Below, one piece after another: positions 1 through 64,000 of a stretch of 64,000 nucleotides of DNA. How positions within the stretch are numbered: the first letter of the stretch is position 1; every line of letters begins with the position of its first letter. The stretch is from NCBI GenBank assembly GCA_021776235.1, contig JAJFGG010000014.1, positions 1 to 64,000 on the forward strand, in the 5' to 3' direction. Made by a program: the position numbers and the translations under genes. The notes under the pieces were generated by a model, which was given only the letters and a program-made list of their open reading frames with translations, was not told where the DNA came from and did not search any database. The DNA is from Alphaproteobacteria bacterium. GTDB taxonomy: Bacteria; Pseudomonadota; Alphaproteobacteria; GCA-2731375.

Positions 1-432
1 GGCACCTGCCTGCTGATCGACGCCTGGACCTGGCTTCAGCATGACGGTGCGCCGCTGTTTGATCGTTTCGATAGTGAAGTCGAAATAGGCCGGCCCGATG
101 GCAAATTGCTGGCGTTGGAGCGCGCCGCAATTGGTCGCCAAGATCTAAGGCGCCTGCAGACGGCTTTTGCCTCGCCAATTCAGGGCTTCGTCAATGGATT
201 GCTATTGTGCCCAGAAACCGACGCTTCGCTGACCGCTCTTCTGGGCCAACAGCTTGACGAAATCGAGAATTGTTGGGTTGGCGTCTCGACGCTACCGGGC
301 GAGGCCGGCCTTGCCGTGCGGGCGGCCTGCGGCACGGCCGGCGCACTGGCGCCCGTGTCCGAGACAATATGGCAAGTCTTCCGCCGGTGGCGCCTCGGCT
401 GTGAACCGGCGCCGCGACGGCGGGGCTTGTAA
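1..432 (+). CDS. ureD: Probable urease accessory protein UreD, C-terminal part (partial)
   Basis: The reading frame is open from the first base and ends at TAA 430-432, giving 143 residues of a gene that begins outside the window. UreD (UreH) is a chaperone that helps UreF and UreG load nickel into the urease apoenzyme. The visible part fits the family's C-terminal half: a segment reading LIDAW..DGAPLFDRF, then the late pattern LPGEAGLAVRAACG followed by IWQVFRRWRLG and a terminal PAPRRR, which resembles UreD's 'iW..lR..llg....PR' ending. No other urease genes are in view; they would have to lie upstream. The gene is convergent with cca, with 35 bases between them. The call rests on motif resemblance by eye only. 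Confidence 0.58.
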   Translation, partial: GTCLLIDAWTWLQHDGAPLFDRFDSEVEIGRPDGKLLALERAAIGRQDLRRLQTAFASPIQGFVNGLLLCPETDASLTALLGQQLDEIENCWVGVSTLPGEAGLAVRAACGTAGALAPVSETIWQVFRRWRLGCEPAPRRRGL

Positions 433-467
433 AAGTGTCCGGGAATTCGGCGGGCCGCGCGCAGCCT

Positions 468-1649
468 TTATTCGGAGTGACCCGGCGCAAGACGTTCGGC
501 AAGTTCCGCCAGCAACTGCTCGCGTCCGGCGGCGAAATCATTGGCCCGCCAGGCAGCCTCCAGCGCCCGCAGCGCCTTGCCCACCCCCGGTCCGGGGCGC
601 ATGCCCGCGGCGACGGCATCGCGGCCCGATAGGGGGAAGGGCGGCGGCATGGCGTCCTGGATGCGGGGCAGCAGCTCCACGGCCCCTTGTTGCCGGGCCA
701 GATCGTCAATCCGTTCAAGACCATGGTCATAAAGCAACTGCCGCAGCTCGGCGCGCGTTATGGCGCCGGTCAGTTGCAGCGGTGGCGCCATCAGGAAGCT
801 CAAGCGTTGCCGTTGCCGGGCGGATAGGCGAAGGCGCTGAGCGATGGCCTGGGCCGCCTCATCGCCGCCGGTGGCAATCAACGAAAGGCGGCGCAGGGGG
901 TCGCCGTCGGATTTGGCCAGGTCAGCGATGTGAAAGCCGGCCGGTAGAACTTGTTGCAGCACGCCCGTCTGGGCCATCAGCTCCAGGCTGGGCGACGGGT
1001 CGGGAGCGGCCAACAGCTTGAAGATTTCATCGCGCAACCGTTCGCCGCTGAGGCTGTCAATGCCCGGCGCGGCGGCGGCGCAGGCGGCCAGGGCTTCGGC
1101 ATCCGGCGTGCCCTTGCCAAACAGCGCGAGGAAGCGGAAGAAACGCAGGATGCGCAGTTTGTCCTCGGCGATCCGTTGTGCGGCGTCGCCGACAAATCGC
1201 ACCCGCCCGGCCGCCAGATCGGCCCGGCCGCCGACCGGATCATAGAGCTGGCCATCGCCATCGGCATAAATGGCATTGATGGTGAAATCGCGGCGCGCCG
1301 CATCCAGGCGCCAATCGTCGGTGAAGGCAACCTTGGCGTGGCGGCCGAAATTTTCCACGTCCACGCGCAGGGCCGTGACTTCGAAATGCTGGCCCTCGGC
1401 AAGAGCGGTGATGGTGCCGTGTTTCAGGCCTGTGGGGATCACCTTGATGCCGCTGCCTTCAAGCAGGCGCACGTTGTCATTGGGCAATTGATCGATGGCA
1501 ATGTCCAGATCGCTGCTATTGCGGCCCAATAGACCGTCGCGCACACAGCCGCCGACAAAACGCGGCGTCGCCCCTCCCGATCCCAGGGCCGCCAACACCG
1601 CGCGGCTGGCCGCCGCCGTCAACCAGGTTTGCTGAGATAGGGGCTGCAT
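468..1649 (-). CDS. cca: CCA tRNA nucleotidyltransferase / poly(A) polymerase family
   Basis: This 393-residue class II nucleotidyltransferase adds or repairs the 3' CCA of tRNAs in the cytoplasm. The N-terminal head carries the family signature GGCVRDGLLG at about residues 33-42, then DLDIAID near 48-54, which holds the catalytic aspartates. Next come the RRDFTINAIYAD segment (RNA and nucleotide binding) and a DKLRILRFFRFLA motif at about 160-175. The length is normal for the short alphaproteobacterial form. It is the last gene of an apparent Nudix, DUF6111, cca unit: the DUF6111 stop lies 23 bases upstream of this ATG. This gene order is common in alphaproteobacteria, which supports the call. 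Confidence 0.93.
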   Translation of the reverse strand: MQPLSQQTWLTAAASRAVLAALGSGGATPRFVGGCVRDGLLGRNSSDLDIAIDQLPNDNVRLLEGSGIKVIPTGLKHGTITALAEGQHFEVTALRVDVENFGRHAKVAFTDDWRLDAARRDFTINAIYADGDGQLYDPVGGRADLAAGRVRFVGDAAQRIAEDKLRILRFFRFLALFGKGTPDAEALAACAAAAPGIDSLSGERLRDEIFKLLAAPDPSPSLELMAQTGVLQQVLPAGFHIADLAKSDGDPLRRLSLIATGGDEAAQAIAQRLRLSARQRQRLSFLMAPPLQLTGAITRAELRQLLYDHGLERIDDLARQQGAVELLPRIQDAMPPPFPLSGRDAVAAGMRPGPGVGKALRALEAAWRANDFAAGREQLLAELAERLAPGHSE

Positions 1650-1672
1650 ATGGTCAGATTATTCCAGTGGCG

Positions 1673-1942
1673 CTAGTTTTTCTTGAACTGACCAGGCACC
1701 ATTTCGCCGTCTTGCATATGCGGGGCCACATATTCGCCACCAGCCGGACCGCCCGTAAAGGCCCAGACTGCGATCAGCGAAGCCACCATTAACGCCAAAC
1801 CGCTGGCGAACAGCCAATACCAGGGCGCTTCATCGAAGGCCTGGCCTTTTTCCCGGGCCCGCCGGGTCGCGAACAGGTACAGACCATAGGCGATGAACGG
1901 CAGCAAAAAGGGAACAAGGTGAAAAAGCAATTTGCGGACCAT
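1673..1942 (-). CDS. DUF6111 family small membrane protein
   Basis: An 89-residue protein with two predicted membrane segments, at about residues 5-25 (LLFHLVPFLLPFIAYGLYLF) and 42-65 (WYWLFASGLALMVASLIAV), separated by a basic and acidic loop. The C-terminus is short, polar and likely extracytoplasmic. It matches what I know of DUF6111, an alphaproteobacterial family of unknown function that is usually found between a Nudix hydrolase and cca, as it is here. The ATG is 8 bases after the Nudix stop and the stop is 23 bases before cca, so all three are probably co-transcribed. The function is unknown. Confidence 0.8.
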   Translation of the reverse strand: MVRKLLFHLVPFLLPFIAYGLYLFATRRAREKGQAFDEAPWYWLFASGLALMVASLIAVWAFTGGPAGGEYVAPHMQDGEMVPGQFKKN

Positions 1943-1950
1943 GGTGAATG

Positions 1951-2577
1951 CTACAGCAAATCATGCACGCGGCGGTACAGATTCATCAACATGCCCGCCG
2001 TGGCGCCCCAAATGTAAAATTCGCCGTAAGGCATGGCATAATATTGCCGTTTGCGGCCGTTATAGTCCCGGCTGTGGCGCTGATGATTGTTCGGGTCGAA
2101 CAAAAACTCCAGGGGGACCTCGAACACGTCGGCCACTTCGAAGTCGTCCACATTCAAATCGAAGCCCAGGCGCACGAAACCAACCACCGGGGTTACATGA
2201 AAACCCGTTCCGGTTTCGTAATCATCAAGATAACCGGCCACTTCCACATAGTTACGGTCCAGGCCGATCTCTTCCTCGGTCTCGCGCAGGGCGGTATCGA
2301 CGACATCCAGGTCAGCTTCCTCCACCCGGCCGCCGGGAAAGCTGACCTGGCCGGCATGATGGTGCAGATGGTCTGTGCGTTTGGTCAACAGCACGGTCAG
2401 GCCGGTGTTATGTTCGATCAAGGGCACCAGCACCGCGGCCGGTTTCAGGCGTTCTTCAGCATCCACCCATTCCTTCATGAACGGGTTGAGATCATGGTCT
2501 CCCGTACCGGGACGCAGATCGTCATAGGCACGGGAGTCGGCCATGGGGCGTAGTTTGGAAACAATACGGTCTCGCAA
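1951..2577 (-). CDS. CoA pyrophosphatase (Nudix hydrolase)
   Basis: A 208-residue Nudix enzyme that probably cleaves CoA or related dinucleotides into adenosine 3',5'-bisphosphate and 4'-phosphopantetheine. The Nudix box reads GGRVEEADLD..DTALRETEEEIGL at about residues 98-122 and keeps the metal-binding REtEEEiG core. It is preceded by LLTKRTDHLHHHAGQVSFP, which is the CoA-specific UPF0035 extension. The longest frame begins with TTG at 2577, and AGGAG sits six bases upstream of that codon, so TTG is a credible start. An ATG 11 codons later (2544) is the alternative. It heads the unit that continues into DUF6111 and cca. Confidence 0.9.
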   Translation of the reverse strand: MRDRIVSKLRPMADSRAYDDLRPGTGDHDLNPFMKEWVDAEERLKPAAVLVPLIEHNTGLTVLLTKRTDHLHHHAGQVSFPGGRVEEADLDVVDTALRETEEEIGLDRNYVEVAGYLDDYETGTGFHVTPVVGFVRLGFDLNVDDFEVADVFEVPLEFLFDPNNHQRHSRDYNGRKRQYYAMPYGEFYIWGATAGMLMNLYRRVHDLL

Positions 2578-2638
2578 CTGCGGCTCCTATCTGGTGTCGC
2601 GGAAACTCAATACTACGTATTTCCGAGCCAAAACGCTA

Positions 2639-2663
2639 GAGCATGTTCTCTTAAAACATGCTC
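2639..2663. repeat. Short TAGAGCA-type palindrome
   Basis: A perfect 9-base inverted repeat, GAGCATGTT (2639-2647) and AACATGCTC (2655-2663), with a 7-base spacer, preceded by TA. It lies in the 166-base gap between the Nudix gene (5' side) and the DUF1285 gene (3' side). Both of those genes are on the minus strand, so it could form an RNA hairpin between transcription units. The same TAGAGCA start appears at 10309, 11517, 44046 and 50028, which marks a dispersed family. Confidence 0.6.
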
Positions 2664-2743
2664 GAACTCTCAAGAAAAGAGTAATTGAACCAATCACTTG
2701 GGTCGCGACCGCGACTCCAATTAATTGAAAATTGCGCTAAGTT

Positions 2744-3325
2744 TCATACCAGTGATCCAGGCGAACCAATGGGGAAAAAGACGCCGGCGCTCCAAATACC
2801 AAACTGGCTCTTGCCACCGCGTTCTTCCTCGACCGCCAATTCCACCAGATCGTAGAAAATGGCACGACTGATCAGCGCCTCCAGGCGGGCGCGCACATGC
2901 ACATACGGGGACGGTTCCTCGGTGACCGGGTCGATCTCGATCCGAATGGGATGCTCCGGACCGGCCATGACCTGGTCATCCACGTTGGTGCGAAAGGTTA
3001 GAACCTGCGCCCGCCCCTGGCCATGTACCTCCATGGCCACCGCCTGAAAGGGCGCGTCATCAACGGTGATGCCAAACTTCTCCACCGGCGTTACCAGATA
3101 ATACTTTCCGTCCGGATCATGCCGCAGGATCGAAGCAAACAGTTGCACCATTTTCTGGCGCTTGATCGACGATCCCAGATAGAACCACGTGCCATCGCGG
3201 GCAATGCGCATATCCATGTCGCCGGAAAAATCAGGCTGCCACGTCTCCACCGGCGGTATTCTGCCTTTCGGCAGTCGGGCCGCGATCGCCGCAATCTCCT
3301 GTGCATCAAGCATTTGTCGTCTCAC
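2744..3325 (-). CDS. DUF1285 domain-containing protein
   Basis: A 193-residue soluble protein of the DUF1285 family, common in proteobacteria and of unknown biochemical role. The family pattern is visible from residue 20 on: PPVETWQPDFSGDMDMRI, then DGTWFYLGSSIKRQKMVQLF, RHDPDGKYYLVTPVEK and DDAPFQAV. The frame can start at GTG 3325 or at ATG 3313; neither has a strong ribosome-binding site. It is divergent from the MoxR gene, with 114 bases between them. Alphaproteobacterial genomes often place DUF1285 next to MoxR/DUF58 operons and cca, as here. There is no membrane segment or signal peptide. Confidence 0.85.
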   Translation of the reverse strand: MRRQMLDAQEIAAIAARLPKGRIPPVETWQPDFSGDMDMRIARDGTWFYLGSSIKRQKMVQLFASILRHDPDGKYYLVTPVEKFGITVDDAPFQAVAMEVHGQGRAQVLTFRTNVDDQVMAGPEHPIRIEIDPVTEEPSPYVHVRARLEALISRAIFYDLVELAVEEERGGKSQFGIWSAGVFFPIGSPGSLV

Positions 3326-3439
3326 ATTGGAACTGGTCCGGGTATGAACTAAATTCTCCCCGTTCGAACGCGCTCTGGTCCTCTGCTCGCGTAATCGTTA
3401 CCCTGTCAGCGGGATCAAATCAGGGGACTTATCAATATA

Positions 3440-4447
3440 GTGGACAACATGACATCCGTCAGCGAAACAGACAAACAATTGATCGCCGAGATTGAGGTCG
3501 CCGTCGAACGTATTGCCAAGGTACGGCAAATGATCGGGCGGGTTATCTTTGGTCAGGAATCGGTCATAGACGAAACCCTGGTCACCCTGCTGGCCGGCGG
3601 CCACGCCTTGTTGATTGGCGTACCCGGCCTGGCCAAGACCCGTCTGGTGGAAACTCTGGGCACGGTTTTGGGGCTGGCCGACAAACGCGTGCAGTTCACG
3701 CCGGATTTAATGCCCGCCGATATCCTCGGCTCCGAGGTGCTGGAGGAGGCGGAGAGCGGCCGGCGTTCATTCCGCTTTATCCCCGGACCGGTGTTTTGCC
3801 AGTTGCTGATGGCGGACGAGGTCAACCGGGCCAGCCCGCGCACCCAATCCGCCTTGTTACAGGCGATGCAGGAAAAATCGGTGACCATTGCCGGGCAGCA
3901 TCACCCTCTGCCACGGCCATTTCACGTGCTGGCGACCCAGAATCCCTTGGAACAGGAGGGCACCTATCCGTTGCCCGAGGCCCAGCTGGATCGATTCCTG
4001 TTGCAGATCGACGTGGATTATCCCGACCGCGAGGCGGAACAGCGCATGCTGATCGCCACCACTGGCGTCTCCGAAGCATCTGTCGAGGCCGTCATGGATG
4101 GCGAAGTATTGTTGGCCACCCAGCAGCTGATCCGCCATATCCCTGTCGGTGAAAGTGTGGTCGAGGCGATTTTGACCCTGGTGCGCAACGGCCGGCCCGA
4201 AGACAGCCCCCTGCCGGGTATCCGTGAACAGGTCGCCTGGGGCCCCGGCCCCCGAGCCAGCCAGGCTTTGATGCTGGCGGCCAAGGCACGGGCTCTATTG
4301 GATGGACGGCTGGCGCCTTCGATCGACGATGTTCTGGCCCTGGCCCGCCCCGTCCTGCGCCACCGCATGGCCCTGACGTTTGCCGCGCGGGCCGATGGCA
4401 TCACTCTGGCCGGTGTCATAGACCGCCTGTCCGAACCCCTGGCCTGA
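3440..4447 (+). CDS. MoxR family AAA+ ATPase
   Basis: A 335-residue AAA+ ATPase of the MoxR class, chaperone-like ATPases that act with von Willebrand A or DUF58 partners in cell-envelope stress and complex maturation. The Walker A motif is the variant GVPGLAKT (about residues 60-67). Walker B is LLMADEVNRA, followed by sensor 1 in VLATQNP and an arginine-containing stretch LPEAQLDRFL. The C-terminal lid holds the typical GPRASQALMLAAKA segment. The GTG at 3440 gives the longest frame, with AGGGGA upstream; an in-frame ATG follows at 3449. It is the first gene of a four-gene operon, and the DUF58 ATG comes six bases after its stop. Confidence 0.92.
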   Translation: MDNMTSVSETDKQLIAEIEVAVERIAKVRQMIGRVIFGQESVIDETLVTLLAGGHALLIGVPGLAKTRLVETLGTVLGLADKRVQFTPDLMPADILGSEVLEEAESGRRSFRFIPGPVFCQLLMADEVNRASPRTQSALLQAMQEKSVTIAGQHHPLPRPFHVLATQNPLEQEGTYPLPEAQLDRFLLQIDVDYPDREAEQRMLIATTGVSEASVEAVMDGEVLLATQQLIRHIPVGESVVEAILTLVRNGRPEDSPLPGIREQVAWGPGPRASQALMLAAKARALLDGRLAPSIDDVLALARPVLRHRMALTFAARADGITLAGVIDRLSEPLA

Positions 4448-4453
4448 CGCCGG

Positions 4454-5380
4454 ATGGCTGCGCCCGCGCTACACAAAGCCGGTCATGCCGCAGAGCAATT
4501 GGCCGCCACATTGCCGCCGCTGCTGGTGGCCGCCGAACGGGTCGCCTCCACGGTGGTTCAGGGTGTGCACGGCCGCCGCCGGGTCGGCAGCGGCGAGACG
4601 TTCTGGCAATACCGCCGCTATCAGGGAGGCGACAGCGCCGCGTCAATCGACTGGCGCCAATCCGCCAAAAGCCAAAAAATATTCGTTCGGGAGAATGAAT
4701 GGGAAGCCGCGCAAAGCGTTTGGTTGTGGCGCGACGGCTCGGCTTCCATGGATTATAGATCCGCCGCGGCGCAAGAAGAGAAACAGGATCGGGCCGATCT
4801 GTTATTGCTGGCCCTGACTTCCCTGCTGTTGCGCGGGGGTGAGCATGTCGGTCTTTACGGCCGGGACAAAAACGCAACGGGCGGCCGCGCCACCCTGACC
4901 CGGCTGGGGGCGCAGTTGCTGAACGCGCGAGACGGACGGACGGCACAAACCAGCCAGACCGGTTTACCCGAACCGGGCCGGTTGCCGCGCTTTGCCCAAT
5001 TGGTGCTGTTCGGTGATTTCCTGGCGCCCCTGGACCAGATTGAAGTCATGGTCCGGCGTTTCGCGGATCAGGGCGCCCGCGGCCATCTATTGCAAATCCT
5101 GGACCCTGCGGAAGAAGATCTGCCGTTTCAAGGCCGCACCGAATTCGAGGGGCCGGAAGGTGAAGGCAAGGTCCTGATCGGCCGGGTCGAAGGTCTGCGC
5201 GACGATTATCTGCGCCGGATGGCGGCCCGGCGCCTTGGCCTCGCAGACATTTGCCGCCGGGTTGGCTGGGGCTTTGCCCAGCACCGCACGGACCGCCCAC
5301 CGCAAACCGCCCTACTGGCCCTGTACAACGCCCTGGGCAGTAACCTGGGCAATAACCTGGACGGCGGGGCGGGACTCTAA
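4454..5380 (+). CDS. DUF58 domain-containing protein
   Basis: A 308-residue protein of the DUF58 family, the usual partner of MoxR ATPases. The diagnostic segment GRRRVGSGETFWQYRRYQGGDSAASIDWRQSAKS occurs at about residues 41-74 and is followed by the VWA-like strand pattern SVWLWRDGSASMDY, whose DGSAS resembles a degenerate MIDAS. There is no obvious membrane segment, so it is likely cytoplasmic or peripheral. It is translationally close to both neighbours, six bases after moxR and three bases before the next ATG. It probably acts with the MoxR ATPase and the two large membrane proteins encoded downstream; the substrate of such systems is not known. Confidence 0.9.
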   Translation: MAAPALHKAGHAAEQLAATLPPLLVAAERVASTVVQGVHGRRRVGSGETFWQYRRYQGGDSAASIDWRQSAKSQKIFVRENEWEAAQSVWLWRDGSASMDYRSAAAQEEKQDRADLLLLALTSLLLRGGEHVGLYGRDKNATGGRATLTRLGAQLLNARDGRTAQTSQTGLPEPGRLPRFAQLVLFGDFLAPLDQIEVMVRRFADQGARGHLLQILDPAEEDLPFQGRTEFEGPEGEGKVLIGRVEGLRDDYLRRMAARRLGLADICRRVGWGFAQHRTDRPPQTALLALYNALGSNLGNNLDGGAGL

Positions 5381-5383
5381 GCC

Positions 5384-8170
5384 ATGCTGCCGCTGGGACC
5401 CATTGCCCTGACTGCACCCTGGATGTTGCTGGGCCTGGCGGCGCTGCCGTTGATATGGTGGCTGCTGCGGATCACGCCGCCGACGCCCCGGCGGGTGCGC
5501 TTTCCCCCTGTGCGCATTTTGCTGGGCTTGCAGGGCGAGGAAGAAACCCCGGCGGCGACGCCGCTGTGGCTGGCGCTGTTGCGTCTGTTGCTGGGCGCAC
5601 TGGCGGTGCTGGCCCTGGCGCATCCCGTGTTGCATCCGGCAACCGATCTGTCGGATGGCGGCCCGGTGATGCTGGTAATCGACGACGGTTGGGCGGCGGC
5701 GCCCAATTGGTCCCTGCGGCAGCAAACCGCCCTGACCCTGGTGGAGCGGGCCAAACGGCGGCAGCGCCCGGTGCTGGTGTTGACCACGGCCCCGCCCGCA
5801 GCCGGCGGTCCAATCCAGTCCAGTGGCCTGTTACAAGCGGCGGAGGCGGAGCCGATCATACGCGCCTTGCAGCCCAAGCCCTGGTCCACCGACCGGGCCG
5901 CCGCCGCCGCAGTGGCGCGGGAGCTGCGCTTTGAAATACAGCCGACCGTCCATTGGCTGAGCGATGGCGTCGACAGCCCCGAACGCGGAGAACTGGACAC
6001 GGCCCTGGCGGCCCTCGGTCCACTGCAGCTGATGCAACAGCCCGTCGGGCAGCGGGCCATGGCCCTATTGCCGCCCGAATTGACACGCCAGGGTCTTGCC
6101 GCCACCGTCCTTCGCCCCGGCGGCGCCGAACCAGAGGCATTGGGCCCGGGCGGTATAGCGGTACGGGCCATCGGCGAACGAGGCCGGGTCCTGGGCCAGG
6201 CGAAGGCGCAGTTCGCAGGCGATGAGGATCGCGCGGTAGCGGAAATTTCGTTGCCCGGTGACCTGCGCAACCGCACCCTGCGGCTGGAGCTGGCGGGCGC
6301 CGGCTCGGCCGCGGCGAGCATACTGGTGGACGAACGTTGGCGGCGAAGACCAGTGGGCCTGGTGTCGGGCGGCGGCGTGGAAGAACGCTCCCAACCTTTG
6401 TTGTCCAACCTGTACTATCTGGAACGGGCCTTGCGGCCCTATGCGGAACTTCGGCGGGGCGAAATCGCAACCCTGTTGCAACGGCCTTTGGCGGTCCTGA
6501 TTCTGGCCGACATCGGCCGCCTGTCCGGGGCCGAGCAGCAACAACTGACGCAATGGCTAAAGGACGGCGGCATGCTGATCCGCTTTGCCGGACCGCATTT
6601 GGCGCAAGGAGCCGACAAACTGATCCCAACCCGCCTACGCCAGGGCGGCCGGGCCTTGGGCGGCTCCTTGTCCTGGTCGAAGCCGGCGGGTCTGGCCACC
6701 TTTCCCGCGCACAGCCCATTCCAGGGTTTGGCGGTACCCGGCGATGTTCTGGTGCAACGTCAGGTCCTGGCGGAGCCATCGCAGGATCTGGCCCAGCACA
6801 CCTGGGCCAGCCTGGCCGACGGCACGCCACTGGTAACGGCGGCGCCACGGGGCCAGGGCTGGCTGGTACTGTTTCACATCACTGCCAACGCGGCCTGGTC
6901 CAACCTGCCCCTGTCGGGCCTGTTCGTAAATATGATGCGCCGCCTGACGGCCATGTCCCGTGGCGTAACGGCGGAAGCGGAAACCGCGGCCCGGCGCGAA
7001 CTGCCGCCCGTGGCCAGTCTGGACGGTTTTGGCCACCTGGGGCCCCCTGCCCCGGGCGCCGAGCCGGTCGCCGCCGACGCCATCGATCAGACCCCGGCCG
7101 GGCCGAAGAATCCGCCCGGCTACTACGGCCGCGAGGACGACCGCCGGGCCCTGAATTTGAGCCAGAACTGGCAGCGCCTGCGGGCCATTACGGACCTGTC
7201 GGTGCCCGCGCACAGAACCGGTTACCAGCAGACCAAAGAAGTCGACCTGAAACCATGGCTGCTGTTGGCGGCGGTGCTGCTGGCCCTGGTGGATCTGCTG
7301 GCGGTATTGGCCTTGCGCGGATTTTTCCGGCTGGGAAGACGGCGGGGGATCCGGCTGACGGCGCTGTTGTTAGGGAGCCTTTTGCTGTTGCCGAACCTAT
7401 CACCCCGGGCGCAACAGCCCAGTGCTGCCGACCGCTTTGCCATGGCGGCGTCACTGGATACCCGCCTGGCTTATGTGCTCACCGGTGACAGCCGGATTGA
7501 CGAAATGAGCCGGGCCGGCCTGACGGGTTTGAGCCAAATGCTGCGCCTGCGAACCTCGATCGAGCCGGAAGCGCCCATGGCGGTGAATGTAGAGCGCGAC
7601 CCCCTGGTGTTATTCCCGATTCTGTACTGGCCGGTGATCGCCTCGCAACGGGGCCTGAGCGATCAGGCCATTGCCCGAATATCGCAATTCATGCGCACTG
7701 GCGGCACCATCCTTTTTGATACCCGTGACGGCGGCAACAACATGCCGGCACTACGCCGGCGTCTGGGGCTGGCCGATAGTGCTTCCAGCAGCGGGCGTCT
7801 GCGACGCCTGTTGGCGCGATTGGATATTCCACCACTGGCGCCGGTGCCCCAGGGCCATGTACTGACGAAATCGTTTTACCTGTTGCAGGGCTTTCCCGGC
7901 CGCTATGTGGGTAGCTCGGTCTGGGTCGAGGGACGGTCCGGCAGCGTGAATGACGGCGTGTCCTCGCTGATCATCGGCGGCAACGACTGGGCCGCCGCCT
8001 GGGCCACGGACGAACGCCACAAGCCACTGGTCCTGCCCACACCCGGCGGCTCCCGGCAGCGGGAGATGGCCTATCGTTTCGGCATCAATTTGGTGATGTA
8101 TTCCCTGACCGGCAATTACAAGTCCGATCAGGTGCACATCCCCGCCATCCTGGAACGGTTGGGGCAGTAG
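5384..8170 (+). CDS. DUF4159 protein with BatA-type N-terminus
   Basis: A 928-residue membrane protein. The N-terminus matches the aerotolerance regulator BatA N-terminal domain, with a membrane segment and the pattern LLGLAALPLIWWLLRITPPTPRR at about residues 10-35, and a second helix near 65-85. The middle is a large extracytoplasmic-like region with a Rossmann or glutamine-amidotransferase flavour (PVGLVSGGG, then RPLAVLILADIG). Two more helices occur near 625-650 and 655-675. The last 250 residues fit DUF4159, including RFAMAASLDTRLAYVLTGDSRIDEMSRAGL and TGGTILFDTRDGG. It sits in the MoxR operon, three bases after DUF58 and six before the next gene. The function is inferred only from the operon: a probable envelope-stress or assembly complex. 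Confidence 0.88.
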   Translation: MLPLGPIALTAPWMLLGLAALPLIWWLLRITPPTPRRVRFPPVRILLGLQGEEETPAATPLWLALLRLLLGALAVLALAHPVLHPATDLSDGGPVMLVIDDGWAAAPNWSLRQQTALTLVERAKRRQRPVLVLTTAPPAAGGPIQSSGLLQAAEAEPIIRALQPKPWSTDRAAAAAVARELRFEIQPTVHWLSDGVDSPERGELDTALAALGPLQLMQQPVGQRAMALLPPELTRQGLAATVLRPGGAEPEALGPGGIAVRAIGERGRVLGQAKAQFAGDEDRAVAEISLPGDLRNRTLRLELAGAGSAAASILVDERWRRRPVGLVSGGGVEERSQPLLSNLYYLERALRPYAELRRGEIATLLQRPLAVLILADIGRLSGAEQQQLTQWLKDGGMLIRFAGPHLAQGADKLIPTRLRQGGRALGGSLSWSKPAGLATFPAHSPFQGLAVPGDVLVQRQVLAEPSQDLAQHTWASLADGTPLVTAAPRGQGWLVLFHITANAAWSNLPLSGLFVNMMRRLTAMSRGVTAEAETAARRELPPVASLDGFGHLGPPAPGAEPVAADAIDQTPAGPKNPPGYYGREDDRRALNLSQNWQRLRAITDLSVPAHRTGYQQTKEVDLKPWLLLAAVLLALVDLLAVLALRGFFRLGRRRGIRLTALLLGSLLLLPNLSPRAQQPSAADRFAMAASLDTRLAYVLTGDSRIDEMSRAGLTGLSQMLRLRTSIEPEAPMAVNVERDPLVLFPILYWPVIASQRGLSDQAIARISQFMRTGGTILFDTRDGGNNMPALRRRLGLADSASSSGRLRRLLARLDIPPLAPVPQGHVLTKSFYLLQGFPGRYVGSSVWVEGRSGSVNDGVSSLIIGGNDWAAAWATDERHKPLVLPTPGGSRQREMAYRFGINLVMYSLTGNYKSDQVHIPAILERLGQ

Positions 8171-8176
8171 CTCAAG

Positions 8177-10291
8177 ATGAATGCCATGACCACGTTTTCC
8201 CGCATCAGTTTTGACCCCGTGCTGCCCTGGTGGCTGCTGGCTACCGTCGCCCTGGCCGCCGCCATTTTGCTGGGTGCGGCTTTCTGGCATCGTTCGGGCG
8301 GCACCACATGGCGCTTGTTGGCCCTGACGGCAGCACTGCTGGCACTGGCCAATCCGTATTTGGTGCGCGAGCAGCGCAACCCCATCCCCGACGTCGCCCT
8401 GGTGGTGGTGGATCAATCCATCTCGCAACGGATTGCCGGGCGCGGCACACGGACAGAGGCCGCGCTGCAACGAATTGAGGAAAAACTGCGCGGCCGGCCC
8501 GATCTGGAAATGCGGGTGGTGCGGGCCGGCCACGGCTTTGGCGGCGATCAACTGCTGCCCGACGGCACCCATCTGTTCGGCGCCATTCGCCGGGCCCTGC
8601 GCGATGTGCCCAACCGCCGGGTCGCCGGGATTATCATTATCAGCGACGGTCAGGTGCATGACCCGCCGAAACCGGATTCCGGCGACGATCTGGGTGGCCC
8701 GGTGCATCTGTTGCTGAGTGGCCAGCGCGGCGAACGCGACCGCCGGCTGGTGGTGGTGAAGGCGCCGAGCTATGGCATTGTCGGCGAAACCCTGCGTCTG
8801 AGCCTGCGGGTGGAAGACAGCGCCGGAGAAAATGGCAACGCGGACAGCAGGGACGCCCGCGGGCGCACCCGGCTGCGGTTGCGGCGGGACGGCGGCACAA
8901 CGGATAGCCGCAGCATTCCCATTGGCGTCAGCCGCAGCTTTCCATTCCGTCTTAACCATGGCGGGGCCACGGTGTTGGAGTTGGAGATCGATCCTGGACC
9001 CGACGAACTGACCCTGAAGAACAACCGCGCGGTGTTGATTATCAACGGGGTGCGGGAGCGCTTGCGGGTTTTGCTGGTGTCCGGTGAACCCCATGCCGGC
9101 GAGCGGACCTGGCGCAACATTCTGAAATCTGATCCATCCGTCGATCTGGTCCATTTCACCATTCTCAGGCCACCCCATAAGCAGGACGGAACGCCGATCA
9201 ACGAGCTTTCCCTGATTGCCTTTCCCACCCGCGAGTTGTTTCAGGACAAGCTTGATGATTTCGATCTGATCATCTTTGACCGCTATCGCCGGCGCGGCGT
9301 GCTGCCGGATATCTATCTGCAGAATGTCGCGCAGTATGTCCGTCGGGGCGGCGCGGTATTGACCGCCGTGGGACCCGATTTTGCCACGCCCATCAGCCTG
9401 TCACGCACGCCCCTGGGAGCAATTCTGCCCAGCCGGCCAACCGGCTCTGTGCGCGAGACCGGTTTTCGTCCTTTGCCAACGGCCAAGGGCCGCCGCCATC
9501 CGGTCACCGCCTCGTTGACCGGGATCGGCGAGACGGGGACGGCGCCTGCCTGGGGCCGCTGGTTCCGACAGATTGATGTTACCGAGGTGAAGGGCGATGT
9601 TCTGTTGCGCGGTGCAGCCCAGGGACCACTGTTGATCACCGCGCGGGTTGATAACGGCCGGGTAGCGCAGTTGCTGTCCGATCACGCCTGGCTCTGGACC
9701 CGTGGCTTTGAAGGTGGCGGGCCGCAGGCGGAGTTGCTGCGCCGCATCGCCCATTGGCTGATGCAGGAGCCGGACCTGGAGGAAGAAGACCTGCGCGCCC
9801 GCGCCAATGGCAATCAGTTGTTGATCCAGCGGCGCAGCCTGACACCGGACAGCGGCGCGGTAGAGGTTGTTACCCCGTCGGGCGAAGTCCGCAGCGTCAC
9901 GCTAAAGGACAATGGCCGGGGCGTGGAGGCCGGCGCCCTGGCGGTAGACGAGCCGGGCCTTTACCGGTTGCATGACGGCAGCCATCAGACGATCGCGGCG
10001 GCCGGGGACATTAATCCCCTGGAATATGCCGACATGCGCACCTCGGCCGTCCCCTTGCAGCCCTTGCTGCAGCAAAGCGGCGGCGGCGAATTCTGGCTGG
10101 TCGACGGCATGCCCGACATCCGCCGGGTGAAGCCGGGCCGCATCAATCGCGGACGCAACTGGCTCGGCCTGCGGGCCAGCGGCGAATACACGGTCAGTGG
10201 CGTCGAACAGACGCCTCTGCTGCCCGCCCTTGCGGTGCTGATCCTGTTCCTAGGCCTGACCATGCTGGCCTGGCAGCGCGAAGGCCGGTAA
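8177..10291 (+). CDS. Large membrane protein of the MoxR operon
   Basis: A 704-residue protein with two N-terminal membrane helices (about residues 15-35 and 42-60) and one at the extreme C-terminus (about 678-698) before a short basic tail. Between them lies a VWA- or amidotransferase-like region: VALVVVDQSIS near 74-84, a strand RRVAGIIIISDGQVHDP near 150-165, and RLRVLLVSGEPHAGERTWRNIL near 295-315. This is the usual fourth member of alphaproteobacterial MoxR/DUF58/DUF4159 operons, often annotated only as a glutamine amidotransferase-like or hypothetical protein. No catalytic cysteine of a true class I amidotransferase is evident, so an enzyme activity should not be assumed. It is convergent with the redox gene that follows. 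Confidence 0.82.
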   Translation: MNAMTTFSRISFDPVLPWWLLATVALAAAILLGAAFWHRSGGTTWRLLALTAALLALANPYLVREQRNPIPDVALVVVDQSISQRIAGRGTRTEAALQRIEEKLRGRPDLEMRVVRAGHGFGGDQLLPDGTHLFGAIRRALRDVPNRRVAGIIIISDGQVHDPPKPDSGDDLGGPVHLLLSGQRGERDRRLVVVKAPSYGIVGETLRLSLRVEDSAGENGNADSRDARGRTRLRLRRDGGTTDSRSIPIGVSRSFPFRLNHGGATVLELEIDPGPDELTLKNNRAVLIINGVRERLRVLLVSGEPHAGERTWRNILKSDPSVDLVHFTILRPPHKQDGTPINELSLIAFPTRELFQDKLDDFDLIIFDRYRRRGVLPDIYLQNVAQYVRRGGAVLTAVGPDFATPISLSRTPLGAILPSRPTGSVRETGFRPLPTAKGRRHPVTASLTGIGETGTAPAWGRWFRQIDVTEVKGDVLLRGAAQGPLLITARVDNGRVAQLLSDHAWLWTRGFEGGGPQAELLRRIAHWLMQEPDLEEEDLRARANGNQLLIQRRSLTPDSGAVEVVTPSGEVRSVTLKDNGRGVEAGALAVDEPGLYRLHDGSHQTIAAAGDINPLEYADMRTSAVPLQPLLQQSGGGEFWLVDGMPDIRRVKPGRINRGRNWLGLRASGEYTVSGVEQTPLLPALAVLILFLGLTMLAWQREGR

Positions 10292-10351
10292 GAATTATTC
10301 AGGTTCGTTAGAGCAATTCGCGGTTATTCTGAACCGGCACAGGTTTATCCC

Positions 10352-11470
10352 CTATTCCGGCATGCCCGCCATGGCCACCGGGGGGTAATAGTAATCATCC
10401 CCCAGGGCATCCACCCGTTCCCAGAAATCAGCTCCGGCCGCCAGACCGGTTTCGTTGGGCTCCGCCGCCTGGCGCCAGATGTTCCACGAAGCCGGGTGCA
10501 GGCGCGCTGCCTCCGCCAGGTGCTCGCGGCCCTCGGCGGCCCGGTCTTGCCGCAACAAATACTGGCCCAGGCGAAAATGGCAATGGGCACGGGCAATATC
10601 GGCGTCGGGTGCCGCGGTCCGGGCGCGGGCCTGATCGGCGCTGAAAACATGGCTGCTTGCCGGCCCCAGCAGGGCCCAGTCCCGGACCGCGTTGACATAG
10701 GTGGCCTTGGCAGCCGCGGCGGTGGCCGTCTTGTCTTCCGGCACGGTCATGGTCGTCCGGTCCAGGGACCGGAAAGCCTCGTAAGCGCCGGCGTTTTCAG
10801 CGGGCCGTATGATACGGCCGTCCTCGTCGATCCATACTGCCTGTGGCACATTGACCATGTTGTATAACTCCGCCACCCGATGATCGCGGTCAATCAGTGC
10901 CGGATAGCTTGGCCCCGCCGCTTCGATCCAGGGGCGGGCAGCATCGTCCCGGCTGTCCATGGCGACGGTGATGATGATGAAATTCTGGTCCTGCAGTTCG
11001 TCGTAGAGTTTTTGCCACACGGACAAATCGTTACGACAGCCTCACCACGAGGCCCAGGTAGCCAGAAGAACCTTTTTGCCGCGATAATCCGACAGGCTAT
11101 GGGCCACACCGGCCAAATCCGGCAGGGTGAAATCCGGTGCCTCCAAAGACCGCAGGCTGGCTGCACGGTTGTCGGCGGCTTCGCCCAAAGCCCAGACATC
11201 GCCGTCCCGGCTACGGGCGGCCGGCATCCCCATATGGTCCCAGAAGGCCTTGAGGTTAACGTTGCCATCGGCCGCGAAGACCCCTTCGCGACCCTTCGGT
11301 ACCGGCACACAGACATCGCCGCGGCATAGCCCTTCAGGCCGCAATGACCACCCTGTCGCCGCCGCCGCCTCGTCGCGATCGAGCCAAAGGCCTTCCCCTT
11401 GACCCGGCCCCGGTCCGGCACGCACCTCAAATTCACCGAAACCGGAAAGTATTGTCGCCGTCGTCGCCAT
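10352..11470 (-). CDS. Candidate redoxin-type selenoprotein with in-frame TGA (Sec143)
   Basis: Two same-frame halves are separated by a single TGA at 11042-11044. Read through, they give a 372-residue protein. Residues 1-142 end in APDFTLPDLAGVAHSLSDYRG, then KKVLLATWASW; the TGA follows, then GCRNDLSVWQKLYDEL and a standard thioredoxin/AhpC-TSA continuation (FIIITVAMDSRD, NVPQAVWIDEDGRII) with a tetratricopeptide-like tail. In homologous redoxins the residue after ATWASW is the reactive cysteine, so the TGA sits exactly where Cys is expected and would encode selenocysteine next to a resolving Cys. A hairpin at the expected distance follows. Alternatives are a recent nonsense mutation or separate translation of the halves (ATG 11470; GTG 11026). 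Against decay, no other stop or frameshift is seen and both halves keep coherent family sequence. Confidence 0.78.
11000..11037 (-). promoter_or_regulatory. Putative bacterial SECIS element
   Basis: The stem-loop lies just downstream of the in-frame UGA (11044-11042), inside the coding sequence. The upper stem is UUUGUC (11027-11022) pairing with GGCAAA (11016-11011): six pairs including one G-U, with a five-base apical loop CGUGU. Below an asymmetric internal loop, GUCGUA (11037-11032) pairs perfectly with UACGAC (11005-11000). The apical loop begins 21 bases after the UGA and has a G in its first two positions, which agrees with what I recall of the bacterial SECIS model recognised by SelB. 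Pairing was done by hand; no folding energy was computed. Confidence 0.6.
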
Positions 11471-11519
11471 TGTTCAGTTCCCCCATCGAATGGACCCGCT
11501 CATAATATAGCATCATTAG

Positions 11520-11540
11520 AGCATGTCATTCGGCCATGCT
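11520..11540. repeat. TAGAGCA-type imperfect palindrome
   Basis: AGCATG (11520-11525) and CATGCT (11535-11540) form a short inverted repeat directly after TTAG, matching the dispersed TAGAGCATG family seen at 2637 and 44046. It is in the 155-base gap between the cupin gene and the redoxin gene, both on the minus strand. It is too short to be a convincing terminator by itself. Confidence 0.45.
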
Positions 11541-11625
11541 TTGGTCATTCGGCAGCTCCAGAGCATAGGGCTCTTCCGTGGGCCACGGCAGGCCCGGCGC
11601 CGGTGCGACCATAAATGAAAACGCG

Positions 11626-12009
11626 CTACGCCTCTGGGCCCCGCAAATAGCTGTCGGTGCCGTCGATCCAATCCTGGCGCGGCGGGGCGAATAGTTCGAT
11701 CACTTCCGCATCCGCCAACACTTCCGCCGAATGGGGCATATCGCCCGGAATGACCAATATCCCGCCGGCCCCGATATGGCGTATATCGGCGCCGTCGTCA
11801 CCGAAGCGAAATTCCATTTCACCGGCCAGCAAATAGGTGATCTGTTCGTTTCCGTGCTGATGTTGTGGCACCGAGACGCCAGCCGCCAGGCTGATCCGCG
11901 CCATCATCATCTGCTGCCCACAGACCAGCTGCCGGCGCATCCCCGCGCCGACCTGTTCCATGGTCACCTCGTCCAGAACAAGTTTCTGTACACCCGTCGC
12001 CTCGGTCAT
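11626..12009 (-). CDS. Cupin domain-containing protein
   Basis: A 127-residue single-domain cupin. Motif 1 is visible as VSVPQHQHGNEQITYLLAGEMEFRFG at about residues 45-70, with the H-x-H and the later Glu that normally bind a metal. Motif 2 (GGILVIPGDMPHSAEVL at about 82-98) supplies the second histidine. The N-terminal segment VTMEQVGAGMRRQLVCGQQMM is typical of small cupins annotated as quercetin-dioxygenase-like, but no substrate can be assigned. The gene ends about 155 bases upstream of the redoxin gene. The MFS transporter lies just upstream on the same strand (31 bases), so the pair may be co-transcribed. Confidence 0.88.
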   Translation of the reverse strand: MTEATGVQKLVLDEVTMEQVGAGMRRQLVCGQQMMMARISLAAGVSVPQHQHGNEQITYLLAGEMEFRFGDDGADIRHIGAGGILVIPGDMPHSAEVLADAEVIELFAPPRQDWIDGTDSYLRGPEA

Positions 12010-12040
12010 GACGCATCCTCCCTTATGGACATAGGTGATA

Positions 12041-13255
12041 TCATAGCTCTTGGCGCGAGCGCCGCAACAGCATGCCGGCGATCATCATATTGAGTATATT
12101 AAAGGCAACGGCGTTGATGAATGCCATCCGGTAGGAACCGGTCAGATCATACAGCAGTCCCGCCAGCCAACCGCCCAGAGCCATGCCCAACAGGGTCATC
12201 GACAGCACCAAGGCAACGCGCCAACCGGTCTCGCCCGGCACGAAATAGCGCCGCACGATAATGGCATAGGACGGCACGATGCCGCCCTGGCTCAATCCGA
12301 ACAGAGCCGACATCAGGTACAATGCCGCCAGTGACTCGGCGAACATGAACAGCAACAGCATCAGGGCCTGCAAGCTGCTGCCCAACAGCAATGTCGCCAG
12401 TCCGCCAATGCTGTCGGACACCCAGCCGAAAACGAGACGGCTGACGATCCCCGTAGCCAGCATCAAGGCCAGCATCTCGGCCCCGCGCTGGGCCGCGTGA
12501 CCGAGGTCCGAAGCATAGGCGACAATATGCACCTGGGGCACGGCCATGGCGACGCAACAGGCCACCCCCGCGACACACAACAGACCATGCAGGCCGTGCG
12601 GCGCCAGACTTAGCGGCCGGGCAGCAGCCGCGATCGTGCTGGACTCCATGGCCAACACCGCCATGGGGCGGCGGCGCAAGACCAGGCAAAGGGGCGGCAT
12701 GAAAAGCAGGCAGAAGACGCCGATACCGGTGTAAGTGGCGCGCCAGTCCGATATATCAATGTAATATTGCACGATAGGTGGCCAGACCACACCGGCCAGG
12801 TAGTTGCCACTGGCGACAATGGCCACCGCAATGCCTCGACGGCGGTCAAACCACAGGGTGGTATCGGCTACCAGCGGTGCGAACAGGGCCGCGTTGCCCA
12901 GCAATCCGATCAACAGCCCCTGGGCCAGATACAATTGCCAAAGCGCCGTGGCCTGGGCCGCCAGGAAAAAACCCAGGGCCAGGAAGACCGCGCCGGTCAG
13001 GCACGGCCACATCACCCCGACCCGGTCGGACCAGCGTCCCATCATGATACCGCCGACACCAAACCCGACCGTGGTGGCGGCATAGGCAAGGGCGGCGGCC
13101 GACCGTGTCGCGCCAAACTCCAGGGCGATCGGCTTTAAGGCAACGATAACGGCATACATGCCGACGGTGCCTATGGTCATCAAGGTCAGAGAGGCTGCCA
13201 GCCGGACATAGGCATAGGGCGATTCGCGCCCCGCCGCGGTGGCGTCAACGGCCAT
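12041..13255 (-). CDS. MFS transporter
   Basis: A 404-residue major facilitator superfamily permease with about 12 hydrophobic segments. The MFS loop 2-3 signature is present as GGIMMGRWSDRVGVMWP at about residues 72-88, and its repeat in the second half reads SRLVFGWVSDSIGGLATLL. A mid-protein loop (residues about 195-220) separates the two six-helix bundles. The sequence resembles the monocarboxylate/oxalate-antiporter-like MFS branch (WFDRRRGIAVAIVASGNYLAG is characteristic), so an organic acid substrate is possible but not shown. The start is the ATG at 13255. It is divergent from the DUF218 gene and lies 31 bases upstream of the cupin gene. Confidence 0.9.
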   Translation of the reverse strand: MAVDATAAGRESPYAYVRLAASLTLMTIGTVGMYAVIVALKPIALEFGATRSAAALAYAATTVGFGVGGIMMGRWSDRVGVMWPCLTGAVFLALGFFLAAQATALWQLYLAQGLLIGLLGNAALFAPLVADTTLWFDRRRGIAVAIVASGNYLAGVVWPPIVQYYIDISDWRATYTGIGVFCLLFMPPLCLVLRRRPMAVLAMESSTIAAAARPLSLAPHGLHGLLCVAGVACCVAMAVPQVHIVAYASDLGHAAQRGAEMLALMLATGIVSRLVFGWVSDSIGGLATLLLGSSLQALMLLLFMFAESLAALYLMSALFGLSQGGIVPSYAIIVRRYFVPGETGWRVALVLSMTLLGMALGGWLAGLLYDLTGSYRMAFINAVAFNILNMMIAGMLLRRSRQEL

Positions 13256-13457
13256 GCTGGATCACACTTTCTGCCTATCTGGGAATTGCACTAAAGGCGC
13301 GTACCGAGAGGGTTATCCGATGGACAATCATAGCCATTTCGCCGATACCGGCGCAGTAATTATTTGTGATCGTTTACGTTTTTCCGCCGTCACGGTCAGG
13401 ATCCTAAGTTCGCGATCAAGATTCCGCCAAGGAACCGACACACAAAGGAAACATGCG

Positions 13458-14264
13458 ATGTTCTTTTCGGCCGCCAAGATTCTCTGGGTTATCGCCAAAC
13501 CCTTGAACCTGATGCTGATCCCCCTGTTGCTGGCAACCTTGCTGCTATGGTCGCGCTGGCGGCGTCAAGGCATCTGGCTGGCCAGTGCGCTTTCGGCGGC
13601 GCTGCTGGCCTTGGCGATCCTGCCCGTCGGCGGCTGGCTGTTGGCACCCCTGGAAAAACAATTCGCACCCTTCGCCGCCGCCGAGGGCCCGGTGACCGGT
13701 GTCATCCTGTTGGCCGGCAGCGCCGTGAACCTGGCCGTATCCCGCCGTGTCGGCCACGCGGTGCCCGGCAAGGCGGCGGACCGCCTGGTTGAATTCATTC
13801 GCCTGGCGCGTGGCTATCCCGAAGCGCGGCTACTGATTTGCGGCGGCAGTGGCAAAGCGGGCGGCGTTCGCGATCAGCGCTGGGACCGCGAGGCGCCATT
13901 GATTGCCGACTATCTGGTTAGCCAAGGCATTCCCCGGCAACGCCTTCTGGTCGAAGCCAACTCACGGGATACCTATGAGAACGCCGTGCTGGGACGGGCC
14001 CTGGCCAAGCCCAAAGCGGCGGAGCGCTGGCTTTTGGTCACTTCGGCCTGGCATATGCCCCGCGCCATGGCCGTCTTCCGCGCCCTGGAGTGGCCGGTCG
14101 TGGCCGCACCGCCGGCGCGCGCCACAGACGGACAAAACACCTTCAGGCTGGGCTTTAACCTTGGCAGAGGCATGAGCATGATTAGCAAGGCCGTGCACGA
14201 ATATCTCGGTTTGCTGGCCTATTGGCTGGACGGCCGCACCAAGACCTTGTGGCCCGTACCATGA
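13458..14264 (+). CDS. YdcF/ElyC/SanA (DUF218) family envelope protein
   Basis: A 268-residue membrane-anchored DUF218 protein. Two N-terminal helices lie at about residues 10-30 and 36-55. The domain follows from GVILLAGSAVNLAVSRRVG through ARLLICGGSGK, the acidic segment DTYENAVLGRALA and VTSAWHMPRAMAVFR, which form the Rossmann-like DUF218 core. ElyC and SanA relatives influence envelope integrity and the lipid-carrier balance in Gammaproteobacteria; the reaction is still unclear. The frame is open upstream to 13239, but ATG 13458 is preferred because AAAGGAAAC precedes it and the hydrophobic N-terminus starts there. The gene is divergent from the MFS transporter, with about 200 bases between them. 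Confidence 0.85.
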   Translation: MFFSAAKILWVIAKPLNLMLIPLLLATLLLWSRWRRQGIWLASALSAALLALAILPVGGWLLAPLEKQFAPFAAAEGPVTGVILLAGSAVNLAVSRRVGHAVPGKAADRLVEFIRLARGYPEARLLICGGSGKAGGVRDQRWDREAPLIADYLVSQGIPRQRLLVEANSRDTYENAVLGRALAKPKAAERWLLVTSAWHMPRAMAVFRALEWPVVAAPPARATDGQNTFRLGFNLGRGMSMISKAVHEYLGLLAYWLDGRTKTLWPVP

Positions 14265-14412
14265 AACCGATGGACTTATACCAACCTGCGCGGATAGGGA
14301 CCGCGGCGCACAATAATTCGTGGCGGGCATCTTTCTTTGCCTTCCGGGGCTGACGAACCGGACCATTCGTGTTGCAATGCCGGCGTCGGAAGTCCGGACG
14401 GGGAGAAAATCA

Positions 14413-15717
14413 GTGACCGCAGCCAATGAGCTTACCGCCAGCCAGGCCCGCGAGGCCTTGGACAAGGGTCGGATCAGCGCCCAGGAACTGCTGGCTGCCT
14501 GCCTGGCGCGCATATCGGCACGGGAGAATATCGTGGGTGCCTGGTGTCATCTGGCCGACGATCTGGCTCTGGCGGCCGCCAAGCGCCTGGACGGGGATAG
14601 CGGCCGCGACGGATCTTCGTCCGGTCTGCCCCTTTCCGGCCTGCCGGTGGGCGTCAAGGATATCATCGATACCGCCGACATGCCCACGACCTATGGCAGC
14701 GCCGCCTATGGCGGCCACCACCCGAAAAGCGATGCCGCCTGTGTCGCCCTGGTGCGCGCGGCGGGGGGTCTGGTACTCGGCAAGACGGTGAGCACGGAAT
14801 TTGCCTATTTCCAGCCGGGCAAGACCGCCAATCCGCATAATCCTTCATACACCCCCGGGGGTTCCTCCTCGGGCTCGGCCGCGGCGGTGGCCGATTACAT
14901 GGTGCCGTTCGCGTTTGGCACCCAGACCGGCGGTTCGGTTATCCGTCCGGCCGCCTATTGCGGCGTTGTCGGCTACAAGGCCTCGTATGGCGCCCTGCCT
15001 CTGTATGGCGTGAAAGCCTTGTCCCATGATCTGGACACCCTGGGCTTTTTTTGCCGGGAAGTGGCCGACATTCACCTGATGCGCGCCGCCCTGGTCGGCG
15101 CCCCGGCCAGTGCCCCGGTCGATGCCATCGCCCCCGATCACGCACCAAAGATAGGCTTGTGCCGCACATATGAATGGGAGCAGGCGGATCGCGACAGCCA
15201 GGCCGCCGTTCTGGACGCCGCCAAAAGCCTGGAAGCCGCTGGGGCGGAATTGGTGGAGATAGACCTGGCGCCGCCCTTTGCCGGCCTGGTAGAGAGGCAA
15301 AAGCTGGTGATGGCACAAAACGCCGCCCGCGATCTGGCCTTTGAATACAATCAGCACCATGACCGCCTGAGCCGTCATATCATCGCCCTGATCGAACAAG
15401 GCCGGGAGGTGGAATTCACCGCCTATCAGGACGCCCTGGGGGCGGCGGCGGAAGGCCGCCGCCTGTTGGACGGCGTGTTTGCGGAGGTCGATGTCCTGCT
15501 TTGTCCCAGTGCGCCGGGAGAGGCGCCGAAGGGGCTGACGAACACCGGCGATCCCCTGTTCAACCGCATGTGGACCCTGTTGGGCAATCCTTGCCTCAAT
15601 CTACCTGGTCACGCGGGCGGCAATGGCCTGCCGGTCGGTGTACAGGCCGTCGGCGCCCTGGGCCGGGACGAGCAACTGCTGGCCCATTGCCAGTGGATGG
15701 AAAGGCGGATTGTTTAG
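14413..15717 (+). CDS. Amidase (amidase signature family)
   Basis: A 434-residue amidase-signature hydrolase that cleaves carboxamide bonds through a Ser-cisSer-Lys triad. The Lys is in LPVGVKDIIDT (about residue 82), the cis-Ser is in TPGGSSSGSAAA (about 151-153), and the nucleophilic Ser is in TQTGGSVIRPAA (about 175). The preferred start is GTG 14413, which has CGGGGAG seven bases upstream; the open frame runs back to 14320 with an alternative ATG at 14377. The substrate cannot be told from sequence; relatives are annotated as Glu-tRNA amidotransferase A-like, allophanate-like or aryl amidases. No gatB or gatC is adjacent, so it is unlikely to be GatA. A long palindrome follows the stop. 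Confidence 0.9.
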   Translation: MTAANELTASQAREALDKGRISAQELLAACLARISARENIVGAWCHLADDLALAAAKRLDGDSGRDGSSSGLPLSGLPVGVKDIIDTADMPTTYGSAAYGGHHPKSDAACVALVRAAGGLVLGKTVSTEFAYFQPGKTANPHNPSYTPGGSSSGSAAAVADYMVPFAFGTQTGGSVIRPAAYCGVVGYKASYGALPLYGVKALSHDLDTLGFFCREVADIHLMRAALVGAPASAPVDAIAPDHAPKIGLCRTYEWEQADRDSQAAVLDAAKSLEAAGAELVEIDLAPPFAGLVERQKLVMAQNAARDLAFEYNQHHDRLSRHIIALIEQGREVEFTAYQDALGAAAEGRRLLDGVFAEVDVLLCPSAPGEAPKGLTNTGDPLFNRMWTLLGNPCLNLPGHAGGNGLPVGVQAVGALGRDEQLLAHCQWMERRIV

Positions 15718-15747
15718 CAATTTTCCGTTTTTGACGGAAAGGCCATG

Positions 15748-15817
15748 CCGCCCGCTCCCCCTCCCGGCCACCCATCGGGATCATGATCTGTGGGTGGCCG
15801 GGAGGGGGAGCGGGCGG
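15748..15817. repeat. 27-bp perfect palindrome (REP-like)
   Basis: The arms at 15748-15774 and 15791-15817 are perfectly complementary over 27 bases, with a 16-base loop; the right arm begins TGGGTGGCCGGGA. It lies between the amidase and nitroreductase genes, which converge, so it may act as a bidirectional terminator or mRNA end protector. A related palindrome with three or four arm mismatches is at 33766-33835, which makes this a dispersed repeat. A smaller hairpin, TTCCG...CGGAA at 15723-15739, lies just upstream. Confidence 0.85.
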
Positions 15818-15878
15818 TTCAGTGATTCGACGTCAGTCGGAAAAACGCCAGTGCCGAGAGCATCCGCCGGCCCGAAGA

Positions 15879-16559
15879 TCAATCCTCGTCAAAGCCCGTG
15901 AAGGTGACGATTTCATCGTTCGGGGTGCGTCTGGATTTCACCTCGTTGGCGGAGAATTCGTCATTCGGATAGCCCATGGCAATGCAGGTCATGATGACCT
16001 GCCAGTCGGGGATTTTGGCGTGTTCCCGCACCACGGCGGATTGCATGATGCCCTGGCCGTTGATCACAGTGCCCAGGCCCCGGGTCCAGGCGGCCAGAAC
16101 CAGGCCATAGGTGACGGCGCCCAGGTCGAAATGGCTGATGGTCGCGGGTTCCAGACTCTTGTCATAGGTCATTACAATAGACACCGGCGCATCGAATTGG
16201 CGAAAGCCGCGCATCACCCAGTCCTGGCGTCTGTCCTTGTCATCCCGCGCGATGCCCATCGCCTCGAACAATTGCACGGCGACTTCAATCTGACGCTGCC
16301 GGTGGATGCCTTCGTAGCCGCCGCGCACCGGGATCTCGCGCTGGACCTCGGCCCCGGCCAGCATCCGTTCGGTGTTGCCCCGGCGAATTCGGTCCAGGGG
16401 CTCGCCGGTAATGACATGGAAAAACCAGGGCTGCGTATTCATCGAAGACGGCGCGCCCTTGGCGATCTCGATGATTTCCTGAATCACCTCTTTCGGCACC
16501 GGGTCGGGTTTGTAGCCGCGGATGCTTCTTCGTTCGCGAACCAGAGTCTCAAAATCCAT
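15879..16559 (-). CDS. Nitroreductase family protein
   Basis: A 226-residue FMN-dependent nitroreductase-fold enzyme. The N-terminus has the family FMN-phosphate pattern LVRERRSIRGYKPDPVP (residues 5-21), followed by APSSMNTQPWFFHVITG (about 37-53). Late motifs include LGAVTYGLVLAAWTRGLGTVINGQG and the C-terminal SRRTPNDEIVTFTGFD. It probably uses NAD(P)H to reduce nitro groups or quinone-like substrates; the physiological substrate is unknown. The frame is open to 16622, but ATG 16559 is chosen because GAGG lies about nine bases upstream and the family N-terminus begins there. It is divergent from the Dpp operon and convergent with the amidase gene. Confidence 0.9.
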   Translation of the reverse strand: MDFETLVRERRSIRGYKPDPVPKEVIQEIIEIAKGAPSSMNTQPWFFHVITGEPLDRIRRGNTERMLAGAEVQREIPVRGGYEGIHRQRQIEVAVQLFEAMGIARDDKDRRQDWVMRGFRQFDAPVSIVMTYDKSLEPATISHFDLGAVTYGLVLAAWTRGLGTVINGQGIMQSAVVREHAKIPDWQVIMTCIAMGYPNDEFSANEVKSRRTPNDEIVTFTGFDED

Positions 16560-16777
16560 ACTGACAACCTCGTTACATGTGACGCCAACAACGCCAACGG
16601 ACCGGCCAGGCACAGACGGCACTAGCCGATTGGTCTATCCAACCGAGGTCAATTTAGCGATGCGGCATATCCGCGCAACGATAATCCTCGAATTGACGGG
16701 CAGGACGCGGTCAGCGGACCACCCCTGGGAATTGCACCATGACATAGCGGTTTCTATTTCGACTCGCGAAGGATCGC

Positions 16778-16806
16778 TTGGCATAATCACGGCAATTGCG
16801 CATAAT
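16778..16806 (+). promoter_or_regulatory. Putative sigma70-type promoter for the Dpp operon
   Basis: TTGGCA (16778-16783) and CATAAT (16801-16806) are separated by exactly 17 bases, about 40 bases upstream of the substrate-binding-protein ATG. The ribosome-binding site is a clear GGGAGG before 16847. Spacing and hexamers fit the housekeeping consensus well, but the start site was not measured. Confidence 0.5.
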
Positions 16807-16846
16807 CAGTCTCGCACCAATAATAAGTTAATCCAGGGAGGGTATA

Positions 16847-18445
16847 ATGAAGCGTAAAATCTTTACGATTGCATCGGCCGCCTCGCTCGTCGGGCTCATG
16901 TTCTGCGCCGAAGCGGCGCTGGCACAAAAAAGCGGCGGCGTCCTGAAAGCCTATCACCGCGGCACGCCGCCCAGTGGTTCAATCCATGAGGAAGCCACGA
17001 ACTCCACGCTGACGCCTTACATGGGTGTGTTCAACAACCTGATCATGTACCGCCAGGACGTCGCCCGCGACAGCCTGGAAACCATTATACCGGATCTGGC
17101 CGAGAGCTGGAGCTGGAGCGACGACCTGACCAAACTGACATTCAAGCTTCGCTCGGGCGTGAAATGGCATGATGGCAAGGCCTTCTCGTCCAAGGATGTG
17201 AAGTGCACCTGGGACTTGCTGCAGGGCAAGAGCAAGGCCAAATTGCGCAAGAACCCGCGCAAGGCCTGGTACAAGAACCTGGACAAGGTAACCACCAACG
17301 GTGACGGCGAGGCGACCTTCCATCTGAAACGCCCGCAACCCGCATTCCTTGCTCTACTGGCTTCGGGCTACTCGCCGGTTTATCCCTGCCACGTATCGCC
17401 CAAGAAGATGCGGACAAATCCCGTGGGCACCGGACCGTTCAAATTCGTCAGCCTGAAACAGAACGAACATGTGAAGTTCACCAAGAACCCGAATTATTGG
17501 AAGAAAGACCGGCCTTATCTTGATGGCGTCGAATGGACCATCATCAAAAGCCGGGCGACCCGGGTCCTGGCCTTCATCGCCGGCAAATTCGACATGACCT
17601 TTAATGTCGACGTGACCGTGCCCTTGTTGAAGGATGTGAAATCCCAGGCGCCGCATGCGGTTTGCGAACTGGTGACGACCAATGTCAGCACCAATCTGAT
17701 CGTCAATCAGTTCAAGCCGCCGTTCGACAATGCCGATGTCCGCAAGGCCATGGTGCTGGCGATCGACCGCAAGGCCTTTATCGATATCCTGAGCGAAGGG
17801 CAAAACCTGCAGGGTGGCGCGATGATGCCCCCGCCCTCGGGTGTCTGGGGCATGCCGCCGGACTTCCTGAAAACCGTGGCCGGCTATAATCCGGACATCG
17901 CCGGCAACCGCGCCGCGGCCCGTAAGATCATGGAAGGCCTGGGCTATGGCCCCGACAATCGCCTCAAGGTCAAGGTTTCGACCCGGAATATCGCGGTTTA
18001 CCGCGACCCGGCGGTCATATTGATTGATCACCTGAAAGAGATCTATATGGACGCCGAGTTGGACACGGTCGAAACCAGCAATTGGCACGCCAAAGTGGCC
18101 CGCAAGGACTACATGGTCGGTCTTAACCTGACCGGTATTGGGGTGGATGATCCCGACGCCAACTTCTACGAGAATTATTCCTGTGGCTCGCAGCGCAATT
18201 ACACGGGCTATTGCAAGCCGGAAATGGAGGAGTTGTTCGCGAAGCAATCCATGATGACCGACCAGGCCGCGCGCAAGAAACTGGTCTGGGAAATCGACAA
18301 GAAGCTGCAGGAAGACGCGGCCCGGCCAATGATTTCCCACGGCAAGGCGGCGCAGTGCTGGCAGCCTCACGTCAAGGGCTTCGTCACCCATGTGAACAGT
18401 CTTTATAACAACTGGCGCATGGAAGACGTCTGGATGGACAAATAG
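16847..18445 (+). CDS. Peptide/nickel-type ABC transporter substrate-binding protein
   Basis: A 532-residue periplasmic binding protein of the SBP_bac_5 (DppA/OppA) family. A signal peptide with basic MKRK, a hydrophobic core and cleavage after AEAALA (about residue 26) is visible. The family signature follows: ETIIPDLAESWSWSDDLTKLTFKLRSGVKWHDGKAFSSKDV at about residues 75-117. Later come the ligand-cleft pattern NPVGTGPFKFVS and RKAMVLAIDRKAFID. It delivers a small peptide, glutathione or similar cationic or organic ligand to the DppBC pore. It is the first gene of the operon and is separated from the permease by 123 bases containing a stem-loop, which often keeps the binding protein more abundant than the membrane subunits. 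Confidence 0.93.
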   Translation: MKRKIFTIASAASLVGLMFCAEAALAQKSGGVLKAYHRGTPPSGSIHEEATNSTLTPYMGVFNNLIMYRQDVARDSLETIIPDLAESWSWSDDLTKLTFKLRSGVKWHDGKAFSSKDVKCTWDLLQGKSKAKLRKNPRKAWYKNLDKVTTNGDGEATFHLKRPQPAFLALLASGYSPVYPCHVSPKKMRTNPVGTGPFKFVSLKQNEHVKFTKNPNYWKKDRPYLDGVEWTIIKSRATRVLAFIAGKFDMTFNVDVTVPLLKDVKSQAPHAVCELVTTNVSTNLIVNQFKPPFDNADVRKAMVLAIDRKAFIDILSEGQNLQGGAMMPPPSGVWGMPPDFLKTVAGYNPDIAGNRAAARKIMEGLGYGPDNRLKVKVSTRNIAVYRDPAVILIDHLKEIYMDAELDTVETSNWHAKVARKDYMVGLNLTGIGVDDPDANFYENYSCGSQRNYTGYCKPEMEELFAKQSMMTDQAARKKLVWEIDKKLQEDAARPMISHGKAAQCWQPHVKGFVTHVNSLYNNWRMEDVWMDK

Positions 18446-18451
18446 TCCAAC

Positions 18452-18496
18452 GGCTGGGACACTGCGTGAATTCGTTTTTGCGACGGTGTCCCGGCC
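18452..18496 (+). promoter_or_regulatory. Intercistronic stem-loop after the binding-protein gene
   Basis: The arm GGCTGGGACACTG (18452-18464) pairs with CGGTGTCCCGGCC (18484-18496) over 13 positions with two G-U pairs. It starts six bases after the stop of the binding-protein gene. No U-tract follows the stem, although the loop contains TTTTT. It more likely acts as an mRNA stabiliser or partial attenuator than as a full terminator. Confidence 0.6.
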
Positions 18497-18568
18497 GGCC
18501 CGGTTTCATGGATCCGTTATCGTCAAGAAAGTTCCGTAGTGGGCCTGCATGGGTGAAGGGAAACGGCG

Positions 18569-19516
18569 TTGAGCACCTATTTGGTTAAGCGCTTCTTGTT
18601 GATGCTGCTGACGCTGATCGGAATATCGATCATCATCTTTGTCCTGCTGCGGCTGATGCCCGGCAACATCGCCGATATCATGTTTGATTCCGCCGGCTTT
18701 GTGGATCCGGCGGAAAAAGCCCAGATCGAAAAGGAACTGGGCCTGGATCAACCGATCCCGGTTCAATATTTTGACTGGATCAAGGGCCTGTTGGTTTGGG
18801 ATTTGGGATTTTCCTATGTTTCGGAAATGCCTGCGATCGACGAATTGGGCCCCCGCATACCGATAACCGCAAAACTGGCGGCACTGGCACTGGGTTTCTC
18901 GATCCTGTTCGGCCTGCCTCTTGGCGTCATCAGTGCCGTGAAACAGGACACCGCGCTGGACTATATCATGCGGATCGTCTCGTTGAGCGGCCTGTCCCTG
19001 CCGTCATTTTGGCTGGCCCTGCTGATCCTGATGTTTTTTGTTGCCAATTTTGGCAGCATCCCGATCTATATGGACCCGCCGGAAAACCTTTGGGATGAAC
19101 TGGTGCTTTATTCCATTCCAGCGGCGGCGGTGGGCTTCCGCTCCTCCGCCCTGATCATGCGGCTGACCCGTTCCTCCATGCTGGAGGTCATGCGCCAGGA
19201 CTACATCCGCACCGCGCGCTCAAAAGGCGCTTCGGAGAACTCGATCAACTATCGTCACGCCTTGAAAAACGCGGTCCTGCCGGTGACGACGATCATTGGG
19301 ATCGAGGCGGCATTCCTGATTGGCGGCCTGATCATTACGGAAACGGTATTCAATATCCCCGGCGTGGCGCATTTCCTGGTCGAGGCGATCCTGATGCGGG
19401 ATTACCCGATCGTCCAGAGCCTTGTCATGCTCATCGCGATCGTTACCGTCGTGATCAATTTTCTGGTCGATCTGTTATATGCGGTGCTGGATCCAAGGAT
19501 TAAATATGCTGAATAG
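18569..19516 (+). CDS. dppB: ABC transporter permease, DppB type
   Basis: A 315-residue inner-membrane permease with six predicted helices. The N-terminal signature STYLVKRFLLMLLTLIGISIIIFVLLRLMPGN is typical of DppB/OppB. The EAA-loop that docks the ATPases reads MRQDYIRTARSKGASENSINYRHALKNAVLPV at about residues 210-241. The longest frame starts at TTG 18569, with GAAGGGA upstream; no closer ATG preserves the family N-terminus, so TTG is probably genuine. It is the second gene of the operon, with DppC 50 bases downstream. Symbol by family; the substrate is not proven. Confidence 0.9.
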   Translation: MSTYLVKRFLLMLLTLIGISIIIFVLLRLMPGNIADIMFDSAGFVDPAEKAQIEKELGLDQPIPVQYFDWIKGLLVWDLGFSYVSEMPAIDELGPRIPITAKLAALALGFSILFGLPLGVISAVKQDTALDYIMRIVSLSGLSLPSFWLALLILMFFVANFGSIPIYMDPPENLWDELVLYSIPAAAVGFRSSALIMRLTRSSMLEVMRQDYIRTARSKGASENSINYRHALKNAVLPVTTIIGIEAAFLIGGLIITETVFNIPGVAHFLVEAILMRDYPIVQSLVMLIAIVTVVINFLVDLLYAVLDPRIKYAE

Positions 19517-19566
19517 AGCTTGTTGGAAATTGGCGGAACCGCCCACGGCTATAAAGGACCGGTATA

Positions 19567-20460
19567 ATGGTTGATATCGACCACCAGGCCGAACTGGTCA
19601 AAGCCGGGGCCCATATTTCCGGCCGTTGGGATAAATTGTGGTTCTACGCCCGCCGCTATCCCCTGGGAGCCATTGGCGCGGTGATCATGGTGGTGTTCGT
19701 CTTCTCCGCCGTCTTCGCCGACCTGATCGCCCCGCACGATCCGCTGCAGACAAAGGCTTCGGCCTCGCTATTGGCGCCCAATAGCGACTTTGTCATGGGC
19801 GCCGACATGATGGGGCGCGATATGTTTAGCCGCATTATCCATGGCTCGCGGATTTCGCTGACCGTGGGGGTCGCCTCGATTTTGCTGGGTGGCATCATCG
19901 GCGTCATCGTCGGACTGATGTCGGGCTATTTGATGGGCTGGTTCGATCTTCTCATGCAACGCATCATCGATATCATGCAGGCGCTGCCGCTACTGGTGCT
20001 TGCTCTGGTAATGGCCGCCTCGTTGGGGCCGTCGCTGGAAAACACGGTGATCGCCATATCGATCCCATTGGTCCCGAACGTGGCGCGGGTCGTGCGCTCG
20101 TCGACCTTGTCACTACGCGAGATGCCCTTCGTCGAAGCGGCACGGGCGGCGGGCATGAGTGAAATCCGGGTGGCGGTGCGTCACGTCCTGCCGAACATCC
20201 TGGCGCCGCTGATCGTGTTGTTCACGGCCCAGCTTGGCGCCGCGATACTGATCGAGGCCTCGCTCTCCTTTCTCGGCCTCGGCGTGCCCGAACCGCACCC
20301 TTCGTGGGGCCGCATGTTATCTGAATCGGCCGCCGAATATGTACGCGTGGCGCCCTGGCTGGTGATTTTTCCCGGCCTGGCCATCAGCCTGGCGGTATTC
20401 GGAACCAACCTCTTTGGCGACGCCTTGCGTGACATTCTCGACCCAAGACAGCGCAACTGA
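19567..20460 (+). CDS. dppC: ABC transporter permease, DppC type
   Basis: A 297-residue inner-membrane permease that pairs with DppB. It has an N-terminal OppC-N helix (YPLGAIGAVIMVVFVFSAVFADLIAPHDP, about residues 36-64) and the family segment GADMMGRDMFSRIIHGSRISL. The EAA-loop reads MPFVEAARAAGMSEIRVAVRHVLPNILAPL at about residues 187-216. The C-terminus has the usual FGTNLFGDALRDILDPR ending. The ATG at 19567 follows AAAGGA with suitable spacing. The downstream DppD gene begins 67 bases later. Confidence 0.92.
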   Translation: MVDIDHQAELVKAGAHISGRWDKLWFYARRYPLGAIGAVIMVVFVFSAVFADLIAPHDPLQTKASASLLAPNSDFVMGADMMGRDMFSRIIHGSRISLTVGVASILLGGIIGVIVGLMSGYLMGWFDLLMQRIIDIMQALPLLVLALVMAASLGPSLENTVIAISIPLVPNVARVVRSSTLSLREMPFVEAARAAGMSEIRVAVRHVLPNILAPLIVLFTAQLGAAILIEASLSFLGLGVPEPHPSWGRMLSESAAEYVRVAPWLVIFPGLAISLAVFGTNLFGDALRDILDPRQRN

Positions 20461-20527
20461 GCCGCAAATCCGGTTCATGAGTTGTAATTTTGAAAATACC
20501 TGAAACTCCATCCTGAACGGCGGGTGC

Positions 20528-21595
20528 ATGGCGGACACGGCGAACAAAGATCTGGAAACACCGGTAAGGGCAACGCCCCAAAGCAATGCGGCCGCGCTTG
20601 AGGTAGAGGGGCTGCAAACCTATTTTTATACCCGCCAGGGCATCGTCAAGGCGGTGGACGGCCTATCGTTCAATTTGCGCAAGGGCGAAACCTTGGGCAT
20701 CGTTGGCGAATCCGGCTGCGGCAAAAGCATCACTGCCCTCTCTGTCATGCGTTTGATACCCGACCCGCCCGGACGTATCGTCGGCGGCAAGGTGAGCATG
20801 GACGGCAGAAATCTTCTCGATCTCGACGAGTCCGAGATGCGGGCAATCCGCGGCAACGACATTTCGATGATTTTTCAAGAGCCGATGACCTCGTTGAACC
20901 CGGTCCTGACCATCGGCTACCAGATTGCCGAGGCTTTGATCCTGCATCAGGATTTGTCCAAGGCCCAGGCCCTGGATCGGGCCGTGGAAATGCTGGATCT
21001 GGTGAAAATTCCAGAGCCGGCGCAGCGGGCCAAGGAATATCCCCACCAGCTTTCCGGCGGCATGCGCCAGCGGGCAATGATTGCCATGGCGCTGGCCTGC
21101 AATCCCAAGGTGCTGATCGCCGACGAACCGACGACGGCGCTTGATGTCACCATCCAGGCGCAGATTCTCGATCTGATCCTGCGGCTTCAGGAACAACTGG
21201 GAACAGCCGTGATCTTGATCACCCACGATCTGGGCGTCGTCGCGGAAACCGCCCAACGGGTCATTGTGATGTACGCCGGCAGGAAGGTTGAGGAAGCGGA
21301 TGTCGAACCGCTTTTCGCCGAGCCCATGCATCCCTACACCCATGGCCTGATGGCCTCGGTGCCGCACCTGGACATCATCAAGGGTAACGACCAGGTCGTC
21401 ACCGAACGGTTGGAGGAAATTCCCGGTATCGTGCCACCGTTGAACGATCTGCCCCCGGGCTGTGCCTTCGCGCCCCGCTGCAAGTTCGCGGATGACCGTT
21501 GCGCCTTGGAGTATCCGGTCTATGAGGAAAAGCGGCCCGGACACTGGGCCGCATGCTGGCATTCAAATCGTTTGTATGGAGACCGGAATGACTGA
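20528..21595 (+). CDS. dppD: ABC transporter ATP-binding protein, DppD type
   Basis: A 355-residue ATPase. Walker A is GESGCGKS (about residues 59-66), the Q-loop is [12 protein letters not shown], the ABC signature is LSGGMRQR, Walker B is [12 protein letters not shown] and the H-loop is THDLG. The C-terminal oligopeptide extension with the cysteine pattern [15 protein letters not shown]...AACW is present and may hold an iron-sulfur cluster as in DppD relatives. It forms a heterodimer with the DppF-type ATPase encoded directly after it. The two genes overlap by eight bases, so translation is coupled. Confidence 0.93.
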
Positions 21596-22604
21596 GCTGG
21601 CCCCAAACCAGGCTCCAGGCCGGAGCCCCGTGGAAACGGAGGAAGCGCCGCTTCTGGAGGTCGTCGATCTAAAGAAGCATTTTCCCCTCAAGAAGGGCTT
21701 GCTGTCCCGCGTCGGCCGCAAGGTTTATGCGGTTGATGGCGTCAGTTTTCACATTAAACAGGGCGAAACCCTGGGCCTGGTGGGCGAAAGCGGTTGCGGC
21801 AAGTCGACGGTGGGACGAACCGTACTCCGCCTGCTTGACCCCACCGCAGGCAGTATCAGGCTCAACGGCCGCGATATTACCGGCCTTAGCAAGACCGCCA
21901 TGCGGCCGGTCCGCCGCGAGATGCAGATCATATTCCAGGATCCTTACTCCTCGCTGAACCCGCGCATGTCGGCCGGCGATATTGTCGAGGAAATGCTGCG
22001 TGTCCACGGCATTGGCACGGCCGCCGAGCGCCGCCAGCGGGTCGCCGAATTGTTCGAACGGGTCGGCCTGCGCAAAGCGCAAATGAACAGTTTTCCGCAT
22101 GAATTTTCCGGCGGGCAACGGCAACGCATCGGCATTGCGCGGGCCCTGGCCTTGAACCCGAAAGTGATCATCGGCGACGAACCGGTATCCGCACTGGACG
22201 TTTCGATCCAGGCCCAGGTCATCAATCTGTTGATGGACCTGCAGGCGGAACTCAATCTATCCTATCTGTTCATCGCCCATGATTTGGCCGTCGTCGAGCA
22301 TATCAGCCACCGCATCGCGGTCATGTATCTGGGCAAGATCGTTGAATACACCGACAAGAAAACCCTCTTCACCAATCCACAACACCCCTACACCGAAGCG
22401 CTGCTTTCGGCGGTGCCCATTCCCGACCCGACGATCCGGCGCAAGAAAACCATCCTGCAGGGCGACGTGCCCAGCCCGATCCAGCCGCCGTCGGGCTGCC
22501 ATTTCCACACCCGCTGCCCCTATGCCGAAGAACGTTGCAAGGTCGAAGTGCCGGCATTGAAAACCTACGCCCCCGGTCACGTGGTGTCCTGTCACCTGCG
22601 ATAG
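21588..22604 (+). CDS. dppF: ABC transporter ATP-binding protein, DppF type
   Basis: A 338-residue ATPase. Walker A is GESGCGKST (about residues 70-78), the Q-loop is [12 protein letters not shown], the signature is FSGGQRQR, Walker B is [12 protein letters not shown] and the switch histidine is in IAHDLAVV. It ends with the oligopeptide-type cysteine motif [15 protein letters not shown]...SCHLR. The open frame extends to 21462, but the ATG at 21588 overlaps dppD by eight bases and begins at the proper family start, so it is chosen. It completes a five-gene Dpp/Opp-like importer. Confidence 0.93.
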
Positions 22605-22689
22605 AGCGGCACCCATCCACCGGCGGCGAGTGCATGGAAACTGTCAGCTAACCCGCCGCGACGCGGCCGAAAAAGGGGCCGGAAAAACG

Positions 22690-23169
22690 ATGTCGGAAAA
22701 CGGATTCAAGATTGTCCGCGGGCCGGAACAGCCGGTGGCGGATCAGCTGGCGGTTCTGTCCTGCCTTAACCAATACTGTCATTTGGTGGACCGGGGCGAG
22801 GTCGATGAAATTGCCGCCCTGTTTGCCGAGGATGGGGTCCTGCGGCCCGCCTATCAGGGCGACGCGCGCTTTGAAGGCCGGGCGGCGATCCGCGCCTGGT
22901 ACCAGAAATACGACCGGGAGGTACGGGCCGGGCGGCGTCATCGGCGCCACAGGATCACCGCGCCCTTCGTCAGGATCGAAGGCAATGACGCGCGCGCCTG
23001 GTGCTACCTGGATTCTTCGGCGCTGATCATCGCGGCGAACGTCATCAAGGTCAGCGCCGGACGCTATGAAGACAGGCTGATCAAGGTGGATGGCACATGG
23101 CTGTTCAAGGAGCGCGTCATCATTCTCAACCATATTCATACGATCGACGGCTTTGACGAGATCGCATAA
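22690..23169 (+). CDS. SnoaL-like / NTF2-fold protein
   Basis: A 159-residue alpha+beta-barrel protein of the SnoaL-like (NTF2) superfamily. The visible pattern is an N-terminal helix with LNQYCHLVDRGEVDEIAALFAEDGVL (about residues 26-51), then FEGRAAIRAWYQKY, and the barrel strands around RRHRITAPFVRIEGNDARAWCYLD. Such proteins act as small hydrolases, isomerases, ring-hydroxylating beta-like subunits or binding proteins; no specific activity can be claimed. ATG 22690 is chosen because the family domain starts there; the frame is open to 22630. It follows the Dpp operon by about 85 bases and may be co-transcribed. It converges on the Pot-type permease. Confidence 0.82.
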   Translation: MSENGFKIVRGPEQPVADQLAVLSCLNQYCHLVDRGEVDEIAALFAEDGVLRPAYQGDARFEGRAAIRAWYQKYDREVRAGRRHRRHRITAPFVRIEGNDARAWCYLDSSALIIAANVIKVSAGRYEDRLIKVDGTWLFKERVIILNHIHTIDGFDEIA

Positions 23170-23171
23170 GA

Positions 23172-24005
23172 CTAGAGCATTTCCGCCGCCCGGCCCAGGC
23201 GCTCGCTGCGCCAGCGCAGCAATTCAACCACCGCCATCAAGGCCACCGACACCACGATCAAAAGCGTCGCGATGGCCACGATCGAAGGGTCGAGATTGTC
23301 GCGCAGGCCGGAGAAAAGCTGCCTCGGCAGGGTGAATTGCGCCGGGGAGGCGATGAACAGGGCGACGACGATCTCGTCGAATGAGGTTACGAAGGCAAAA
23401 ATCGCGCCCGAGATCACCCCCGGCATGATCAACGGCAGGGTCACGCCGAAAAAGGCGGTCAGGGGGCGGGCGCCCAGGCTTTGCGCGGCGCGGACCATAT
23501 TACGGTCGAAACCCTGCAGGGTCGCCGTCACCGTGATCACCACGAAGGGCACCGCCAGGACCGTGTGCGCCAGGATCATGCCGGTGAAGGTTCCAGCCAG
23601 GCCAACACGGGCAAAGACGAAATAGGCGGCCAGTGCCGTGATCACCAGCGGCACCATCATCGGCGACAGCAACAACGCCATTAAAAGCGGCTTCAGGCGA
23701 AACTCGACACTGGTCAGGCCATAGGCGGCCAGGGTGCCCAGGATGGTCGCCAGAACCGTGGTCGCCGAGGCAATGATGACGCTGTTTTCCAGGGACAGCA
23801 TCCACGGGTACGGCGTGAATATGACCTCGAACCACTTCCAGGACACCCCCGGCAACGGGTAATTCAACAGGCTGCTGGAACTGACCGATATGGGAATGAT
23901 AACGATGATCGGCATCACCAGAAAGATGAAGACCAGCACACAGATGGCCCGGAAGGTCAGTTGCCAGATCCGCTGGCCCAGGGTCGCATGCAGGGGAAGT
24001 GCCAT
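23172..24005 (-). CDS. ABC transporter permease, PotC type
   Basis: A 277-residue permease with six helices, last gene of a spermidine/putrescine-type (or ferric/opine-type) importer. It shows the PotC pattern: a helix FRAICVLVFIFLVMPIIVIIPIS near the start, then ENSVIIASATTVLATILGTLAAYGLT, and the EAA loop MVRAAQSLGARPLTAFFGVTLPLIMPGV at about residues 180-207. Its start lies nine bases after the PotB-like stop, so the two are a translational pair. Substrates of this family range from polyamines to opines and amino acids; sequence alone does not decide. Confidence 0.9.
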   Translation of the reverse strand: MALPLHATLGQRIWQLTFRAICVLVFIFLVMPIIVIIPISVSSSSLLNYPLPGVSWKWFEVIFTPYPWMLSLENSVIIASATTVLATILGTLAAYGLTSVEFRLKPLLMALLLSPMMVPLVITALAAYFVFARVGLAGTFTGMILAHTVLAVPFVVITVTATLQGFDRNMVRAAQSLGARPLTAFFGVTLPLIMPGVISGAIFAFVTSFDEIVVALFIASPAQFTLPRQLFSGLRDNLDPSIVAIATLLIVVSVALMAVVELLRWRSERLGRAAEML

Positions 24006-24014
24006 GGTTCGACC

Positions 24015-25271
24015 TTAACCCAGTTTCATGCCGCCGGCGCCGGCGAAGCGCTGGTACAATGGGTACAGCACGCCGATGCAAGCCAGCAGCAGAATGGCAA
24101 GAGCCCCCGCCAGCCCCCAATTGGCTGTATTGGTGGCGTACTCGGCGATCAGATAGGCCAGCATCTGATCGCTGCCGCCGCCGATCAACATCGGCGTAAT
24201 GTAAAAGCCCAGGGCGATGACATAGACCAGCAGGCAGCCGGCAGCCAGACCCGGCAGGGTTTGCGGAAAATACACGCTGAGGAAGGCGGCGCGGGGCGTC
24301 GCGCCCAACGAGGTCGCGGCCCGTACGTGATCGCTGGGGATACCCTTCATGACGCTATAATGGGGCAGGATCATGAACGGCAGCAGGATATGCACCATGG
24401 CGATATAGACGCCCGTGCGATTGAAAATCAACGCCAGTGGCTCTTCGACCAAGCCGAGTCCGAGCAGCACGTCGTTCACGATGCCGGCCTTTTGCAGCAC
24501 GATTACCCAGGCCGCCGTACGCACCAAAAGTGACGTCCAGAATGGCAATAGAACCAATAAAATCAAAATCTTGGCCAGGCGGCGCGGGGCCGTCGCGATC
24601 ATATAGGCGACCGGATAACCCAGCACGATACAGCTCAGGGCAACAACCAGCGCAATCCACAGAGTACGTTGCAGGTTATCAAGATAAACCTGTTTTTCCG
24701 GTGGCGCGCGCCGAATACCGCCGTCCCATTGCAGGTCCAGATCGATTGCCTGAAGCAGGTAATGCATAGTGAAAGCGGAATCGTTGCCCTTCAGGGTGCG
24801 CCAATAGATCAGGTCCGACCACCGGGCATCGCGGGCGATCATGGCCTCCCTGAACGGCGCCTGCATTCGTTTGGCCTTGCGCCCCGTGCGCATTAACAGG
24901 CTGCGGAAGCCGCTGACCTCGTAATTCAGGCGCAGGGACACCTTGGGCAGGGTCCGGTCCGCATAACCCAGCTTCAGGTCCTCGGCCAGGGCGGCGAAGG
25001 TGGCTTCGTCTGGAAGGTTCTGTCCGTCCCACGCCCGCAGCGCCTCTGTCACCCGGGGTAACATGGTGACCACTTCCGGGTTGGATATGCTGAAATAGAG
25101 AACGAAACCAATGGGGACGAGAAAAAACGCGACCAGAAAAAGAAAAAGCGGCGCGATCAGGCCATAGGCACGGAATTTGCGCAAGCGGTCCGCCCGCCGC
25201 AAGTTCCCCCTTAGTGTATCCCGATCCACCACCGGCCCAACTTGCCTACCGGTTGCCGCAGTTTCAGTCAT
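24015..25271 (-). CDS. ABC transporter permease, PotB type (long)
   Basis: A 418-residue permease, longer than the usual 280-310. It has an N-terminal helix near residues 36-58, then a 130-residue insert rich in charged residues (about 65-195: RVTEALRAWDGQNLPDEATF and following) before the PotB core. Core helices follow, with the EAA-like loop HVRAATSLGATPRAAFLSVYFPQTLPGLA at about 315-343. This extended periplasmic loop is typical of one alphaproteobacterial Pot-like subfamily. It lies between the stem-loop after the binding-protein gene and the PotC-like gene. Confidence 0.88.
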   Translation of the reverse strand: MTETAATGRQVGPVVDRDTLRGNLRRADRLRKFRAYGLIAPLFLFLVAFFLVPIGFVLYFSISNPEVVTMLPRVTEALRAWDGQNLPDEATFAALAEDLKLGYADRTLPKVSLRLNYEVSGFRSLLMRTGRKAKRMQAPFREAMIARDARWSDLIYWRTLKGNDSAFTMHYLLQAIDLDLQWDGGIRRAPPEKQVYLDNLQRTLWIALVVALSCIVLGYPVAYMIATAPRRLAKILILLVLLPFWTSLLVRTAAWVIVLQKAGIVNDVLLGLGLVEEPLALIFNRTGVYIAMVHILLPFMILPHYSVMKGIPSDHVRAATSLGATPRAAFLSVYFPQTLPGLAAGCLLVYVIALGFYITPMLIGGGSDQMLAYLIAEYATNTANWGLAGALAILLLACIGVLYPLYQRFAGAGGMKLG

Positions 25272-25308
25272 TCAGCCAGAGCACTTCCGGGCTCTTGCAT
25301 CTGGAACG

Positions 25309-25342
25309 GCGGGGGCACCCGCACCGCCCGAGGGCACCCCCG
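25309..25342 (-). promoter_or_regulatory. Stem-loop between binding-protein and permease genes
   Basis: GCGGGGG (25309-25315) and CCCCCGC (25336-25342) are perfect complements flanking a GC-rich loop, in the 88-base gap after the substrate-binding-protein gene. There is no U-tract. A similar arrangement occurs after the Dpp binding protein, so differential expression of binding protein over permeases is the likely purpose. Confidence 0.5.
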
Positions 25343-25359
25343 CGTCCATGGTTTGCGTC

Positions 25360-26412
25360 CTACTTCGCTTTCCAGGCGGTCCAGCGTTCGAATATCTCGT
25401 CAGAGTTATCGAGCCAGAATTCCACCGAATCCTCGCGGCCGGTATCCAACGCATCCGCGATATTCTTACCCGCGGGCAATTCCGCCGCGACCTCAGGCTT
25501 GATAAAATTCAGCGCCGCCTTGTTTGGCTGGCCGTAAGTGTAGTCGTTGGTGAAGGCCGCCTCACGCTTGGGATCGGTGAAGAATTTCAGATACCCGTAG
25601 GCGGCATCCACATTCGCCGAATCCTTGAAAATGGCCCATTTATCCACATACAGAATGTTGTTCTGCCAGAGCATCTTCAGGCCGTGGCCGTCCTTGTTGG
25701 CCTTGGAAATCCGGCCGTTGTAGGCGGTGCTCATCACCACATCGCCGCTGACCAGCCATTCCGGCGCCTGCGCGCCGGCTTCCCACCATTGGATGCTGCT
25801 TTTGATCGATTCCAGCTTGGCAAAGGCGCGGTCAAGTCCCGCCTTGGTGCTCATCACCTTGTAGACGTCCATGACATCAACGCCATCGGCCATCAGGGCG
25901 AATTCAAGGGTACCCTTGGGGTCACTGCGCAGGCCGCGCTTGCCGGGAATTTTCTTCAGATCGAAGAAATCGGCAATGGAAGTGGGCTGAACCTTGGTGT
26001 TCTTGGGGTTATAGCCGACCAGTTGCGAAACCACGGCCACACCCAGGCCGCATTCGGTCACCGCCGGTGTGATGAAGTCTGATTTTTGGCCAATGCGCGA
26101 CCAGTCCAGTTTGACGAACAGGCCTTCTTCGCAACCGCGGATCAGTTCCGAGGTTTCAACCTGCACCACGTCCCAGGGCCGGTTGCCGGTTTCCTGCATT
26201 GCCTTGAACTGGGCCCAGCCGCCAAGGTAGGTATCCTCCAACACCCTGATGCCTTTGGAATCGCCGTACGGCTTGAAAAAATTCTTGCGTTGTGAATCCT
26301 GGTAGCCGCCGCCCCAGGAAGCTATGGTGAAATCCCGCGCCAGGGCGCTACCCGCCAATGCCGCCGCTGCTATCGCGACCGCCGCGGCCGTCATATACTT
26401 CTTTATAGTCAT
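25360..26412 (-). CDS. Pot-type ABC transporter substrate-binding protein
   Basis: A 350-residue periplasmic binding protein. A signal peptide is obvious: MTIKKYMTAAAVAIAAAALA with cleavage after SALA (about residue 25). The mature start RDFTIASWGGGYQDSQRKNFFKPY is typical of PotD/AfuA-like proteins, and so are PWDVVQVETSELIRGCEEGLF and the C-terminal EFWLDNSDEIFERWTAW. It binds the ligand and delivers it to the PotB/PotC-like pore. GGAGGAG lies nine bases before the ATG. The ATPase gene is divergent, so a shared control region of about 210 bases (26413-26622) serves both directions. Confidence 0.92.
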   Translation of the reverse strand: MTIKKYMTAAAVAIAAAALAGSALARDFTIASWGGGYQDSQRKNFFKPYGDSKGIRVLEDTYLGGWAQFKAMQETGNRPWDVVQVETSELIRGCEEGLFVKLDWSRIGQKSDFITPAVTECGLGVAVVSQLVGYNPKNTKVQPTSIADFFDLKKIPGKRGLRSDPKGTLEFALMADGVDVMDVYKVMSTKAGLDRAFAKLESIKSSIQWWEAGAQAPEWLVSGDVVMSTAYNGRISKANKDGHGLKMLWQNNILYVDKWAIFKDSANVDAAYGYLKFFTDPKREAAFTNDYTYGQPNKAALNFIKPEVAAELPAGKNIADALDTGREDSVEFWLDNSDEIFERWTAWKAK

Positions 26413-26622
26413 CTGCTATTTCTCCTCCCTAGGCCCGCGGACCCCTTATCGGCCCGCGCTGACCATGAGCTGTTATGGAATATATTCTAGCACTGCCGAC
26501 GGACCATCCGGCAAGACATTCTGCGTTGCTGGCGCGGGTGGGTCTGGTTGCAACGGCACAGCCATCGCGGCGATAGAGTGGAACCGGTTTCAGAAATACC
26601 GCCGACAGGCACAACAGGACCG

Positions 26623-27726
26623 ATGCGGGCGAAACCGGCCGGCGTGGTCGAGTTCATAAAGGTCGAAAAGACCTATGACGGTGAAACCAACGTGGTCAAG
26701 GATCTGTCGCTGACGATCCGGCGCGGCGAATTCCTCACTTTGCTTGGCCCCTCGGGCTCCGGCAAAACAACAACATTGATGATGCTGGCCGGTTTCGAGG
26801 AACCGACGGCGGGCGAAATTCGCCTGCACGGCAAATCCCTCAGCCGGGTGCCGCCCTATCGCCGCAACATGGGTATTGTATTCCAGAATTACGCACTTTT
26901 TCCCCATAAGACTGTTGCCGACAACGTGGCTTATCCCCTGCAGCAACGGCGCCTGGGCAAAGTGGAAATCCAGAAGCGGACCCTGCAAGCCCTGAAGATG
27001 GTCGAATTGGACCACTTGGGCGGACGGCGCCCACAGCAGCTTTCCGGCGGTCAGCAGCAGCGGGTGGCATTGGCCCGGGCCCTGGTATTCGAGCCGGAAC
27101 TGGTCCTGATGGACGAACCCCTGGGCGCCCTCGACAAGAAACTGCGGGAGCAGATGCAGATCGAAATCAAGCATCTGCATGAAGCGCTTGGCATGACCGT
27201 GGTCTATGTCACCCACGACCAGGCGGAGGCCCTGACCATGTCGGACCGGGTGGCGGTTTTCAACGACGGTATCGTGCAGCAGATTGATGACCCCCGCACA
27301 ATTTACGAGTATCCGGATAATTCGTTCGTCGCCAATTTCATTGGCGAAAACAACAACCTGGACGGCCGGGTCACGCGGCTGCTTGGCGATGAATGCGAAG
27401 TGACCCTGAACACAGGTGAACTGGTTAAGGCCCTGGCCACAAACGTGCAGGGAGAGGGCGCCGATACCTGCCTTTCGATCCGGCCCGAGCGCCTGCACCT
27501 GCGCACCGACGGCCGGCAGCCGTCGCAACCGCTCTCCAACAAGCTAGAGGGCGAAGTGGCGGAAATAATCTATGGCGGCGATCATTCCATGATCCGGATC
27601 GCGCGGGCCGGCGGCGGTCAGTTGATAGCCAAGGCGGTGGCGGCCGAGGCGGAGAATATTCGCCTGGGCGACAATCTGGAAATCGGTTGGGCGACCGCCC
27701 ACTGCCGCGCCCTCGACCCGCTGTAG
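26623..27726 (+). CDS. Pot-type ABC transporter ATP-binding protein
   Basis: A 367-residue ATPase of the PotA class, with a C-terminal TOBE regulatory domain. Walker A is GPSGSGKTT (about residues 41-49), the Q-loop is IVFQNYALFPH, the signature is LSGGQQQR, Walker B is LVLMDEPLGALD and the switch is VTHDQAEAL. The TOBE region covers about residues 240-360 (NNLDGRVTRLLGDE onwards). The frame is open to 26548; ATG 26623 is chosen for the family N-terminus, with CAGGA upstream. It is divergent from its partner genes, an uncommon but known layout for this importer type. Confidence 0.92.
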   Translation: MRAKPAGVVEFIKVEKTYDGETNVVKDLSLTIRRGEFLTLLGPSGSGKTTTLMMLAGFEEPTAGEIRLHGKSLSRVPPYRRNMGIVFQNYALFPHKTVADNVAYPLQQRRLGKVEIQKRTLQALKMVELDHLGGRRPQQLSGGQQQRVALARALVFEPELVLMDEPLGALDKKLREQMQIEIKHLHEALGMTVVYVTHDQAEALTMSDRVAVFNDGIVQQIDDPRTIYEYPDNSFVANFIGENNNLDGRVTRLLGDECEVTLNTGELVKALATNVQGEGADTCLSIRPERLHLRTDGRQPSQPLSNKLEGEVAEIIYGGDHSMIRIARAGGGQLIAKAVAAEAENIRLGDNLEIGWATAHCRALDPL

Positions 27727-27743
27727 TATTCAGCGCCGCATCA

Positions 27744-27780
27744 GTTTGACATATGTCGCCATTGCAGTGGTTTGACATAT
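27744..27780. repeat. 11-bp direct repeat GTTTGACATAT
   Basis: Two copies of GTTTGACATAT at 27744-27754 and 27770-27780, spaced 26 bases apart, in the short AT-rich gap between the convergent ATPase and cyclic-nucleotide-binding genes. It could be a binding site or a chance duplication. Confidence 0.4.
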
Positions 27781-27822
27781 ATTTATAATCTTAGATCAAT
27801 AAAACCATGTAGCATCCAGGTC

Positions 27823-28464
27823 TTATGAAGCGAGTTTCTTCATAAGGTTCATATTGAATAGGTTGGTCATGGAAGAATGAAATGTGGGATGCTTCATCAT
27901 TAGTGATCTAAGTCTGGCTTTGTCAATCATGATACAAGCCGCGCCTTTATTGGCAATGACATCCGCATTGGCGGGGGAATCTGTTAAAAACGACATTTCA
28001 CCAACGATGTCGCCCTGGGCGAGGCTGCCAATTTCCTTGTTTTCTCTCCGTACATCAAGTCGGCCTGAAGTTACAAAATACAGAAAGCCATTTTCCGTTC
28101 CCGTGTGTATCACGACTTCACCGTCATCAAATGACCGTATTTCAAAGAGCTTTTTGATTCGCCTGTATTCATCTGTCGTCAAACCCAGGAAATTGGTTTT
28201 CCAGATTTCCATATCAGTGTCGGTCAGATTGGCTTGTCGGCTCGACAGATAAAATGTCGTTATCATGTAGACGTTGATCATCATGAAGATGGATAGCCAA
28301 ATGATTGGCACCCAAAGAGGCTCTTCCGTTACAAAATAGTTGTAACCAATACCCACCACCCCCGATAAGATACCGAGCACCCGAAGCAGAACAATATCTC
28401 TCATAAGCAATGACAGGGCGACAATAAGAAAGGATAAGTGCCCTATTCCATCTATTAGGGACAT
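27823..28464 (-). CDS. Popeye-like membrane protein with cyclic-nucleotide-binding domain
   Basis: A 213-residue protein with three hydrophobic segments in residues 8-75 and a cytoplasmic cyclic-nucleotide-binding (CNB) domain from about residue 98 to the end. The CNB core is recognisable: FEIRSFDDGEVVIHTGTENGFLYFVTSGRLDV, then IGSLAQGDIVGEMSFLTDSPANADVIA. The phosphate-binding cassette GEMSFLtdspaNADV lacks the usual Arg of cAMP-binding cassettes (normally R-[TS]-A), so the ligand may not be cAMP. The arrangement of three helices plus CNB resembles eukaryotic Popeye proteins and their bacterial relatives. GGAGG lies upstream of the ATG. AT-richer sequence than its neighbours hints at separate ancestry. 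Confidence 0.78.
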   Translation of the reverse strand: MSLIDGIGHLSFLIVALSLLMRDIVLLRVLGILSGVVGIGYNYFVTEEPLWVPIIWLSIFMMINVYMITTFYLSSRQANLTDTDMEIWKTNFLGLTTDEYRRIKKLFEIRSFDDGEVVIHTGTENGFLYFVTSGRLDVRRENKEIGSLAQGDIVGEMSFLTDSPANADVIANKGAACIMIDKARLRSLMMKHPTFHSSMTNLFNMNLMKKLAS

Positions 28465-28878
28465 CTTTCAACCTCCACAATGGCTGGATATGTTGCAGAC
28501 AACGCTGAAATTCACACGCATCATGGACGATCCTACTGCAAAAATTATCCGCATCCTACTCAGTGGGCCCAATGCCCGCAGTGTCGGCAATCACAGGCCG
28601 GTTGCGCGATTGGATCATATTGAAAACTGATTGATCCCACAGCGGCGGCGCCTACGACGAAGCCCTGGGGCAGGTTGCGTTTACCGTCTGTGGACGCCCG
28701 GCCGGTTTTGCGGGGCCTGATAGCGATAACCGGTTACGCCAACATGGTCATAGTTCTTGATTGCGAAGATGGAGTTCTGCAGAATCTCTTGTCGATCTCC
28801 TGTCTCGAAAAATTGATCACTAGCATTTTTCAATTATCTAGATTATGAAACTGTCGTCATAACTATGGAGAATATGTG
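28465..28878. other. Intergenic region without a supported gene
   Basis: About 410 bases between the divergent CNB gene and the small orphan gene. The first 20 bases hold the CNB ribosome-binding site. The rest has mixed GC content, with an AT-rich end near 28800-28870 that is suitable for a promoter of the small gene. No open frame with family resemblance, palindrome or RNA signature was found. Confidence 0.6.
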
Positions 28879-29151
28879 ATGCCCTCTTTTGAAGAGAAGA
28901 ACCTGTCCAAAGGACACCAACGCAAGCTAAAAGCACTTCGCAAATCGTTGGGTGATGAAATTGCTGATGACGCATTTGCAAAGTGGCATGCCGCCCTGCC
29001 GACCAAAAAGGAAACTCAAGTCGATAAGAACATACAGGCAATGGTTGAGCTGGTGTCACCGTCGGTTTTGGCCGGCACTATTCGCTTACCAAGAGGGGGT
29101 TATGTGATCCGACGGGGCCGCGGTAAGGTGATTGTCGAACGGGCATCATAG
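28879..29151 (+). CDS. Small hypothetical basic protein
   Basis: A 90-residue protein, rich in Lys and Arg. The N-terminal half is helical and charged (KGHQRKLKALRKSLGDEIADDAFAKWHAAL). The C-terminal half is beta-like and ends in RRGRGKVIVERAS. I do not recognise the family; small nucleic-acid-binding or adaptor roles are possible but unsupported. An ATG at 28879 follows GGAG; a GTG one codon earlier is in frame. It stands alone, AT-richer than its neighbours, with the CNB gene divergent on its left. Confidence 0.55.
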   Translation: MPSFEEKNLSKGHQRKLKALRKSLGDEIADDAFAKWHAALPTKKETQVDKNIQAMVELVSPSVLAGTIRLPRGGYVIRRGRGKVIVERAS

Positions 29152-29605
29152 CCAATCCATCTGCATTTTTGCCTGACCCAAGCAATCGGGCTTATCGGCC
29201 AGGCGGCAAATGCAAATGAACCAGGGCCCTGAAATTCCGCTTGTGTTGTTCAAGACGCAACAGCCACTGCGCATGCTCCGCCAACCTTGTTTGTTCGCCG
29301 GTTTGTCATAGCGGTCGGTCCGGTTGGCGCGGGCAAATCGGTGCGGCTCGATTGTATCAACAGACGGGATTCCGCCTGCGCTGAGCGTATGCAGCGCCCG
29401 CAGGCAATCGCTTACCGACAATCGCTTGTAGACAATATTGCACTGTTTGGCGGCAACGCCGGCGTTTCTCGGGTGTGTCCGGCGACGCAAACCGCCCGCG
29501 TGCCCGGCCGCAATGGTTCCTTGGGGCCTGTCGGGGCACCGGGCGGCTTGGCGCCAGCTTGAAAAGCCCTGAGCCATTGGCATCGGCAACCATCGCTGCG
29601 GCGCC
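29152..29605. other. Intergenic region without a supported gene
   Basis: About 450 bases between the small orphan gene and the cytochrome b gene. Open frames exist on both strands, but none has a recognisable motif, ribosome-binding site or consistent codon usage. It could be a decayed gene or element; no terminal repeats were seen. Confidence 0.5.
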
Positions 29606-30772
29606 TCACTCGGACAAATTGCTCTCCTCCCGGGGCATCTTCAAGTCAAGCTCCGCCGCCCACAGCGGATGATGTTCACGGGCCCAGTTTTCATCGACAT
29701 CGCCCCAGGCCATGGCGTCGTAGGCGCCCTCCATGCCGATCGAGCCAAGATAGATATGCGCGATGATCACGATGATCATGATAATGCCGAGCACGGCATG
29801 CCAGGCGTGCAGAAGCTGCATTTCCTGCACGGCGGACAGGTCCGTGGGCAACGTGAAGCCGAGCAGATTGAGGCCGGCGAAGGTGTCGCTGAACGGCGTG
29901 AAGGTGAACGGAAATATCAGGCATATTCCGGAAAAACTCACGGAGGCGCCGGCCAGGATGACGAACCAGAAGATCATTTTCTGACCCGCATTGAAACGCC
30001 GTGCGGGCGGATGCACGCCGCCTGAAAACAGGCCGCCGCCCCGGGCCAGCCAGATCAGATCATGCCGGCTTGGCATGTTGTCACGGACCCACAGCAGCAG
30101 AATAAGCACCAGGCCGACGATAAAGCTGTAGCCGGTAAAATCATGCAGCCACTTGCCATAGGCCGTCACTTCGGTGAAGGCGTTGTGGCCCAGCAACGGC
30201 TTCAGCACATCGCGGCCATAGAGAATGTTCAGCCCGGTCACGGCCAGTACGATGAAACTGACGGCAACCAGCCAATGGGCAAACCGTTCGAAGGGTCTGA
30301 AGCGCAAAACGGCCCGCCCGGAAAACCCGGCTTCGATCCGGATGCGTCCCCGCAGCATGAAGAACAGGGCGAGAAGCGCGCAGATGCCGGACAGGCCCCA
30401 GATGCCGTATCGGGGCAAAAGATCTTCACGGAATTCTCGCCACCACTGGCCGCTGGCCTGGATCAGGACGCCGGCCTTGCGGTCGGGGATGGCGGTATGG
30501 CCGCGCCCGCCCTGGCGCAAAATGCGCCAGATTTCCGGGTCGTGCCGGGTTTCCGTCAGATTACTGGGAAACCCGCCCGTTGATTGCGCGCCAGCGCCAC
30601 CAGGTGGCGAGGCGGGTTGGGCCCAGGCTGTATCCGGTGGTGCGCCCGCGAGGACCATGAGCAGGAAAAGGGCGGCCGTGATAGCAAGGACACAGCGAAA
30701 GCGTCCCCCGCACCAGCCATTGGCGCGCGCCGCGGCGCGCGTGCCCACCTGATTGCGCGGTCTGCTCACCAC
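29606..30772 (-). CDS. Formate dehydrogenase-type cytochrome b (gamma) subunit
   Basis: A 388-residue membrane protein of the formate dehydrogenase gamma / cytochrome b561 family. It has an N-terminal signal or anchor helix (about residues 27-50, ending TAWA), a periplasmic-like linker, then four helices with heme-ligand histidines, including RPFERFAHWLVAVSFIVLAVTGLNI (about 178-202), KWLHDFTGY and LLHAWHAVLGIIMIIVIIAHIYLG. It would pass electrons from a periplasmic dehydrogenase to quinone. No catalytic FdhA or iron-sulfur FdhB gene is in the window, so its partner is elsewhere or it serves another enzyme. The GTG start overlaps the CBS-domain gene, which places it at the end of the nqrF operon. 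Confidence 0.85.
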   Translation of the reverse strand: MVSRPRNQVGTRAAARANGWCGGRFRCVLAITAALFLLMVLAGAPPDTAWAQPASPPGGAGAQSTGGFPSNLTETRHDPEIWRILRQGGRGHTAIPDRKAGVLIQASGQWWREFREDLLPRYGIWGLSGICALLALFFMLRGRIRIEAGFSGRAVLRFRPFERFAHWLVAVSFIVLAVTGLNILYGRDVLKPLLGHNAFTEVTAYGKWLHDFTGYSFIVGLVLILLLWVRDNMPSRHDLIWLARGGGLFSGGVHPPARRFNAGQKMIFWFVILAGASVSFSGICLIFPFTFTPFSDTFAGLNLLGFTLPTDLSAVQEMQLLHAWHAVLGIIMIIVIIAHIYLGSIGMEGAYDAMAWGDVDENWAREHHPLWAAELDLKMPREESNLSE

Positions 30773-31161
30773 AGGTCCGCAAGCGCTCTGAGGACGTCGT
30801 AGCGGCTGATCAAACCCACCAGACGGCTATCTTCGGTGACCGGAAACCGGCGATAGTGCGACTTGAGGAACAGATCAGCGACCTCGACGATGTCGCTGCC
30901 GGCGTCGATGGTCTCGACGTTTTTGCTCATGTAATCCGTGACCCGGCCGCCGCGATCCTTATGGTAGCTCGCGCTGAAGGCAACGTTGAGGCAATCCCGC
31001 GTCGTCAGGATACCAATAAGATTGCCGTTATCATCGACCACCGGTGTACTCGAAATCCTGTTGTCCACCAGCACCCTGATGGCCGCATGAATATTCGTCC
31101 CCGGCGCAATTGTGATGACGTCCGTCGTCATATAGTCCCTTGTCGACAAAGTCTGGATCAT
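30766..31161 (-). CDS. CBS-domain protein
   Basis: A 131-residue protein made of two CBS domains: residues about 7-65 (MTTDVITIAPGTNIHAAIRVLVDNRISSTPVVDDNGNLIGILTTRDCL) and about 78-130 (YMSKNVETIDAGSDIVEVADLFLKSHYRRFPVTEDSRLVGLISRYDVL). Such pairs bind adenosine nucleotides or NAD(H) and regulate partner proteins. Its ATG overlaps the nqrM stop (ATGA), and its stop overlaps the start of the cytochrome b gene, so it is co-translated with NQR assembly genes. A role in sensing energy state for Na+-NQR or the cytochrome is an inference. Confidence 0.9.
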   Translation of the reverse strand: MIQTLSTRDYMTTDVITIAPGTNIHAAIRVLVDNRISSTPVVDDNGNLIGILTTRDCLNVAFSASYHKDRGGRVTDYMSKNVETIDAGSDIVEVADLFLKSHYRRFPVTEDSRLVGLISRYDVLRALADLW

Positions 31162-31409
31162 GACTGTCTGGCCCGGGCAGGGGCGGGCTCCGTGTGCTGG
31201 CCCGGGATCTCTCGGCGCGGACAGGATTGCCCTTCACCCCGGCCGCGCCCTTGACGCAGCGGACAGATGCCGCACGTCGCGATTCCATGCACACCCCCGC
31301 CCAGCGTCGCGCAAGTCCCCTTCAATTCAGCGCCCCTGAACAGTGCCCCCACGGCCATCCCCAGCGCAGCCAAGCCCATGAATATGAAGGACAATACAAA
31401 AAGCTCCAT
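31158..31409 (-). CDS. nqrM: Na+-NQR maturation factor NqrM
   Basis: An 83-residue protein with one N-terminal membrane helix (MELFVLSFIFMGLAALGMAVG) and a cysteine-rich tail: ELKGTCATLGGG, then TCGICP and finally SCPRREIPG, giving four cysteines. This is the NqrM (DUF539) pattern. NqrM delivers or inserts the iron of the membrane-embedded Cys4 centre formed between NqrD and NqrE. An alternative TTG start at 31424 overlaps the apbE stop (TTGA). ATG 31409 has AGGA upstream and matches family length, so it is chosen. Its location between apbE and other nqr-linked genes supports the call. Confidence 0.85.
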   Translation of the reverse strand: MELFVLSFIFMGLAALGMAVGALFRGAELKGTCATLGGGVHGIATCGICPLRQGRGRGEGQSCPRREIPGQHTEPAPARARQS

Positions 31410-31420
31410 GGCGATCCTGT

Positions 31421-32485
31421 TCAAACGGCGAGAAACCGCTTGAACTCCCTTGTCGGCCGGTCGATCAGGCCGCCTTCGGTCCTGCTGATGAAAAATGCCG
31501 GAATGCCAGTGCGCTCAGCCAGCGCGGACCCGGCGTCGGGGCCAAGCACCATCAAGGCCGTGGACCATGCGTCGGCCTCTTCAGTGGTTGCGGCGATCAC
31601 CGTGACCGAGGCAAGGCCGTGACTGACCGGCGCGCCCGTTCGTGGATCGATGATATGCGAGTACCGCAGGCCCGCGGCCTCGAAGAAGTTGCGGTAGTCA
31701 CCAGAGGTCGCCACCGCGCCATCGCCAATATTGATCACCCGATGCGCGGTTCGCTGTCCCGCCACCGGTCGCTCTATGCCTATTCGCCAGGTGGCTTGCG
31801 TGGGCGCGGCGCGGCGGGCCCGCATGTCGCCGCCAATATCGACCAGAAAATGCTGCACACCGGCCCGGGCGAGGTAGTCCGTAATCCGGTCCACGGCAAA
31901 GCCTTTCCCGATGCCGGATAAATCCACAGTCAGGCCGGGTCTGCTTTTTCTGACCGCAGTCCCCGTCTCTTTGACTCTCAGGTGCTCATGGCCGGTGACG
32001 CCAAGCGCCGCGCCGATGCGTTTGTCGCCGCGTGAAGGCGCCGTCGATACCTTCGGACCGAAGCCCCAAAGATCCACCAGAGGGGCGACGGTCGGATCAA
32101 ATGCGCTGCCCGAAAGACGGCTGATGTCGAGCGACTTTGCCAACACGTGCCCAAGGTCCGGCGAAACCTCGCGCCATGAGGTGGCCGTTGTCCGGTTGAA
32201 CATCGAAAGTTCCGAGTCCGGACGGAACGTCGACATCTGGCGATTTATGGTCCCAAGAATTTCCACGACGCCGGCGTGAAGGTCGTCAAGCGCGGGCATT
32301 GGACGGCCGCCGGTCAACGTCACCCGGTAGCGGGTTCCCATGGTCGCGCCGGAAAAGCCTATGCGCCCGCCGCCGCTGCTGGCTTCATTGCAACCAAGCA
32401 GGGTCAAAAATGGTGCGGCACAGGCGAAGCGCCCGGCCTGTCCGAGAACCGCCCGTCTGGATAGTGTGCCTGGGGAGGAGATCAT
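31421..32485 (-). CDS. apbE: FAD:protein FMN transferase ApbE
   Basis: A 354-residue ApbE-family flavin transferase, which attaches FMN to the threonines of NqrB and NqrC. The N-terminus has a twin-arginine-like SRRAVLGQAG followed by a lipobox LLGC (about residue 32), consistent with an exported lipoprotein. The ApbE core includes GATMGTRYRVTL, TFRPDSELSMFNR, the DLSGIGKGFAVD motif (about 190-203) and the Mg-binding end ATTEEADAWSTALMVLG. It starts directly after the nqrF stop (TGA then ATG). Both target proteins are encoded in the same cluster. Confidence 0.92.
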   Translation of the reverse strand: MISSPGTLSRRAVLGQAGRFACAAPFLTLLGCNEASSGGGRIGFSGATMGTRYRVTLTGGRPMPALDDLHAGVVEILGTINRQMSTFRPDSELSMFNRTTATSWREVSPDLGHVLAKSLDISRLSGSAFDPTVAPLVDLWGFGPKVSTAPSRGDKRIGAALGVTGHEHLRVKETGTAVRKSRPGLTVDLSGIGKGFAVDRITDYLARAGVQHFLVDIGGDMRARRAAPTQATWRIGIERPVAGQRTAHRVINIGDGAVATSGDYRNFFEAAGLRYSHIIDPRTGAPVSHGLASVTVIAATTEEADAWSTALMVLGPDAGSALAERTGIPAFFISRTEGGLIDRPTREFKRFLAV

Positions 32486-33709
32486 TCAGCCTCCAAAATC
32501 ATCGTAGACTATGTTTTCAGGGTCGACACCCAAACCGTCCAGCATCTGAAGTGCCGCCCTTAGCATCATCGGTGGACCGCAAAGGTAATATTCACACGTC
32601 TCGGGCGCCGGGTGATCCTTGAGGTAATCCTGGTAAAGAATATCGTGGATAAACCCGATCCGGCCGGTCCAGTTGTTTTCAGGTCTAGCATCGGAAAGCG
32701 CCGTGAACCATGCAAAATTATCGTATTCCGCCTGCAGGGCATCGAACTCATCGACGTAAAACAACTCCCGCCGGCTTCTGGCGCCGTACCAGAAGGTGAT
32801 CTTGCGCCGGGACTTCCGCACTTTCAGCTGATCCATGATATGGGACCGCATGGGCGCCATACCGGCACCGCCGCCGATGAAGACCATTTCGTTTTCCGTA
32901 TCGGCCGCGAAAAAATTGCCGAAGGGCCCCGAAACCGAGACTGTGTCGCCTTGCTTGAGAGAGAAAATATAGGACGATACGGCGCCGGGCGGGACATCGT
33001 CGGCCATTTCAGGCGGTGGAATGGCGATCCTGACGTCGAGCATGATGATCTGCTTTTCGTCCGAACTGTTGGCCATGGAATAGGCCCGGCTTTCCGCTTT
33101 GTTCGAGGTTGATGTGTGGCGCCAGAGATCGAGCCGGTCCCACTCGTCCCTGTAGCCTGGCGCGATCTGGAAATCGGCAAACCGCGCACTGTAGGGCGGC
33201 GCCGTGATCTGCACATAGCTGCCCGCCCGGAAGCGCATTTCTTCCCCCGGCGGCAGCTCAAGCACGAGTTCCTTGATCATGGTGGTAACGTTTTCGTTCG
33301 AGCGAACAATGCAGTCCCACTGCGCGACGCCGAACGCTTCGTCGGACACCCGGACCGCGATGTCCTGCTTCATGGAAACCTGACAAGCGAGGCGCACGCC
33401 GGCCCGCACCTCGCGTTTTGTCACCCGCGTCAATTCGATCGGCAGGATCGCGCCGCCGCCCGTGAGCACCACGACGCGGCATTGCCCGCAGGTGCCCTTG
33501 CCGCCACAACCCGACGGCAGGTGTATGCCCGCGTCCGCCAAGGCATCAAGCAGCGCGCCGCCGGCGGCCGTGGTCAGAGGCTCGCCATCGTTGACAACCA
33601 GTTGTATCTCTCCGCTGGGCACAAGCCTGAAACGGACCGCCAGGACAACGGCGACCAGCGCCATGACGATGGCCGTGAACAACAGAACACCCAGGCCGAT
33701 CTCGTACAT
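32486..33709 (-). CDS. nqrF: Na+-translocating NADH:quinone oxidoreductase subunit F
   Basis: A 407-residue NADH-oxidising subunit. One N-terminal membrane helix (residues 3-27) is followed by a plant-type [2Fe-2S] ferredoxin domain with cysteines at about 68, 74, 77 and 109 (SGCGGKGTCGQC and RLACQ). Next is a ferredoxin-NADP reductase-like domain with the FAD motif RAYSMANSS (about 208-216), the NADH motif FIGGGAGMAPMRSHI, and the C-terminal CGPPMM and YDDFGG endings typical of NqrF. It is the electron entry point of NQR. A 156-base gap with a palindrome separates it from nqrE, so it may have its own promoter or a processing site. Confidence 0.95.
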   Translation of the reverse strand: MYEIGLGVLLFTAIVMALVAVVLAVRFRLVPSGEIQLVVNDGEPLTTAAGGALLDALADAGIHLPSGCGGKGTCGQCRVVVLTGGGAILPIELTRVTKREVRAGVRLACQVSMKQDIAVRVSDEAFGVAQWDCIVRSNENVTTMIKELVLELPPGEEMRFRAGSYVQITAPPYSARFADFQIAPGYRDEWDRLDLWRHTSTSNKAESRAYSMANSSDEKQIIMLDVRIAIPPPEMADDVPPGAVSSYIFSLKQGDTVSVSGPFGNFFAADTENEMVFIGGGAGMAPMRSHIMDQLKVRKSRRKITFWYGARSRRELFYVDEFDALQAEYDNFAWFTALSDARPENNWTGRIGFIHDILYQDYLKDHPAPETCEYYLCGPPMMLRAALQMLDGLGVDPENIVYDDFGG

Positions 33710-33765
33710 CAGCGGTCCCCGACCCTTGAGTGAAAATGCCTAGGCCATTTTCGAGCCTGACCTAG

Positions 33766-33835
33766 CCGCCTGCTCCTCCGTCCCGGCCCTCCACAGGGTA
33801 CCATTGATGGGTGGCCGGGACGGGGGAGCGGGCGG
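33766..33835. repeat. Second copy of the REP-like palindrome, inside the nqr cluster
   Basis: The arms at about 33766-33793 and 33808-33835 are complementary over 28 positions with three or four mismatches. The right arm TGGGTGGCCGGGA is shared with the palindrome at 15791. It occupies the nqrE-nqrF gap and could be an RNA processing, stabilising or attenuating hairpin in the nqr transcript. Confidence 0.75.
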
Positions 33836-33865
33836 CCCGGAGATTCAATCAAAATTGAAAACGGC

Positions 33866-34477
33866 TCAGTCAATCTGAATCCCCGAAAAAGTCATAAAGC
33901 CCATGGACATCAAGCCAACCACGATGAACGTTATGCCCGTACCCTTGAGGCCGTCGGGGATATCGCTGTATTTCAGCTTTTCCCGGATGCCCGCAAGGGC
34001 CACGATGGCGACCGCCCAGCCAAACCCACTGCCAAACCCGTAAACCACGCTTTCAGCGAAGTCATAACGGCGGTCGGCCATGAACAGCGAGCCCCCCAGG
34101 ATGGCGCAGTTCACCGTGACGAGGGGCAAAAATATGCCCAGGCCATGGTAAAGGCCCGGGAAATACCGCTCCAAGGTCATCTCCAGGATCTGCACCATCG
34201 CCGCGATGACGCCGATGAAGGTGATCAGGGCCAGAAAACTCAGATCGGCATCAGGCAGACCGGCCCACGCCAAGGCGCCTTCAGCCAGGAAAGCGCCATA
34301 GATCAGGTTGTTCAGCGGTACGCTTACCGATTGCACAACCAAGACTGCCAGACCCAGGCCAACGGCCGTCTCGACCCGCCTGGAGACGGCAAGAAACATG
34401 CACATGCCCAGGAAGAAGGACAGCGCCAGATTCTCGACAAAGGCCGAGGCAATGAAAAGGTTAAGGTAACCGCTCAT
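33866..34477 (-). CDS. nqrE: Na+-NQR subunit E
   Basis: A 203-residue membrane subunit with six helices. It begins [26 protein letters not shown], where the Cys of FLGMC corresponds to one ligand of the membrane iron site shared with NqrD. A second cysteine lies in [11 protein letters not shown]. The family pattern continues with [26 protein letters not shown]. The frame is open to 34561, but ATG 34477 matches family length and overlaps the nqrD stop by four bases. Confidence 0.95.
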
Positions 34478-35145
34478 CTCGCCTCCCCGGTCTCGACCGC
34501 TGGCAGAACAGCAAACTCCTCCGGCTCGACCTGCTCCACCCGCCAGGACCGCAAGGCCCAAATCAGAAAGCCAATGAGAAAGAAGGCGCTTGGCGGCAGC
34601 AGCATCAAGGCCGCCGGGTGATACCAGCCGCCGGCGGACACGGTGCGGAAGACCTCCGCACCCAGCAGCGTTCCGGAACCGAACAGCTCGCGGACCGAAC
34701 CGACCAGGATCAGAATCCAGCTATAGCCCAGGCCGTTGCCCAAGCCATCCAGCACGCTGAGACGGACATTGTTCTTCATGGCGAATGCTTCGGCCCGGCC
34801 CATGATGATGCAGTTCGTGACGATCAGGCCAACGAAGACCGAAAGCTCCCGGCTGAGGCCATAGGCATAGGCTTTCAGGATCTGGTCCACGACGATGACC
34901 AGCGAGGCGATAATGGTAATCTGCAGGATCAGGCGGACATGGCGGGGCATGTGATTGCGGATCAGGCTGATCGTGGCATTGGATAGTGTTATGACCACGG
35001 TCACCGCCGCCGCCATGATCAAGGCGGTCGCCAGGGTCTTGGTGACCGCCAGCGCCGAACACAGGCCCAGGATTTGCAGGGTGATCGGGTTTTCGTTGAT
35101 CAACGGATCAATAAACGCCCGCCGCATGGACATCGCCGTGCTCAT
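34474..35145 (-). CDS. nqrD: Na+-NQR subunit D
   Basis: A 223-residue membrane subunit with six helices that pairs with NqrE. The start [35 protein letters not shown] contains the conserved GLCSAL cysteine, and [18 protein letters not shown] holds the second; both contribute to the iron site. The frame is open well upstream, but ATG 35145 overlaps the nqrC stop by four bases and gives the family N-terminus. The protein ends with an acidic tail after the last helix, and its stop overlaps the nqrE start. Confidence 0.95.
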
Positions 35146-35996
35146 CGTGCCGCTCTCCGTAGTTTCTTCAGATATGGCCCAAAGCCGTGCCCGCCCAGCC
35201 AATAGCGCAGCAGATTGGTGACGCCCTGGCCGGTCCAGGTGGCGCCTGTCAGTCCGTCGACCTGGTGACGCGCTTCGGGGGTGCCGGGCACGACCGGGCC
35301 GCGGGCGACCCCCAGGCCGACCTCGCCATCGGCGTCCCAGACCGCCTTGCCGGCCCACAGCCGGCGCCAGGCCGGATCGTCGATCAAGGCGCCAAGGCCA
35401 GGTGTTTCGCCGTGCTCGTAGAATGCCAGGCCGATTACCGTCCTGGCATCGCCCGAGAGCCCGACATAGCCGTACAGCGTAGAACCAAAACCGCGGCCAT
35501 ATACGGGCAGCACCACGAGTTGCGGCCTGCCATCCCGCAACAACAGATGCACCGCCGCATATTTCGCACGAGTCCTGATCTGCGCCAGGTCTTCGCCGGG
35601 TGGAATGTTGATGCTTTGCGCCGGATCATTGTCCATCCCGCGTTGATCGAATGCCGCCGGATCCTTTGCCTCGGCATAATTACCAGTGGCCAGTTCCACG
35701 ACCCGCGCATCGAGATCGGCTATGTCAATGGCGCGCCGGCCAGCGCCGCCGGGGGCGTTTTCCAGGATTACAGAGATCTGCTGCATTTGCGCGAACTGCT
35801 TGTTGGCGATCTGCTTTGGCCGTAGCAGAACCGCTGACCCGGCGACCAGCACCGAAGCAAAGATGCAGACCAGCAGCGTGACGATGACCGCCTTGGCCGG
35901 ACTGTCGTTCGGTAGCGCCCGGAAGCGCCGCAAAAGAGAGCTTGCCCCGGCGCGGTCGCCGCCGTGCTGGCCACCATGTTGGTCGTCGTCAGGCAC
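35142..35996 (-). CDS. nqrC: Na+-NQR subunit C
   Basis: A 284-residue subunit with one N-terminal membrane helix (about residues 36-58) and a periplasmic FMN-binding domain. The covalent FMN threonine is in [13 protein letters not shown], with Thr at about residue 253. The family variant here is TGAT rather than the commoner SGAT. Conserved [14 protein letters not shown] and [13 protein letters not shown] segments precede it. The extra N-terminal 30 residues are His-, Gln- and Gly-rich ([12 protein letters not shown]). It overlaps nqrB by eight bases and nqrD by four. Confidence 0.95.
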
Positions 35997-37092
35997 TGCG
36001 CCTCGCCCTCCGTCTGATGTTGGCGTACATCACCCCATAATCGATCAGTGGCGCCAGAATGTTGCCGAACAGAATGGCGAACATGACGCCATCGGGGTGG
36101 GTGGAATTGGTCACCCGGATCAGGATCACCAAGGCGCCGATCAACAAGCCGTAAATCCAGCGGCCGCTGTCCGTCATAGGGGCGCTGACAGGGTCGGTCG
36201 CCAGAAAAACCATGCCAAACGCGAAACTGCCCAGCACCAGGTGCCAATGCCAGGCCAGCCCGGCGAAGGCATTGGCGGGATCGCCGCCCTGATTGAACAG
36301 CAGCGCCGCGCCAATCATGCCAATCAGCATGCCGGCCATGATGCGGGTAGAGGCGACCCGTGTCGCGATCAGCAGGGCAGCGCCCAGGATACAGGCCAGT
36401 GTCGAACTGGCGCCGATCGGTCCGGGCACCAGTCCCAGGAACGACTGCAGCCAGGTGGAGCCGATCCATGCCAGGGCTTGCGCGCCGCCATCCGCCACCG
36501 TCTGCAAGGGCGTCGCGCCGCTTAATCCATGCACCGCCCAGGCCGTTTCACCCACCATTTGCGCGGGATATGTGACATAGAGGAAGGCTAGGCCGGTCAG
36601 CGCCGGGTTGAGAAAATTCTTGCCGGTACCGCCAAAGATCTCCTTGCCGACGACAATGCCGAAACTCATACCCAGAACCACCTGCCAGAGCGGCACCGCG
36701 GGCGGCAGGCTGAGGGTAAACAGCAGGGCGACCAACACATAATCGCCACGACGACCGCCGCCTCGCCCCCGCACGAAAATGGTTTCCCAGATGCCGGCCG
36801 AGATCAGGGCCGCGGCAAAGACCGGCAGGAAGACCAGCAGGCCGTGGCTGACCGAGGCCAGGAAACTGGCCGGGTTGTAGCCGATGCCAAGGACGGCGAT
36901 GACCGCGCCATGCCAGCCCGGTGCGGATTGCATACCGGCCTGGAATAACAGCACGTTGGCCTGGTATCCGGTGTTGTAAATGCCGACCAGGACACAGGGC
37001 ATAAGCGCAGCGATGACAATATTCATCGCCCGCGAAAGGTTCATGGCATCGCGGACATGGGGCGCGCGCAGGGTCGCAGTACCTGTCACCAT
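35989..37092 (-). CDS. nqrB: Na+-NQR subunit B (short N-terminus)
   Basis: A 367-residue membrane subunit with about ten helices that holds riboflavin, the Na+ path and a covalent FMN. The FMN threonine is in VHGLSGATPLQ, Thr at about residue 194. Conserved APHVRDAMNLSRAM, VGIYNTGYQ and GKNFLNPALTG are present. Most NqrB proteins are roughly 400-415 residues; this one lacks about 40 residues before APHVRD, a stretch that is cytoplasmic in relatives. The start overlaps the nqrA stop (37086-37092), so a longer N-terminus is not easily hidden; the short form seems genuine. Confidence 0.94.
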   Translation of the reverse strand: MVTGTATLRAPHVRDAMNLSRAMNIVIAALMPCVLVGIYNTGYQANVLLFQAGMQSAPGWHGAVIAVLGIGYNPASFLASVSHGLLVFLPVFAAALISAGIWETIFVRGRGGGRRGDYVLVALLFTLSLPPAVPLWQVVLGMSFGIVVGKEIFGGTGKNFLNPALTGLAFLYVTYPAQMVGETAWAVHGLSGATPLQTVADGGAQALAWIGSTWLQSFLGLVPGPIGASSTLACILGAALLIATRVASTRIMAGMLIGMIGAALLFNQGGDPANAFAGLAWHWHLVLGSFAFGMVFLATDPVSAPMTDSGRWIYGLLIGALVILIRVTNSTHPDGVMFAILFGNILAPLIDYGVMYANIRRRARRSA

Positions 37093-38420
37093 TCTTTTTC
37101 CACCCGGTCGAGCATCTGTCTCAACAAGCCGCCATGATCAATCCTGCTGGCACAGACAACGCTGCAAAGCGCCAGGTCTTCCTCGTCGAGCTCCAGGCAA
37201 CCCAGCGCCTGTGCCATATCCGAATCGCCGACCATCAGCGCACGAAGCAGCGGTGTCGGCAGCACGTCAAGCGGCATCACCCGCTCATAGCCACCCATGG
37301 GAACCAGGGGGGCCGCGGCGCCCCGTTGCGCGGTGGTCAGCGCGAACCTGGATCTGGCAGGCCGATTGGTCGCCAGCATGTTGTATATCGTGAAGCCATG
37401 CGAGGCCGCTTCGGTAGCCTCGACGTCTTCGGCAAGAACCGAAACCTGACCGTGAAAGCGGCCGAGATAGGCCACCTCGCCGACGGCCCGGCGGCCGGAC
37501 AAAATGGAACCGGAAATGACCCGGCAATGGCCGTCGTCCAGTTCGCCCCTGAGCAGATCGGCGGTATTCGCGCCCAGACGGGTGCGGACCAGCCGGGGCC
37601 GCCTGACGGGCGGCCCGGCGATCGAAATGGTCCGCTCGACCGAAAGCCGGCCCGTTGTGAACAGCATTCCAATGGCAATGACATCCTGATAGTTGAGGTG
37701 CCAGACGGTTTTCTTCGCACTTACCGGCTCCAGGAAATGGATATGGGTTCCCACCAGCCCGGCGGGATGCGGACCGGCGAACTCGACGGCCAGGACATTC
37801 GGCCCCGCACCTTTGGGAAGTCCGGCGCGGGGCGCCTGGCAGACATAGACATTGCCGTCGGTCAGATGGGAAATAGCCGTGAGGCCGTTTGCGAAGGCGC
37901 CGCGGTTGGCCCCGACAATCACCTCCGCCTGCGCCGCCAGCGGGTTGCTGTCCATGGCCGTGACAAAGATCGCCGCCGGCGGGGCGTCAGGGTCCGCAAG
38001 CCGGCTGTAGGGCCGCGTTCGCAGCGCAGTCCAAAGCCCCGACTGCAGCAACGCGTCCGTCACCTGGTCGCGGCGAAGCGTGGCCAGTGCCGCTTCCGGC
38101 CAGGAAGGGAATGTTGTCTCGTCGTCGCCCTCCAGCTTGATGACAACGGACGCCAACGCGCGCCGTGCGCCGCGGTTAACCGCATCGACGCGACCGCTGC
38201 CCGGCGCCGTAAACAAAATTCGCGGGTTTGTCCGGTCCGTGAAAAGCGCTTGTCCGAGCTTTACCCGTTCGCCGGCCTCGACCAGCATCCGCGGCCGCAG
38301 GCCGGCATGGTCAGCACCGATCAGGGCGACGCTGGAGACCGCGGCGCCGTCCGTGATCAGCTGTTCCGGTGCTCCCGCCAACGGCAGGTCCAGGCCTTTG
38401 ACAATTCGTATGGGTATCAT
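37086..38420 (-). CDS. nqrA: Na+-NQR subunit A
   Basis: A 444-residue peripheral subunit. It begins MIPIRIVKGLDLPLAGAPEQ, the normal NqrA start, and includes GADHAGLRPRMLVEAGERVKLGQ, FTAPGSGRV and GTHIHFLEP. The frame is open to 38444, but the ATG at 38420 gives the family N-terminus, with GAGG upstream. NqrA is the first gene of the cluster, and translation runs into nqrB through a seven-base overlap. It likely participates in ubiquinone binding. The P-type ATPase gene ends 95 bases upstream on the same strand. Confidence 0.95.
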   Translation of the reverse strand: MIPIRIVKGLDLPLAGAPEQLITDGAAVSSVALIGADHAGLRPRMLVEAGERVKLGQALFTDRTNPRILFTAPGSGRVDAVNRGARRALASVVIKLEGDDETTFPSWPEAALATLRRDQVTDALLQSGLWTALRTRPYSRLADPDAPPAAIFVTAMDSNPLAAQAEVIVGANRGAFANGLTAISHLTDGNVYVCQAPRAGLPKGAGPNVLAVEFAGPHPAGLVGTHIHFLEPVSAKKTVWHLNYQDVIAIGMLFTTGRLSVERTISIAGPPVRRPRLVRTRLGANTADLLRGELDDGHCRVISGSILSGRRAVGEVAYLGRFHGQVSVLAEDVEATEAASHGFTIYNMLATNRPARSRFALTTAQRGAAAPLVPMGGYERVMPLDVLPTPLLRALMVGDSDMAQALGCLELDEEDLALCSVVCASRIDHGGLLRQMLDRVEKEW

Positions 38421-38514
38421 GGCGCCTCGGGGTTCCATTCGCACAAACGAATCTTCTGCCCTTCACCAGGATATTTCAACCATTTCAAGCGGTGGCGGCA
38501 CGCACTTGGTTGTG

Positions 38515-41202
38515 TCACCAGGTCAGCCATTTCAGGACAAACGGGTTCTCCTTACGTACGAACACGCGGCGCAGTTCGTCGCCCAGCAGAATCAGAATCG
38601 CAAATGGAATGCTCAAGGCGATTTGCCACGGCGCAAGCGGTGCGGTTCCGAAAAAGGTATTAAGAATAGGTACATAGGAAATGAGCATCAGCAGCAGCAG
38701 CTCCGTGCCGATGCCCAGAAGAACCAGCCGGTTGGTCAGGACGCCGACCGTCAGAAGGCTCTGCTGCCGTGTCCGGCAGATGATGACATCGGCAATCTGG
38801 CAAATAATGATCGATGCGAAAAAGCCGGTGATCGCCGTCCGGTACAGCGGGTCGGTGGACGGCAGGTCTTGGCCCCATTGCCACCCGCCCGCATAGAGAA
38901 TGACGAAATAGCTGAAAAATCCCGCCGCCGCCTGAATCATGCCAATAATGCCATAGCTCATGAGCAGCAAATTCCCCGAAAGAAGGCGTTCCCCGCGCTT
39001 ACGCGGTTTATTCCGCATGATATCCGTTTCGGGCGGTTCCGCACCGAGACCCAGGGCCGGGAGGATGTCGGTGCCAAGGTCGATACTGAGGATCAAGACA
39101 ACGGTCAGCGGCAAGGGAATATCGAGCAGGACATAAGCCAGAAACGGCAGTATTTGGGGAATATTGCTGGTCAGTATGTAGGCGATGAACTTCTTGATAT
39201 TGTCGAAAATCGCGCGCCCCTCTTCGACGGCGCTGACGATGGTGGCGAAATTGTCGTCCATCAGCACCATGTTGCTTGCTTCCTTGGCGACATCCGTGCC
39301 CATGAGCCCCATGGCGACGCCCATATCCGCGTTCTTCAACGCCGGTGCATCATTGACGCCATCGCCGGTAACGGTGACGATTTCACCCAGTGCCTGATAG
39401 GCCTGCACCACACGCAGTTTTTGCGTCGGCGCAATGCGCGCGAAGATCAATTCGTCCTCTGTTTCGAGGGTTTCAGCCAGCTCGGAATCGCTCATGGCCG
39501 TCAGCTCGCTACCGTGGACGATCCTGCCATGACCTGAAATCAGACCGATCTGGCGTCCAATGGTTTCCGCCGTAAGACCGAAATCACCGGTCAGCATGAC
39601 GACCTTTATGCCGGCCGTGTGGCATTTGGCCAGCGCGCCGGGCACCTCCGCCCGGGGCGGATCGATCATGCCGATGAGGCCGATGAATGTATAACCCGCC
39701 TCGGGAACATCCCCGCGCTGGGCCGGGCGCCAGGCGAAGCCAAGGCCGCGCTCGCCCCGGCCCGCCAGCATGCGATAGTCATCGATCACCTGGCTGCGTC
39801 GCGTAAGGTCGAGCGGCAGCACCTCGCCGTCAAGCATGATCTGATCGCACATTTCCAAGACCACTTCCGGGGCGCCTTTAAGGTGGGCCCGCGGCTGCCC
39901 GCCGTCCGGTGGCGCCGTCACGGTGATCATCCGCTTGACGGTCGAATTGAACGGCTGCTCGGCAATTTTCGTCTCGCGGCGGACCGCTTCAAGATCGGCA
40001 AGGTCATTGACGCACAGTAGAAGCGCACCGTCGGTTGCGTCGCCGGAAAAGCCGCCGTCCGAAAGATAGGCGTTGTTGCACAGGGCCATGGCCCGAAGGA
40101 GATGTTGCAAAACGGGATCGTCGGCCAACTCCTGGCCGCCAGTTGAATAGGCCCGCCCGCCCAGCATAATGGTATTCACGCCCAGTCTGTTCTGAGTCAG
40201 GGTGCCGGTCTTGTCGGTGCAGATGACCGTCGTGCTGCCAAGGGTTTCGACACTCTCCAGGTTCTTGATCAGGGCATTTTTGCGCGCCATGCGCTTGCTC
40301 GCCATGGTCAGCGCCAGGGTCACCGTCGGCAGCAGGCCTTCCGGCACGTTGGCGACGATAATGCCGATGGCGAAGATCAGACTGGCAATGGCGCCATTGC
40401 CGATCCCCACGCTGACCAGAAAGAACGCGACACCGAGGAATATCGCGATGGCGCTGATCACCTTGATGAAATACCTGAGCTCCTTGTGGATCGGCGTTTC
40501 CACCTCTGCCGTGGCCTTGGTCAGCGCGACGATGCCGCCGATCTGCGTTGCCATGCCGGTATTGCAGACCAGGATCCGGCCCTCGCCATTCTGTACAAGG
40601 GTGCCGGAAAACACCATGTTGGCGCTTTCCAGGATGCTCTTCTGGCTGAGCACCGGTTCAAGCAATTGCGGTTCGCTCTCGCCCGTCAGACTGGACATAT
40701 CCACTTTCAGCCCGCTGCCCTCGATCAGCCTGCCGTCCGCCGGGACACGGTCTCCCTCGTGCAGAATTATGACGTCTCCCGGCACCAGTTTGCCGGCCTC
40801 CACCTCATGCGCGGCGCCGTCGCGCAATACCGTAACCATGGCCGGAAGCATTTTCCTGAAGCTGTCCAGGATCTGCTCGCTCTGGTGTTCCTGCAGGTAT
40901 GTGAACACGGCGTTCAACAGGACGACGGCAAACAGCGCGATGGCGATATAGAGATTTCCCTGTTCCGGATCCAGCTGCTCGGCCACAACCGCGAGCAGGC
41001 CGCCAACCATCAGCAGCAGAGCAAAGAAATTCTTGAACTGGAGCAGAAACTTGACGAATTCGGGCACGTCCCCGCGCACCCGCAATTCGTTGCGCCCATG
41101 CGCCTGCAACCGGCGTTGCGCCTCCGGCTCGCTCAGCCCTTGTCTGGAACTATCCAATTGCCGAAACAGATTGCTAATGCTCAATTTGTGAAACTCTGAC
41201 AT
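38515..41202 (-). CDS. P-type cation ATPase resembling Na+/K+-ATPase alpha subunits
   Basis: An 895-residue P2-type ATPase. It has the actuator motif SSLTGESEPQ (TGES at about 173-176), the helix-4 motif NVPEGLLPTVTLALT (about 285-299), the phosphorylation site CTDKTGTLTQNRL (Asp at about 330), the nucleotide-site KGAPEVVLEMC, and the hinge TGDGVNDAPALKNADMGVAMG. The VPEGLL and SLTGESEPQ spellings match the IIC (Na+/K+ or H+/K+) branch better than SERCA-like IIA pumps (VPEGLP is usual in IIA). AAGGAATAT precedes the ATG. It lies just upstream of nqrA on the same strand, which suggests sodium handling, but ion specificity is inferred. No beta subunit is seen. Confidence 0.9.
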   Translation of the reverse strand: MSEFHKLSISNLFRQLDSSRQGLSEPEAQRRLQAHGRNELRVRGDVPEFVKFLLQFKNFFALLLMVGGLLAVVAEQLDPEQGNLYIAIALFAVVLLNAVFTYLQEHQSEQILDSFRKMLPAMVTVLRDGAAHEVEAGKLVPGDVIILHEGDRVPADGRLIEGSGLKVDMSSLTGESEPQLLEPVLSQKSILESANMVFSGTLVQNGEGRILVCNTGMATQIGGIVALTKATAEVETPIHKELRYFIKVISAIAIFLGVAFFLVSVGIGNGAIASLIFAIGIIVANVPEGLLPTVTLALTMASKRMARKNALIKNLESVETLGSTTVICTDKTGTLTQNRLGVNTIMLGGRAYSTGGQELADDPVLQHLLRAMALCNNAYLSDGGFSGDATDGALLLCVNDLADLEAVRRETKIAEQPFNSTVKRMITVTAPPDGGQPRAHLKGAPEVVLEMCDQIMLDGEVLPLDLTRRSQVIDDYRMLAGRGERGLGFAWRPAQRGDVPEAGYTFIGLIGMIDPPRAEVPGALAKCHTAGIKVVMLTGDFGLTAETIGRQIGLISGHGRIVHGSELTAMSDSELAETLETEDELIFARIAPTQKLRVVQAYQALGEIVTVTGDGVNDAPALKNADMGVAMGLMGTDVAKEASNMVLMDDNFATIVSAVEEGRAIFDNIKKFIAYILTSNIPQILPFLAYVLLDIPLPLTVVLILSIDLGTDILPALGLGAEPPETDIMRNKPRKRGERLLSGNLLLMSYGIIGMIQAAAGFFSYFVILYAGGWQWGQDLPSTDPLYRTAITGFFASIIICQIADVIICRTRQQSLLTVGVLTNRLVLLGIGTELLLLMLISYVPILNTFFGTAPLAPWQIALSIPFAILILLGDELRRVFVRKENPFVLKWLTW

Positions 41203-41316
41203 ATATTCCTTTATACGGGCGGGCCGGACGATCCATCAACCGCGCAATAACATCCATGCTCCTTGATGAGAATCATTCAGTAGAGAATTTCCGGGCCATT
41301 TTGAAAGGCGATCACC

Positions 41317-41904
41317 ATGGACAATGAGCTGACGGCTTTGGTGGCGCGCATTCGCCTTCTGGAGGAAGAGGTGGAACAGAAGCTGGAAGAACGCCGCGCT
41401 TCATTTCAATACAGTATCGACCGCCGCCGCGTCGTCTTCGAGGAAAGCGTCCGCCAGCAACACCGCCGTATCAAGGTCGGGCTGCTATCATTCCTGCGTA
41501 ACGCGCCCGTGCTCTACATGCTGTCGACGCCGGCGGTTTACGCCCTGGTCCTGCCGATTATCCTGTTGGATCTTTGCGTTTCGATTTTCCAGATGCTCTG
41601 TTTCCCGTTATGGGGTATGCCAAAAATCGCCCGCGCCGACTACATCTTCATTGACCGGCACTATCTGGCCTATCTCAACGGCGTGCAAAAACTGAATTGT
41701 GTTTATTGCAGCTATGCCAACGGTGTCATCGCCTTCACGGCGGAAGTTGCCGGCCGAACGGAGAAATTCTGGTGCCCGATCAAGCACGCCCGCAGGGTGC
41801 AAAATCCACACCGTTATTACGACGATTTTCTCGATTACGGCGATGGCGTCGATTATGCCGAGAAACTGAAAAAACTGCGCCAGGATATTACGGGCACCGA
41901 ATAG
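41317..41904 (+). CDS. Conserved hypothetical membrane protein with coiled coil
   Basis: A 195-residue protein with an N-terminal charged coiled-coil (about residues 4-55, RIRLLEEEVEQKLEERRASF), two close hydrophobic helices (about 68-105) and a cytosolic C-terminal part. That part has the cysteine-containing signature LNGVQKLNCVYCSYANGVIAF, then a CPIKHARR segment that could bind metal together with it. I recognise it only as a recurrent uncharacterised proteobacterial protein. It is divergent from the P-type ATPase, with 114 bases between, so the two might share regulation. It is convergent with the DUF3604 gene. Confidence 0.75.
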   Translation: MDNELTALVARIRLLEEEVEQKLEERRASFQYSIDRRRVVFEESVRQQHRRIKVGLLSFLRNAPVLYMLSTPAVYALVLPIILLDLCVSIFQMLCFPLWGMPKIARADYIFIDRHYLAYLNGVQKLNCVYCSYANGVIAFTAEVAGRTEKFWCPIKHARRVQNPHRYYDDFLDYGDGVDYAEKLKKLRQDITGTE

Positions 41905-41913
41905 ACGCCATGG

Positions 41914-41930
41914 GCGCCGCCCAGCGGCGC
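41914..41930. terminator. Possible terminator hairpin
   Basis: GCGCCG (41914-41919) and CGGCGC (41925-41930) form a six-pair GC stem with a five-base loop in the gap between convergent genes. There is no U-tract, so it is only a weak terminator candidate. Confidence 0.35.
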
Positions 41931-41988
41931 ACCCGCCCACCCCAGATGGCCGGACGCTTCCGGCCAATCCGGCGCGGTGGCGGCCCGC

Positions 41989-43914
41989 CTATTTTTTGGC
42001 CATCTTTTTCGCCGCCGGCGTGTACCAGATCGGCGACGAGTAGGCCCGCTCCTGGATACTGGCCGGCACGCCCTTGGGCGGGTCGACACCCAGCTTCTTG
42101 GCATCATAGGTCGACCAGCGCGGCGTCGGGATTTCCAGCACCCGCACGTAGTAGACGGCCTTTAATTTCGCATTGAAATCCGGGTCGGTCCAGACGGCAG
42201 CCAGCTGACTGTCGCCGATGTTATTGCTGTAGGTCGCCTTCTTGATGTCGACCGTGTTGCCCACCGGCGGCAGCTTGCCGGTCTTGGCATCGGGCTCGCG
42301 GCCGTCCGACCAGGCGATGTCGTAGATCTTTTCCCGTGGCTGGCCGTTCCTGGGAGATGACCAGCCCTTGACGATCTGGATGCGGTCGAGATTGCCGCTT
42401 TCGGGGTCCTTCAAGGCCCAGACGGCAAAGCTTGGGGCCTTGGCCCCGGGCGGCTTGCTTTGCAAATCGCGCCCCATGGGCACGCCGCCGGCATAGGCCT
42501 TCTTCACGAACGCCTTGTCCTTGACCAGGCTCTTGGAATAGTCCCAGCCGCCGAAGAAACGCAGGCGGATAAGGGTGCCGGTGGTGCCGTAGGTTTCCTT
42601 CGACAGCATGCCGTTGAAGATACCCTCGCGGGTATTTTCCGTGGCCCAGACGGCGGTCGTGCCGGCGCTGGAGACCGTATAACCGTTTTCCCCGGTCGCA
42701 TTCGGGGTCGGGTTGAGCCGCTTCTTCGGCGTGTCGTCCATCCCGCCGTGCGCACCCTGCCAGTCCCACTCTTCGTTGCCCTGAATTCCCGAATGCACAT
42801 CCGCCCCGGCCGTGACGCCCATCTTGTAGGGGTTGAAGCCCAGCTCGCTCTCCAGCTTCATCCCCAATACCAGTCCCTGACGGTAATAGCCGCCCTTGAC
42901 CGCGGAGGGAACGTTTTGCGCGATCAGGCTGGCGAACGGTTCAAAAGAGGCGAACTCGTCGTTCGGCGAGAGCCAGGGGTGGGCTTCGGAGTTACCCTTG
43001 GTCTGGTGGATCTCGAACAGCGGCTCGTTCTCCATCTGCCGCCGGGCATAGCGCGCATCTATGGGGCCGCCGGAAAACGCGCCGCCACCGCGGAATTTGT
43101 TCCGCCCGAACATCCAACCGTCGGAGACATTGGAATTGTGCGGGATGGCCAAGACGTCGATGCCCTGATTGCGCTGGATCTCCATATAGGTCCACAGGTC
43201 CTCGGGTTGGGTTGAATCGAAGGACGAGAACGGTATCACCGGCGGCCGGTTCTTGAAGAAGACGTTGCGGTGCATGTTCGCGCCGTTGGGAATGGAGGTC
43301 CATTCGTAGGCGTAGAGGGCCGTGAACTTGCCGGGCTCGTTGAATCTGTCCGCCGTTTTGACGAACTTCCCCCAATACCCGACCCGCAATTCGGGCGTCA
43401 CATATTCTGTCAAAGGCTTGTTGTTAACCAGGGATCCAATAAGCGTTACCACCGCGCCCGCGGCCGCCTTCGGGTCCGTGCGCATATTGGCGAGGCTCTT
43501 GGCGAAATCGGACTTCGACAGCGGGCTTTTCGGATTGGTCAGATCCTTGAGGACGCCGTAATATTCCGAATGGTCGGTGATCGCGACGAAGTCGTAGGGC
43601 GTGCGCCGCTTTATGGTCGCGCCGGTCGTGGACAGCTTGATCGCCTCACCCCTGGCAAAGCGGTAGGCATCCTCCCAGGTCTGCGTGACACCGGCCGTGA
43701 ACGCGTCGAACGAATTGCGCGTGTGCATGTGCTCTTCGCCAAAATAGACGTTCTTCAGGGGGTTCTTTTTGCCCGCGCTGCGGCCCGGTTCGCCGATGGA
43801 GCGCCCGTCGCTGGTTTGCGCGGAAACCGCGCCGGGCTGGCCCGCGAAAGCCCCGAGCACAAGGGCTGCAATGGCGAATTTCGAACTAGTTGCAAGAGTC
43901 CTGAGCATTATCAT
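41989..43914 (-). CDS. DUF3604 domain-containing secreted protein
   Basis: A 641-residue exported protein of the DUF3604 family, which has a PHP-like metal-binding fold; the function is unproven, with phosphoesterase or sulfatase-like activity suggested. A signal peptide ends in AVSA at about residue 33. Motif evidence: VYFGEEHMHTRNSFDAF (HxH at about 61-63), FVAITDHSEYYGVL, LYAYEWTSIPNGANMHRNVFF, VLAIPHNSNVSDG and GVTAGADVHSG, which supply the metal-ligand histidines and aspartates. ATG 43914 follows GAGGA; the frame is open to 43938 and another ATG lies at 43908. Length is normal for the family. It stands alone, convergent with the hypothetical gene. Confidence 0.9.
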   Translation of the reverse strand: MIMLRTLATSSKFAIAALVLGAFAGQPGAVSAQTSDGRSIGEPGRSAGKKNPLKNVYFGEEHMHTRNSFDAFTAGVTQTWEDAYRFARGEAIKLSTTGATIKRRTPYDFVAITDHSEYYGVLKDLTNPKSPLSKSDFAKSLANMRTDPKAAAGAVVTLIGSLVNNKPLTEYVTPELRVGYWGKFVKTADRFNEPGKFTALYAYEWTSIPNGANMHRNVFFKNRPPVIPFSSFDSTQPEDLWTYMEIQRNQGIDVLAIPHNSNVSDGWMFGRNKFRGGGAFSGGPIDARYARRQMENEPLFEIHQTKGNSEAHPWLSPNDEFASFEPFASLIAQNVPSAVKGGYYRQGLVLGMKLESELGFNPYKMGVTAGADVHSGIQGNEEWDWQGAHGGMDDTPKKRLNPTPNATGENGYTVSSAGTTAVWATENTREGIFNGMLSKETYGTTGTLIRLRFFGGWDYSKSLVKDKAFVKKAYAGGVPMGRDLQSKPPGAKAPSFAVWALKDPESGNLDRIQIVKGWSSPRNGQPREKIYDIAWSDGREPDAKTGKLPPVGNTVDIKKATYSNNIGDSQLAAVWTDPDFNAKLKAVYYVRVLEIPTPRWSTYDAKKLGVDPPKGVPASIQERAYSSPIWYTPAAKKMAKK

Positions 43915-44046
43915 GTTTTCCTCTGTAAAACGCTGCATCGGTCTGCCTGACGCCGATCATGGTTGTCTCCAGTGGTGCCACCACCCCATGCTGCATTACG
44001 GTAGTATCGATTGACGCGGCATTGCAATATTTTCCTAACTTAATTT

Positions 44047-44307
44047 AGAGCATGTCGCGGCTAATCTGATCCATTTGACCGGTCCACCAGGACCCGTGGG
44101 TAGGCGCGGTTCGCAGCGCGATGTGGGGCATCGGGCAAGAACCGTAACGCCGCCACGGATCCTGGTGGACCGGCCTGCGGTGGCGCAGCCAAGCCATTGG
44201 GCGGCGTTGCGCGGCTTACCCGATGTCCCACATCGCGCCGCGCCACGCGCCTACCCCAATGGCTTGGCTGCGCCATCAAATGTATCAGATTAACCGCGAC
44301 ATGCTCT
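44047..44307. mobile_element. 261-bp MITE-like nested palindrome
   Basis: Terminal inverted repeats of about 33 bases (44047-44079 and 44275-44307, three mismatches) begin AGAGCATGTCGCGG. Inside, three more arm pairs are visible: GGTCCACCAGGA (44081-44092) with its complement at 44160-44171, GGGTAGGCGCG (44098-44108) with 44246-44256, and a perfect 20-base pair at 44182-44201 and 44255-44274. The whole segment can fold into a large cruciform. It carries no credible gene; short frames across it are by-products. The end sequence is the same TAGAGCATG motif as smaller palindromes in this window. It lies between the DUF3604 gene and the next small gene. Confidence 0.8.
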
Positions 44308-44502
44308 CGATCCGTGCGGAAGCCGCTGGATGGAGGCGGTGCGGCGGAAAGTGTCACGTCTGCGGCAAAATTCCCTGTTAATCATCCCGCCTGGGTGTTA
44401 ATCGTGCCGCCGGGACGTTTTCGCTTACGCCAACCAGGCGCGAGCCGGAAGCGCCAAGCCCTGGTTTTCAATGAGATCGAATCCGCACAGGAAGGAACCG
44501 CC

Positions 44503-44967
44503 ATGACCAAGATCAAATTCAACGCTGCTCGCTGGCAGACGATGTATCGCTGCATCGCCCTGCTATTGGCGGTCTGCGTGAGCACCGCCGCCGCCGCCGC
44601 CGGCAAGACGCCGTCGGGCACGGTCTCGATCGACGAAGTGCAAATCGCCTTCATCGGCAGCGGCAACCTTGGCGGCGGCACCCTGGCCTACGCAGGCCGG
44701 AACTATGGCTTCAAGATCGGCGGCCTCGGCATCGGCGGCGTGGGCATTTCGAAGATCAAGGCGACGGGCGAGGTATACAACCTAAACAACGTCGCGGATT
44801 TTGCCGGCCTCTACGGCCAGCTCCGGGCCGGCGTCGCCTTTTTCGATAAAAGCACCGGCGGGCTGTGGCTCGAGAACACCAGCGGCGTCGTGCTGCATTT
44901 GAACGCCGAGCGCAAGGGGCTGGCATTGTCCCTTGGCGCCGACGGCGTCGTCATAAAGATGCAATAG
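44503..44967 (+). CDS. Conserved secreted hypothetical protein
   Basis: A 154-residue protein with a signal peptide (hydrophobic CIALLLAVCVSTAAAAA, cleavage around residue 30) and a compact, Gly-rich, beta-rich mature part: FIGSGNLGGGTLAYAGRNYGFKIGGLGIGGVG, then GEVYNLNNVADFAGLYGQLRAG. The layout recalls EipA/DUF1134-type envelope proteins (SGxGTL...YNL...YG), but the resemblance is faint and not claimed as membership. AGGAAGGA precedes the ATG. It is probably periplasmic. It lies directly after the nested palindrome and 135 bases before the carboxyltransferase gene, so it seems to be its own unit. Confidence 0.72.
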   Translation: MTKIKFNAARWQTMYRCIALLLAVCVSTAAAAAGKTPSGTVSIDEVQIAFIGSGNLGGGTLAYAGRNYGFKIGGLGIGGVGISKIKATGEVYNLNNVADFAGLYGQLRAGVAFFDKSTGGLWLENTSGVVLHLNAERKGLALSLGADGVVIKMQ

Positions 44968-45102
44968 CAAAGCCGGGGCCGTGTTCGTCGGCGAACCCGG
45001 CCATTATCGGCTGTGATTTTGGCCGAGCAACCAGCGTGCAAGGCAGGCATAAGGCGATGCGCCCTATGACGCAACGGTATGATGCAATGGAGGTAGGCGC
45101 CG

Positions 45103-46662
45103 ATGTCCTGGCAAGCGGAACTGGATGAACTGAAACGGCGCGAGGCGTTGGCGGAAAAGCTGGGCGGCGAAATGCGTGTCCGGCGGCAGAAGGACGGCGG
45201 CCGCTACACCATTCGCGAGCGCATCGAACTGCTGGCCGATGCCGGTTCCTTTCACGAACTGGGAAAAATCGCCGGCATGGCCGAATATGACGGCAACAAC
45301 GACCTGGCGGATTTCGTGCCCTCCAACTTTGTCTTCGGCCGGGCCCGTCTGAACGGCCGGCAGGTGGTGATCAGCGGCGATGACTTCACGGTCCGCGGCG
45401 GCTCGGCCGACGCCACCATCAAGGAAAAGCACCTGTCCGCGGAAGCCATGGCGAATGCCCTGCACCTGCCCCTGGTCCGTCTGGTGGAAGGCTCGGGGGG
45501 CGGCGGCTCTGTCAAGACCATCGAGACCACGGGCCGGGCCAATGTGCCCGGCGTGGTGGGCTGGGACATGGTGGTGGCGAACATGGGCCTGGTGCCGCGG
45601 GTCGCCCTGGGCCTGGGTTCGGTCGCCGGGCTGGGCGCGGCGCATCTGGCGGCCTCGCACTATTCCGTCATGCTCAAGGACAAATCGGCGATGTTCGTCG
45701 CCGGCCCGCCCGTGGTCGAGCGCATCGGCCAGAAACTGACCAAGAACGAGCTGGGCGGCTACAAGATCCAGCTGCGCGCCGGCGCCGTCGATCATGCGGT
45801 CGACACGGAAGAGGAGGCCTTTGCATGCGCCCGGCGGTTCCTCTCCTACCTGCCTCAGTCGATCCACGAACTGCCGCCCAGAAGTATCCCGGACGGGGGC
45901 CAGGCTGACGACCCGAAGCGCCGGGTCGATTGGCTGATCGACGCCGTGCCCCGGGACATTCGCAAGATCTATAAGATGCGCCCCATTGTCGAGGCGCTGG
46001 TGGATCAGGGCTCGTTCTTCGAAATGGGCCGGGCCTACGGTAAATCGGTGATCACCGGGCTGGCCCGGCTGGATGGCTGGCCGGTCGCCTGCATGGCCTC
46101 GGATCCCTATTCCTATGGCGGCTGCTGGACGGCGGATACCTGCCGCAAGGTCACCAAGTTCGTCGATCTGGCGGAAACCTTCCATTTACCCATTGTCAAT
46201 CTGTCCGATTGCCCGGGTTTTCAGGTCGGCCTGGAGGCCGAGGAAAGCGGCGTCATCAAGGAAGGCGTGCGGGCCATGAGCGCGATCTGGCAGACCACGG
46301 TGCCCTGGTGCACGATCATTATCCGCAATGTCTTTGGCGTTGCCGGCGCCGCGCATACCGTGGGCGGTCGCTTTACCACGCGCTATGCCTGGCCGTCGGG
46401 GCGCTGGGGCTCTCTGCCCCTGGAAGGCGGCATCGAGGCCGCCTACAGCGCCGATATCGCCGCCGCGGACGACCCCGACGCCAAGCTGGCCGAGATCACC
46501 GAGCGCCTGGAAAAGCTGCGTTCGCCGTTCCGTTCGGCGGAGGCCTTCTGGATCGAGGAAATCATCGATCCCCGGGACACCCGGGCCCTGCTGTGCGATT
46601 TCGCCAACACCGCCGCGCCCCTGCGCACCACCGGCCCCTCTAGCCACGCCATGCGGCCCTAA
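45103..46662 (+). CDS. Carboxyltransferase-domain protein (acyl-CoA carboxylase beta type)
   Basis: A 519-residue protein with both halves of a biotin-dependent carboxyltransferase. The N-terminal half has ERIELLADAGSFHELG, VVISGDDFTVRGGSADATIKEKH and LVRLVEGSGGGGSVK. The C-terminal half has the acyl-CoA-like GLARLDGWPVACMASDPYSYGGCWTADTCRKVTKFVDLAETFHLPIVNLSDCPGF and VFGVAGAAHT. It transfers a carboxyl group between carboxybiotin and an acyl-CoA, as in propionyl-, acetyl- or methylcrotonyl-CoA carboxylase. No biotin carboxylase or biotin-carrier gene is adjacent. It could work with distant partners or as an orphan. It overlaps the convergent porin gene by four bases. Confidence 0.87.
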   Translation: MSWQAELDELKRREALAEKLGGEMRVRRQKDGGRYTIRERIELLADAGSFHELGKIAGMAEYDGNNDLADFVPSNFVFGRARLNGRQVVISGDDFTVRGGSADATIKEKHLSAEAMANALHLPLVRLVEGSGGGGSVKTIETTGRANVPGVVGWDMVVANMGLVPRVALGLGSVAGLGAAHLAASHYSVMLKDKSAMFVAGPPVVERIGQKLTKNELGGYKIQLRAGAVDHAVDTEEEAFACARRFLSYLPQSIHELPPRSIPDGGQADDPKRRVDWLIDAVPRDIRKIYKMRPIVEALVDQGSFFEMGRAYGKSVITGLARLDGWPVACMASDPYSYGGCWTADTCRKVTKFVDLAETFHLPIVNLSDCPGFQVGLEAEESGVIKEGVRAMSAIWQTTVPWCTIIIRNVFGVAGAAHTVGGRFTTRYAWPSGRWGSLPLEGGIEAAYSADIAAADDPDAKLAEITERLEKLRSPFRSAEAFWIEEIIDPRDTRALLCDFANTAAPLRTTGPSSHAMRP

Positions 46663-47915
46663 AAACGCCGGGCATAGTTCAGGATCAGGCGGTTTTCATT
46701 GGAATCAAACGTTTCGGTGGATTTGACATAGGCATTTATCCAAGCAAACGAGAGGTTCTTGATTGATGGCGGGCGATATCTTAGGACGATATCGCGCTCC
46801 CACTCGCTGCCGTCGCGCCCGTCATTTCGGTCAATGTTGTCGCCCGAGATGTAGCGGCTCATAACGCTCAAACCGTCAAGCATGTCCTTCAGATCGTAGT
46901 CAAGGCGAACCAGCCAAGAGACCTCTCCGCCACGGTCGAAATCCAGCCGGGTCACGCTGTGCCAGGTCGCGTACGAATTGTCATCATTGACACCTCCATC
47001 CCAGGAAACCTGGTGTGAATTGCCACCGACCTTCTGTCCGCCGAACGCCAGTTTGGCGTTGCCACTGCGCAACTGAAGGGTAACGCTTGAAAGGATCGAG
47101 TCATGGTCCGGGCCAACATTGTCCAGAGCGCCGGCGCCATCAGTCCAGCCAAAATACTGATAGGCATCAAGCAACAGACTTGCATCATCAGCCAGTTTCC
47201 ACGGCAATCTGGCATTCAGATACGCCCGGTTCAAAACGTTGTCCGCGTGCCCGGCGGAGGCCTCTATAAAGAGGCCGTTGGCAAAGGTATGCCTGGCGCC
47301 GGCGATGTAGACGACGAACTCATCACCTGTATTGTCCCTATAGTGTCCAAAACCGTCATCCGCCTTCCGCGAACCCCTGTCGGTCGCCAGCCCATAAATG
47401 GTCGTGCCGGCGAGTTCGAGGGAAAGATCGGCCGCCTGAGTGGTCGCTGGCAGCGCGCGGGTCGTACTATCCCTTTTCAGGCCACGCGAGAGCTGCATGC
47501 GGCCGATCCTGAATTGACCGGCATTGGGCAACTTGAAAGCCAAATTGACTTCGCCGAATTTTGCATAGGAATTCTGACTGCCGTCGAGATCATCCCTGAG
47601 CAGGCCCGTACCGCCTTTGCCATTCTCGCCGTCCAGCTTCAAACTACCGAACAAACCGAGATTAAGTTTTACGAGGTCATGCCAATAGGGCGACTGATAG
47701 TTAAGCTTCAGGGTCTGCGCCAAGGCTTCGGAATCGGGATTATCCTGCTTTTTGTCACGATTAAAATAGAACGTCTTTAGTTCCAGGTTGAATTCGCCAA
47801 TATCCTGAGCGGACGCTGTCGGGGCGACCAAGACGGCGATGAACATGTAAAGACAAAACGATCTGCCGGTGTCAGAAAAAGAATCTCTAAAAGTCTCAAA
47901 CATTTCCGTCCACAA
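46659..47915 (-). CDS. OprD-family outer-membrane porin
   Basis: A 418-residue predicted outer-membrane beta-barrel. A signal-like segment FCLYMFIAVLVAPTASAQ ends about residue 36. Many amphipathic beta-strands with aromatic girdles follow, and the C-terminus is Phe (NYARRF), the BAM-recognition type. OprD hallmarks include FNLELKTFYFNRDKKQDNPDSEALAQTLKLNYQSPYWHDLVKLNLGLFGSLKL and the GGTGLL turn. OprD-like porins take up small acids, amino acids or peptides; the substrate cannot be assigned. The real start may be the internal ATG four codons in. It lies alone between the convergent carboxyltransferase gene and the isochorismatase gene upstream. Confidence 0.82.
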   Translation of the reverse strand: MWTEMFETFRDSFSDTGRSFCLYMFIAVLVAPTASAQDIGEFNLELKTFYFNRDKKQDNPDSEALAQTLKLNYQSPYWHDLVKLNLGLFGSLKLDGENGKGGTGLLRDDLDGSQNSYAKFGEVNLAFKLPNAGQFRIGRMQLSRGLKRDSTTRALPATTQAADLSLELAGTTIYGLATDRGSRKADDGFGHYRDNTGDEFVVYIAGARHTFANGLFIEASAGHADNVLNRAYLNARLPWKLADDASLLLDAYQYFGWTDGAGALDNVGPDHDSILSSVTLQLRSGNAKLAFGGQKVGGNSHQVSWDGGVNDDNSYATWHSVTRLDFDRGGEVSWLVRLDYDLKDMLDGLSVMSRYISGDNIDRNDGRDGSEWERDIVLRYRPPSIKNLSFAWINAYVKSTETFDSNENRLILNYARRF

Positions 47916-48031
47916 TCCGCGCCACGCAAGGCCCGTTTCTATACCAGAATGCTGTGTTCAACACACAGTTCAAGACGCGACGTCTGGCGCGCAACGGCAT
48001 TTGTCGCCATTGACAGGTTGCCACACCGCCG

Positions 48032-48727
48032 TCACGACGCAGGCGCCCGGGGGACGGCGCCATAGCGTCGCTGCAGCTCGGTGATGACGTTTTCCAGTGG
48101 TTCCACATCTGCCATTTTCATATCCATATCAAAGAGATTGGCGCGATGGGCGGTCTGACTACGGTCGCCGACCGCCTCTTCGGCGACGATAACGCGAAAA
48201 TTGTGGGAAAAGGCGTCGTTGGCCGCCGCGCGGACACAGCCGCTGGTGGAAATGCCGCAGATCACGATGGTATCGATATGGTCATAGCGGAGGAAGGATT
48301 CGAGCGGTGTTTGGAAAAAACAGGACGCCTTGTTTTTGTACACGACGACGTCCTGCTCGCGTGGCGCGTAGGCATCCGGCCATTGATCGGCTCTGGGCTC
48401 GCGGCTGTAGATCACATCGCCTGCGATACCCAGTTTCTCGTTCCACATGCCCCGGCGGACCGGGTGGCTGCGGTCATCCCGCCGGCTGTAATAAATCGGC
48501 AGGTCCAGGCTGCGGAATACCGCGACCAGCCGGGTGATGTTTTCAACCAACGCCGGATCACCGTCGCCGCATTGTGGGTAGGCGGGATCGACGAACATAT
48601 AGGTGGTATCGATATTGAGTAGCGCGGCCCGTTTGCCGAAGCCAATGCTCTCGCCGAATTTGCCTTTCGCGTATGTCGCCAACTCTTCAGGCGGCAGAAA
48701 GTCCGACCATTTATCCAGTTTGTTCAT
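48032..48727 (-). CDS. Isochorismatase-family amidohydrolase (N-carbamoylsarcosine amidase-like)
   Basis: A 231-residue cysteine hydrolase. The catalytic triad is recognisable: Asp in LLNIDTTYMFVDPAYPQ, Lys in VVYKNKASCFFQTPLESFL and Cys in VICGISTSGCVRAAANDAF (nucleophile within TSGCVRA). The sequence around ISTSGCVRAAA fits N-carbamoylsarcosine or maleamate-type amidases more than true isochorismatases. The substrate is unknown. The gene runs on the minus strand; the hypothetical membrane gene 45 bases upstream may be co-transcribed. Confidence 0.85.
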   Translation of the reverse strand: MNKLDKWSDFLPPEELATYAKGKFGESIGFGKRAALLNIDTTYMFVDPAYPQCGDGDPALVENITRLVAVFRSLDLPIYYSRRDDRSHPVRRGMWNEKLGIAGDVIYSREPRADQWPDAYAPREQDVVVYKNKASCFFQTPLESFLRYDHIDTIVICGISTSGCVRAAANDAFSHNFRVIVAEEAVGDRSQTAHRANLFDMDMKMADVEPLENVITELQRRYGAVPRAPAS

Positions 48728-48772
48728 AATGTTCCATACTCCCCATATTGGCGCTGGTCGAAACGAAGCGGC

Positions 48773-49363
48773 TCACTGCCGCTGCAATATATAGTTCATC
48801 TGCTCCTTGCACGACGGCTGAAGATCTTCGTAATCAATCTCATTGATCAAGTGCCTGGCGTAATGCCCAAAGCAACTGTATCGGTCACTATCGTGCTTGT
48901 CGGCGAGTTCTAGGAAGGGACGGATTTCCGCAGCATCGACGCCCAGAGCAATTAAATAGATTGCCGCGATCAAGGCCGCGCTTTCTTTGTCGTCGCCGGA
49001 CAGCTTGTCACTTTGAATGAGCTCGTTCATGAAGCGAATGAGCTCCGGGCCGAAGGTTTTCAAGCCCGCGCGCCTTTTCTGCTCGTGCTTGGCGGCCAGG
49101 TCGAGTTTTTTCAGTTGCAGTTCAACTTGGTTGATCTCCTCCGACGACGCGTCGAGCCGATAGGCCTGGTAGGTTGCCAGCAGCCCAAGCGCCACAACAA
49201 CAATGCCGAGGCATTTTTGCAAGAGCGTCAGGCCGGAGCGTTGTTCCTTGAGCGCCTGGCGCTTGAGTTCGATTTCCAGTCGCGCCTGCTCCGCCGCGGA
49301 AGCACGCGATACGTTATCGTCTGGGCGCCCGTCGCCTGGCCGCCCTGGATTTTCTTCGCTCAC
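48773..49363 (-). CDS. Hypothetical membrane-anchored protein
   Basis: A 196-residue protein. The N-terminal 35 residues are polar and acidic, followed by a charged helix (EQARLEIELKRQALKEQRS), a membrane segment (LLQKCLGIVVVALGLLATYQAYRL, about residues 45-68) and a cytosolic or periplasmic helical region. The last 60 residues have four cysteines spaced unevenly (YSCFGHYARH, LQPSCKEQMNY). No family is recognised. It lies between the isochorismatase gene and the broken VOC gene. Confidence 0.6.
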   Translation of the reverse strand: MSEENPGRPGDGRPDDNVSRASAAEQARLEIELKRQALKEQRSGLTLLQKCLGIVVVALGLLATYQAYRLDASSEEINQVELQLKKLDLAAKHEQKRRAGLKTFGPELIRFMNELIQSDKLSGDDKESAALIAAIYLIALGVDAAEIRPFLELADKHDSDRYSCFGHYARHLINEIDYEDLQPSCKEQMNYILQRQ

Positions 49364-49675
49364 TACATCCTCCCATTTGCCGTTGAATCAGACGCGACAA
49401 TCATTTGAACCAACGTTTTTCGAACCATCCCTGAAACCATCACGACGCTATCATCATTGCGCCGCGAAGCGTCGAATAATGGTAAGTGCACTGTTTTGCG
49501 CAGGAATGGCCGTAGCCGTTGGTTCACGAGGCTGTCACCCCCCATCAGCCCCGTGGCCTGGGCACAGCCGTGCGGGTTCAAAGGCGGGGCCGGGATTTCC
49601 GAACGCAAACGATCCGCGGCGGCAATTGCCTGAAACCGGTCTAAAGTCACCCGGGCAAACTGAAAGGAGGCGGCG
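49364..49675. other. Intergenic region between divergent genes
   Basis: About 310 bases upstream of both the hypothetical membrane gene and the broken VOC gene. The last 15 bases hold a strong AAAGGAGG ribosome-binding site for the VOC gene. No other gene, palindrome or clear promoter was recognised. Confidence 0.6.
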
Positions 49676-50240
49676 ATGACGGAGACGCAAGCGCCCCGGC
49701 CGACACTGAAACTGGGGCATATGGTCCTCAAGATGCGGGATCTGGAAAAGGTCAAGGGATTCTACCGCGATATTTTAGGCCTGAAGATCACCGAAGAGCG
49801 GGAAGACTTCGGGGTCTTCTTTCGTTTTCGGGATTACCATCACGACATTGCTGTTTTCAAAGTCGCCGACAATGCCCTGGCGCCGGAGCATAACCAGGTC
49901 GGCCTGTCCCATCTGGCCCTGGTCACCGACGACCTGGAGGCGGTCAAGGCCATGTACCGGCGCCTAGATCAAACAGCGCAAAATTGGAATCATTTTTGCG
50001 CTGATAATTTGATCTATTTCTAAGAGTTAGAGCAACTTATTTGCATTCAAATGAACGCAGGTTGCTCTAGAAGCGCACGGCGTTCCCATCGTCAGAACCG
50101 TAGATCACGGCGTTACCAAAAGCGTCTACTTCAAGGATCCGGATGGCAACGAGCTCGAGATCTATTGCGATGTCCCGGAAAGGCCTTGGCGGGAGGTCGA
50201 CACCATAATCAAGGCCGACCACATCGACCTTGACCCCTGA
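49676..50240 (+). pseudogene. Glyoxalase/VOC dioxygenase-fold gene, disrupted by an insertion
   Basis: The first 97 codons encode a VOC-fold protein: KLGHMVLKMRDLEKVKGFYRDILGLKITEERED, then HDIAVFKVADN, HNQVGLSHLALVTDDLEAVKAMYRRL. At 49968 a 103-base element begins. Past it the same protein resumes as EAHGVPIVRTVDHGVTKSVYFKDPDGNELEIYCDVPERPW and ends at TGA 50238-50240. Removing the element with one CTAG copy restores one continuous frame of about 153 residues. With it, translation stops at TAA 50021-50023 after 18 foreign codons, and the metal-binding Glu of GNELEIY is lost. A strong AAAGGAGG precedes the ATG and no other damage is seen, so the insertion is recent. Confidence 0.88.
49968..50070. 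mobile_element. 103-bp double-hairpin element with CTAG duplication
   Basis: It is flanked by CTAG (49964-49967 and 50067-50070), consistent with a 4-base target duplication. Two hairpins lie side by side. The first pairs AGATCAAAC...GCGCAAAA (49966-49983) with TTTTTGCGC...TTTGATCT (49993-50015). The second pairs AGAGCAAC (50029-50036) with GTTGCTCT (50061-50068). The second hairpin belongs to the TAGAGCA family seen elsewhere in the window. It has no coding capacity, so it would be moved by an enzyme encoded elsewhere. Confidence 0.85.
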
Positions 50241-50466
50241 ACGTAGGGCCGTCCAACGGCGCGGAAACCTATCTGGTGGCTTCAGGTTTTAAGTGCAAGT
50301 TTTGAAGTCAACTCTTGCATTGTGAATATGCAATGCCGCGAAAGATACCGCTCAAGTTTCATTATTCACAACGCAAGACCTGCCCCTTGCGCCGTGCATT
50401 CCATCCTCATTCCCTTACCGTCGTTCCCTACACACTCGACACATACCGCGTTTCGCCCTGCGCCGA

Positions 50467-50943
50467 TTACTTGAACGCGGCGCCTTGGCCAAGCCAGCGA
50501 AAAATACGCGGGATCATTTGATTTGATATGGCGAGGCATTGCTGGCCAACCTGGCCGGCTGTTGCCTGCACATGGATGCGATGACGAACACCGGAGAGGT
50601 TCATTTTCGTCACCCGCTTGGCGATATCGGCACCGGGATTCTCCGACAGGACCGAGGCGCAGGCCGCAACCCGAACCGGTATCAGATTGCCCTTCCGATC
50701 GCGGATTTCCACGGTCACCGGCTCACATATGACCGCCAGCTCCAGATGCGGCGGACGGATTGCATTGGATAAGTCATGCACCGGCTGAACTTGGTTGATC
50801 TTTGTTTGGATCTGCCCGGAAATGCAGGTGCGTAGTTCCTTTTCCAGCATGAGCAGATTAATCTTCGGCCGCTCAGCGGCGTGGGCAATAGCGCCCAAAC
50901 ACGCCATCGCGCCTGCAATCGCCAGAACTTTCAGCAGCAACAT
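50467..50943 (-). CDS. Hypothetical secreted protein
   Basis: A 158-residue protein with a clear signal peptide, MLLLKVLAIAGAMACLGAIAHA, cleaved near residue 22. The mature part is mildly basic with three cysteines (ELRTCISG, LAVICEPV, QQCLAIS), suggesting a small periplasmic fold with possible disulfides. No family was recognised. The frame is open to 51081, but the ATG at 50943 starts the signal peptide. It stands alone, divergent from the dioxygenase pair by 316 bases. Confidence 0.6.
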   Translation of the reverse strand: MLLLKVLAIAGAMACLGAIAHAAERPKINLLMLEKELRTCISGQIQTKINQVQPVHDLSNAIRPPHLELAVICEPVTVEIRDRKGNLIPVRVAACASVLSENPGADIAKRVTKMNLSGVRHRIHVQATAGQVGQQCLAISNQMIPRIFRWLGQGAAFK

Positions 50944-51259
50944 CAAAACCCCCGTCGAATCCTGACGAAAACATATTACAATCGCTACGCCACCTCTAGC
51001 GGAAATAATCCGTGTTATGTGTGTTTGGAAGCTGGTGGGATATGCTGGAAGAGGGCCGTAGCGGCCCGAATTGCCCGGCAATCATGACAACACGGCATTC
51101 AACTTTACCGCCCGATGTTCCTGTTGGTTCACCGCCACACCACGTACTCGCCGTTAAGTTGATCTTCGCCATGAACCGGCTTATGTTGCTTTGGCACCCA
51201 GGGTATGCAACCTCTTTTTGTAGCTCCAGCCGTCATCAGATCAACGAAAGGACTGCCAC
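50944..51259. other. Intergenic region upstream of the dioxygenase pair
   Basis: About 315 bases between the secreted hypothetical gene and the first phytanoyl-type dioxygenase. AAAGGA near 51246-51251 serves the TTG start of the dioxygenase. No gene or strong palindrome is evident; it should contain promoters for both divergent genes. Confidence 0.55.
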
Positions 51260-52288
51260 TTGACCATCCGATCCCATCCGCAAGTGAACACGGAAGCCTG
51301 GGCCGAGAAGGTTCCCATGAACCATGCACCGGACTGGCGCGATGTGACGCAGGAAGAGGTGGCCCGGCGCGGCCGGCGATGGCACCAGGACCCGTTGGAT
51401 CGGCCTTGGTTCGAACGGGAGAACTCCGGCGAAGAGCTTGGCTCATGGCTGGAGCAGGGGCTGATTTCCGCGGCCGAGGAAAAGCTCTTGCGGCAGTGGA
51501 TTTCCGGTGGCTACTTCGTCCTCGAGAACGCCATCATTGACACCGAGTTTGGTCTGCTCGATGAATATGCCCGCGACCTCGACAGCGTCTGGACGGCTGA
51601 AGAGGCGCTGCCCGGCCTGCAGCTGATGAGCGTGCGCATCGACGGCACCAAGCGGGAGCCGATGGACCATGCCGAGCTCTTGAGCCTGCCTCTGGAAAAG
51701 CGGCTGGAGCTCCGCGATTCCCAGTCATGGCGCATCCACTACTACCAGCCGTACACCAACGCCGGTCTGCGACTTGCCAGTGCCGAGAAGCTGATGCGCA
51801 TGTGTTACCTGCTGCTGGGCCAGGATCCGCTGCTGCTCAACATGACCGCCTACAAATACACCAGTATCAGCGACCCTCATCAGGATGTCCTGTTCTATCA
51901 CCTTCACCCTGCAAGCTTCTTCGTGGGTATATGGCTGGCCTGTGAGGATGTCAGCCCCGAGAGCGGCCCGCTCGAGGTCTATCCGGGAAGCCAGCAGACA
52001 GTTCCGATCTGGCCAGGCTTCGACAACTACCCACAGACCAATTACCGCACCGCACACCCCGAGGCGGGGAAGGCGCAGTTCGAGTACGTCTGCGACGCGG
52101 TCTCGAAGATGGAGTCGGTAACACTGCCGATCAAGAAGGGGGACGCCATCTTCACGCACGGACGTCTCGTCCACGGCTCCAGGGGAGTTGAAGAACGCGG
52201 CCCGAAGTCACGCTTTTCGATGGTGCTCCATTATACAATACCGGGAGCCAACAGGATCCACGAGGTCGAGGGTTCCTTCAACTATTAG
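51260..52288 (+). CDS. Phytanoyl-CoA dioxygenase family Fe(II)/2OG oxygenase, copy 1
   Basis: A 342-residue non-heme iron, 2-oxoglutarate-dependent oxygenase. The iron-binding HxD is in SDPHQDVLFYHLHP (His about 207, Asp about 209), the distal His is in HGRLVHGSRG (about 305), and an Arg for 2-oxoglutarate follows in KSRFSM. Because the carboxylate is kept, it is expected to hydroxylate rather than halogenate. The start is TTG 51260 with AAAGGA upstream; the paralog aligns from its own first residues, which supports this start. It is the first of two tandem copies 14 bases apart, next to an NRPS, so a carrier-bound amino acid or a peptide is a likely substrate (inference). Confidence 0.86.
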   Translation: MTIRSHPQVNTEAWAEKVPMNHAPDWRDVTQEEVARRGRRWHQDPLDRPWFERENSGEELGSWLEQGLISAAEEKLLRQWISGGYFVLENAIIDTEFGLLDEYARDLDSVWTAEEALPGLQLMSVRIDGTKREPMDHAELLSLPLEKRLELRDSQSWRIHYYQPYTNAGLRLASAEKLMRMCYLLLGQDPLLLNMTAYKYTSISDPHQDVLFYHLHPASFFVGIWLACEDVSPESGPLEVYPGSQQTVPIWPGFDNYPQTNYRTAHPEAGKAQFEYVCDAVSKMESVTLPIKKGDAIFTHGRLVHGSRGVEERGPKSRFSMVLHYTIPGANRIHEVEGSFNY

Positions 52289-52302
52289 GCAGCAGGTTCC
52301 GC

Positions 52303-53328
52303 ATGAAAATCCTACCCCCACCTGAGGTGGACACTGAAGGCTGGGCTGACGAGGTGCACCAGCACCAGCCGCCGGACTGGAGTGGCGTCTCGCCCGAAGA
52401 AGTCGCCCGGCGCGGCCAGCCGTGGAATCAGGATCCATCCCAGCGGCCCTGGTTCGATCAGGACGGAGCCGCGCAGTCGATCAACTCGCAGCTGACGCAG
52501 AAGCTCATCTCGGCGGATGAGGCACGGTTGATGACACAGTGGGTGCGGGACGGTTACTTCGTCCTCGAGAATGCCATCGACCCCTCGCAGTTCGATTTGC
52601 TCGATGCGTATGCCCGGGAGCTCGATGGGCTCTGGGTCAGTACGGACGAACCCTTGAACATGCAGTTCAGCGGTGTGCGCGTCAATGGCGTACGGCGGGG
52701 GCCGGTCGATCACGCCGAGCTGCTGAGCTGGCCGCTGGAGCTACGCCTCAAGTGCCGTGACACCCAAAGTTGGCGCATTCATTACTATCAATCGTACACG
52801 CAGACCGGCCGCGAGCTCGCCCACGCAGACCGGCTAATGCGGATGTGCAATCTGTTGCTGAAGCAATATCCCGCCCTGCTCAACTTGACCGCGTTCAAAT
52901 ACAGCAGCGAGGTTGGTCATCACCAGGACCTGATGTTCTACCATGTCCATCCTGCCAATCACATGGTGGGCGTGTGGCTGGCGTGCGAGGATGTCCAACC
53001 CGAAGCAGGCCCCCTCGCGGTTTACCCGGGCAGCCACAGAATCCCCATCTGGCCCGGCTTCTCGAACTATCCACAGACGAGCTATCGAACCTGCCACCGC
53101 CAGGGGCATATCGATTTCGAGAACTACCTGATCGATTCGGTCTCGGAAGACAATCGGCTGCGGATGCCGATCAAGAAGGGCGACGCAGTCTTCCTGAACG
53201 GACTTTGCGTCCACGGCGCAGACAAGGCCCAGGCACGTGGCGAGTTGACCCGCTTCTCCATTGTCTTTCACTACACCATCCCCGGGGCGGACAAGAGGCT
53301 CGAAATCGAGGGCCCTTTCAACTACTGA
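52303..53328 (+). CDS. Phytanoyl-CoA dioxygenase family Fe(II)/2OG oxygenase, copy 2
   Basis: A 341-residue paralog of the preceding gene; about half of the residues look identical by eye, throughout the length. The iron ligands are HHQDLMFYHVHP (HxD) and GLCVHGADKAQ (distal His), with TRFSIVFHYTIPGA following. Strong shared blocks are QSWRIHYYQ.YT, WLACEDV.PE.GPL.VYPGS and IWPGF.NYPQT.YRT. Its ATG is 14 bases after the stop of copy 1, so both are one transcript. Tandem duplication followed by divergence suggests two related oxidations on one pathway. It converges on the NRPS gene; the 266-base gap between them has no evident gene. Confidence 0.86.
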   Translation: MKILPPPEVDTEGWADEVHQHQPPDWSGVSPEEVARRGQPWNQDPSQRPWFDQDGAAQSINSQLTQKLISADEARLMTQWVRDGYFVLENAIDPSQFDLLDAYARELDGLWVSTDEPLNMQFSGVRVNGVRRGPVDHAELLSWPLELRLKCRDTQSWRIHYYQSYTQTGRELAHADRLMRMCNLLLKQYPALLNLTAFKYSSEVGHHQDLMFYHVHPANHMVGVWLACEDVQPEAGPLAVYPGSHRIPIWPGFSNYPQTSYRTCHRQGHIDFENYLIDSVSEDNRLRMPIKKGDAVFLNGLCVHGADKAQARGELTRFSIVFHYTIPGADKRLEIEGPFNY

Positions 53329-53594
53329 AGCGGGCGCGCGGGTTTGGTGCCCGCGAGGCGTTCCTGGTCGAGCCCGGCGCGGAGGACATCGCCCGCCCGC
53401 CCGCCGAACCTTGGTGTTATGTCAGCGCTCGTTAGTATTAGACCGAATGCGATTTCAAATTACGCAATCCAGGCCGCGACGGCGGCCCGGCGCTAATGCG
53501 CCGCCGCCCCTGAAGCTCTTGCGGAGCGGTGCGCCATGGCGCACGAGCGTGAGCGACAATAGCTAGAAATGAACCGATGAATATCGAAACTGCT

Positions 53595-56500
53595 CTAACT
53601 GCCCCCGGCCACGGCGCGCTCGATCTCCCGGGCCAGTTCCCGGGCGAGGCTTTGGACGTGGGGCTCGCTCATCATCGTAATGTGGTCCCCCGGCACCCAG
53701 TGCGTCTGGATCGGGCCCGAGCAGCTGGCGGCCCAGCCCAGCGTATCCTCCTGGATATCCGTCTTCGTGGCCCGGAAGAGCGTGATCGGGACTGCGGAGC
53801 GGGGCGCCCGGTAGGCACGGCGCGCACAGACGTGGGCCTTGCCCACCTGCATCAGGTTGGCGATGAGCGAGATATTCTCGCCTGGCGGGAGCGCGTCGGT
53901 TGCCTGCAGAGCCTCCACCACCTGCTTAATCTGCGCCTCGGCGCCGAGGGGGCGGAGGGCCTCGTAGCGCAGACCGGTAGGGTTGCCGGCGAAGGCCTCG
54001 ATCGCCGCCACCATGTCCATCAGGCGTCGCGTATCGTCGTCTTTCACTTCGCCGTCCTCCGCCGCGCGGAGCGCCGGCGAGACGGTGTCAAGAATGGCGA
54101 GCAGGGGGACTTCCTCGCCCGCCTCGGTCAGCTGACGCGCCATCTCGTAGGCAACGGCGCCGCCCAGCGAGTGCCCCGCGAGGAGGTAGGGGCCCTCGGG
54201 CTGAAACGCTCGGATCTCGGCGACATAGTCCGCCGCCATGGTTTCCAGGTCGTCGTGGGGCGGCTCGACACCGTCGATGCCTCGCGCGGCGAGGCCGTGG
54301 ATCGGTACCGGCGCGGCAAGGTGACGGACGAGGGGGCTGTAGTTCCAGAGCATCCCGCCGCCGGGATGCACAAGGAAGAGCGCGAGCCGGTGCGGGGCGT
54401 TCCAGAGGGGGACGAGGCGCCGCTCTGAGTGCGCCTGGCTCCTGGCGACGGCAGCCAGGTGCTCCACCGTTGGACGCTCGAAGAGTGCGGGCAGCGGCAG
54501 GGACTGTCCGAGCAGCTGCTTGACGTTGACCAGTAGCCGAAGCGCCATCAGGGAGTGGCCGCCCAAGTCGAAGAAGTTGTCGGTCACACCGATCGGCCGG
54601 ACATCCAGCAACTCCTCCCAAACCCGCACCAACTGGAGCTCCATGCCGTCGCGCGGCGCGATGTACTGGCTTTTCAGCTCAGGACGGGCGCCGCTTGGCA
54701 CGGGGAGGCGCGAACGGTCAAGCTTGTGGTTGGCGTCCAGCGGCAGCTGGTCCATGAATTCGAAAGTCGACGGGACCATCGCTCCGGGCAGCCGCGGCCG
54801 GAGATACTCTCGGAGCCGGCCGGCATGGGCCGGATAGCCCTCGACCGAGACGACGTAGGCAACCAGCGCGACGGTCCCGGCAACCGCCTCCTGGGCCACG
54901 ACGGCGCAAGCCGAGACCGCGTCGCAGGCCTGGAGCGCAGCGCTGACCTCCGTCGGCTCGACCCGGATTCCCGCAATCTTCACCTGGTGGTCGAGCCGGC
55001 CACGGAACTCCAACATCCCGTTCGCCATGATCACGCCGCGGTCGCCGGTCAAGTAGAGCAGATCGTCCGCGTCCTCTGTGCCGGGGTTCTGGACGAAGCG
55101 GCGGGCCTGCTCCTCGGGCGCGTTGATGTAGCCGAGGCTCCGGTACGGCGTCCGCAGCGCGATCTCGCCGGGTTCGCCGATGCCGCACTGACGCATGTCG
55201 GGCCGCAAAACCAGTGCCTGGGCCTGGCGCATGGGCCGTCCAAGGGGTTGAACGCCAGAGCGGGGATGCTCCGGGACCTCGTAGGCGCATTTGGCCAGTG
55301 TCGTCTCGGTCGGTCCGTAAAGGTTGACGATGGCGGCCGAGGGCGGCAGCACGCGGCGCAGGCCCTGGACGAGCGAGGCCGTCAGGGCTTCCCCGGCGCA
55401 GAAAATGCAGACGATTGAAGCGACACAAAAATCCTCCGCAGGATCCTGCAGCCAGGTCTGCAAGACAGAAGGCACCACGTGCAGATGCGTGATGCGGGCC
55501 TCGTGGAGCCAGGGGAGCACCTGCCCGCCAGAGAGCGCGTCCACCCCCTCGGGGAGCACCAGCGTCGCACCGGAGCTGAGCGGCAGAAAGATGTCGCGGA
55601 GGACGACATCGAAGGAGATGCCCACGAACTGGGCACAGCGATGGCCTGGGCCGACACCGAAGGTCTCGCGCTGCCAGGCGAGAAAGTGCGCCAGGCCGCC
55701 GTGATTGCCGAGCACGCCTTTTGGAGTCCCGGTGCTCCCCGAGGTGAAGAACACGTAGGCGGGCAAGGTTACGTCCGCAGGCGGCGCGGGGTGCTCTTCG
55801 AGCCAGAGCCGCAGTTCACAGACTTGCGCCTCATCAGCGACCTCGCCCAGTAGGCCGACGCTTATCCGCTGCAGCGGGCCCAGTTCCGGCGCCTCGCCGA
55901 CGTGGAGGAGCCAGCGCGCGCCGGCCTCGCGGACCATGGTGGTGCGGCGCTGTTCCGGCAGATCGGTGCTCAGGGTCAAGAGCACGCCGCCGGCCAGCAA
56001 TACGCCGGCCATGGCCATCACCACACCGGGGGAGCGCGGCCCGGACACGGCCACGACCTGCCCCGGCTCGAAGCCCTGGGCGGCCAATGCCTGGGCAATG
56101 CCCACCATCCTTCGCCCGAACTCGCTGTAGCTGGCGCTCCAAGCACCGTACTCGAGCGCGGTGTCTTGTGGCCGCACGGCAATCTGCTGTGCAATGCACT
56201 CCACCACCGACGGTACCGGGACCCGCGGGATGGTCACGGTGGGATCGCTAAGCAGCGCGCGCGAGATTGGTGTGACCAGATCCAGCTCGGCGATCCGCAG
56301 CCCGGGGTCCGCCACCACCTGGGCTAAGACACTGTCGAACTGCTCGATGAAGACCTCCATCAACCCGGTCGAATAGCGGCTCCGATGGTAGAGCAGCTCG
56401 AGATCGAGGCCATCGCCCCGCTCGGTGACATAGAGCTCGAGCGAGAACTGCGCGCCCGAGGTCGGCGGCGCCTCGTAGGTTGCCCGGAGGTTGGGGAGAT

Positions 56501-57926
56501 CGAGGGTTCGGATCGGCTTGGGCGTGAAGTTAAAGAAGGTGCCGAAGAGGGGGTGGCGTGAGGCGCTGCGCTCCGGGACGAGCTCCTGAACCACCCGCTC
56601 GAAGGGGATGTCCATATGCTCCAGGCCGTCGAGCACAGTGCGCCGCACATCGGCGATCGCATCGTAGAAGCACAGGTCCCCGGGCAGATGAGCGCGTAGC
56701 GCCAGTGTGTTCAGGAAGAGACTTACAATGCCCTCGGTCTCCACCCGCTGGCGATTGCTGACCGGCGTGCCCACCAGGATATCCTCGCGTGCCGTCAAGC
56801 GCGCCAGCAGCGCCATGAAGGCGCAGAGCAGTGTCGTGAACAAGGTGGTGTCGTAGCGGCGGCTGAGCTCCTCAAGGCCCCGCTTCCGTTCCGGGCCCAG
56901 TGACCGGACGATCGTGGCGCCGTCGAGGGTGCGCTCGCTGAGGGGGCCATCCGGCACCTCGAGGTCACCAGGGAGCTCGAGCACCGGCGGCGGGTCCGCC
57001 AGCTTTTCCCGCCAGTAGGCCAGGCCGGACTCCATGGCGCCTTGGCTCTCGGTGGCGCGCTGCCAAGCGGCGAAGTCGCTGTAGCGGATCGGAAGCTCTG
57101 GAAGCTCGGCGCTGCGTCCCTCGACGTGAGCGCTGTAGAAAGCTCCGAGCTCGCGCAGCACCAGCCCGATGGACCAGCCGTCCGAGGACATGTGGTGCAT
57201 GGACACCACCAACAGATGCTCCTGGTCGGCAAGCTGGATCAGGACCACACGGAGCAGTAGGTCCCGCTCGAGGTCAAAGCCCGTTTGGTTCTCGCCGGCG
57301 TAGAGGCGGGTCAGCTCGGTCTCGCGTTGCGCCGGATCGAGCGAGCGCAGGTCATGGCGGACGATGGGGACGGAGCGCGGCGGGTGGACGAACTGCACCG
57401 GGCCGTCGGCGGACTCGGAGAAGGTCGCGCGTAGCGTCTCGTGGCGCAGCAGCAATTCATCGAAGCTTTTTTCCAGAGCGTCGACTACGAGCCGGCCCTT
57501 CAGCCGGAGCGCTCCTGAGATATTGAGCGCAGGGTCCCCCGGAGCCAGGCGGTCGGCAAACCACAGCCGCTCCTGGGCGAAGGAAAGCGGAACGCTGCCT
57601 TCAGCCTCCCGCGGGACGCGTACGAGGCTGGGTGCGGCCGCCTCTTTGGACTTGTTCTGAAGCAGGCGCTGGAGAAGGAGGTCCCGTTGCGCCGGGCTCA
57701 GGTCACGGAGTCGGCTCTTGGCGTCCTTTCCCGCGGCTTTCGCAAGCGCCTTCAGGCTCTCCTTGCTCGAGCGTTTGCCATCAGTCATCCGGACCGCCCG
57801 CTCCTTGTCCTTGCTGCCAAACTGCATGTCCGCGAGGAGACGGCCCGGTGTGGTCGATGGGTCAGGCCGGGGCACGGAAGAGTGCAACTTGAGCGCGATT
57901 TTATTGCGCCCCATGAGGGCTGTCAA
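53595..57926 (-). CDS. Nonribosomal peptide synthetase, single module C-A-PCP-TE
   Basis: A 1443-residue enzyme. The condensation domain (about 110-550) carries HHMSSDG at 244-250. The adenylation domain (about 570-1060) has FFTSGSTGTPKG, NLYGPTETT, LYLTGDRG and NHKLDR. The carrier domain (about 1085-1155) has the Ser in FFDLGGHSLMALRL. The thioesterase (about 1175-1430) has GHSLGGAVAYE. The longest frame starts with TTG 57926; ATG 57914 or ATG 57788 (AAGGAG upstream) are likelier starts. A lone module beginning with a C domain needs a donor acyl or aminoacyl carrier from elsewhere; the stand-alone carrier protein at 63201 is one candidate. By eye the specificity residues read D-V-R-H-F-A-L-L-A-K, which I cannot assign. 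Confidence 0.92.
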   Translation of the reverse strand: MTALMGRNKIALKLHSSVPRPDPSTTPGRLLADMQFGSKDKERAVRMTDGKRSSKESLKALAKAAGKDAKSRLRDLSPAQRDLLLQRLLQNKSKEAAAPSLVRVPREAEGSVPLSFAQERLWFADRLAPGDPALNISGALRLKGRLVVDALEKSFDELLLRHETLRATFSESADGPVQFVHPPRSVPIVRHDLRSLDPAQRETELTRLYAGENQTGFDLERDLLLRVVLIQLADQEHLLVVSMHHMSSDGWSIGLVLRELGAFYSAHVEGRSAELPELPIRYSDFAAWQRATESQGAMESGLAYWREKLADPPPVLELPGDLEVPDGPLSERTLDGATIVRSLGPERKRGLEELSRRYDTTLFTTLLCAFMALLARLTAREDILVGTPVSNRQRVETEGIVSLFLNTLALRAHLPGDLCFYDAIADVRRTVLDGLEHMDIPFERVVQELVPERSASRHPLFGTFFNFTPKPIRTLDLPNLRATYEAPPTSGAQFSLELYVTERGDGLDLELLYHRSRYSTGLMEVFIEQFDSVLAQVVADPGLRIAELDLVTPISRALLSDPTVTIPRVPVPSVVECIAQQIAVRPQDTALEYGAWSASYSEFGRRMVGIAQALAAQGFEPGQVVAVSGPRSPGVVMAMAGVLLAGGVLLTLSTDLPEQRRTTMVREAGARWLLHVGEAPELGPLQRISVGLLGEVADEAQVCELRLWLEEHPAPPADVTLPAYVFFTSGSTGTPKGVLGNHGGLAHFLAWQRETFGVGPGHRCAQFVGISFDVVLRDIFLPLSSGATLVLPEGVDALSGGQVLPWLHEARITHLHVVPSVLQTWLQDPAEDFCVASIVCIFCAGEALTASLVQGLRRVLPPSAAIVNLYGPTETTLAKCAYEVPEHPRSGVQPLGRPMRQAQALVLRPDMRQCGIGEPGEIALRTPYRSLGYINAPEEQARRFVQNPGTEDADDLLYLTGDRGVIMANGMLEFRGRLDHQVKIAGIRVEPTEVSAALQACDAVSACAVVAQEAVAGTVALVAYVVSVEGYPAHAGRLREYLRPRLPGAMVPSTFEFMDQLPLDANHKLDRSRLPVPSGARPELKSQYIAPRDGMELQLVRVWEELLDVRPIGVTDNFFDLGGHSLMALRLLVNVKQLLGQSLPLPALFERPTVEHLAAVARSQAHSERRLVPLWNAPHRLALFLVHPGGGMLWNYSPLVRHLAAPVPIHGLAARGIDGVEPPHDDLETMAADYVAEIRAFQPEGPYLLAGHSLGGAVAYEMARQLTEAGEEVPLLAILDTVSPALRAAEDGEVKDDDTRRLMDMVAAIEAFAGNPTGLRYEALRPLGAEAQIKQVVEALQATDALPPGENISLIANLMQVGKAHVCARRAYRAPRSAVPITLFRATKTDIQEDTLGWAASCSGPIQTHWVPGDHITMMSEPHVQSLARELAREIERAVAGGS

Positions 57927-58219
57927 TGCGAGCGGGACGACATTGGCAGGACGACGGACACGTCAATCGAATGAGTTACAGAACAGGCAAGTGTCAATTC
58001 TGCGGGGCAGGCGCCTGACCATCCGCGCCAAGTCCGCCGGGCGAGAACATTGCGCGGTTGATCCTGGACGGCACCCGGCTCGCGCTGTGCCTTGACAGGC
58101 AGGCAATAGCAATTCCGCTTTTAGTGGTACTTGGGAACCGTCTTCCCCTTTTGTTTGAATAGCCATTGAATTTAGCTACTATAGCAACATAAAATTTCCA
58201 CCAATAAGTGGACACGGCC

Positions 58220-59911
58220 ATGAGGAATATCATCCTTCTGTCACTGGCGTTTGGCTTGGCGCTGACACAGAGTAGCGAAAGCAAGCATCGTTCCCCGGCC
58301 ACCACCCCGCGTCTGGTCGTTCAAATCATAGTCGACCAACTGGCGGCCTCTATCTTGACGCGTCAGGCCGATCGCTTCATGGCGGGCGGCTTCAATCGCC
58401 TGATGAAAGGCGGAGCCTGGTTCCCCAAGGTTCGCCTCTCCCACGCGCACACCGAGACCGTCGTGGGCCACAGCACGCTGGTCACGGGCGCCTATCCGTC
58501 GAGTCACGGTATGATCGGAAACTCCTGGTACTCATTGGGCGCACGCGGCAATCTCAAGGCCTTCGAATCCGGTGCCAAACAGCTTTGCGGTCGCGATGCG
58601 AGTGGATACTCGCCCGAGCAGCTTGCGGTCGCCACCATCGGCGACAACCTGCACGAGGCCAGCAAAGGAAGGGCCAAGGTCTTCTCCATTTCCGGCAAGG
58701 CCCGCTCCGGGGTAGCGATGGGCGGAAAAAAGGGCAAGGCCTTCTGGTACGACGGGGAAGCCAAGGGCTTCGTGACGAGCGATTACTATTTTAGGGATTG
58801 TCCTGCCTGGGTCGTGACTTGGCACGCCCGGGATTCGGAGGTGCCGATCATCGACCGCTATCAGGGCCAGCAGTGGAAACTTTCCCGCAGCCCGACAGCC
58901 GCCAACTACAGCTTCGACGGCGGCAACCAGTTCGAGGAAAACAGCCAGGCTGAATTCAACATGATGATGTTGGACAACATGAAATTCGGGCGGACCTTCC
59001 CCCACGAGTACGGCACCGGCACAGCGTACTACAGATTTCTCACTGGCGCGCCGGGGATGGACGAGCTCATCGCCGACTTCGCCCTCGAAATTATCCGTGA
59101 GGAAAGCCTCGGCCAGGACGAGGTGCCCGACTACCTTGGCATCAGCTTCTCAGCCAATGACGCCGTGCTGCACAACTTCGGCCCCGCGACCCGGGAGAGC
59201 GAGGATGTCATCTTCCGGCTTGACCGGACGTTGGCGCGCCTCCTTACGGCCCTGGACGAGATGCTCGGAATGGACAACGTCCTGATCGTGATCAGTAGCG
59301 ACCACGGTGGCCCCGAGTATCCGGTGGTCAGCCGCACCCGAGACGGTTTCCAGGCGCAGTGGATCCCCAAGGGCGCAACCAAGAAGGCGGTTGAGGCCGC
59401 CCTTCATGCAATGATATGGCCTCGTGCGCTGGTTGCGAGCTACAATCAGCCCTACGTTTACCTCGACCCCGCATGGATCAAGAGACTGACGCTCGATCAA
59501 GACGAGGTGCTCGACGTCATCGAGGAAGCAGTCAGGGGCATTCGGGGCGTTAAAACCGTCGTCCGGACGGCGGATCGCAGCGGGAACTCCGGCGACGCCC
59601 TTACTCTCCGTATCCTCCGAAACCAGTATCCCGGGCGTTCCGGCGACCTCTATGTTGTGCGGAACCAGTACTGGCAGCAGAAGAGCAGCCCCTTTGGGGC
59701 CTTCGACCTGCTTCAGCACGGCTCACCGTGGGACTACGACTCCTTCGTACCGCTTGGCTTTTTCGGGCCAGGGGTGTCGGTCGGCGTTTACGACCGCGAG
59801 GGCGTGCGCAACGTCGACGTACTCCCCACGCTTGCCGACTTCCTCCATACCACGCCCGGCGGGAAGGTCGCCGGAACCAAGCTGCCGGAGGTCTTCGCAA
59901 ATCGCCCGTGA
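58220..59911 (+). CDS. Alkaline phosphatase superfamily protein, PafA-like
   Basis: A 563-residue secreted phosphatase or phosphodiesterase. A signal peptide is present (IILLSLAFGLALTQSSES). The first metal-binding Asp is in VVQIIVDQLAAS (about 39). The Thr nucleophile region is HAHTETVVGHSTLVTGAYPSSHGMIGNSWY, as in PafA-type enzymes. Later metal ligands lie in GISFSANDAVLHNFGP and VLIVISSDHGGPEYP. The GTG at 58208 is an alternative start. It lies between the divergent NRPS and the convergent TauD gene and is codirectional with neither. A role in removing a phosphate from an exported pathway product would fit, but ordinary phosphate scavenging is equally possible. Confidence 0.85.
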   Translation: MRNIILLSLAFGLALTQSSESKHRSPATTPRLVVQIIVDQLAASILTRQADRFMAGGFNRLMKGGAWFPKVRLSHAHTETVVGHSTLVTGAYPSSHGMIGNSWYSLGARGNLKAFESGAKQLCGRDASGYSPEQLAVATIGDNLHEASKGRAKVFSISGKARSGVAMGGKKGKAFWYDGEAKGFVTSDYYFRDCPAWVVTWHARDSEVPIIDRYQGQQWKLSRSPTAANYSFDGGNQFEENSQAEFNMMMLDNMKFGRTFPHEYGTGTAYYRFLTGAPGMDELIADFALEIIREESLGQDEVPDYLGISFSANDAVLHNFGPATRESEDVIFRLDRTLARLLTALDEMLGMDNVLIVISSDHGGPEYPVVSRTRDGFQAQWIPKGATKKAVEAALHAMIWPRALVASYNQPYVYLDPAWIKRLTLDQDEVLDVIEEAVRGIRGVKTVVRTADRSGNSGDALTLRILRNQYPGRSGDLYVVRNQYWQQKSSPFGAFDLLQHGSPWDYDSFVPLGFFGPGVSVGVYDREGVRNVDVLPTLADFLHTTPGGKVAGTKLPEVFANRP

Positions 59912-59954
59912 CCGTTTAGAGCCAGAGGGAGCGGCAGTTACGCCCCCGGGGGCT

Positions 59955-60899
59955 TCAACCCATCGCCACACGCACTATGCGCTCGCCCGTGTAGGCCCGT
60001 CTCCCGTGCGCGGCGTAATAGTTGTCAATGACCAGGACGTCGCCGGCTTCCCACGGGAAGGCAACCGCGGCCTCCCACATCACTTCGCGGATGTGGTTCA
60101 GGTCTTCAGGCGCGATGGGCGAGCCGTCACCGTGGACGGCGTTGAGCGGGTAGTCCTTCTCGTCAAGAAGCGTCGACAGCGCCATCCGGGTGTCCTCGTC
60201 CAGGTTCGTCGGGTGCCACTGGTCGGCCTGGTTGAACCAGACCCGCTCTCCCGTGAAGGGATGCTTGCGCACTGCCGGACGGCATTGTTCTGTGCGCAGG
60301 TCGCCCGCATCGGACCAGTGCCCGCGCACGCCGCTCCGCGCCAGGTAGGCGTCGACCTCGGCGCGCTCGGTCGTCTCGAAGGTCTCCTGCCAGGAGCGGC
60401 CCAGGCCCGCGCCGCCATGCATGTTCTGGACATAGCGGACGCCGCGCTCCTCAAAGCGCTGCAACACCGCGGAATCGAGCAGCTCGAGGACCCGGCGGCA
60501 ATCGACCAGGGGGGTCTCGCCACCGCTTACCGGTGGGGTGGCGCAGTAGAAAAACAGGCGCTGTGGCGGCGTATGCGCGTAGGACAGTTCGCTGTGCATT
60601 GAGATATCGAACTCGGAAGGATAATTCGTTGCCGTGTATACGGCGGCGCTGGTGTGATCTCGTGGCGAGTTTCCCTCGACGTAGAGCTTCAGCTCCGGGC
60701 TCAAGGCGCGGCAGACGGGTTCGAACTGAGCATCGCTCAGGACGCCAAAATTGCGGTAAAGCAGGGCGCCATGGCGCAGAAGCTTCTCATTGATCCACGC
60801 CGTCTCTTCGGCCAGACGCCTAACCAACGCGCTCGCATCCTCTGCCGGAGCAGCTCGGATCACCAGGGGAAGCGGCACGGCGCCGCGCCCCGGGCTCAC
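59955..60899 (-). CDS. TauD/TfdA-family dioxygenase, SyrP-like
   Basis: A 314-residue Fe(II)/2OG oxygenase. The metal ligands are HSE in FDISMHSELSYAHTPPQRLFF and the distal His in VLVIDNYYAAHGRRAYTGERIVRVAM, which also shows the Arg for 2-oxoglutarate. NQADQWHPTNLDEDTR and the overall layout resemble SyrP-type beta-hydroxylases of carrier-bound amino acids. The GTG start at 60899 overlaps the ligase stop (GTGA), so it is translated with the ligase; the open frame reaches 60974. It is the last gene of the five-gene carrier cassette. A hydroxylated aminoacyl-carrier intermediate is the likely product (inference). Confidence 0.85.
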   Translation of the reverse strand: MSPGRGAVPLPLVIRAAPAEDASALVRRLAEETAWINEKLLRHGALLYRNFGVLSDAQFEPVCRALSPELKLYVEGNSPRDHTSAAVYTATNYPSEFDISMHSELSYAHTPPQRLFFYCATPPVSGGETPLVDCRRVLELLDSAVLQRFEERGVRYVQNMHGGAGLGRSWQETFETTERAEVDAYLARSGVRGHWSDAGDLRTEQCRPAVRKHPFTGERVWFNQADQWHPTNLDEDTRMALSTLLDEKDYPLNAVHGDGSPIAPEDLNHIREVMWEAAVAFPWEAGDVLVIDNYYAAHGRRAYTGERIVRVAMG

Positions 60900-62053
60900 T
60901 CCAGCCCTCGCCGGACGAGTTCGGGCCAGCCGGAAGGGGCGAGGCCCTTCTGGGTCAGGAATCCGTAAACCCAACGCTCCAGGCCGAAGCCCATGCAGGC
61001 GCTTTCCACGCCACTGCCGTCCGTCCTCCGTGTATTATGTATGGCCGTGAAAAAGTCCCGATGCAGGTTGAACGACGAGGCCGCCAGCGCCTCTTGCCGG
61101 TGCGGCAGAGGGAAGAGTAGCTCGTATTTGACCTCGGTCATGCGCTGGTAGACCGCCTTGGACCGGCTCGCGTCCAGGAAGAAGGGATCGTTGGCCAACT
61201 CGATGGCCACGTGCAGGCCGAGTTGCCGGCAGAGCTCGATCACGCGATCCATGACCTCCATCCGGAGCGAGACCAGACGCTCGTTGCTGCCGAAGAAGAC
61301 GATGTCGCGCACGGTGAAGTCCCAACTCCGCGCCAGGGGCCGAAAGCCCCCGGCTTCAAAGCGGAATACATGGTTCTGCATCGTGTAGGTCCGCACTTCC
61401 TCGGGCTCGAGCACGGCGTCTCGGAGCATCCGGTAGCAAGGCATGCAAACGGCAGGAGTGAGAACGTGGCGCGGCTGGCGCAGCTTGCCGGGTAGCTGTT
61501 CCGACAAATAGCCCTCGCGCGCGTCACTTGCCATGGTCTCCAGCACGGGCAGGCTGCCGCGGAGGTGGGAGCAGAAGGTTACGTGCTGCGGGAAATGGTC
61601 GAGGTAGCCGAGTTCCGTGAGGACCTCCAACGGCACCAGCACGGGGTAATGTTGCTCCTCCGCCTGAAAATCCGCCGCGAGGGCCCGGAAGCGGCGCTCG
61701 AACCAGCGGAAAAGGCGCAGCAGATCGCCGCGCAGGACGGTGAGGCCGTCACCCACGGGGTGGAGATCCTGCGACGCGAGGAGATCGGCGTCAATGTCGC
61801 GGATCCGGATCTCTTCGACGGTGTTTTCCAAGTGAATGCTGCGCCGCAGGCGCTTCTGAGTCCGCTTCATGTCCTTGACGAAGGCGGCGATGTCCTCGGC
61901 GGCCTCTACCCGAGCCAGTGTCACTTCGAGCAGTCCGGTGTCCGCGTGGTGCTGCGCTCGGAGCACGTTCTCCGTGTCCACCCGGAGCGCCTCCACGATG
62001 GCCTGAACATCGGCGGCCGCGAGCTCTGCGAGGTCGAAGGTCCGGGTCTCCAT
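60896..62053 (-). CDS. SerRS-like amino acid:[carrier protein] ligase
   Basis: A 385-residue class II aminoacyl-tRNA-synthetase-like enzyme that would activate an amino acid with ATP and load it onto a carrier protein instead of tRNA. Zinc-binding residues of this family are visible: Cys in HVTFCSHLRGS (about 161), Glu in VFRFEAGGFRPL (about 233) and Cys in ESACMGFGLERW (about 353), where GFGLERW is class II motif 3. The tRNA-binding N-terminal arm of true SerRS is absent; instead there are about 90 extra N-terminal residues. ATG 62053 shares its A with the acyl-CoA dehydrogenase TGA. Known enzymes of the family prefer Gly or Ala; substrate choice here is open. The partner is probably the carrier protein at 63201. 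Confidence 0.87.
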   Translation of the reverse strand: METRTFDLAELAAADVQAIVEALRVDTENVLRAQHHADTGLLEVTLARVEAAEDIAAFVKDMKRTQKRLRRSIHLENTVEEIRIRDIDADLLASQDLHPVGDGLTVLRGDLLRLFRWFERRFRALAADFQAEEQHYPVLVPLEVLTELGYLDHFPQHVTFCSHLRGSLPVLETMASDAREGYLSEQLPGKLRQPRHVLTPAVCMPCYRMLRDAVLEPEEVRTYTMQNHVFRFEAGGFRPLARSWDFTVRDIVFFGSNERLVSLRMEVMDRVIELCRQLGLHVAIELANDPFFLDASRSKAVYQRMTEVKYELLFPLPHRQEALAASSFNLHRDFFTAIHNTRRTDGSGVESACMGFGLERWVYGFLTQKGLAPSGWPELVRRGLE

Positions 62054-63204
62054 CACCGCCCCTGGAGTCCGAAGCGAGCGATGGCGCGCTCGACGATCTG
62101 GGTTGTGCCCTCGATAAGCTCCATTATGCGGGCGTCGCGAAAGGCCGTTTCGACCGGCGAGCCGGGGCCCACGCCGCTTGCCCCGTGGACCTGGACGGCG
62201 TCCGCGGCCACCCGGTTCGTCATTGTGGAGGCGAGGTATTTGGCCATGAAGCTCTCTTGCACCGCACTCGGGTCGCGCCGGCCCCGCGCCACCGCAGCAC
62301 TCCAACAGACCAGCCTGGCGGCGTGGACGTCGGTCATCATGCGAGCGAGCAGCCGCTGGATCTGGCCAAACTCGCCGATCGGGCCACCGAACTGCTCGCG
62401 CTGGGCGGCGTGGTGCAGGCTCGCATCCAGGCAGGCCTGGCCGAGCCCGACGCAGCCCCAGGCCAGGTTGTGGCGGCCGTTATCCAGGCCCTCCGCGACA
62501 ACGTGGCTCAGCCCGAAACCCGGTTGTCCCAGCACGCGCTCCGGAGGAACGGCGCAGCGCTCCATGTACAGGGTCGCCAACATATAGCCGCGGCAGCCAA
62601 GGATGCCGAGGATCGGTTCAATTCGCAGGCCCGGCGTATCCCTGGGCAGGATCACCGCCAGCGGCCCCCGCTCGGATTGGGTGAGCATGACAAAGATGTC
62701 CGCGCTCTGCCCACAGGTGATCCATGTCTTGGTACCACTCACCTCCCAGCCGTCCCCCACCGGGACGGCTGTCGTCTGGATGGCCGAGGCATCGCTGCCG
62801 ACTTCGGGCTCGGTGATGGCGAAGGCGGCGATAACTTCACCGGAGCTCAGGCGCTGGCCCCATTCCCCCTTCTGGGCCTGAGTGCCCCAGCGCAATATCG
62901 CACTGCCGCCCATGTGGTGGACGTTGAGCAAGCCTTGTACCGAGGGGCTGGCCCGGCCCAGGGCCTCGTGAATCATCCCGTGCCGGACGGTTGCGCTCAC
63001 GGGATCGGCCTTGGAACCAGGCGTTCCACCAAGTCGCTCCGGGAAGCCGCTGGCGAACAGGCCGGCTTCGCGCATGCGCTCGACCACTTCGCGCGGTATC
63101 TGCTGTTCCTGGTCGATGCGGTGGGCGAAGGGGACGATATGCTCGTCCGCGAAGACCCGCATCGCGGCGGCGTGCTCGGCGTAGGACTCGAGCGCTGGAG
63201 TCAC
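62053..63204 (-). CDS. Acyl-CoA dehydrogenase family protein (FkbI/ZmaI-like role)
   Basis: A 383-residue FAD-dependent dehydrogenase. Family motifs are AFAITEPEVGSDASAIQTTAV (about 128-148), WITCGQSADIFVMLTQ and the C-terminal ARIMELIEGTTQIVERAIARF, where the Glu of IEGT is the usual base in short-chain members. In methoxymalonyl- and aminomalonyl-ACP pathways such an enzyme completes oxidation of the carrier-bound three-carbon unit. It overlaps the carrier-protein gene (ATGA at 63201-63204) and the ligase gene, so it is translated as part of the same unit. An ordinary fatty-acid role is less likely in this setting. Confidence 0.9.
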   Translation of the reverse strand: MTPALESYAEHAAAMRVFADEHIVPFAHRIDQEQQIPREVVERMREAGLFASGFPERLGGTPGSKADPVSATVRHGMIHEALGRASPSVQGLLNVHHMGGSAILRWGTQAQKGEWGQRLSSGEVIAAFAITEPEVGSDASAIQTTAVPVGDGWEVSGTKTWITCGQSADIFVMLTQSERGPLAVILPRDTPGLRIEPILGILGCRGYMLATLYMERCAVPPERVLGQPGFGLSHVVAEGLDNGRHNLAWGCVGLGQACLDASLHHAAQREQFGGPIGEFGQIQRLLARMMTDVHAARLVCWSAAVARGRRDPSAVQESFMAKYLASTMTNRVAADAVQVHGASGVGPGSPVETAFRDARIMELIEGTTQIVERAIARFGLQGR

Positions 63205-63455
63205 GCTTCGCGCTTCCGGCCGACCAGGGCGGTCACGGCGTCGATACTCTGGAAGTTCTCCATTTCCAGATCTTCGGATTCGATCTCGATATCGAACTCG
63301 CGCTCAATGTAGGCCACGAGCTGGATGGCGAACAGGGAGTTGCCGAAGCCGAGGGCGAAGATATTGTCATGGTCGGCCACTTCGCGGCCCTCGAAGGAGC
63401 GCGACATGAAGCCACGGATGCTGGTACGAATGCAGTCGTTCATAATCTTACTCAC
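63201..63455 (-). CDS. Stand-alone acyl/peptidyl carrier protein
   Basis: An 84-residue carrier protein. The phosphopantetheine site is the Ser in ALGFGNSLFAIQLVAYIEREF (about residue 40). The motif is GNSL rather than DSL, which is common in extender-unit and amino acid carriers. Acidic helices flank the site (EREFDIEIESEDLEM). It has a start 15 bases after the dehydrogenase stop and overlaps the acyl-CoA dehydrogenase gene. It is the probable shuttle on which the ligase loads an amino acid and the two dehydrogenases and TauD act. Confidence 0.9.
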   Translation of the reverse strand: MSKIMNDCIRTSIRGFMSRSFEGREVADHDNIFALGFGNSLFAIQLVAYIEREFDIEIESEDLEMENFQSIDAVTALVGRKREA

Positions 63456-63470
63456 TGACTATCCTGAGAA

Positions 63471-64000
63471 TCAGACGCTGTAATCGAAGAATCCCTTGCC
63501 GCTCTTTTTCCCGAATTGGCCCGCATAGACCAAGCGCTTGAGAAGCGGGCAGGCGCGGTACTTAGTGTCATTGAACTCGTCGTACAGGACCTCGAGTGAC
63601 CGCAGGACGGTATCTAAACCGATCAGGTCCGCCGTCTCAAGGGGCCCCATCTTGTGGCCGAAACAGGTCTTGAACAGGCGGTCGACCTCCTGGGCGCCGG
63701 CGACCCCCTCGTGCACCAGGAACATAGCTTCGTTCACCATAAGCATCATTACACGGTTGGTCACGAAGCCCGGCGAGTCCTGGACAACGATGGACTGCCG
63801 TCCGGCCTGTTCCACCAGCGCGCAGGCCGCCGCGATCACCGCGTCTGAGCTTTGCACAGCCCGGATGACCTCCACCATCGGCATGAGCGGGACAGGGTTC
63901 ATGAAGTGCATGCCTACGTAGCGCTCCGGGTGGCTCCCCGCACCAGCGATGCGGGTGATAGGGATGGCCGAGGTGTTGGCCGCGACAGCGACGCCGGGCT
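63471..64000 (-). CDS. 3-hydroxyacyl-CoA dehydrogenase (partial, runs off the window)
   Basis: An open frame of 176 codons from the window edge to the stop at 63471. It includes NTSAIPITRIAGAGSHPERYVGMHFMNPVPLMPMVEVI, then VQDSPGFVTNRVMMLMVNEAM and the C-terminal LGHKMGPLETADLIGLDTVL-like segment and GKKSGKGFFDYSV end, all standard for the 3-hydroxyacyl-CoA dehydrogenase family (FadB C-half, PaaH, Hbd). The NAD-binding GxGxxG part would lie beyond 64000. In zwittermicin- and FK520-like pathways such an enzyme oxidises a carrier-bound seryl or glyceryl group. It is the first visible gene of the cassette. Confidence 0.88.
   Translation of the reverse strand, partial: PGVAVAANTSAIPITRIAGAGSHPERYVGMHFMNPVPLMPMVEVIRAVQSSDAVIAAACALVEQAGRQSIVVQDSPGFVTNRVMMLMVNEAMFLVHEGVAGAQEVDRLFKTCFGHKMGPLETADLIGLDTVLRSLEVLYDEFNDTKYRACPLLKRLVYAGQFGKKSGKGFFDYSV

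What the first reader, a model, noticed from the sequence alone, without database searches (positions are those of the whole stretch)
10352..11470. Probable selenoprotein: a redoxin with UGA at the active-site cysteine
One TGA (11042-11044) interrupts an otherwise intact redoxin frame. Sequence before it ends in ATWASW and sequence after it starts GCR, exactly where the family has its reactive Cys. A random nonsense mutation would rarely hit that codon and leave everything else clean. Read-through gives a 372-residue protein with Sec143 and a neighbouring Cys. Automated annotation would split this into two wrong genes. Redoxin-type selenoproteins are known in bacteria; this fusion with a 90-residue N-terminal region and a TPR-like tail may be less described.
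Basis: partly seen in the sequence, partly recalled or inferred. Interest (0 to 1): 0.88.

Follow-up and report, generated by a model that had tools for sequence, protein, structure and literature searches.

The report
Real selenoprotein of a known family
The stop codon inside this redox-protein gene is almost certainly read as the rare amino acid selenocysteine, because every relative examined keeps the same codon and a matching RNA hairpin; the protein family is already catalogued, so the find is sound but mostly ordinary.

Summary
Read-through gives 372 residues with Sec143, Gly144, Cys145.

All 41 distinct homologues examined, down to about 35% identity, carry TGA at exactly this codon. 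Both sides are under purifying selection. The codons just downstream show the strongest synonymous constraint in the gene and form a conserved hairpin that fits the published bacterial SECIS criteria. The genome holds selA, selB and selD. tRNA-Sec was not found in this 174-contig assembly, but 9 of 9 same-genus genomes searched have it.

It is not a new kind. It matches NCBIfam NF041054 (305.9 bits, cut-off 300) and fits 'Prx-like (UGC-containing)', reported from ocean metagenomes in 2008.

Modestly new: no Cys form of the long family turned up in the genomes sampled; 11 of 11 next-nearest relatives use CxxC; the N-terminal domain, with two invariant cysteines, matched no known fold convincingly. 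Best guess: a cytosolic thioredoxin-fold oxidoreductase using a Sec143-Cys145 selenenylsulfide.

The parts
10352..11470 (-). selenoprotein gene, UGC-type ResA-like redoxin (WAxxUGC_long family), 372 residues with Sec143, stop TAG at 10352-10354
   Evidence: read-through frame; NCBIfam NF041054 305.9 bits over residues 30-366; Pfam AhpC-TSA 74.9 bits
11042..11044 (-). in-frame TGA, Sec143 codon
   Evidence: TGA in 41 of 41 distinct homologues
10999..11041 (-). bacterial SECIS-like element; upper stem (5 core pairs plus one) and 5-nt loop at 11011-11027; in this sequence the predicted fold adds a 7-bp lower stem
   Evidence: RNAalifold hairpin at columns 18-23 with 29-34 of alignment A1; fold of the window's own stretch; pair counts; synonymous constraint; resampling control
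11036..11038 (-). Cys145 codon, presumed resolving partner of Sec143 (U-G-C motif)
   Evidence: Cys in 41 of 41 homologues
11171..11470 (-). N-terminal domain (residues 1-100), with Cys49 and Cys54 invariant
   Evidence: Cys49 and Cys54 in 40 of 41, the other row having a gap there; AlphaFold2 pLDDT 90.0; no Pfam match in any of 38 rows scanned; best Foldseek E 0.33
10355..10750 (-). C-terminal helical region (about residues 241-372), TPR-like but below Pfam's cut-off
   Evidence: helices 245-271, 278-284, 290-307, 311-324, 329-334, 347-355; TPR_14 18.2 bits, cut-off 23.5

Best explanation
A selenoprotein of the WAxxUGC (UGC-containing Prx-like/TlpA-like) family. UGA at codon 143 is decoded as selenocysteine by SelB with Sec-tRNA-Sec, directed by a hairpin whose loop starts 20 nt after the UGA. 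Shown by sequence: codon conservation, hairpin, purifying selection on both sides, selA/selB/selD in the genome, predicted thioredoxin fold. Inferred: decoding by this machinery; Sec143 is the attacking residue and Cys145 resolves it through a Sec-Gly-Cys selenenylsulfide; the enzyme reduces disulfides or peroxides in the cytosol (no signal peptide apparent by eye; no predictor was run). Also inferred: the N-terminal CX4C pair (Cys49/Cys54) relays electrons to the active site or is structural.
For: TGA in 41 of 41 distinct homologues; 25 of 25 family matches, in 22 of 385 alphaproteobacterial genomes, hold a TGA. dN/dS against nine of the 40 other homologues 0.08-0.34 before and 0.08-0.26 after the codon. 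Residues 150-154 show the highest synonymous excess of 323 five-codon windows with enough data (z 4.4), with Val151 written GTG in 34 of 35 Val rows. Core hairpin: 99.0% of cells paired; shuffles reach this in 0 of 500 and the covariation score in 1 of 500; outermost pair CG 23, UG 10, UA 6, other 2. All five core pairs in 39 of 41 sequences against a mean of 14.5 and a maximum of 23 in 1000 synonymous resamplings. Published bSECIS criteria (PMC13188914, passages): G in the first two loop positions 41 of 41; MFE of the 47 nt after the UGA at or below -7.5 in 40 of 41. selA 583.5 bits and selB adjacent on C166; selD 381.6 bits with its own in-frame TGA in GGGUGSK. Fold: pLDDT 94.2, ResA and DsbE structures as nearest matches (Foldseek E 1.4e-11; 3gl3_C Z 15.0, rmsd 1.9, 137 aligned).
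Against: No tRNA-Sec was found in the window's own assembly: the two RF01852 matches over the cut-off are tRNA-Ser genes by ARAGORN (150 of 914 first-look candidates were scored), and the tRNA-Sec of a same-genus genome finds nothing better than E 0.95. A missing stretch is the likely reason: 9 of 9 same-genus genomes searched have tRNA-Sec, and the alpha/beta hydrolase gene beside it in relatives has no close match here either (best 53% identity; in relatives the flank plus tRNA is 71-77% identical at DNA level). This is not proof. Covariation is thin, because the protein code fixes most of the hairpin: the counts of pairs with changes on both sides and of pair types are no better than shuffles (491 of 500 reach them), and sliding the partners by +3 gives 2 such pairs against 1. 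Substrate and electron donor are not shown.
Confidence: 0.96

Rival explanations
1. The TGA is a nonsense mutation or sequencing error in a Cys-type redoxin gene, and the gene is broken.
For: A single stop in an otherwise open frame; no selC found in the assembly. Two relatives do show broken frames elsewhere (L117, L031).
Against: The same TGA at the same codon in 41 of 41 homologues, purifying selection downstream of it, and a conserved hairpin.
Confidence: 0.01
2. UGA is read through, but by a near-cognate or suppressor tRNA inserting Cys, Trp or another residue, not Sec.
For: No tRNA-Sec found in the window's assembly.
Against: selA, selB and a Sec-containing selD are present, tRNA-Sec is present in 9 of 9 same-genus genomes searched, the hairpin lies at SECIS distance, and the position aligns with the first Cys of the CxxC of ResA.
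Confidence: 0.03
3. The protein is a selenoprotein but chiefly a peroxidase (peroxiredoxin-like) rather than a disulfide reductase.
For: Pfam AhpC-TSA is the best domain match (74.9 bits); alkyl hydroperoxide reductase and peroxiredoxin structures are among the matches (5enu_A Z 13.2; others Z about 12-13).
Against: The nearest structures and sequences are ResA and DsbE-type disulfide oxidoreductases (E 8e-16; Z 14-15). That a U-x-C pair suits disulfide exchange better than the TxxC/TxxU motif of peroxiredoxins is recalled, not tested.
Confidence: 0.35

Closest known systems
NCBIfam NF041054 WAxxUGC_long, 'ResA-like WAxxUGC motif-containing protein'
   Same: Whole length (profile 8-353 of 354), WASWUGC motif, N-terminal region, redoxin and C-terminal region; 305.9 bits against a cut-off of 300. 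All 38 homologues scanned match it at E up to 1e-10.
   Different: Lies at the edge of the model. In raw-frame genome scans 6 of 25 alphaproteobacterial matches pass the cut-off and the window's own scores 299.5. The best-scoring members (L100, L101, 486-494 bits) lie on a separate long branch in the tree.
Prx-like (UGC-containing) selenoprotein of the Global Ocean Sampling study (PMC2398784, passages read); 'UGC-containing TlpA disulfide reductase family' in the 2026 review (PMC13188914, passages read)
   Same: pfam00578 (2008) or cd02966 (2026) domain and UGC motif, predicted selenoprotein.
   Different: The GOS table counts 46 selenoproteins and 855 Cys homologues; no Cys form with the full long architecture was seen here. 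I could not compare sequences with theirs, as supplements could not be opened.
ResA/TlpA/DsbE thiol-disulfide oxidoreductases
   Same: Thioredoxin fold over residues 106-270; Sec143 aligns with the first Cys of CxxC.
   Different: CxxC is replaced by UGC, one residue shorter; an extra N-terminal domain and helical C-terminal region; scores far below the ResA model's cut-off (75 against 170 bits).

Membership tests
Bacterial selenoprotein | in-frame UGA conserved at a redox-active position in homologues | tested here: met
   TGA in 41 of 41; aligned with the first Cys of CxxC in ResA-type relatives
Bacterial selenoprotein | bSECIS: 3-9 nt loop, upper stem of 4-16 bp, G in first two loop positions, 16-37 nt from UGA, MFE at or below -7.5 (criteria from PMC13188914) | tested here: met
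   5-nt loop, 5 core pairs in 39 of 41 and a sixth in 32 of 41, loop starts 20 nt after the UGA; G 41 of 41; MFE criterion 40 of 41
Bacterial selenoprotein | selA, selB, selD in the genome | tested here: met
   583.5 bits; 414.3 bits with neighbours in the frame; 381.6 bits
Bacterial selenoprotein | tRNA-Sec (selC) in the genome | tested here: inconclusive
   not found in the assembly (none by ARAGORN or Rfam at E up to 0.1 around selAB); present in 9 of 9 same-genus genomes searched
Bacterial selenoprotein | Sec residue seen in the protein | not testable with these tools
   needs 75Se labelling or mass spectrometry
NCBIfam NF041054 WAxxUGC_long | score at or above curated cut-off of 300 | tested here: met
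   305.9 bits with Cys written for Sec; 299.5 in the raw genome scan, so borderline
NCBIfam NF041054 WAxxUGC_long | WAxxUGC motif | tested here: met
   W139-A-S-W-U143-G-C145
Prx-like (UGC-containing), GOS 2008 | pfam00578 plus UGC | tested here: met
   74.9 bits, cut-off 26; UGC; direct comparison with the GOS sequences not possible
ResA (NCBIfam PRK03147) | curated score of 170 and CxxC active site | tested here: not met
   75 bits; UGC instead of CxxC
TPR proteins (C-terminal tail) | Pfam TPR gathering score | tested here: not met
   TPR_14 18.2 bits against 23.5; TPR_2 16.1 against 27

The most novel reading that the evidence does not exclude
A Sec-only redoxin family: moving from CxxC to a three-residue U-G-C active site made selenium obligatory, so no Cys orthologue survives, and an otherwise unknown N-terminal domain with a conserved CX4C pair works as a built-in relay that recycles the Sec-Cys selenenylsulfide. 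The family would then be a self-contained two-module selenoenzyme, found here in alpha- and gammaproteobacteria.
Probability: 0.2. Interest if true: 0.5.

Novelty: new member of a known kind. Interest (0 to 1): 0.3.

Why it matters
It confirms a selenoprotein gene that ordinary annotation can miss or split, since the family model's cut-off sits right at its score. It also points to a family in which Sec may be indispensable, a useful test case for why some enzymes do not revert to cysteine. The N-terminal domain with two invariant cysteines has no convincing structural relative among solved structures and is a concrete target for structural work.

Tried and rejected
The finding's stretch on the + strand is not an open frame; the reading is on the minus strand. 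Rfam on the window: no match at gathering scores; no tRNA in the window. A second TGA-bearing redoxin match in the own genome (C115) and two in relatives (L035, L038) are CxxC proteins whose TGA is the terminal stop. tRNA-Sec nested in selB, as described for alphaproteobacteria (PMC8124441, part 1 of 3 read), was looked for around selAB: nothing by ARAGORN or Rfam at E up to 0.1. A loose anticodon-arm pattern gave 5 hits around selAB and selD, none tRNA-Sec-like by eye; a genome-wide anticodon/T-arm pattern gave 8 hits, none tRNA-like by eye. The tRNA-Sec locus of a relative gave only 16 fragments of 64-78% identity in the own genome. Operon-based function: no neighbour is conserved across the loci compared (window plus 16). 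Plasmids (27 records) and phages (6 records) hold only partial relatives under 60% identity, none covering 80% of the query; their active-site motifs were not examined. N-terminal domain: no Pfam match in 38 rows, one PDB sequence match at E 0.23, best Foldseek E 0.33, best VIA Z 4.6, an usher N-terminal domain, rmsd 3.7 over 82 residues; none convincing. A 13-pair two-stem structure has the lower stem in only 64.8% of cells, so it is not claimed for the family. In one search the codon printed for minus-strand loci was wrong (strand not handled) and the Sec column and a numbering shift of one inflated the scan; replace them. Rows dropped: L121 from the synonymous scan and the tree; L031, L117 and L121 from the protein alignment, so 38 of 41 rows. 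'WAxxUGC' is in no paper held.

Full report
Observation. The gene is on the minus strand. Under the standard bacterial code it breaks into 142- and 224-residue open frames; with TGA at 11042-11044 read as Sec it is one frame of 372 residues...KKVLLATWASW-U143-GCRNDLSVWQ.... Pfam AhpC-TSA spans residues 110-220 at 74.9 bits, and PDB sequences of ResA and related oxidoreductases align with the site opposite the first Cys of CxxC.

Homologues. A search of 61 genomes (the window's own and 60 relatives) gave long-family members in 11, each with one TGA; within the genus 9 of 11 genomes have it, and G003 and G005 do not. A scan of genome contigs gave 17 loci, of which 16 belong to the family and one (L068) is a CxxC TlpA relative with TGC; the scanned peptide patterns did not include the site. 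A search of 385 alphaproteobacterial genomes with NF041054 at E up to 1e-30 gave 25 matches in 22 genomes, all with a TGA, one with an extra TAG. Two of them carry other lesions (L117, L031). A search of 398 genomes across the phylum at E up to 1e-18 gave 13 matches: 2 family members with TGA and 11 shorter proteins (frames of 169-215 aa) without a stop, which match only the redoxin part of the profile; all 11 carry CxxC. So no Cys form of the long family was seen. These searches sample the collections and score at most five candidates per genome, so rare Cys forms cannot be excluded.

Selection and RNA element. Compared with nine of the other homologues, dN/dS is 0.08-0.34 before and 0.08-0.26 after the TGA: the downstream part is translated and kept. 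Among 735 pairs of sequences under 75% identity (40 rows; L121 left out), the five-codon window at residues 150-154 has the highest excess of identical codons (z 4.4, first of 323 windows with enough data); Val151 is GTG in 34 of 35 Val rows. RNAalifold finds one hairpin, columns 18-23 with 29-34. In the 5-pair core 99.0% of cells pair (0 of 500 shuffles reach this) and the covariation score is reached by 1 of 500 shuffles; but the number of pairs with changes on both sides (1) and of pair types (3) are no better than shuffles (491 of 500), and a slide of +3 columns gives 2 such pairs. The outermost core pair is CG in 23, UG in 10, UA in 6 and unpaired in 2, where the two sides are positions of the Leu149 and Gln153 codons free to vary synonymously. 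All five pairs hold in 39 of 41 sequences, against a mean of 14.5 and a maximum of 23 in 1000 resamplings of synonymous codons; this control ignores relatedness. The hairpin meets the bacterial SECIS criteria quoted in PMC13188914, with one of 41 sequences just short on folding energy. The evidence for the element thus rests more on codon constraint than on covariation.

Machinery. selA and selB lie side by side on contig C166 and selD on C46; selD has its own in-frame TGA in HGGGUGSK. tRNA-Sec was not found. Of the 15 genomes, the 9 same-genus relatives (G001-G009) have a 96-base tRNA-Sec with anticodon TCA; the other 5 relatives (G015-G019) show only matches below 48 bits, and G010 was not in that call. 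In relatives an alpha/beta hydrolase gene lies beside it (shown for L076; flank conserved in the 9 loci); the window's genome has only 49-53% identical or weaker matches to it. A missing stretch of this 174-contig assembly is the simplest explanation, but it is an inference.

Structure and mechanism. AlphaFold2 with 38 rows gives pLDDT 94.2 and pTM 0.91. Residues 106-270 match DsbE and ResA structures (3gl3_C Z 15.0, rmsd 1.9, 137 aligned; Foldseek E 1.4e-11). The N-terminal domain (pLDDT 90.0) has Cys49 and Cys54 in every row that covers them (40 of 41) and no convincing known fold among solved structures. From this I infer a cytosolic selenol/thiol oxidoreductase in which Sec143 attacks and Cys145 resolves; substrate and reductant are unknown. 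Neighbours do not settle function: six same-genus loci have a glyoxalase-superfamily gene just upstream, the window a cupin gene, and five gammaproteobacterial loci a glyoxalase-superfamily and a P450 gene downstream on the other strand (Pfam run on 2 of the 6, on 1 of the 5, and on the cupin).

What is known. NCBIfam NF041054 names this family. The 2008 ocean-sampling paper lists 'Prx-like (UGC-containing)', pfam00578, with 46 selenoproteins and 855 Cys homologues (PMC2398784, passages); the 2005 Sargasso Sea paper already lists one UXC sequence among Prx-like proteins (PMC1088965, passages). Tables of the 2022 and 2026 reviews carry it, citing prediction papers in the rows seen (PMC9312934 and PMC13188914, passages). 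I saw no functional study in the listings of three searches (no paper, 20 of 103 listed, 7 of 7), which cover open-licence papers only.

Verdict. A genuine selenoprotein; a new member of a known kind. Interest is modest, resting on the apparent absence of Cys forms and on the unplaced N-terminal domain.

Noticed in passing
G000:C46:22266-23192 (L018): selD of this genome is itself a selenoprotein gene (HGGGUGSK, in-frame TGA). A second SelD match lies in a 760-residue frame on C25 without a stop (L019), perhaps a fusion; not examined.
   Followed up: partly
L001, L002 (own genome): Ordinary tRNA-Ser genes pass Rfam's tRNA-Sec gathering score (49.3 and 47.3 bits against 47), so RF01852 hits just over the cut-off should not be taken as selC without checking the anticodon.
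   Followed up: yes
one search matches, L100-L124: 19 of 25 alphaproteobacterial matches to NF041054 fall below its cut-off of 300 bits in raw-frame scans, so many members may be annotated as two fragments. Genomes G104, G136 and G239 each carry two matches.
   Followed up: partly
window 11626-12009 (-) and upstream of the gene in L052, L053, L054, L060, L065, L066: The gene just upstream is cupin-like in the window but glyoxalase-superfamily in six same-genus loci (Pfam run on two); in L055-L059 a glyoxalase-superfamily and a P450 gene follow on the other strand (Pfam run on L055).
   Followed up: partly
G008 (L031) and G324 (L117): Two homologues have broken frames elsewhere (a frame break and an extra TAG), assembly errors or decaying copies.
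   Followed up: no
window 29606-38444 (-): A run of genes that by eye looks like a Na+-translocating NADH:quinone reductase (Nqr) cluster with an ApbE-like gene, next to a cation P-type ATPase (38515-41202).
   Followed up: no

Follow-up and report, generated by a model that had tools for sequence, protein, structure and literature searches.

Two kinds of ACP-linked extender-unit cassettes are the closest described systems to the locus studied here. In the zwittermicin and colibactin pathways, aminomalonyl-ACP cassettes convert seryl-ACP to aminomalonyl-ACP (PMC6395733, PMC4207774, PMC5923317), and FkbH-type cassettes bring a 3-hydroxy acyl-ACP to the malonyl level by two successive oxidations (PMC6395733, PMC4207774). 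ATs that are fed by ACP-linked units have a signature consisting of GYSxG and a hydrophobic RXR site, and GYSxG has been reported for the ATs of ZmaA and ZmaF (PMC4207774). The amino acid:[carrier protein] ligases form a separate background to this work; according to a 2022 review, their biological role is unknown.

The window analyzed here is a stretch of 64,000 nucleotides, positions 1-64000 of contig C36 (99,166 bases) of a 6.36 Mb draft genome. Its minus strand carries a tight operon of genes coding for a 3-hydroxyacyl-CoA dehydrogenase homologue (HADH), an ACP, an acyl-CoA dehydrogenase homologue (ACAD) and a SerRS-like ligase, with overlaps among the last genes. This is the order claimed in a sequence-only reading of the same DNA, and Pfam assignments and coordinates bear it out for all four genes. 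The features of the window and of the contig beyond it are as follows.

51260-52288, plus strand: PhyH-family dioxygenase, a possible tailoring enzyme (Pfam PhyH)
52303-53328, plus strand: second PhyH-family dioxygenase, a possible tailoring enzyme (Pfam PhyH)
53595-57926, minus strand: NRPS C-A-T-TE, the terminal module of the line (Pfam)
59955 to about 60899, minus strand: TauD-family Fe(II)/2-oxoglutarate dioxygenase (Pfam TauD)
60896-62053, minus strand: class II tRNA-synthetase-like amino acid:[carrier protein] ligase; start ATG 62053, alternative GTG 62056
62053-63204, minus strand: ACAD (Pfam Acyl-CoA_dh N, M and C, all three)
63201-63455, minus strand: free-standing ACP (Pfam PP-binding); start GTG 63455 or ATG 63443
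63471-64000, minus strand: HADH, C-terminal 175 aa (Pfam 3HCDH_N + 3HCDH); the whole gene, C36:63471-64322, extends beyond the window end
Contig 64544-69301, minus strand: KS-AT-KR-ACP (Pfam)
Contig 69298-73779, minus strand: C-A-MT-T (Pfam)
Contig 73823-77230, minus strand: C-A-T (Pfam)
Contig about 77.8-83.5 kb, minus strand: KS-AT-DH-KR-ACP (Pfam)
Contig 83509-87114, minus strand: PAL-A-T (Pfam)

A type I phosphodiesterase/nucleotide pyrophosphatase gene (58208-59911) lies on the opposite strand between the TauD and C-A-T-TE genes. Overlapping start and stop codons had been proposed to link the ACP, ACAD, ligase and TauD genes, and direct reading of the sequence confirmed them: the ACP/ACAD overlap is GTGA, the ACAD/ligase junction is TGATG (or GTGA, if the ligase starts at the alternative GTG 62056), and the ligase stop overlaps the TauD start in a further GTGA. 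The HADH gene has no overlap; it is separated by a 15-nt gap from the ACP gene and by about 220 nt from the upstream PKS gene. The phosphopantetheine serine of the ACP is located within GFGNSLFAIQL. The proposed tie of TauD to the other genes stood in part. The gene is operonic, through its GTGA overlap, but does not belong to the core cassette, since in the fetched flanks of six close relatives a TauD homologue was found near just one cassette, that of Acanthopleuribacter (L055). We therefore regard TauD, from gene order and conservation, as an operonic tailoring enzyme outside the core cassette.

We consider it likely that the locus encodes an aminomalonyl-ACP extender-unit cassette whose loader is a tRNA-synthetase-derived ligase that replaces an NRPS adenylation domain. 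The ligase would activate serine as seryl-AMP and load it onto the free ACP, at the phosphopantetheine. The NAD-dependent HADH would then oxidise the seryl hydroxyl to give 2-amino-3-oxopropionyl-ACP, which the FAD-containing ACAD would convert to aminomalonyl-ACP. One elongation would use the aminomalonyl unit, accepted by the AT of the adjoining KS-AT-KR-ACP module, and keto reduction would yield an alpha-amino-beta-hydroxy unit ahead of the final C-A-T-TE module. We infer the serine substrate, both oxidations, the hand-over to the adjoining AT and the product; what the analysis shows is the presence and order of the genes, their coupling and conservation, their phylogeny, and the predicted fold and catalytic motifs. 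The aminomalonyl assignment, first made from the letters alone, gained ground from conservation in ten genomes, from a clade shared by HADH and ACAD with FkbH cassettes, from the location of the ligase in the FkbH slot and from the upstream PKS module.

As in the published descriptions of zwittermicin (ZmaG/H/I/J) and colibactin (ClbD-G), the HADH, ACP and ACAD genes adjoin a PKS/NRPS line; the conversion of seryl-ACP to aminomalonyl-ACP would be shared by inference, the comparison being with the literature and not of sequences. Unlike in zwittermicin, the serine-activating adenylation enzyme ZmaJ is replaced here by a class II aaRS-like ligase, and there is no stand-alone AT like ZmaF. Domain annotation of the window and of the stretch beyond it revealed no stand-alone A domain in the cluster, and the ligase occupies the loader slot, in agreement with the earlier proposal that such a ligase had taken the place of the adenylation enzyme. 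Since a dedicated adenylation enzyme was sought and is absent, the cassette is a variant with a different loader and not a strict ZmaG-J cassette.

Among proteins of solved structure, sequence comparison relates the ligase only to type 2 (methanogen) SerRS and to the amino acid:[carrier protein] ligase of Bradyrhizobium. It scores 150.8 bits against the NCBIfam equivalog of the latter family (NF005479, cut-off 357) and 131.1 bits against the SerRS type 2 equivalog (cut-off 611). Both scores being below the curated cut-offs, the ligase is a divergent branch and not the rhizobial equivalog. It does have the class II catalytic fold with a Cys-Glu-Cys zinc triad and the motif 2/3 arginines: residues C203, E233 and C353, which we take from known structures to be zinc ligands, and R231 and R360, assigned on the same grounds as the motif 2/3 arginines, show no variation in alignments with 22 and 32 relatives. 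An AlphaFold2 model (mean pLDDT 89) was compared with both solved relatives by VIA-align, which gave Z 31.0 (2.6 A over 310 residues) for 3w3s, the SerRS of M. kandleri, and Z 30.7 (2.2 A over 290 residues) for the glycine ligase 3mf1. The two fold matches are a tie, and a serine pocket is indistinguishable from a glycine pocket by sequence or model; as a single sequence, the ligase scores 101 bits to 3w3s versus 89 to the Gly ligase.

With the Bradyrhizobium/Rhizobium ligases the window's ligase shares the class II core, the zinc ligands, a free ACP partner and the fold match of Z 30.7 given above; unlike them, it has an extra N-terminal region of about 85 residues, identity is about 30%, and the rhizobial ligase loci lack HADH. 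With type 2 SerRS it shares the catalytic core and zinc ligands, but most of the N-terminal tRNA-binding part is missing and an ACP is the partner. The protein is 385 aa long versus about 500 in type 2 SerRS, and the clean structural match begins near residue 65. Because an ordinary SerRS is encoded elsewhere in the genome and hardly any sequence precedes the catalytic core in the relative from Acanthopleuribacter pedis (L055), the ligase is unlikely, judging from these sequences, to charge tRNA. A second ligase homologue in the same genome (C4, L034:6245-8981), 27% identical to the first, adjoins a gene for a DltB-like membrane acyltransferase; the pair is possibly a D-alanylation-like system with an aaRS-like ligase standing in for DltA.

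Serine specificity is thus assigned from pathway logic and not from the ligase pocket: the HADH and ACAD partners make sense of a beta-hydroxy amino acid substrate, serine giving aminomalonyl. Alternatively, the substrate of the ligase may be a different small amino acid (glycine, alanine or threonine), in which case the cassette would have another product, for example 2-amino-3-oxobutyryl-ACP from threonine or a dehydro aminoacyl-ACP formed by PltE-like oxidation. The characterised bacterial relatives are, by their PDB titles, glycine:CP ligases, the fold is equally close to the Gly ligase, and prolyl-ACP dehydrogenase is an ACAD-fold enzyme able to oxidise an aminoacyl-ACP. Glycine and alanine, however, offer HADH no hydroxyl, threonine would give a ketone that is unusable by the aldehyde-to-acid step, HADH and ACAD belong to the extender-unit clade, and most clusters lack a hydratase; we consider a different amino acid improbable. 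In Acanthopleuribacter pedis (L055:10927-12772), a MaoC/MFE-2-type hydratase gene and the TauD homologue follow the ligase gene, and the hydratase could point to another oxidation route.

If aminomalonyl-ACP is made from serine, PKS or NRPS genes are to be sought upstream. Such genes were found: a KS-AT-KR-ACP module is located directly upstream of HADH, within a PKS/NRPS line. The PAL-A-T protein combines an A part of acyl-CoA-ligase type with a PAL part that contains an ASG triad, so the line likely begins with a cinnamoyl-type starter. A-domain codes were read for product prediction, and a secure product was not obtained; the last-module code, DVRHFALLA, is identical in the window's line and in that of Azospirillum. 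The Azospirillum series (L156, a contig shared with L051) matches that of the window in C-A-T, C-A-MT-T, KS-AT-KR-ACP and C-A-T-TE, with 52-60% identity per protein, the KS-AT-KR-ACP modules being 58% identical over their length. Homologues of C-A-T-TE, 48% and 52% identical, adjoin the PKS module in a Myxococcales MAG (L050) and in Azospirillum (L156), respectively, and parts of the same module series are present in the Myxococcales MAG, Methylobacterium crusticola (L053) and Pseudophaeobacter leonis (L054). A family of homologous clusters thereby keeps the upstream PKS module and the cassette together. At first look, within 10 kb, L051, L053 and L054 seemed to be PKS-free; this was overturned by homologous NRPS/PKS modules farther along their contigs.

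The AT of the window's KS-AT-KR-ACP module has GHSIG, not GYSxG, and its RXR site is SSQ, which is non-basic; the homologous ATs of Azospirillum (L156) and Pseudophaeobacter (L161) have GYSIG. In this analysis GYSxG was also present in ATs beside FkbH cassettes. AT motifs were rejected as a proof of aminomalonyl use, since for the window's AT, with GHSIG and SSQ, they do not decide the matter; under the proposed scheme this AT would accept aminomalonyl. Alternatively, aminomalonyl-ACP or the semialdehyde may be made but condensed or released by a route other than the neighbouring AT. GHSIG is typical of malonyl-CoA ATs, and several relatives contain extra genes (of asparagine synthase, PALP and ornithine cyclodeaminase type), as would suit such a route. 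Against it, homologous clusters retain the PKS module alongside the cassette, GYSIG is present in two of their ATs, the RXR site of the window's AT is non-basic, and of just three AT domains in the whole genome two belong to the PKS/NRPS cluster, the third being FabD-sized. We therefore give this route a low probability and retain the adjoining AT as the probable acceptor. In L051, L053 and L054, the extra genes flanking the cassette are of asparagine synthase type, accompanied by genes of PALP type and/or ornithine cyclodeaminase type in a set reminiscent of 2,3-diaminopropionate synthesis, and the aminomalonyl scheme does not explain them.

The HADH, ACP and ACAD components have the features of ACP-linked extender-unit enzymes, both by clade and by ACP signature. 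In HADH and ACAD trees, which included four FkbH cassettes, enzymes of ligase-type and FkbH-type cassettes group together (100/99), and the genome's own beta-oxidation paralogues fall outside. ACPs of the two cassette types have one consensus signature, GFVNSLFAMQLV...EDL..NFRS. The closest plasmid-borne ACADs inspected (Chroococcidiopsis, Streptomyces and Alkalihalophilus) sit in HADH-ACP-ACAD-FkbH cassettes, and in this order the ligase occupies the position of FkbH. The locus thus resembles hydroxymalonyl- and methoxymalonyl-ACP cassettes in gene order, HADH and ACAD clade and ACP signature and differs from them in the loader slot, which holds a ligase here and the HAD-family FkbH there. 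With a ligase and not FkbH in this slot, an amino acid unit is expected instead of a glycerate unit. On the Alkalihalophilus pseudofirmus plasmid NZ_CP117836.1 (L155:6082-11775), a distant ligase homologue, annotated as a hypothetical protein, lies between a BtrH-like gene and an ACP gene and directly precedes an HADH-ACP-ACAD-FkbH cassette, so that ligase and FkbH are found side by side.

It could be argued from this kinship that an FkbH from another locus works with the window's ACP, HADH and ACAD to produce hydroxymalonyl- or methoxymalonyl-ACP and that the ligase serves another carrier protein; FkbH is used by the nearest plasmid cassettes, and the genome does contain one FkbH-family match, on contig C6. 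That match, the sole one in the genome, is outside the cluster, the cassette has no FkbH glyceryl transferase/phosphatase, and no FkbH-type (HAD-IIIC) gene is present among the cluster's annotated ORFs. As, in addition, the ligase is translationally coupled to ACAD and stays with HADH, ACP and ACAD in ten genomes, we judge a distant FkbH very unlikely. The C6 match (C6:10948-11931, L132) is strong and lies inside an 836-aa open frame.

To see how widely the aminomalonyl-type cassette with a ligase occurs, ligase homologues were scanned in about 85,000 species genomes, and the best 80 ligase loci were taken with flanks of up to 10 kb. HADH was found in the flanks of 9 of the 80 loci, each time with ACP and ACAD, and was absent from the fetched flanks of the other 71, some flanks being short; the grouping of these genes is therefore more than chance. 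Six ligases, 49-59% identical to that of the window, all stand in the identical order HADH-ACP-ACAD-ligase: those of the Myxococcales MAG (L050, Myxococcota), Azospirillum sp. 412522 (L051), a Binatia MAG (L052, Binatota), Methylobacterium crusticola (L053), Pseudophaeobacter leonis (L054) and Acanthopleuribacter pedis (L055). Three Actinomycetota loci (L086, L091 and L092) contain all four genes in other orders, with ligases of a separate clade. The survey for the same gene set thus recovered six further genomes and three actinobacteria, and with the window's genome the four genes are kept together in ten genomes and two ligase clades. The cassette could have been taken for a one-off, as the own-phylum relatives drawn first had none, but the species-wide scan found its recurrence. 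The last alternative, a chance neighbourhood of a tRNA synthetase paralogue and normal beta-oxidation enzymes, has generic Pfam and NCBIfam names in its favour and is hardly credible given the placement of HADH and ACAD among extender-unit cassettes, a gene set conserved across phyla, a normal SerRS elsewhere and the near-bare catalytic core of the L055 relative.

The window's ligase and its six close relatives group in a supported clade of the ligase tree (SH-aLRT 99), and the actinobacterial cassette ligases are located elsewhere. Supported branches force at least two changes of cassette label in this quick tree, which has several long branches. Two separate joinings of ligase to cassette would fit this topology best, though one ancient association followed by repeated loss may also account for it. 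Class II ligases have, we think, probably joined HADH-ACP-ACAD cassettes at least twice, in separate clades, as the serine loader for aminomalonyl-ACP.

Several other loci from the scan are worth recording. The ligase homologues L057-L083 form a large group from Chloroflexota, mostly Anaerolineales, and from other phyla, Verrucomicrobiota among them, and no ACP, HADH or ACAD homologues were detected in their fetched flanks. In most rhizobial loci (L107-L129, about 8480-10840), an ACP gene and a weak ACAD-like gene (E about 1e-5 to 1e-7) precede the gene for a ligase of the known type; judging from such gene content, oxidation of aminoacyl-ACP by a flavin dehydrogenase may be more widespread. 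Beside the Nocardia panacis cassette (L086:12127-14155) are genes for a TGT-family protein (queuine tRNA-ribosyltransferase) and an FmrO-like rRNA methyltransferase, perhaps for self-resistance to a ribosome-directed product.

Literature searches of open-licence papers found no pathway in which a class II aaRS-like ligase loads such a cassette, in line with the initial remark of knowing no described pathway with exactly this composition. As far as we could find, the parts are already known and their combination is undescribed. The cassette would give the amino acid:[carrier protein] ligase family a concrete, testable job and, if the assignment is true, its first defined pathway role. It also suggests that unrelated enzyme folds may replace one another as loaders in an ACP-linked extender cassette; if so, FkbH, an adenylation domain and a tRNA-synthetase-like ligase are alternative occupants of the loader slot in one shared cassette. 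The combination of ligase, HADH and ACAD provides a genome-mining handle for backbone-amine polyketides that A-domain-based prediction would miss and, if the scheme holds, points to a family of undescribed PKS/NRPS products. In the organism studied here, the cassette probably starts from serine to make a rare building block that contains nitrogen, for use in an antibiotic-like molecule.
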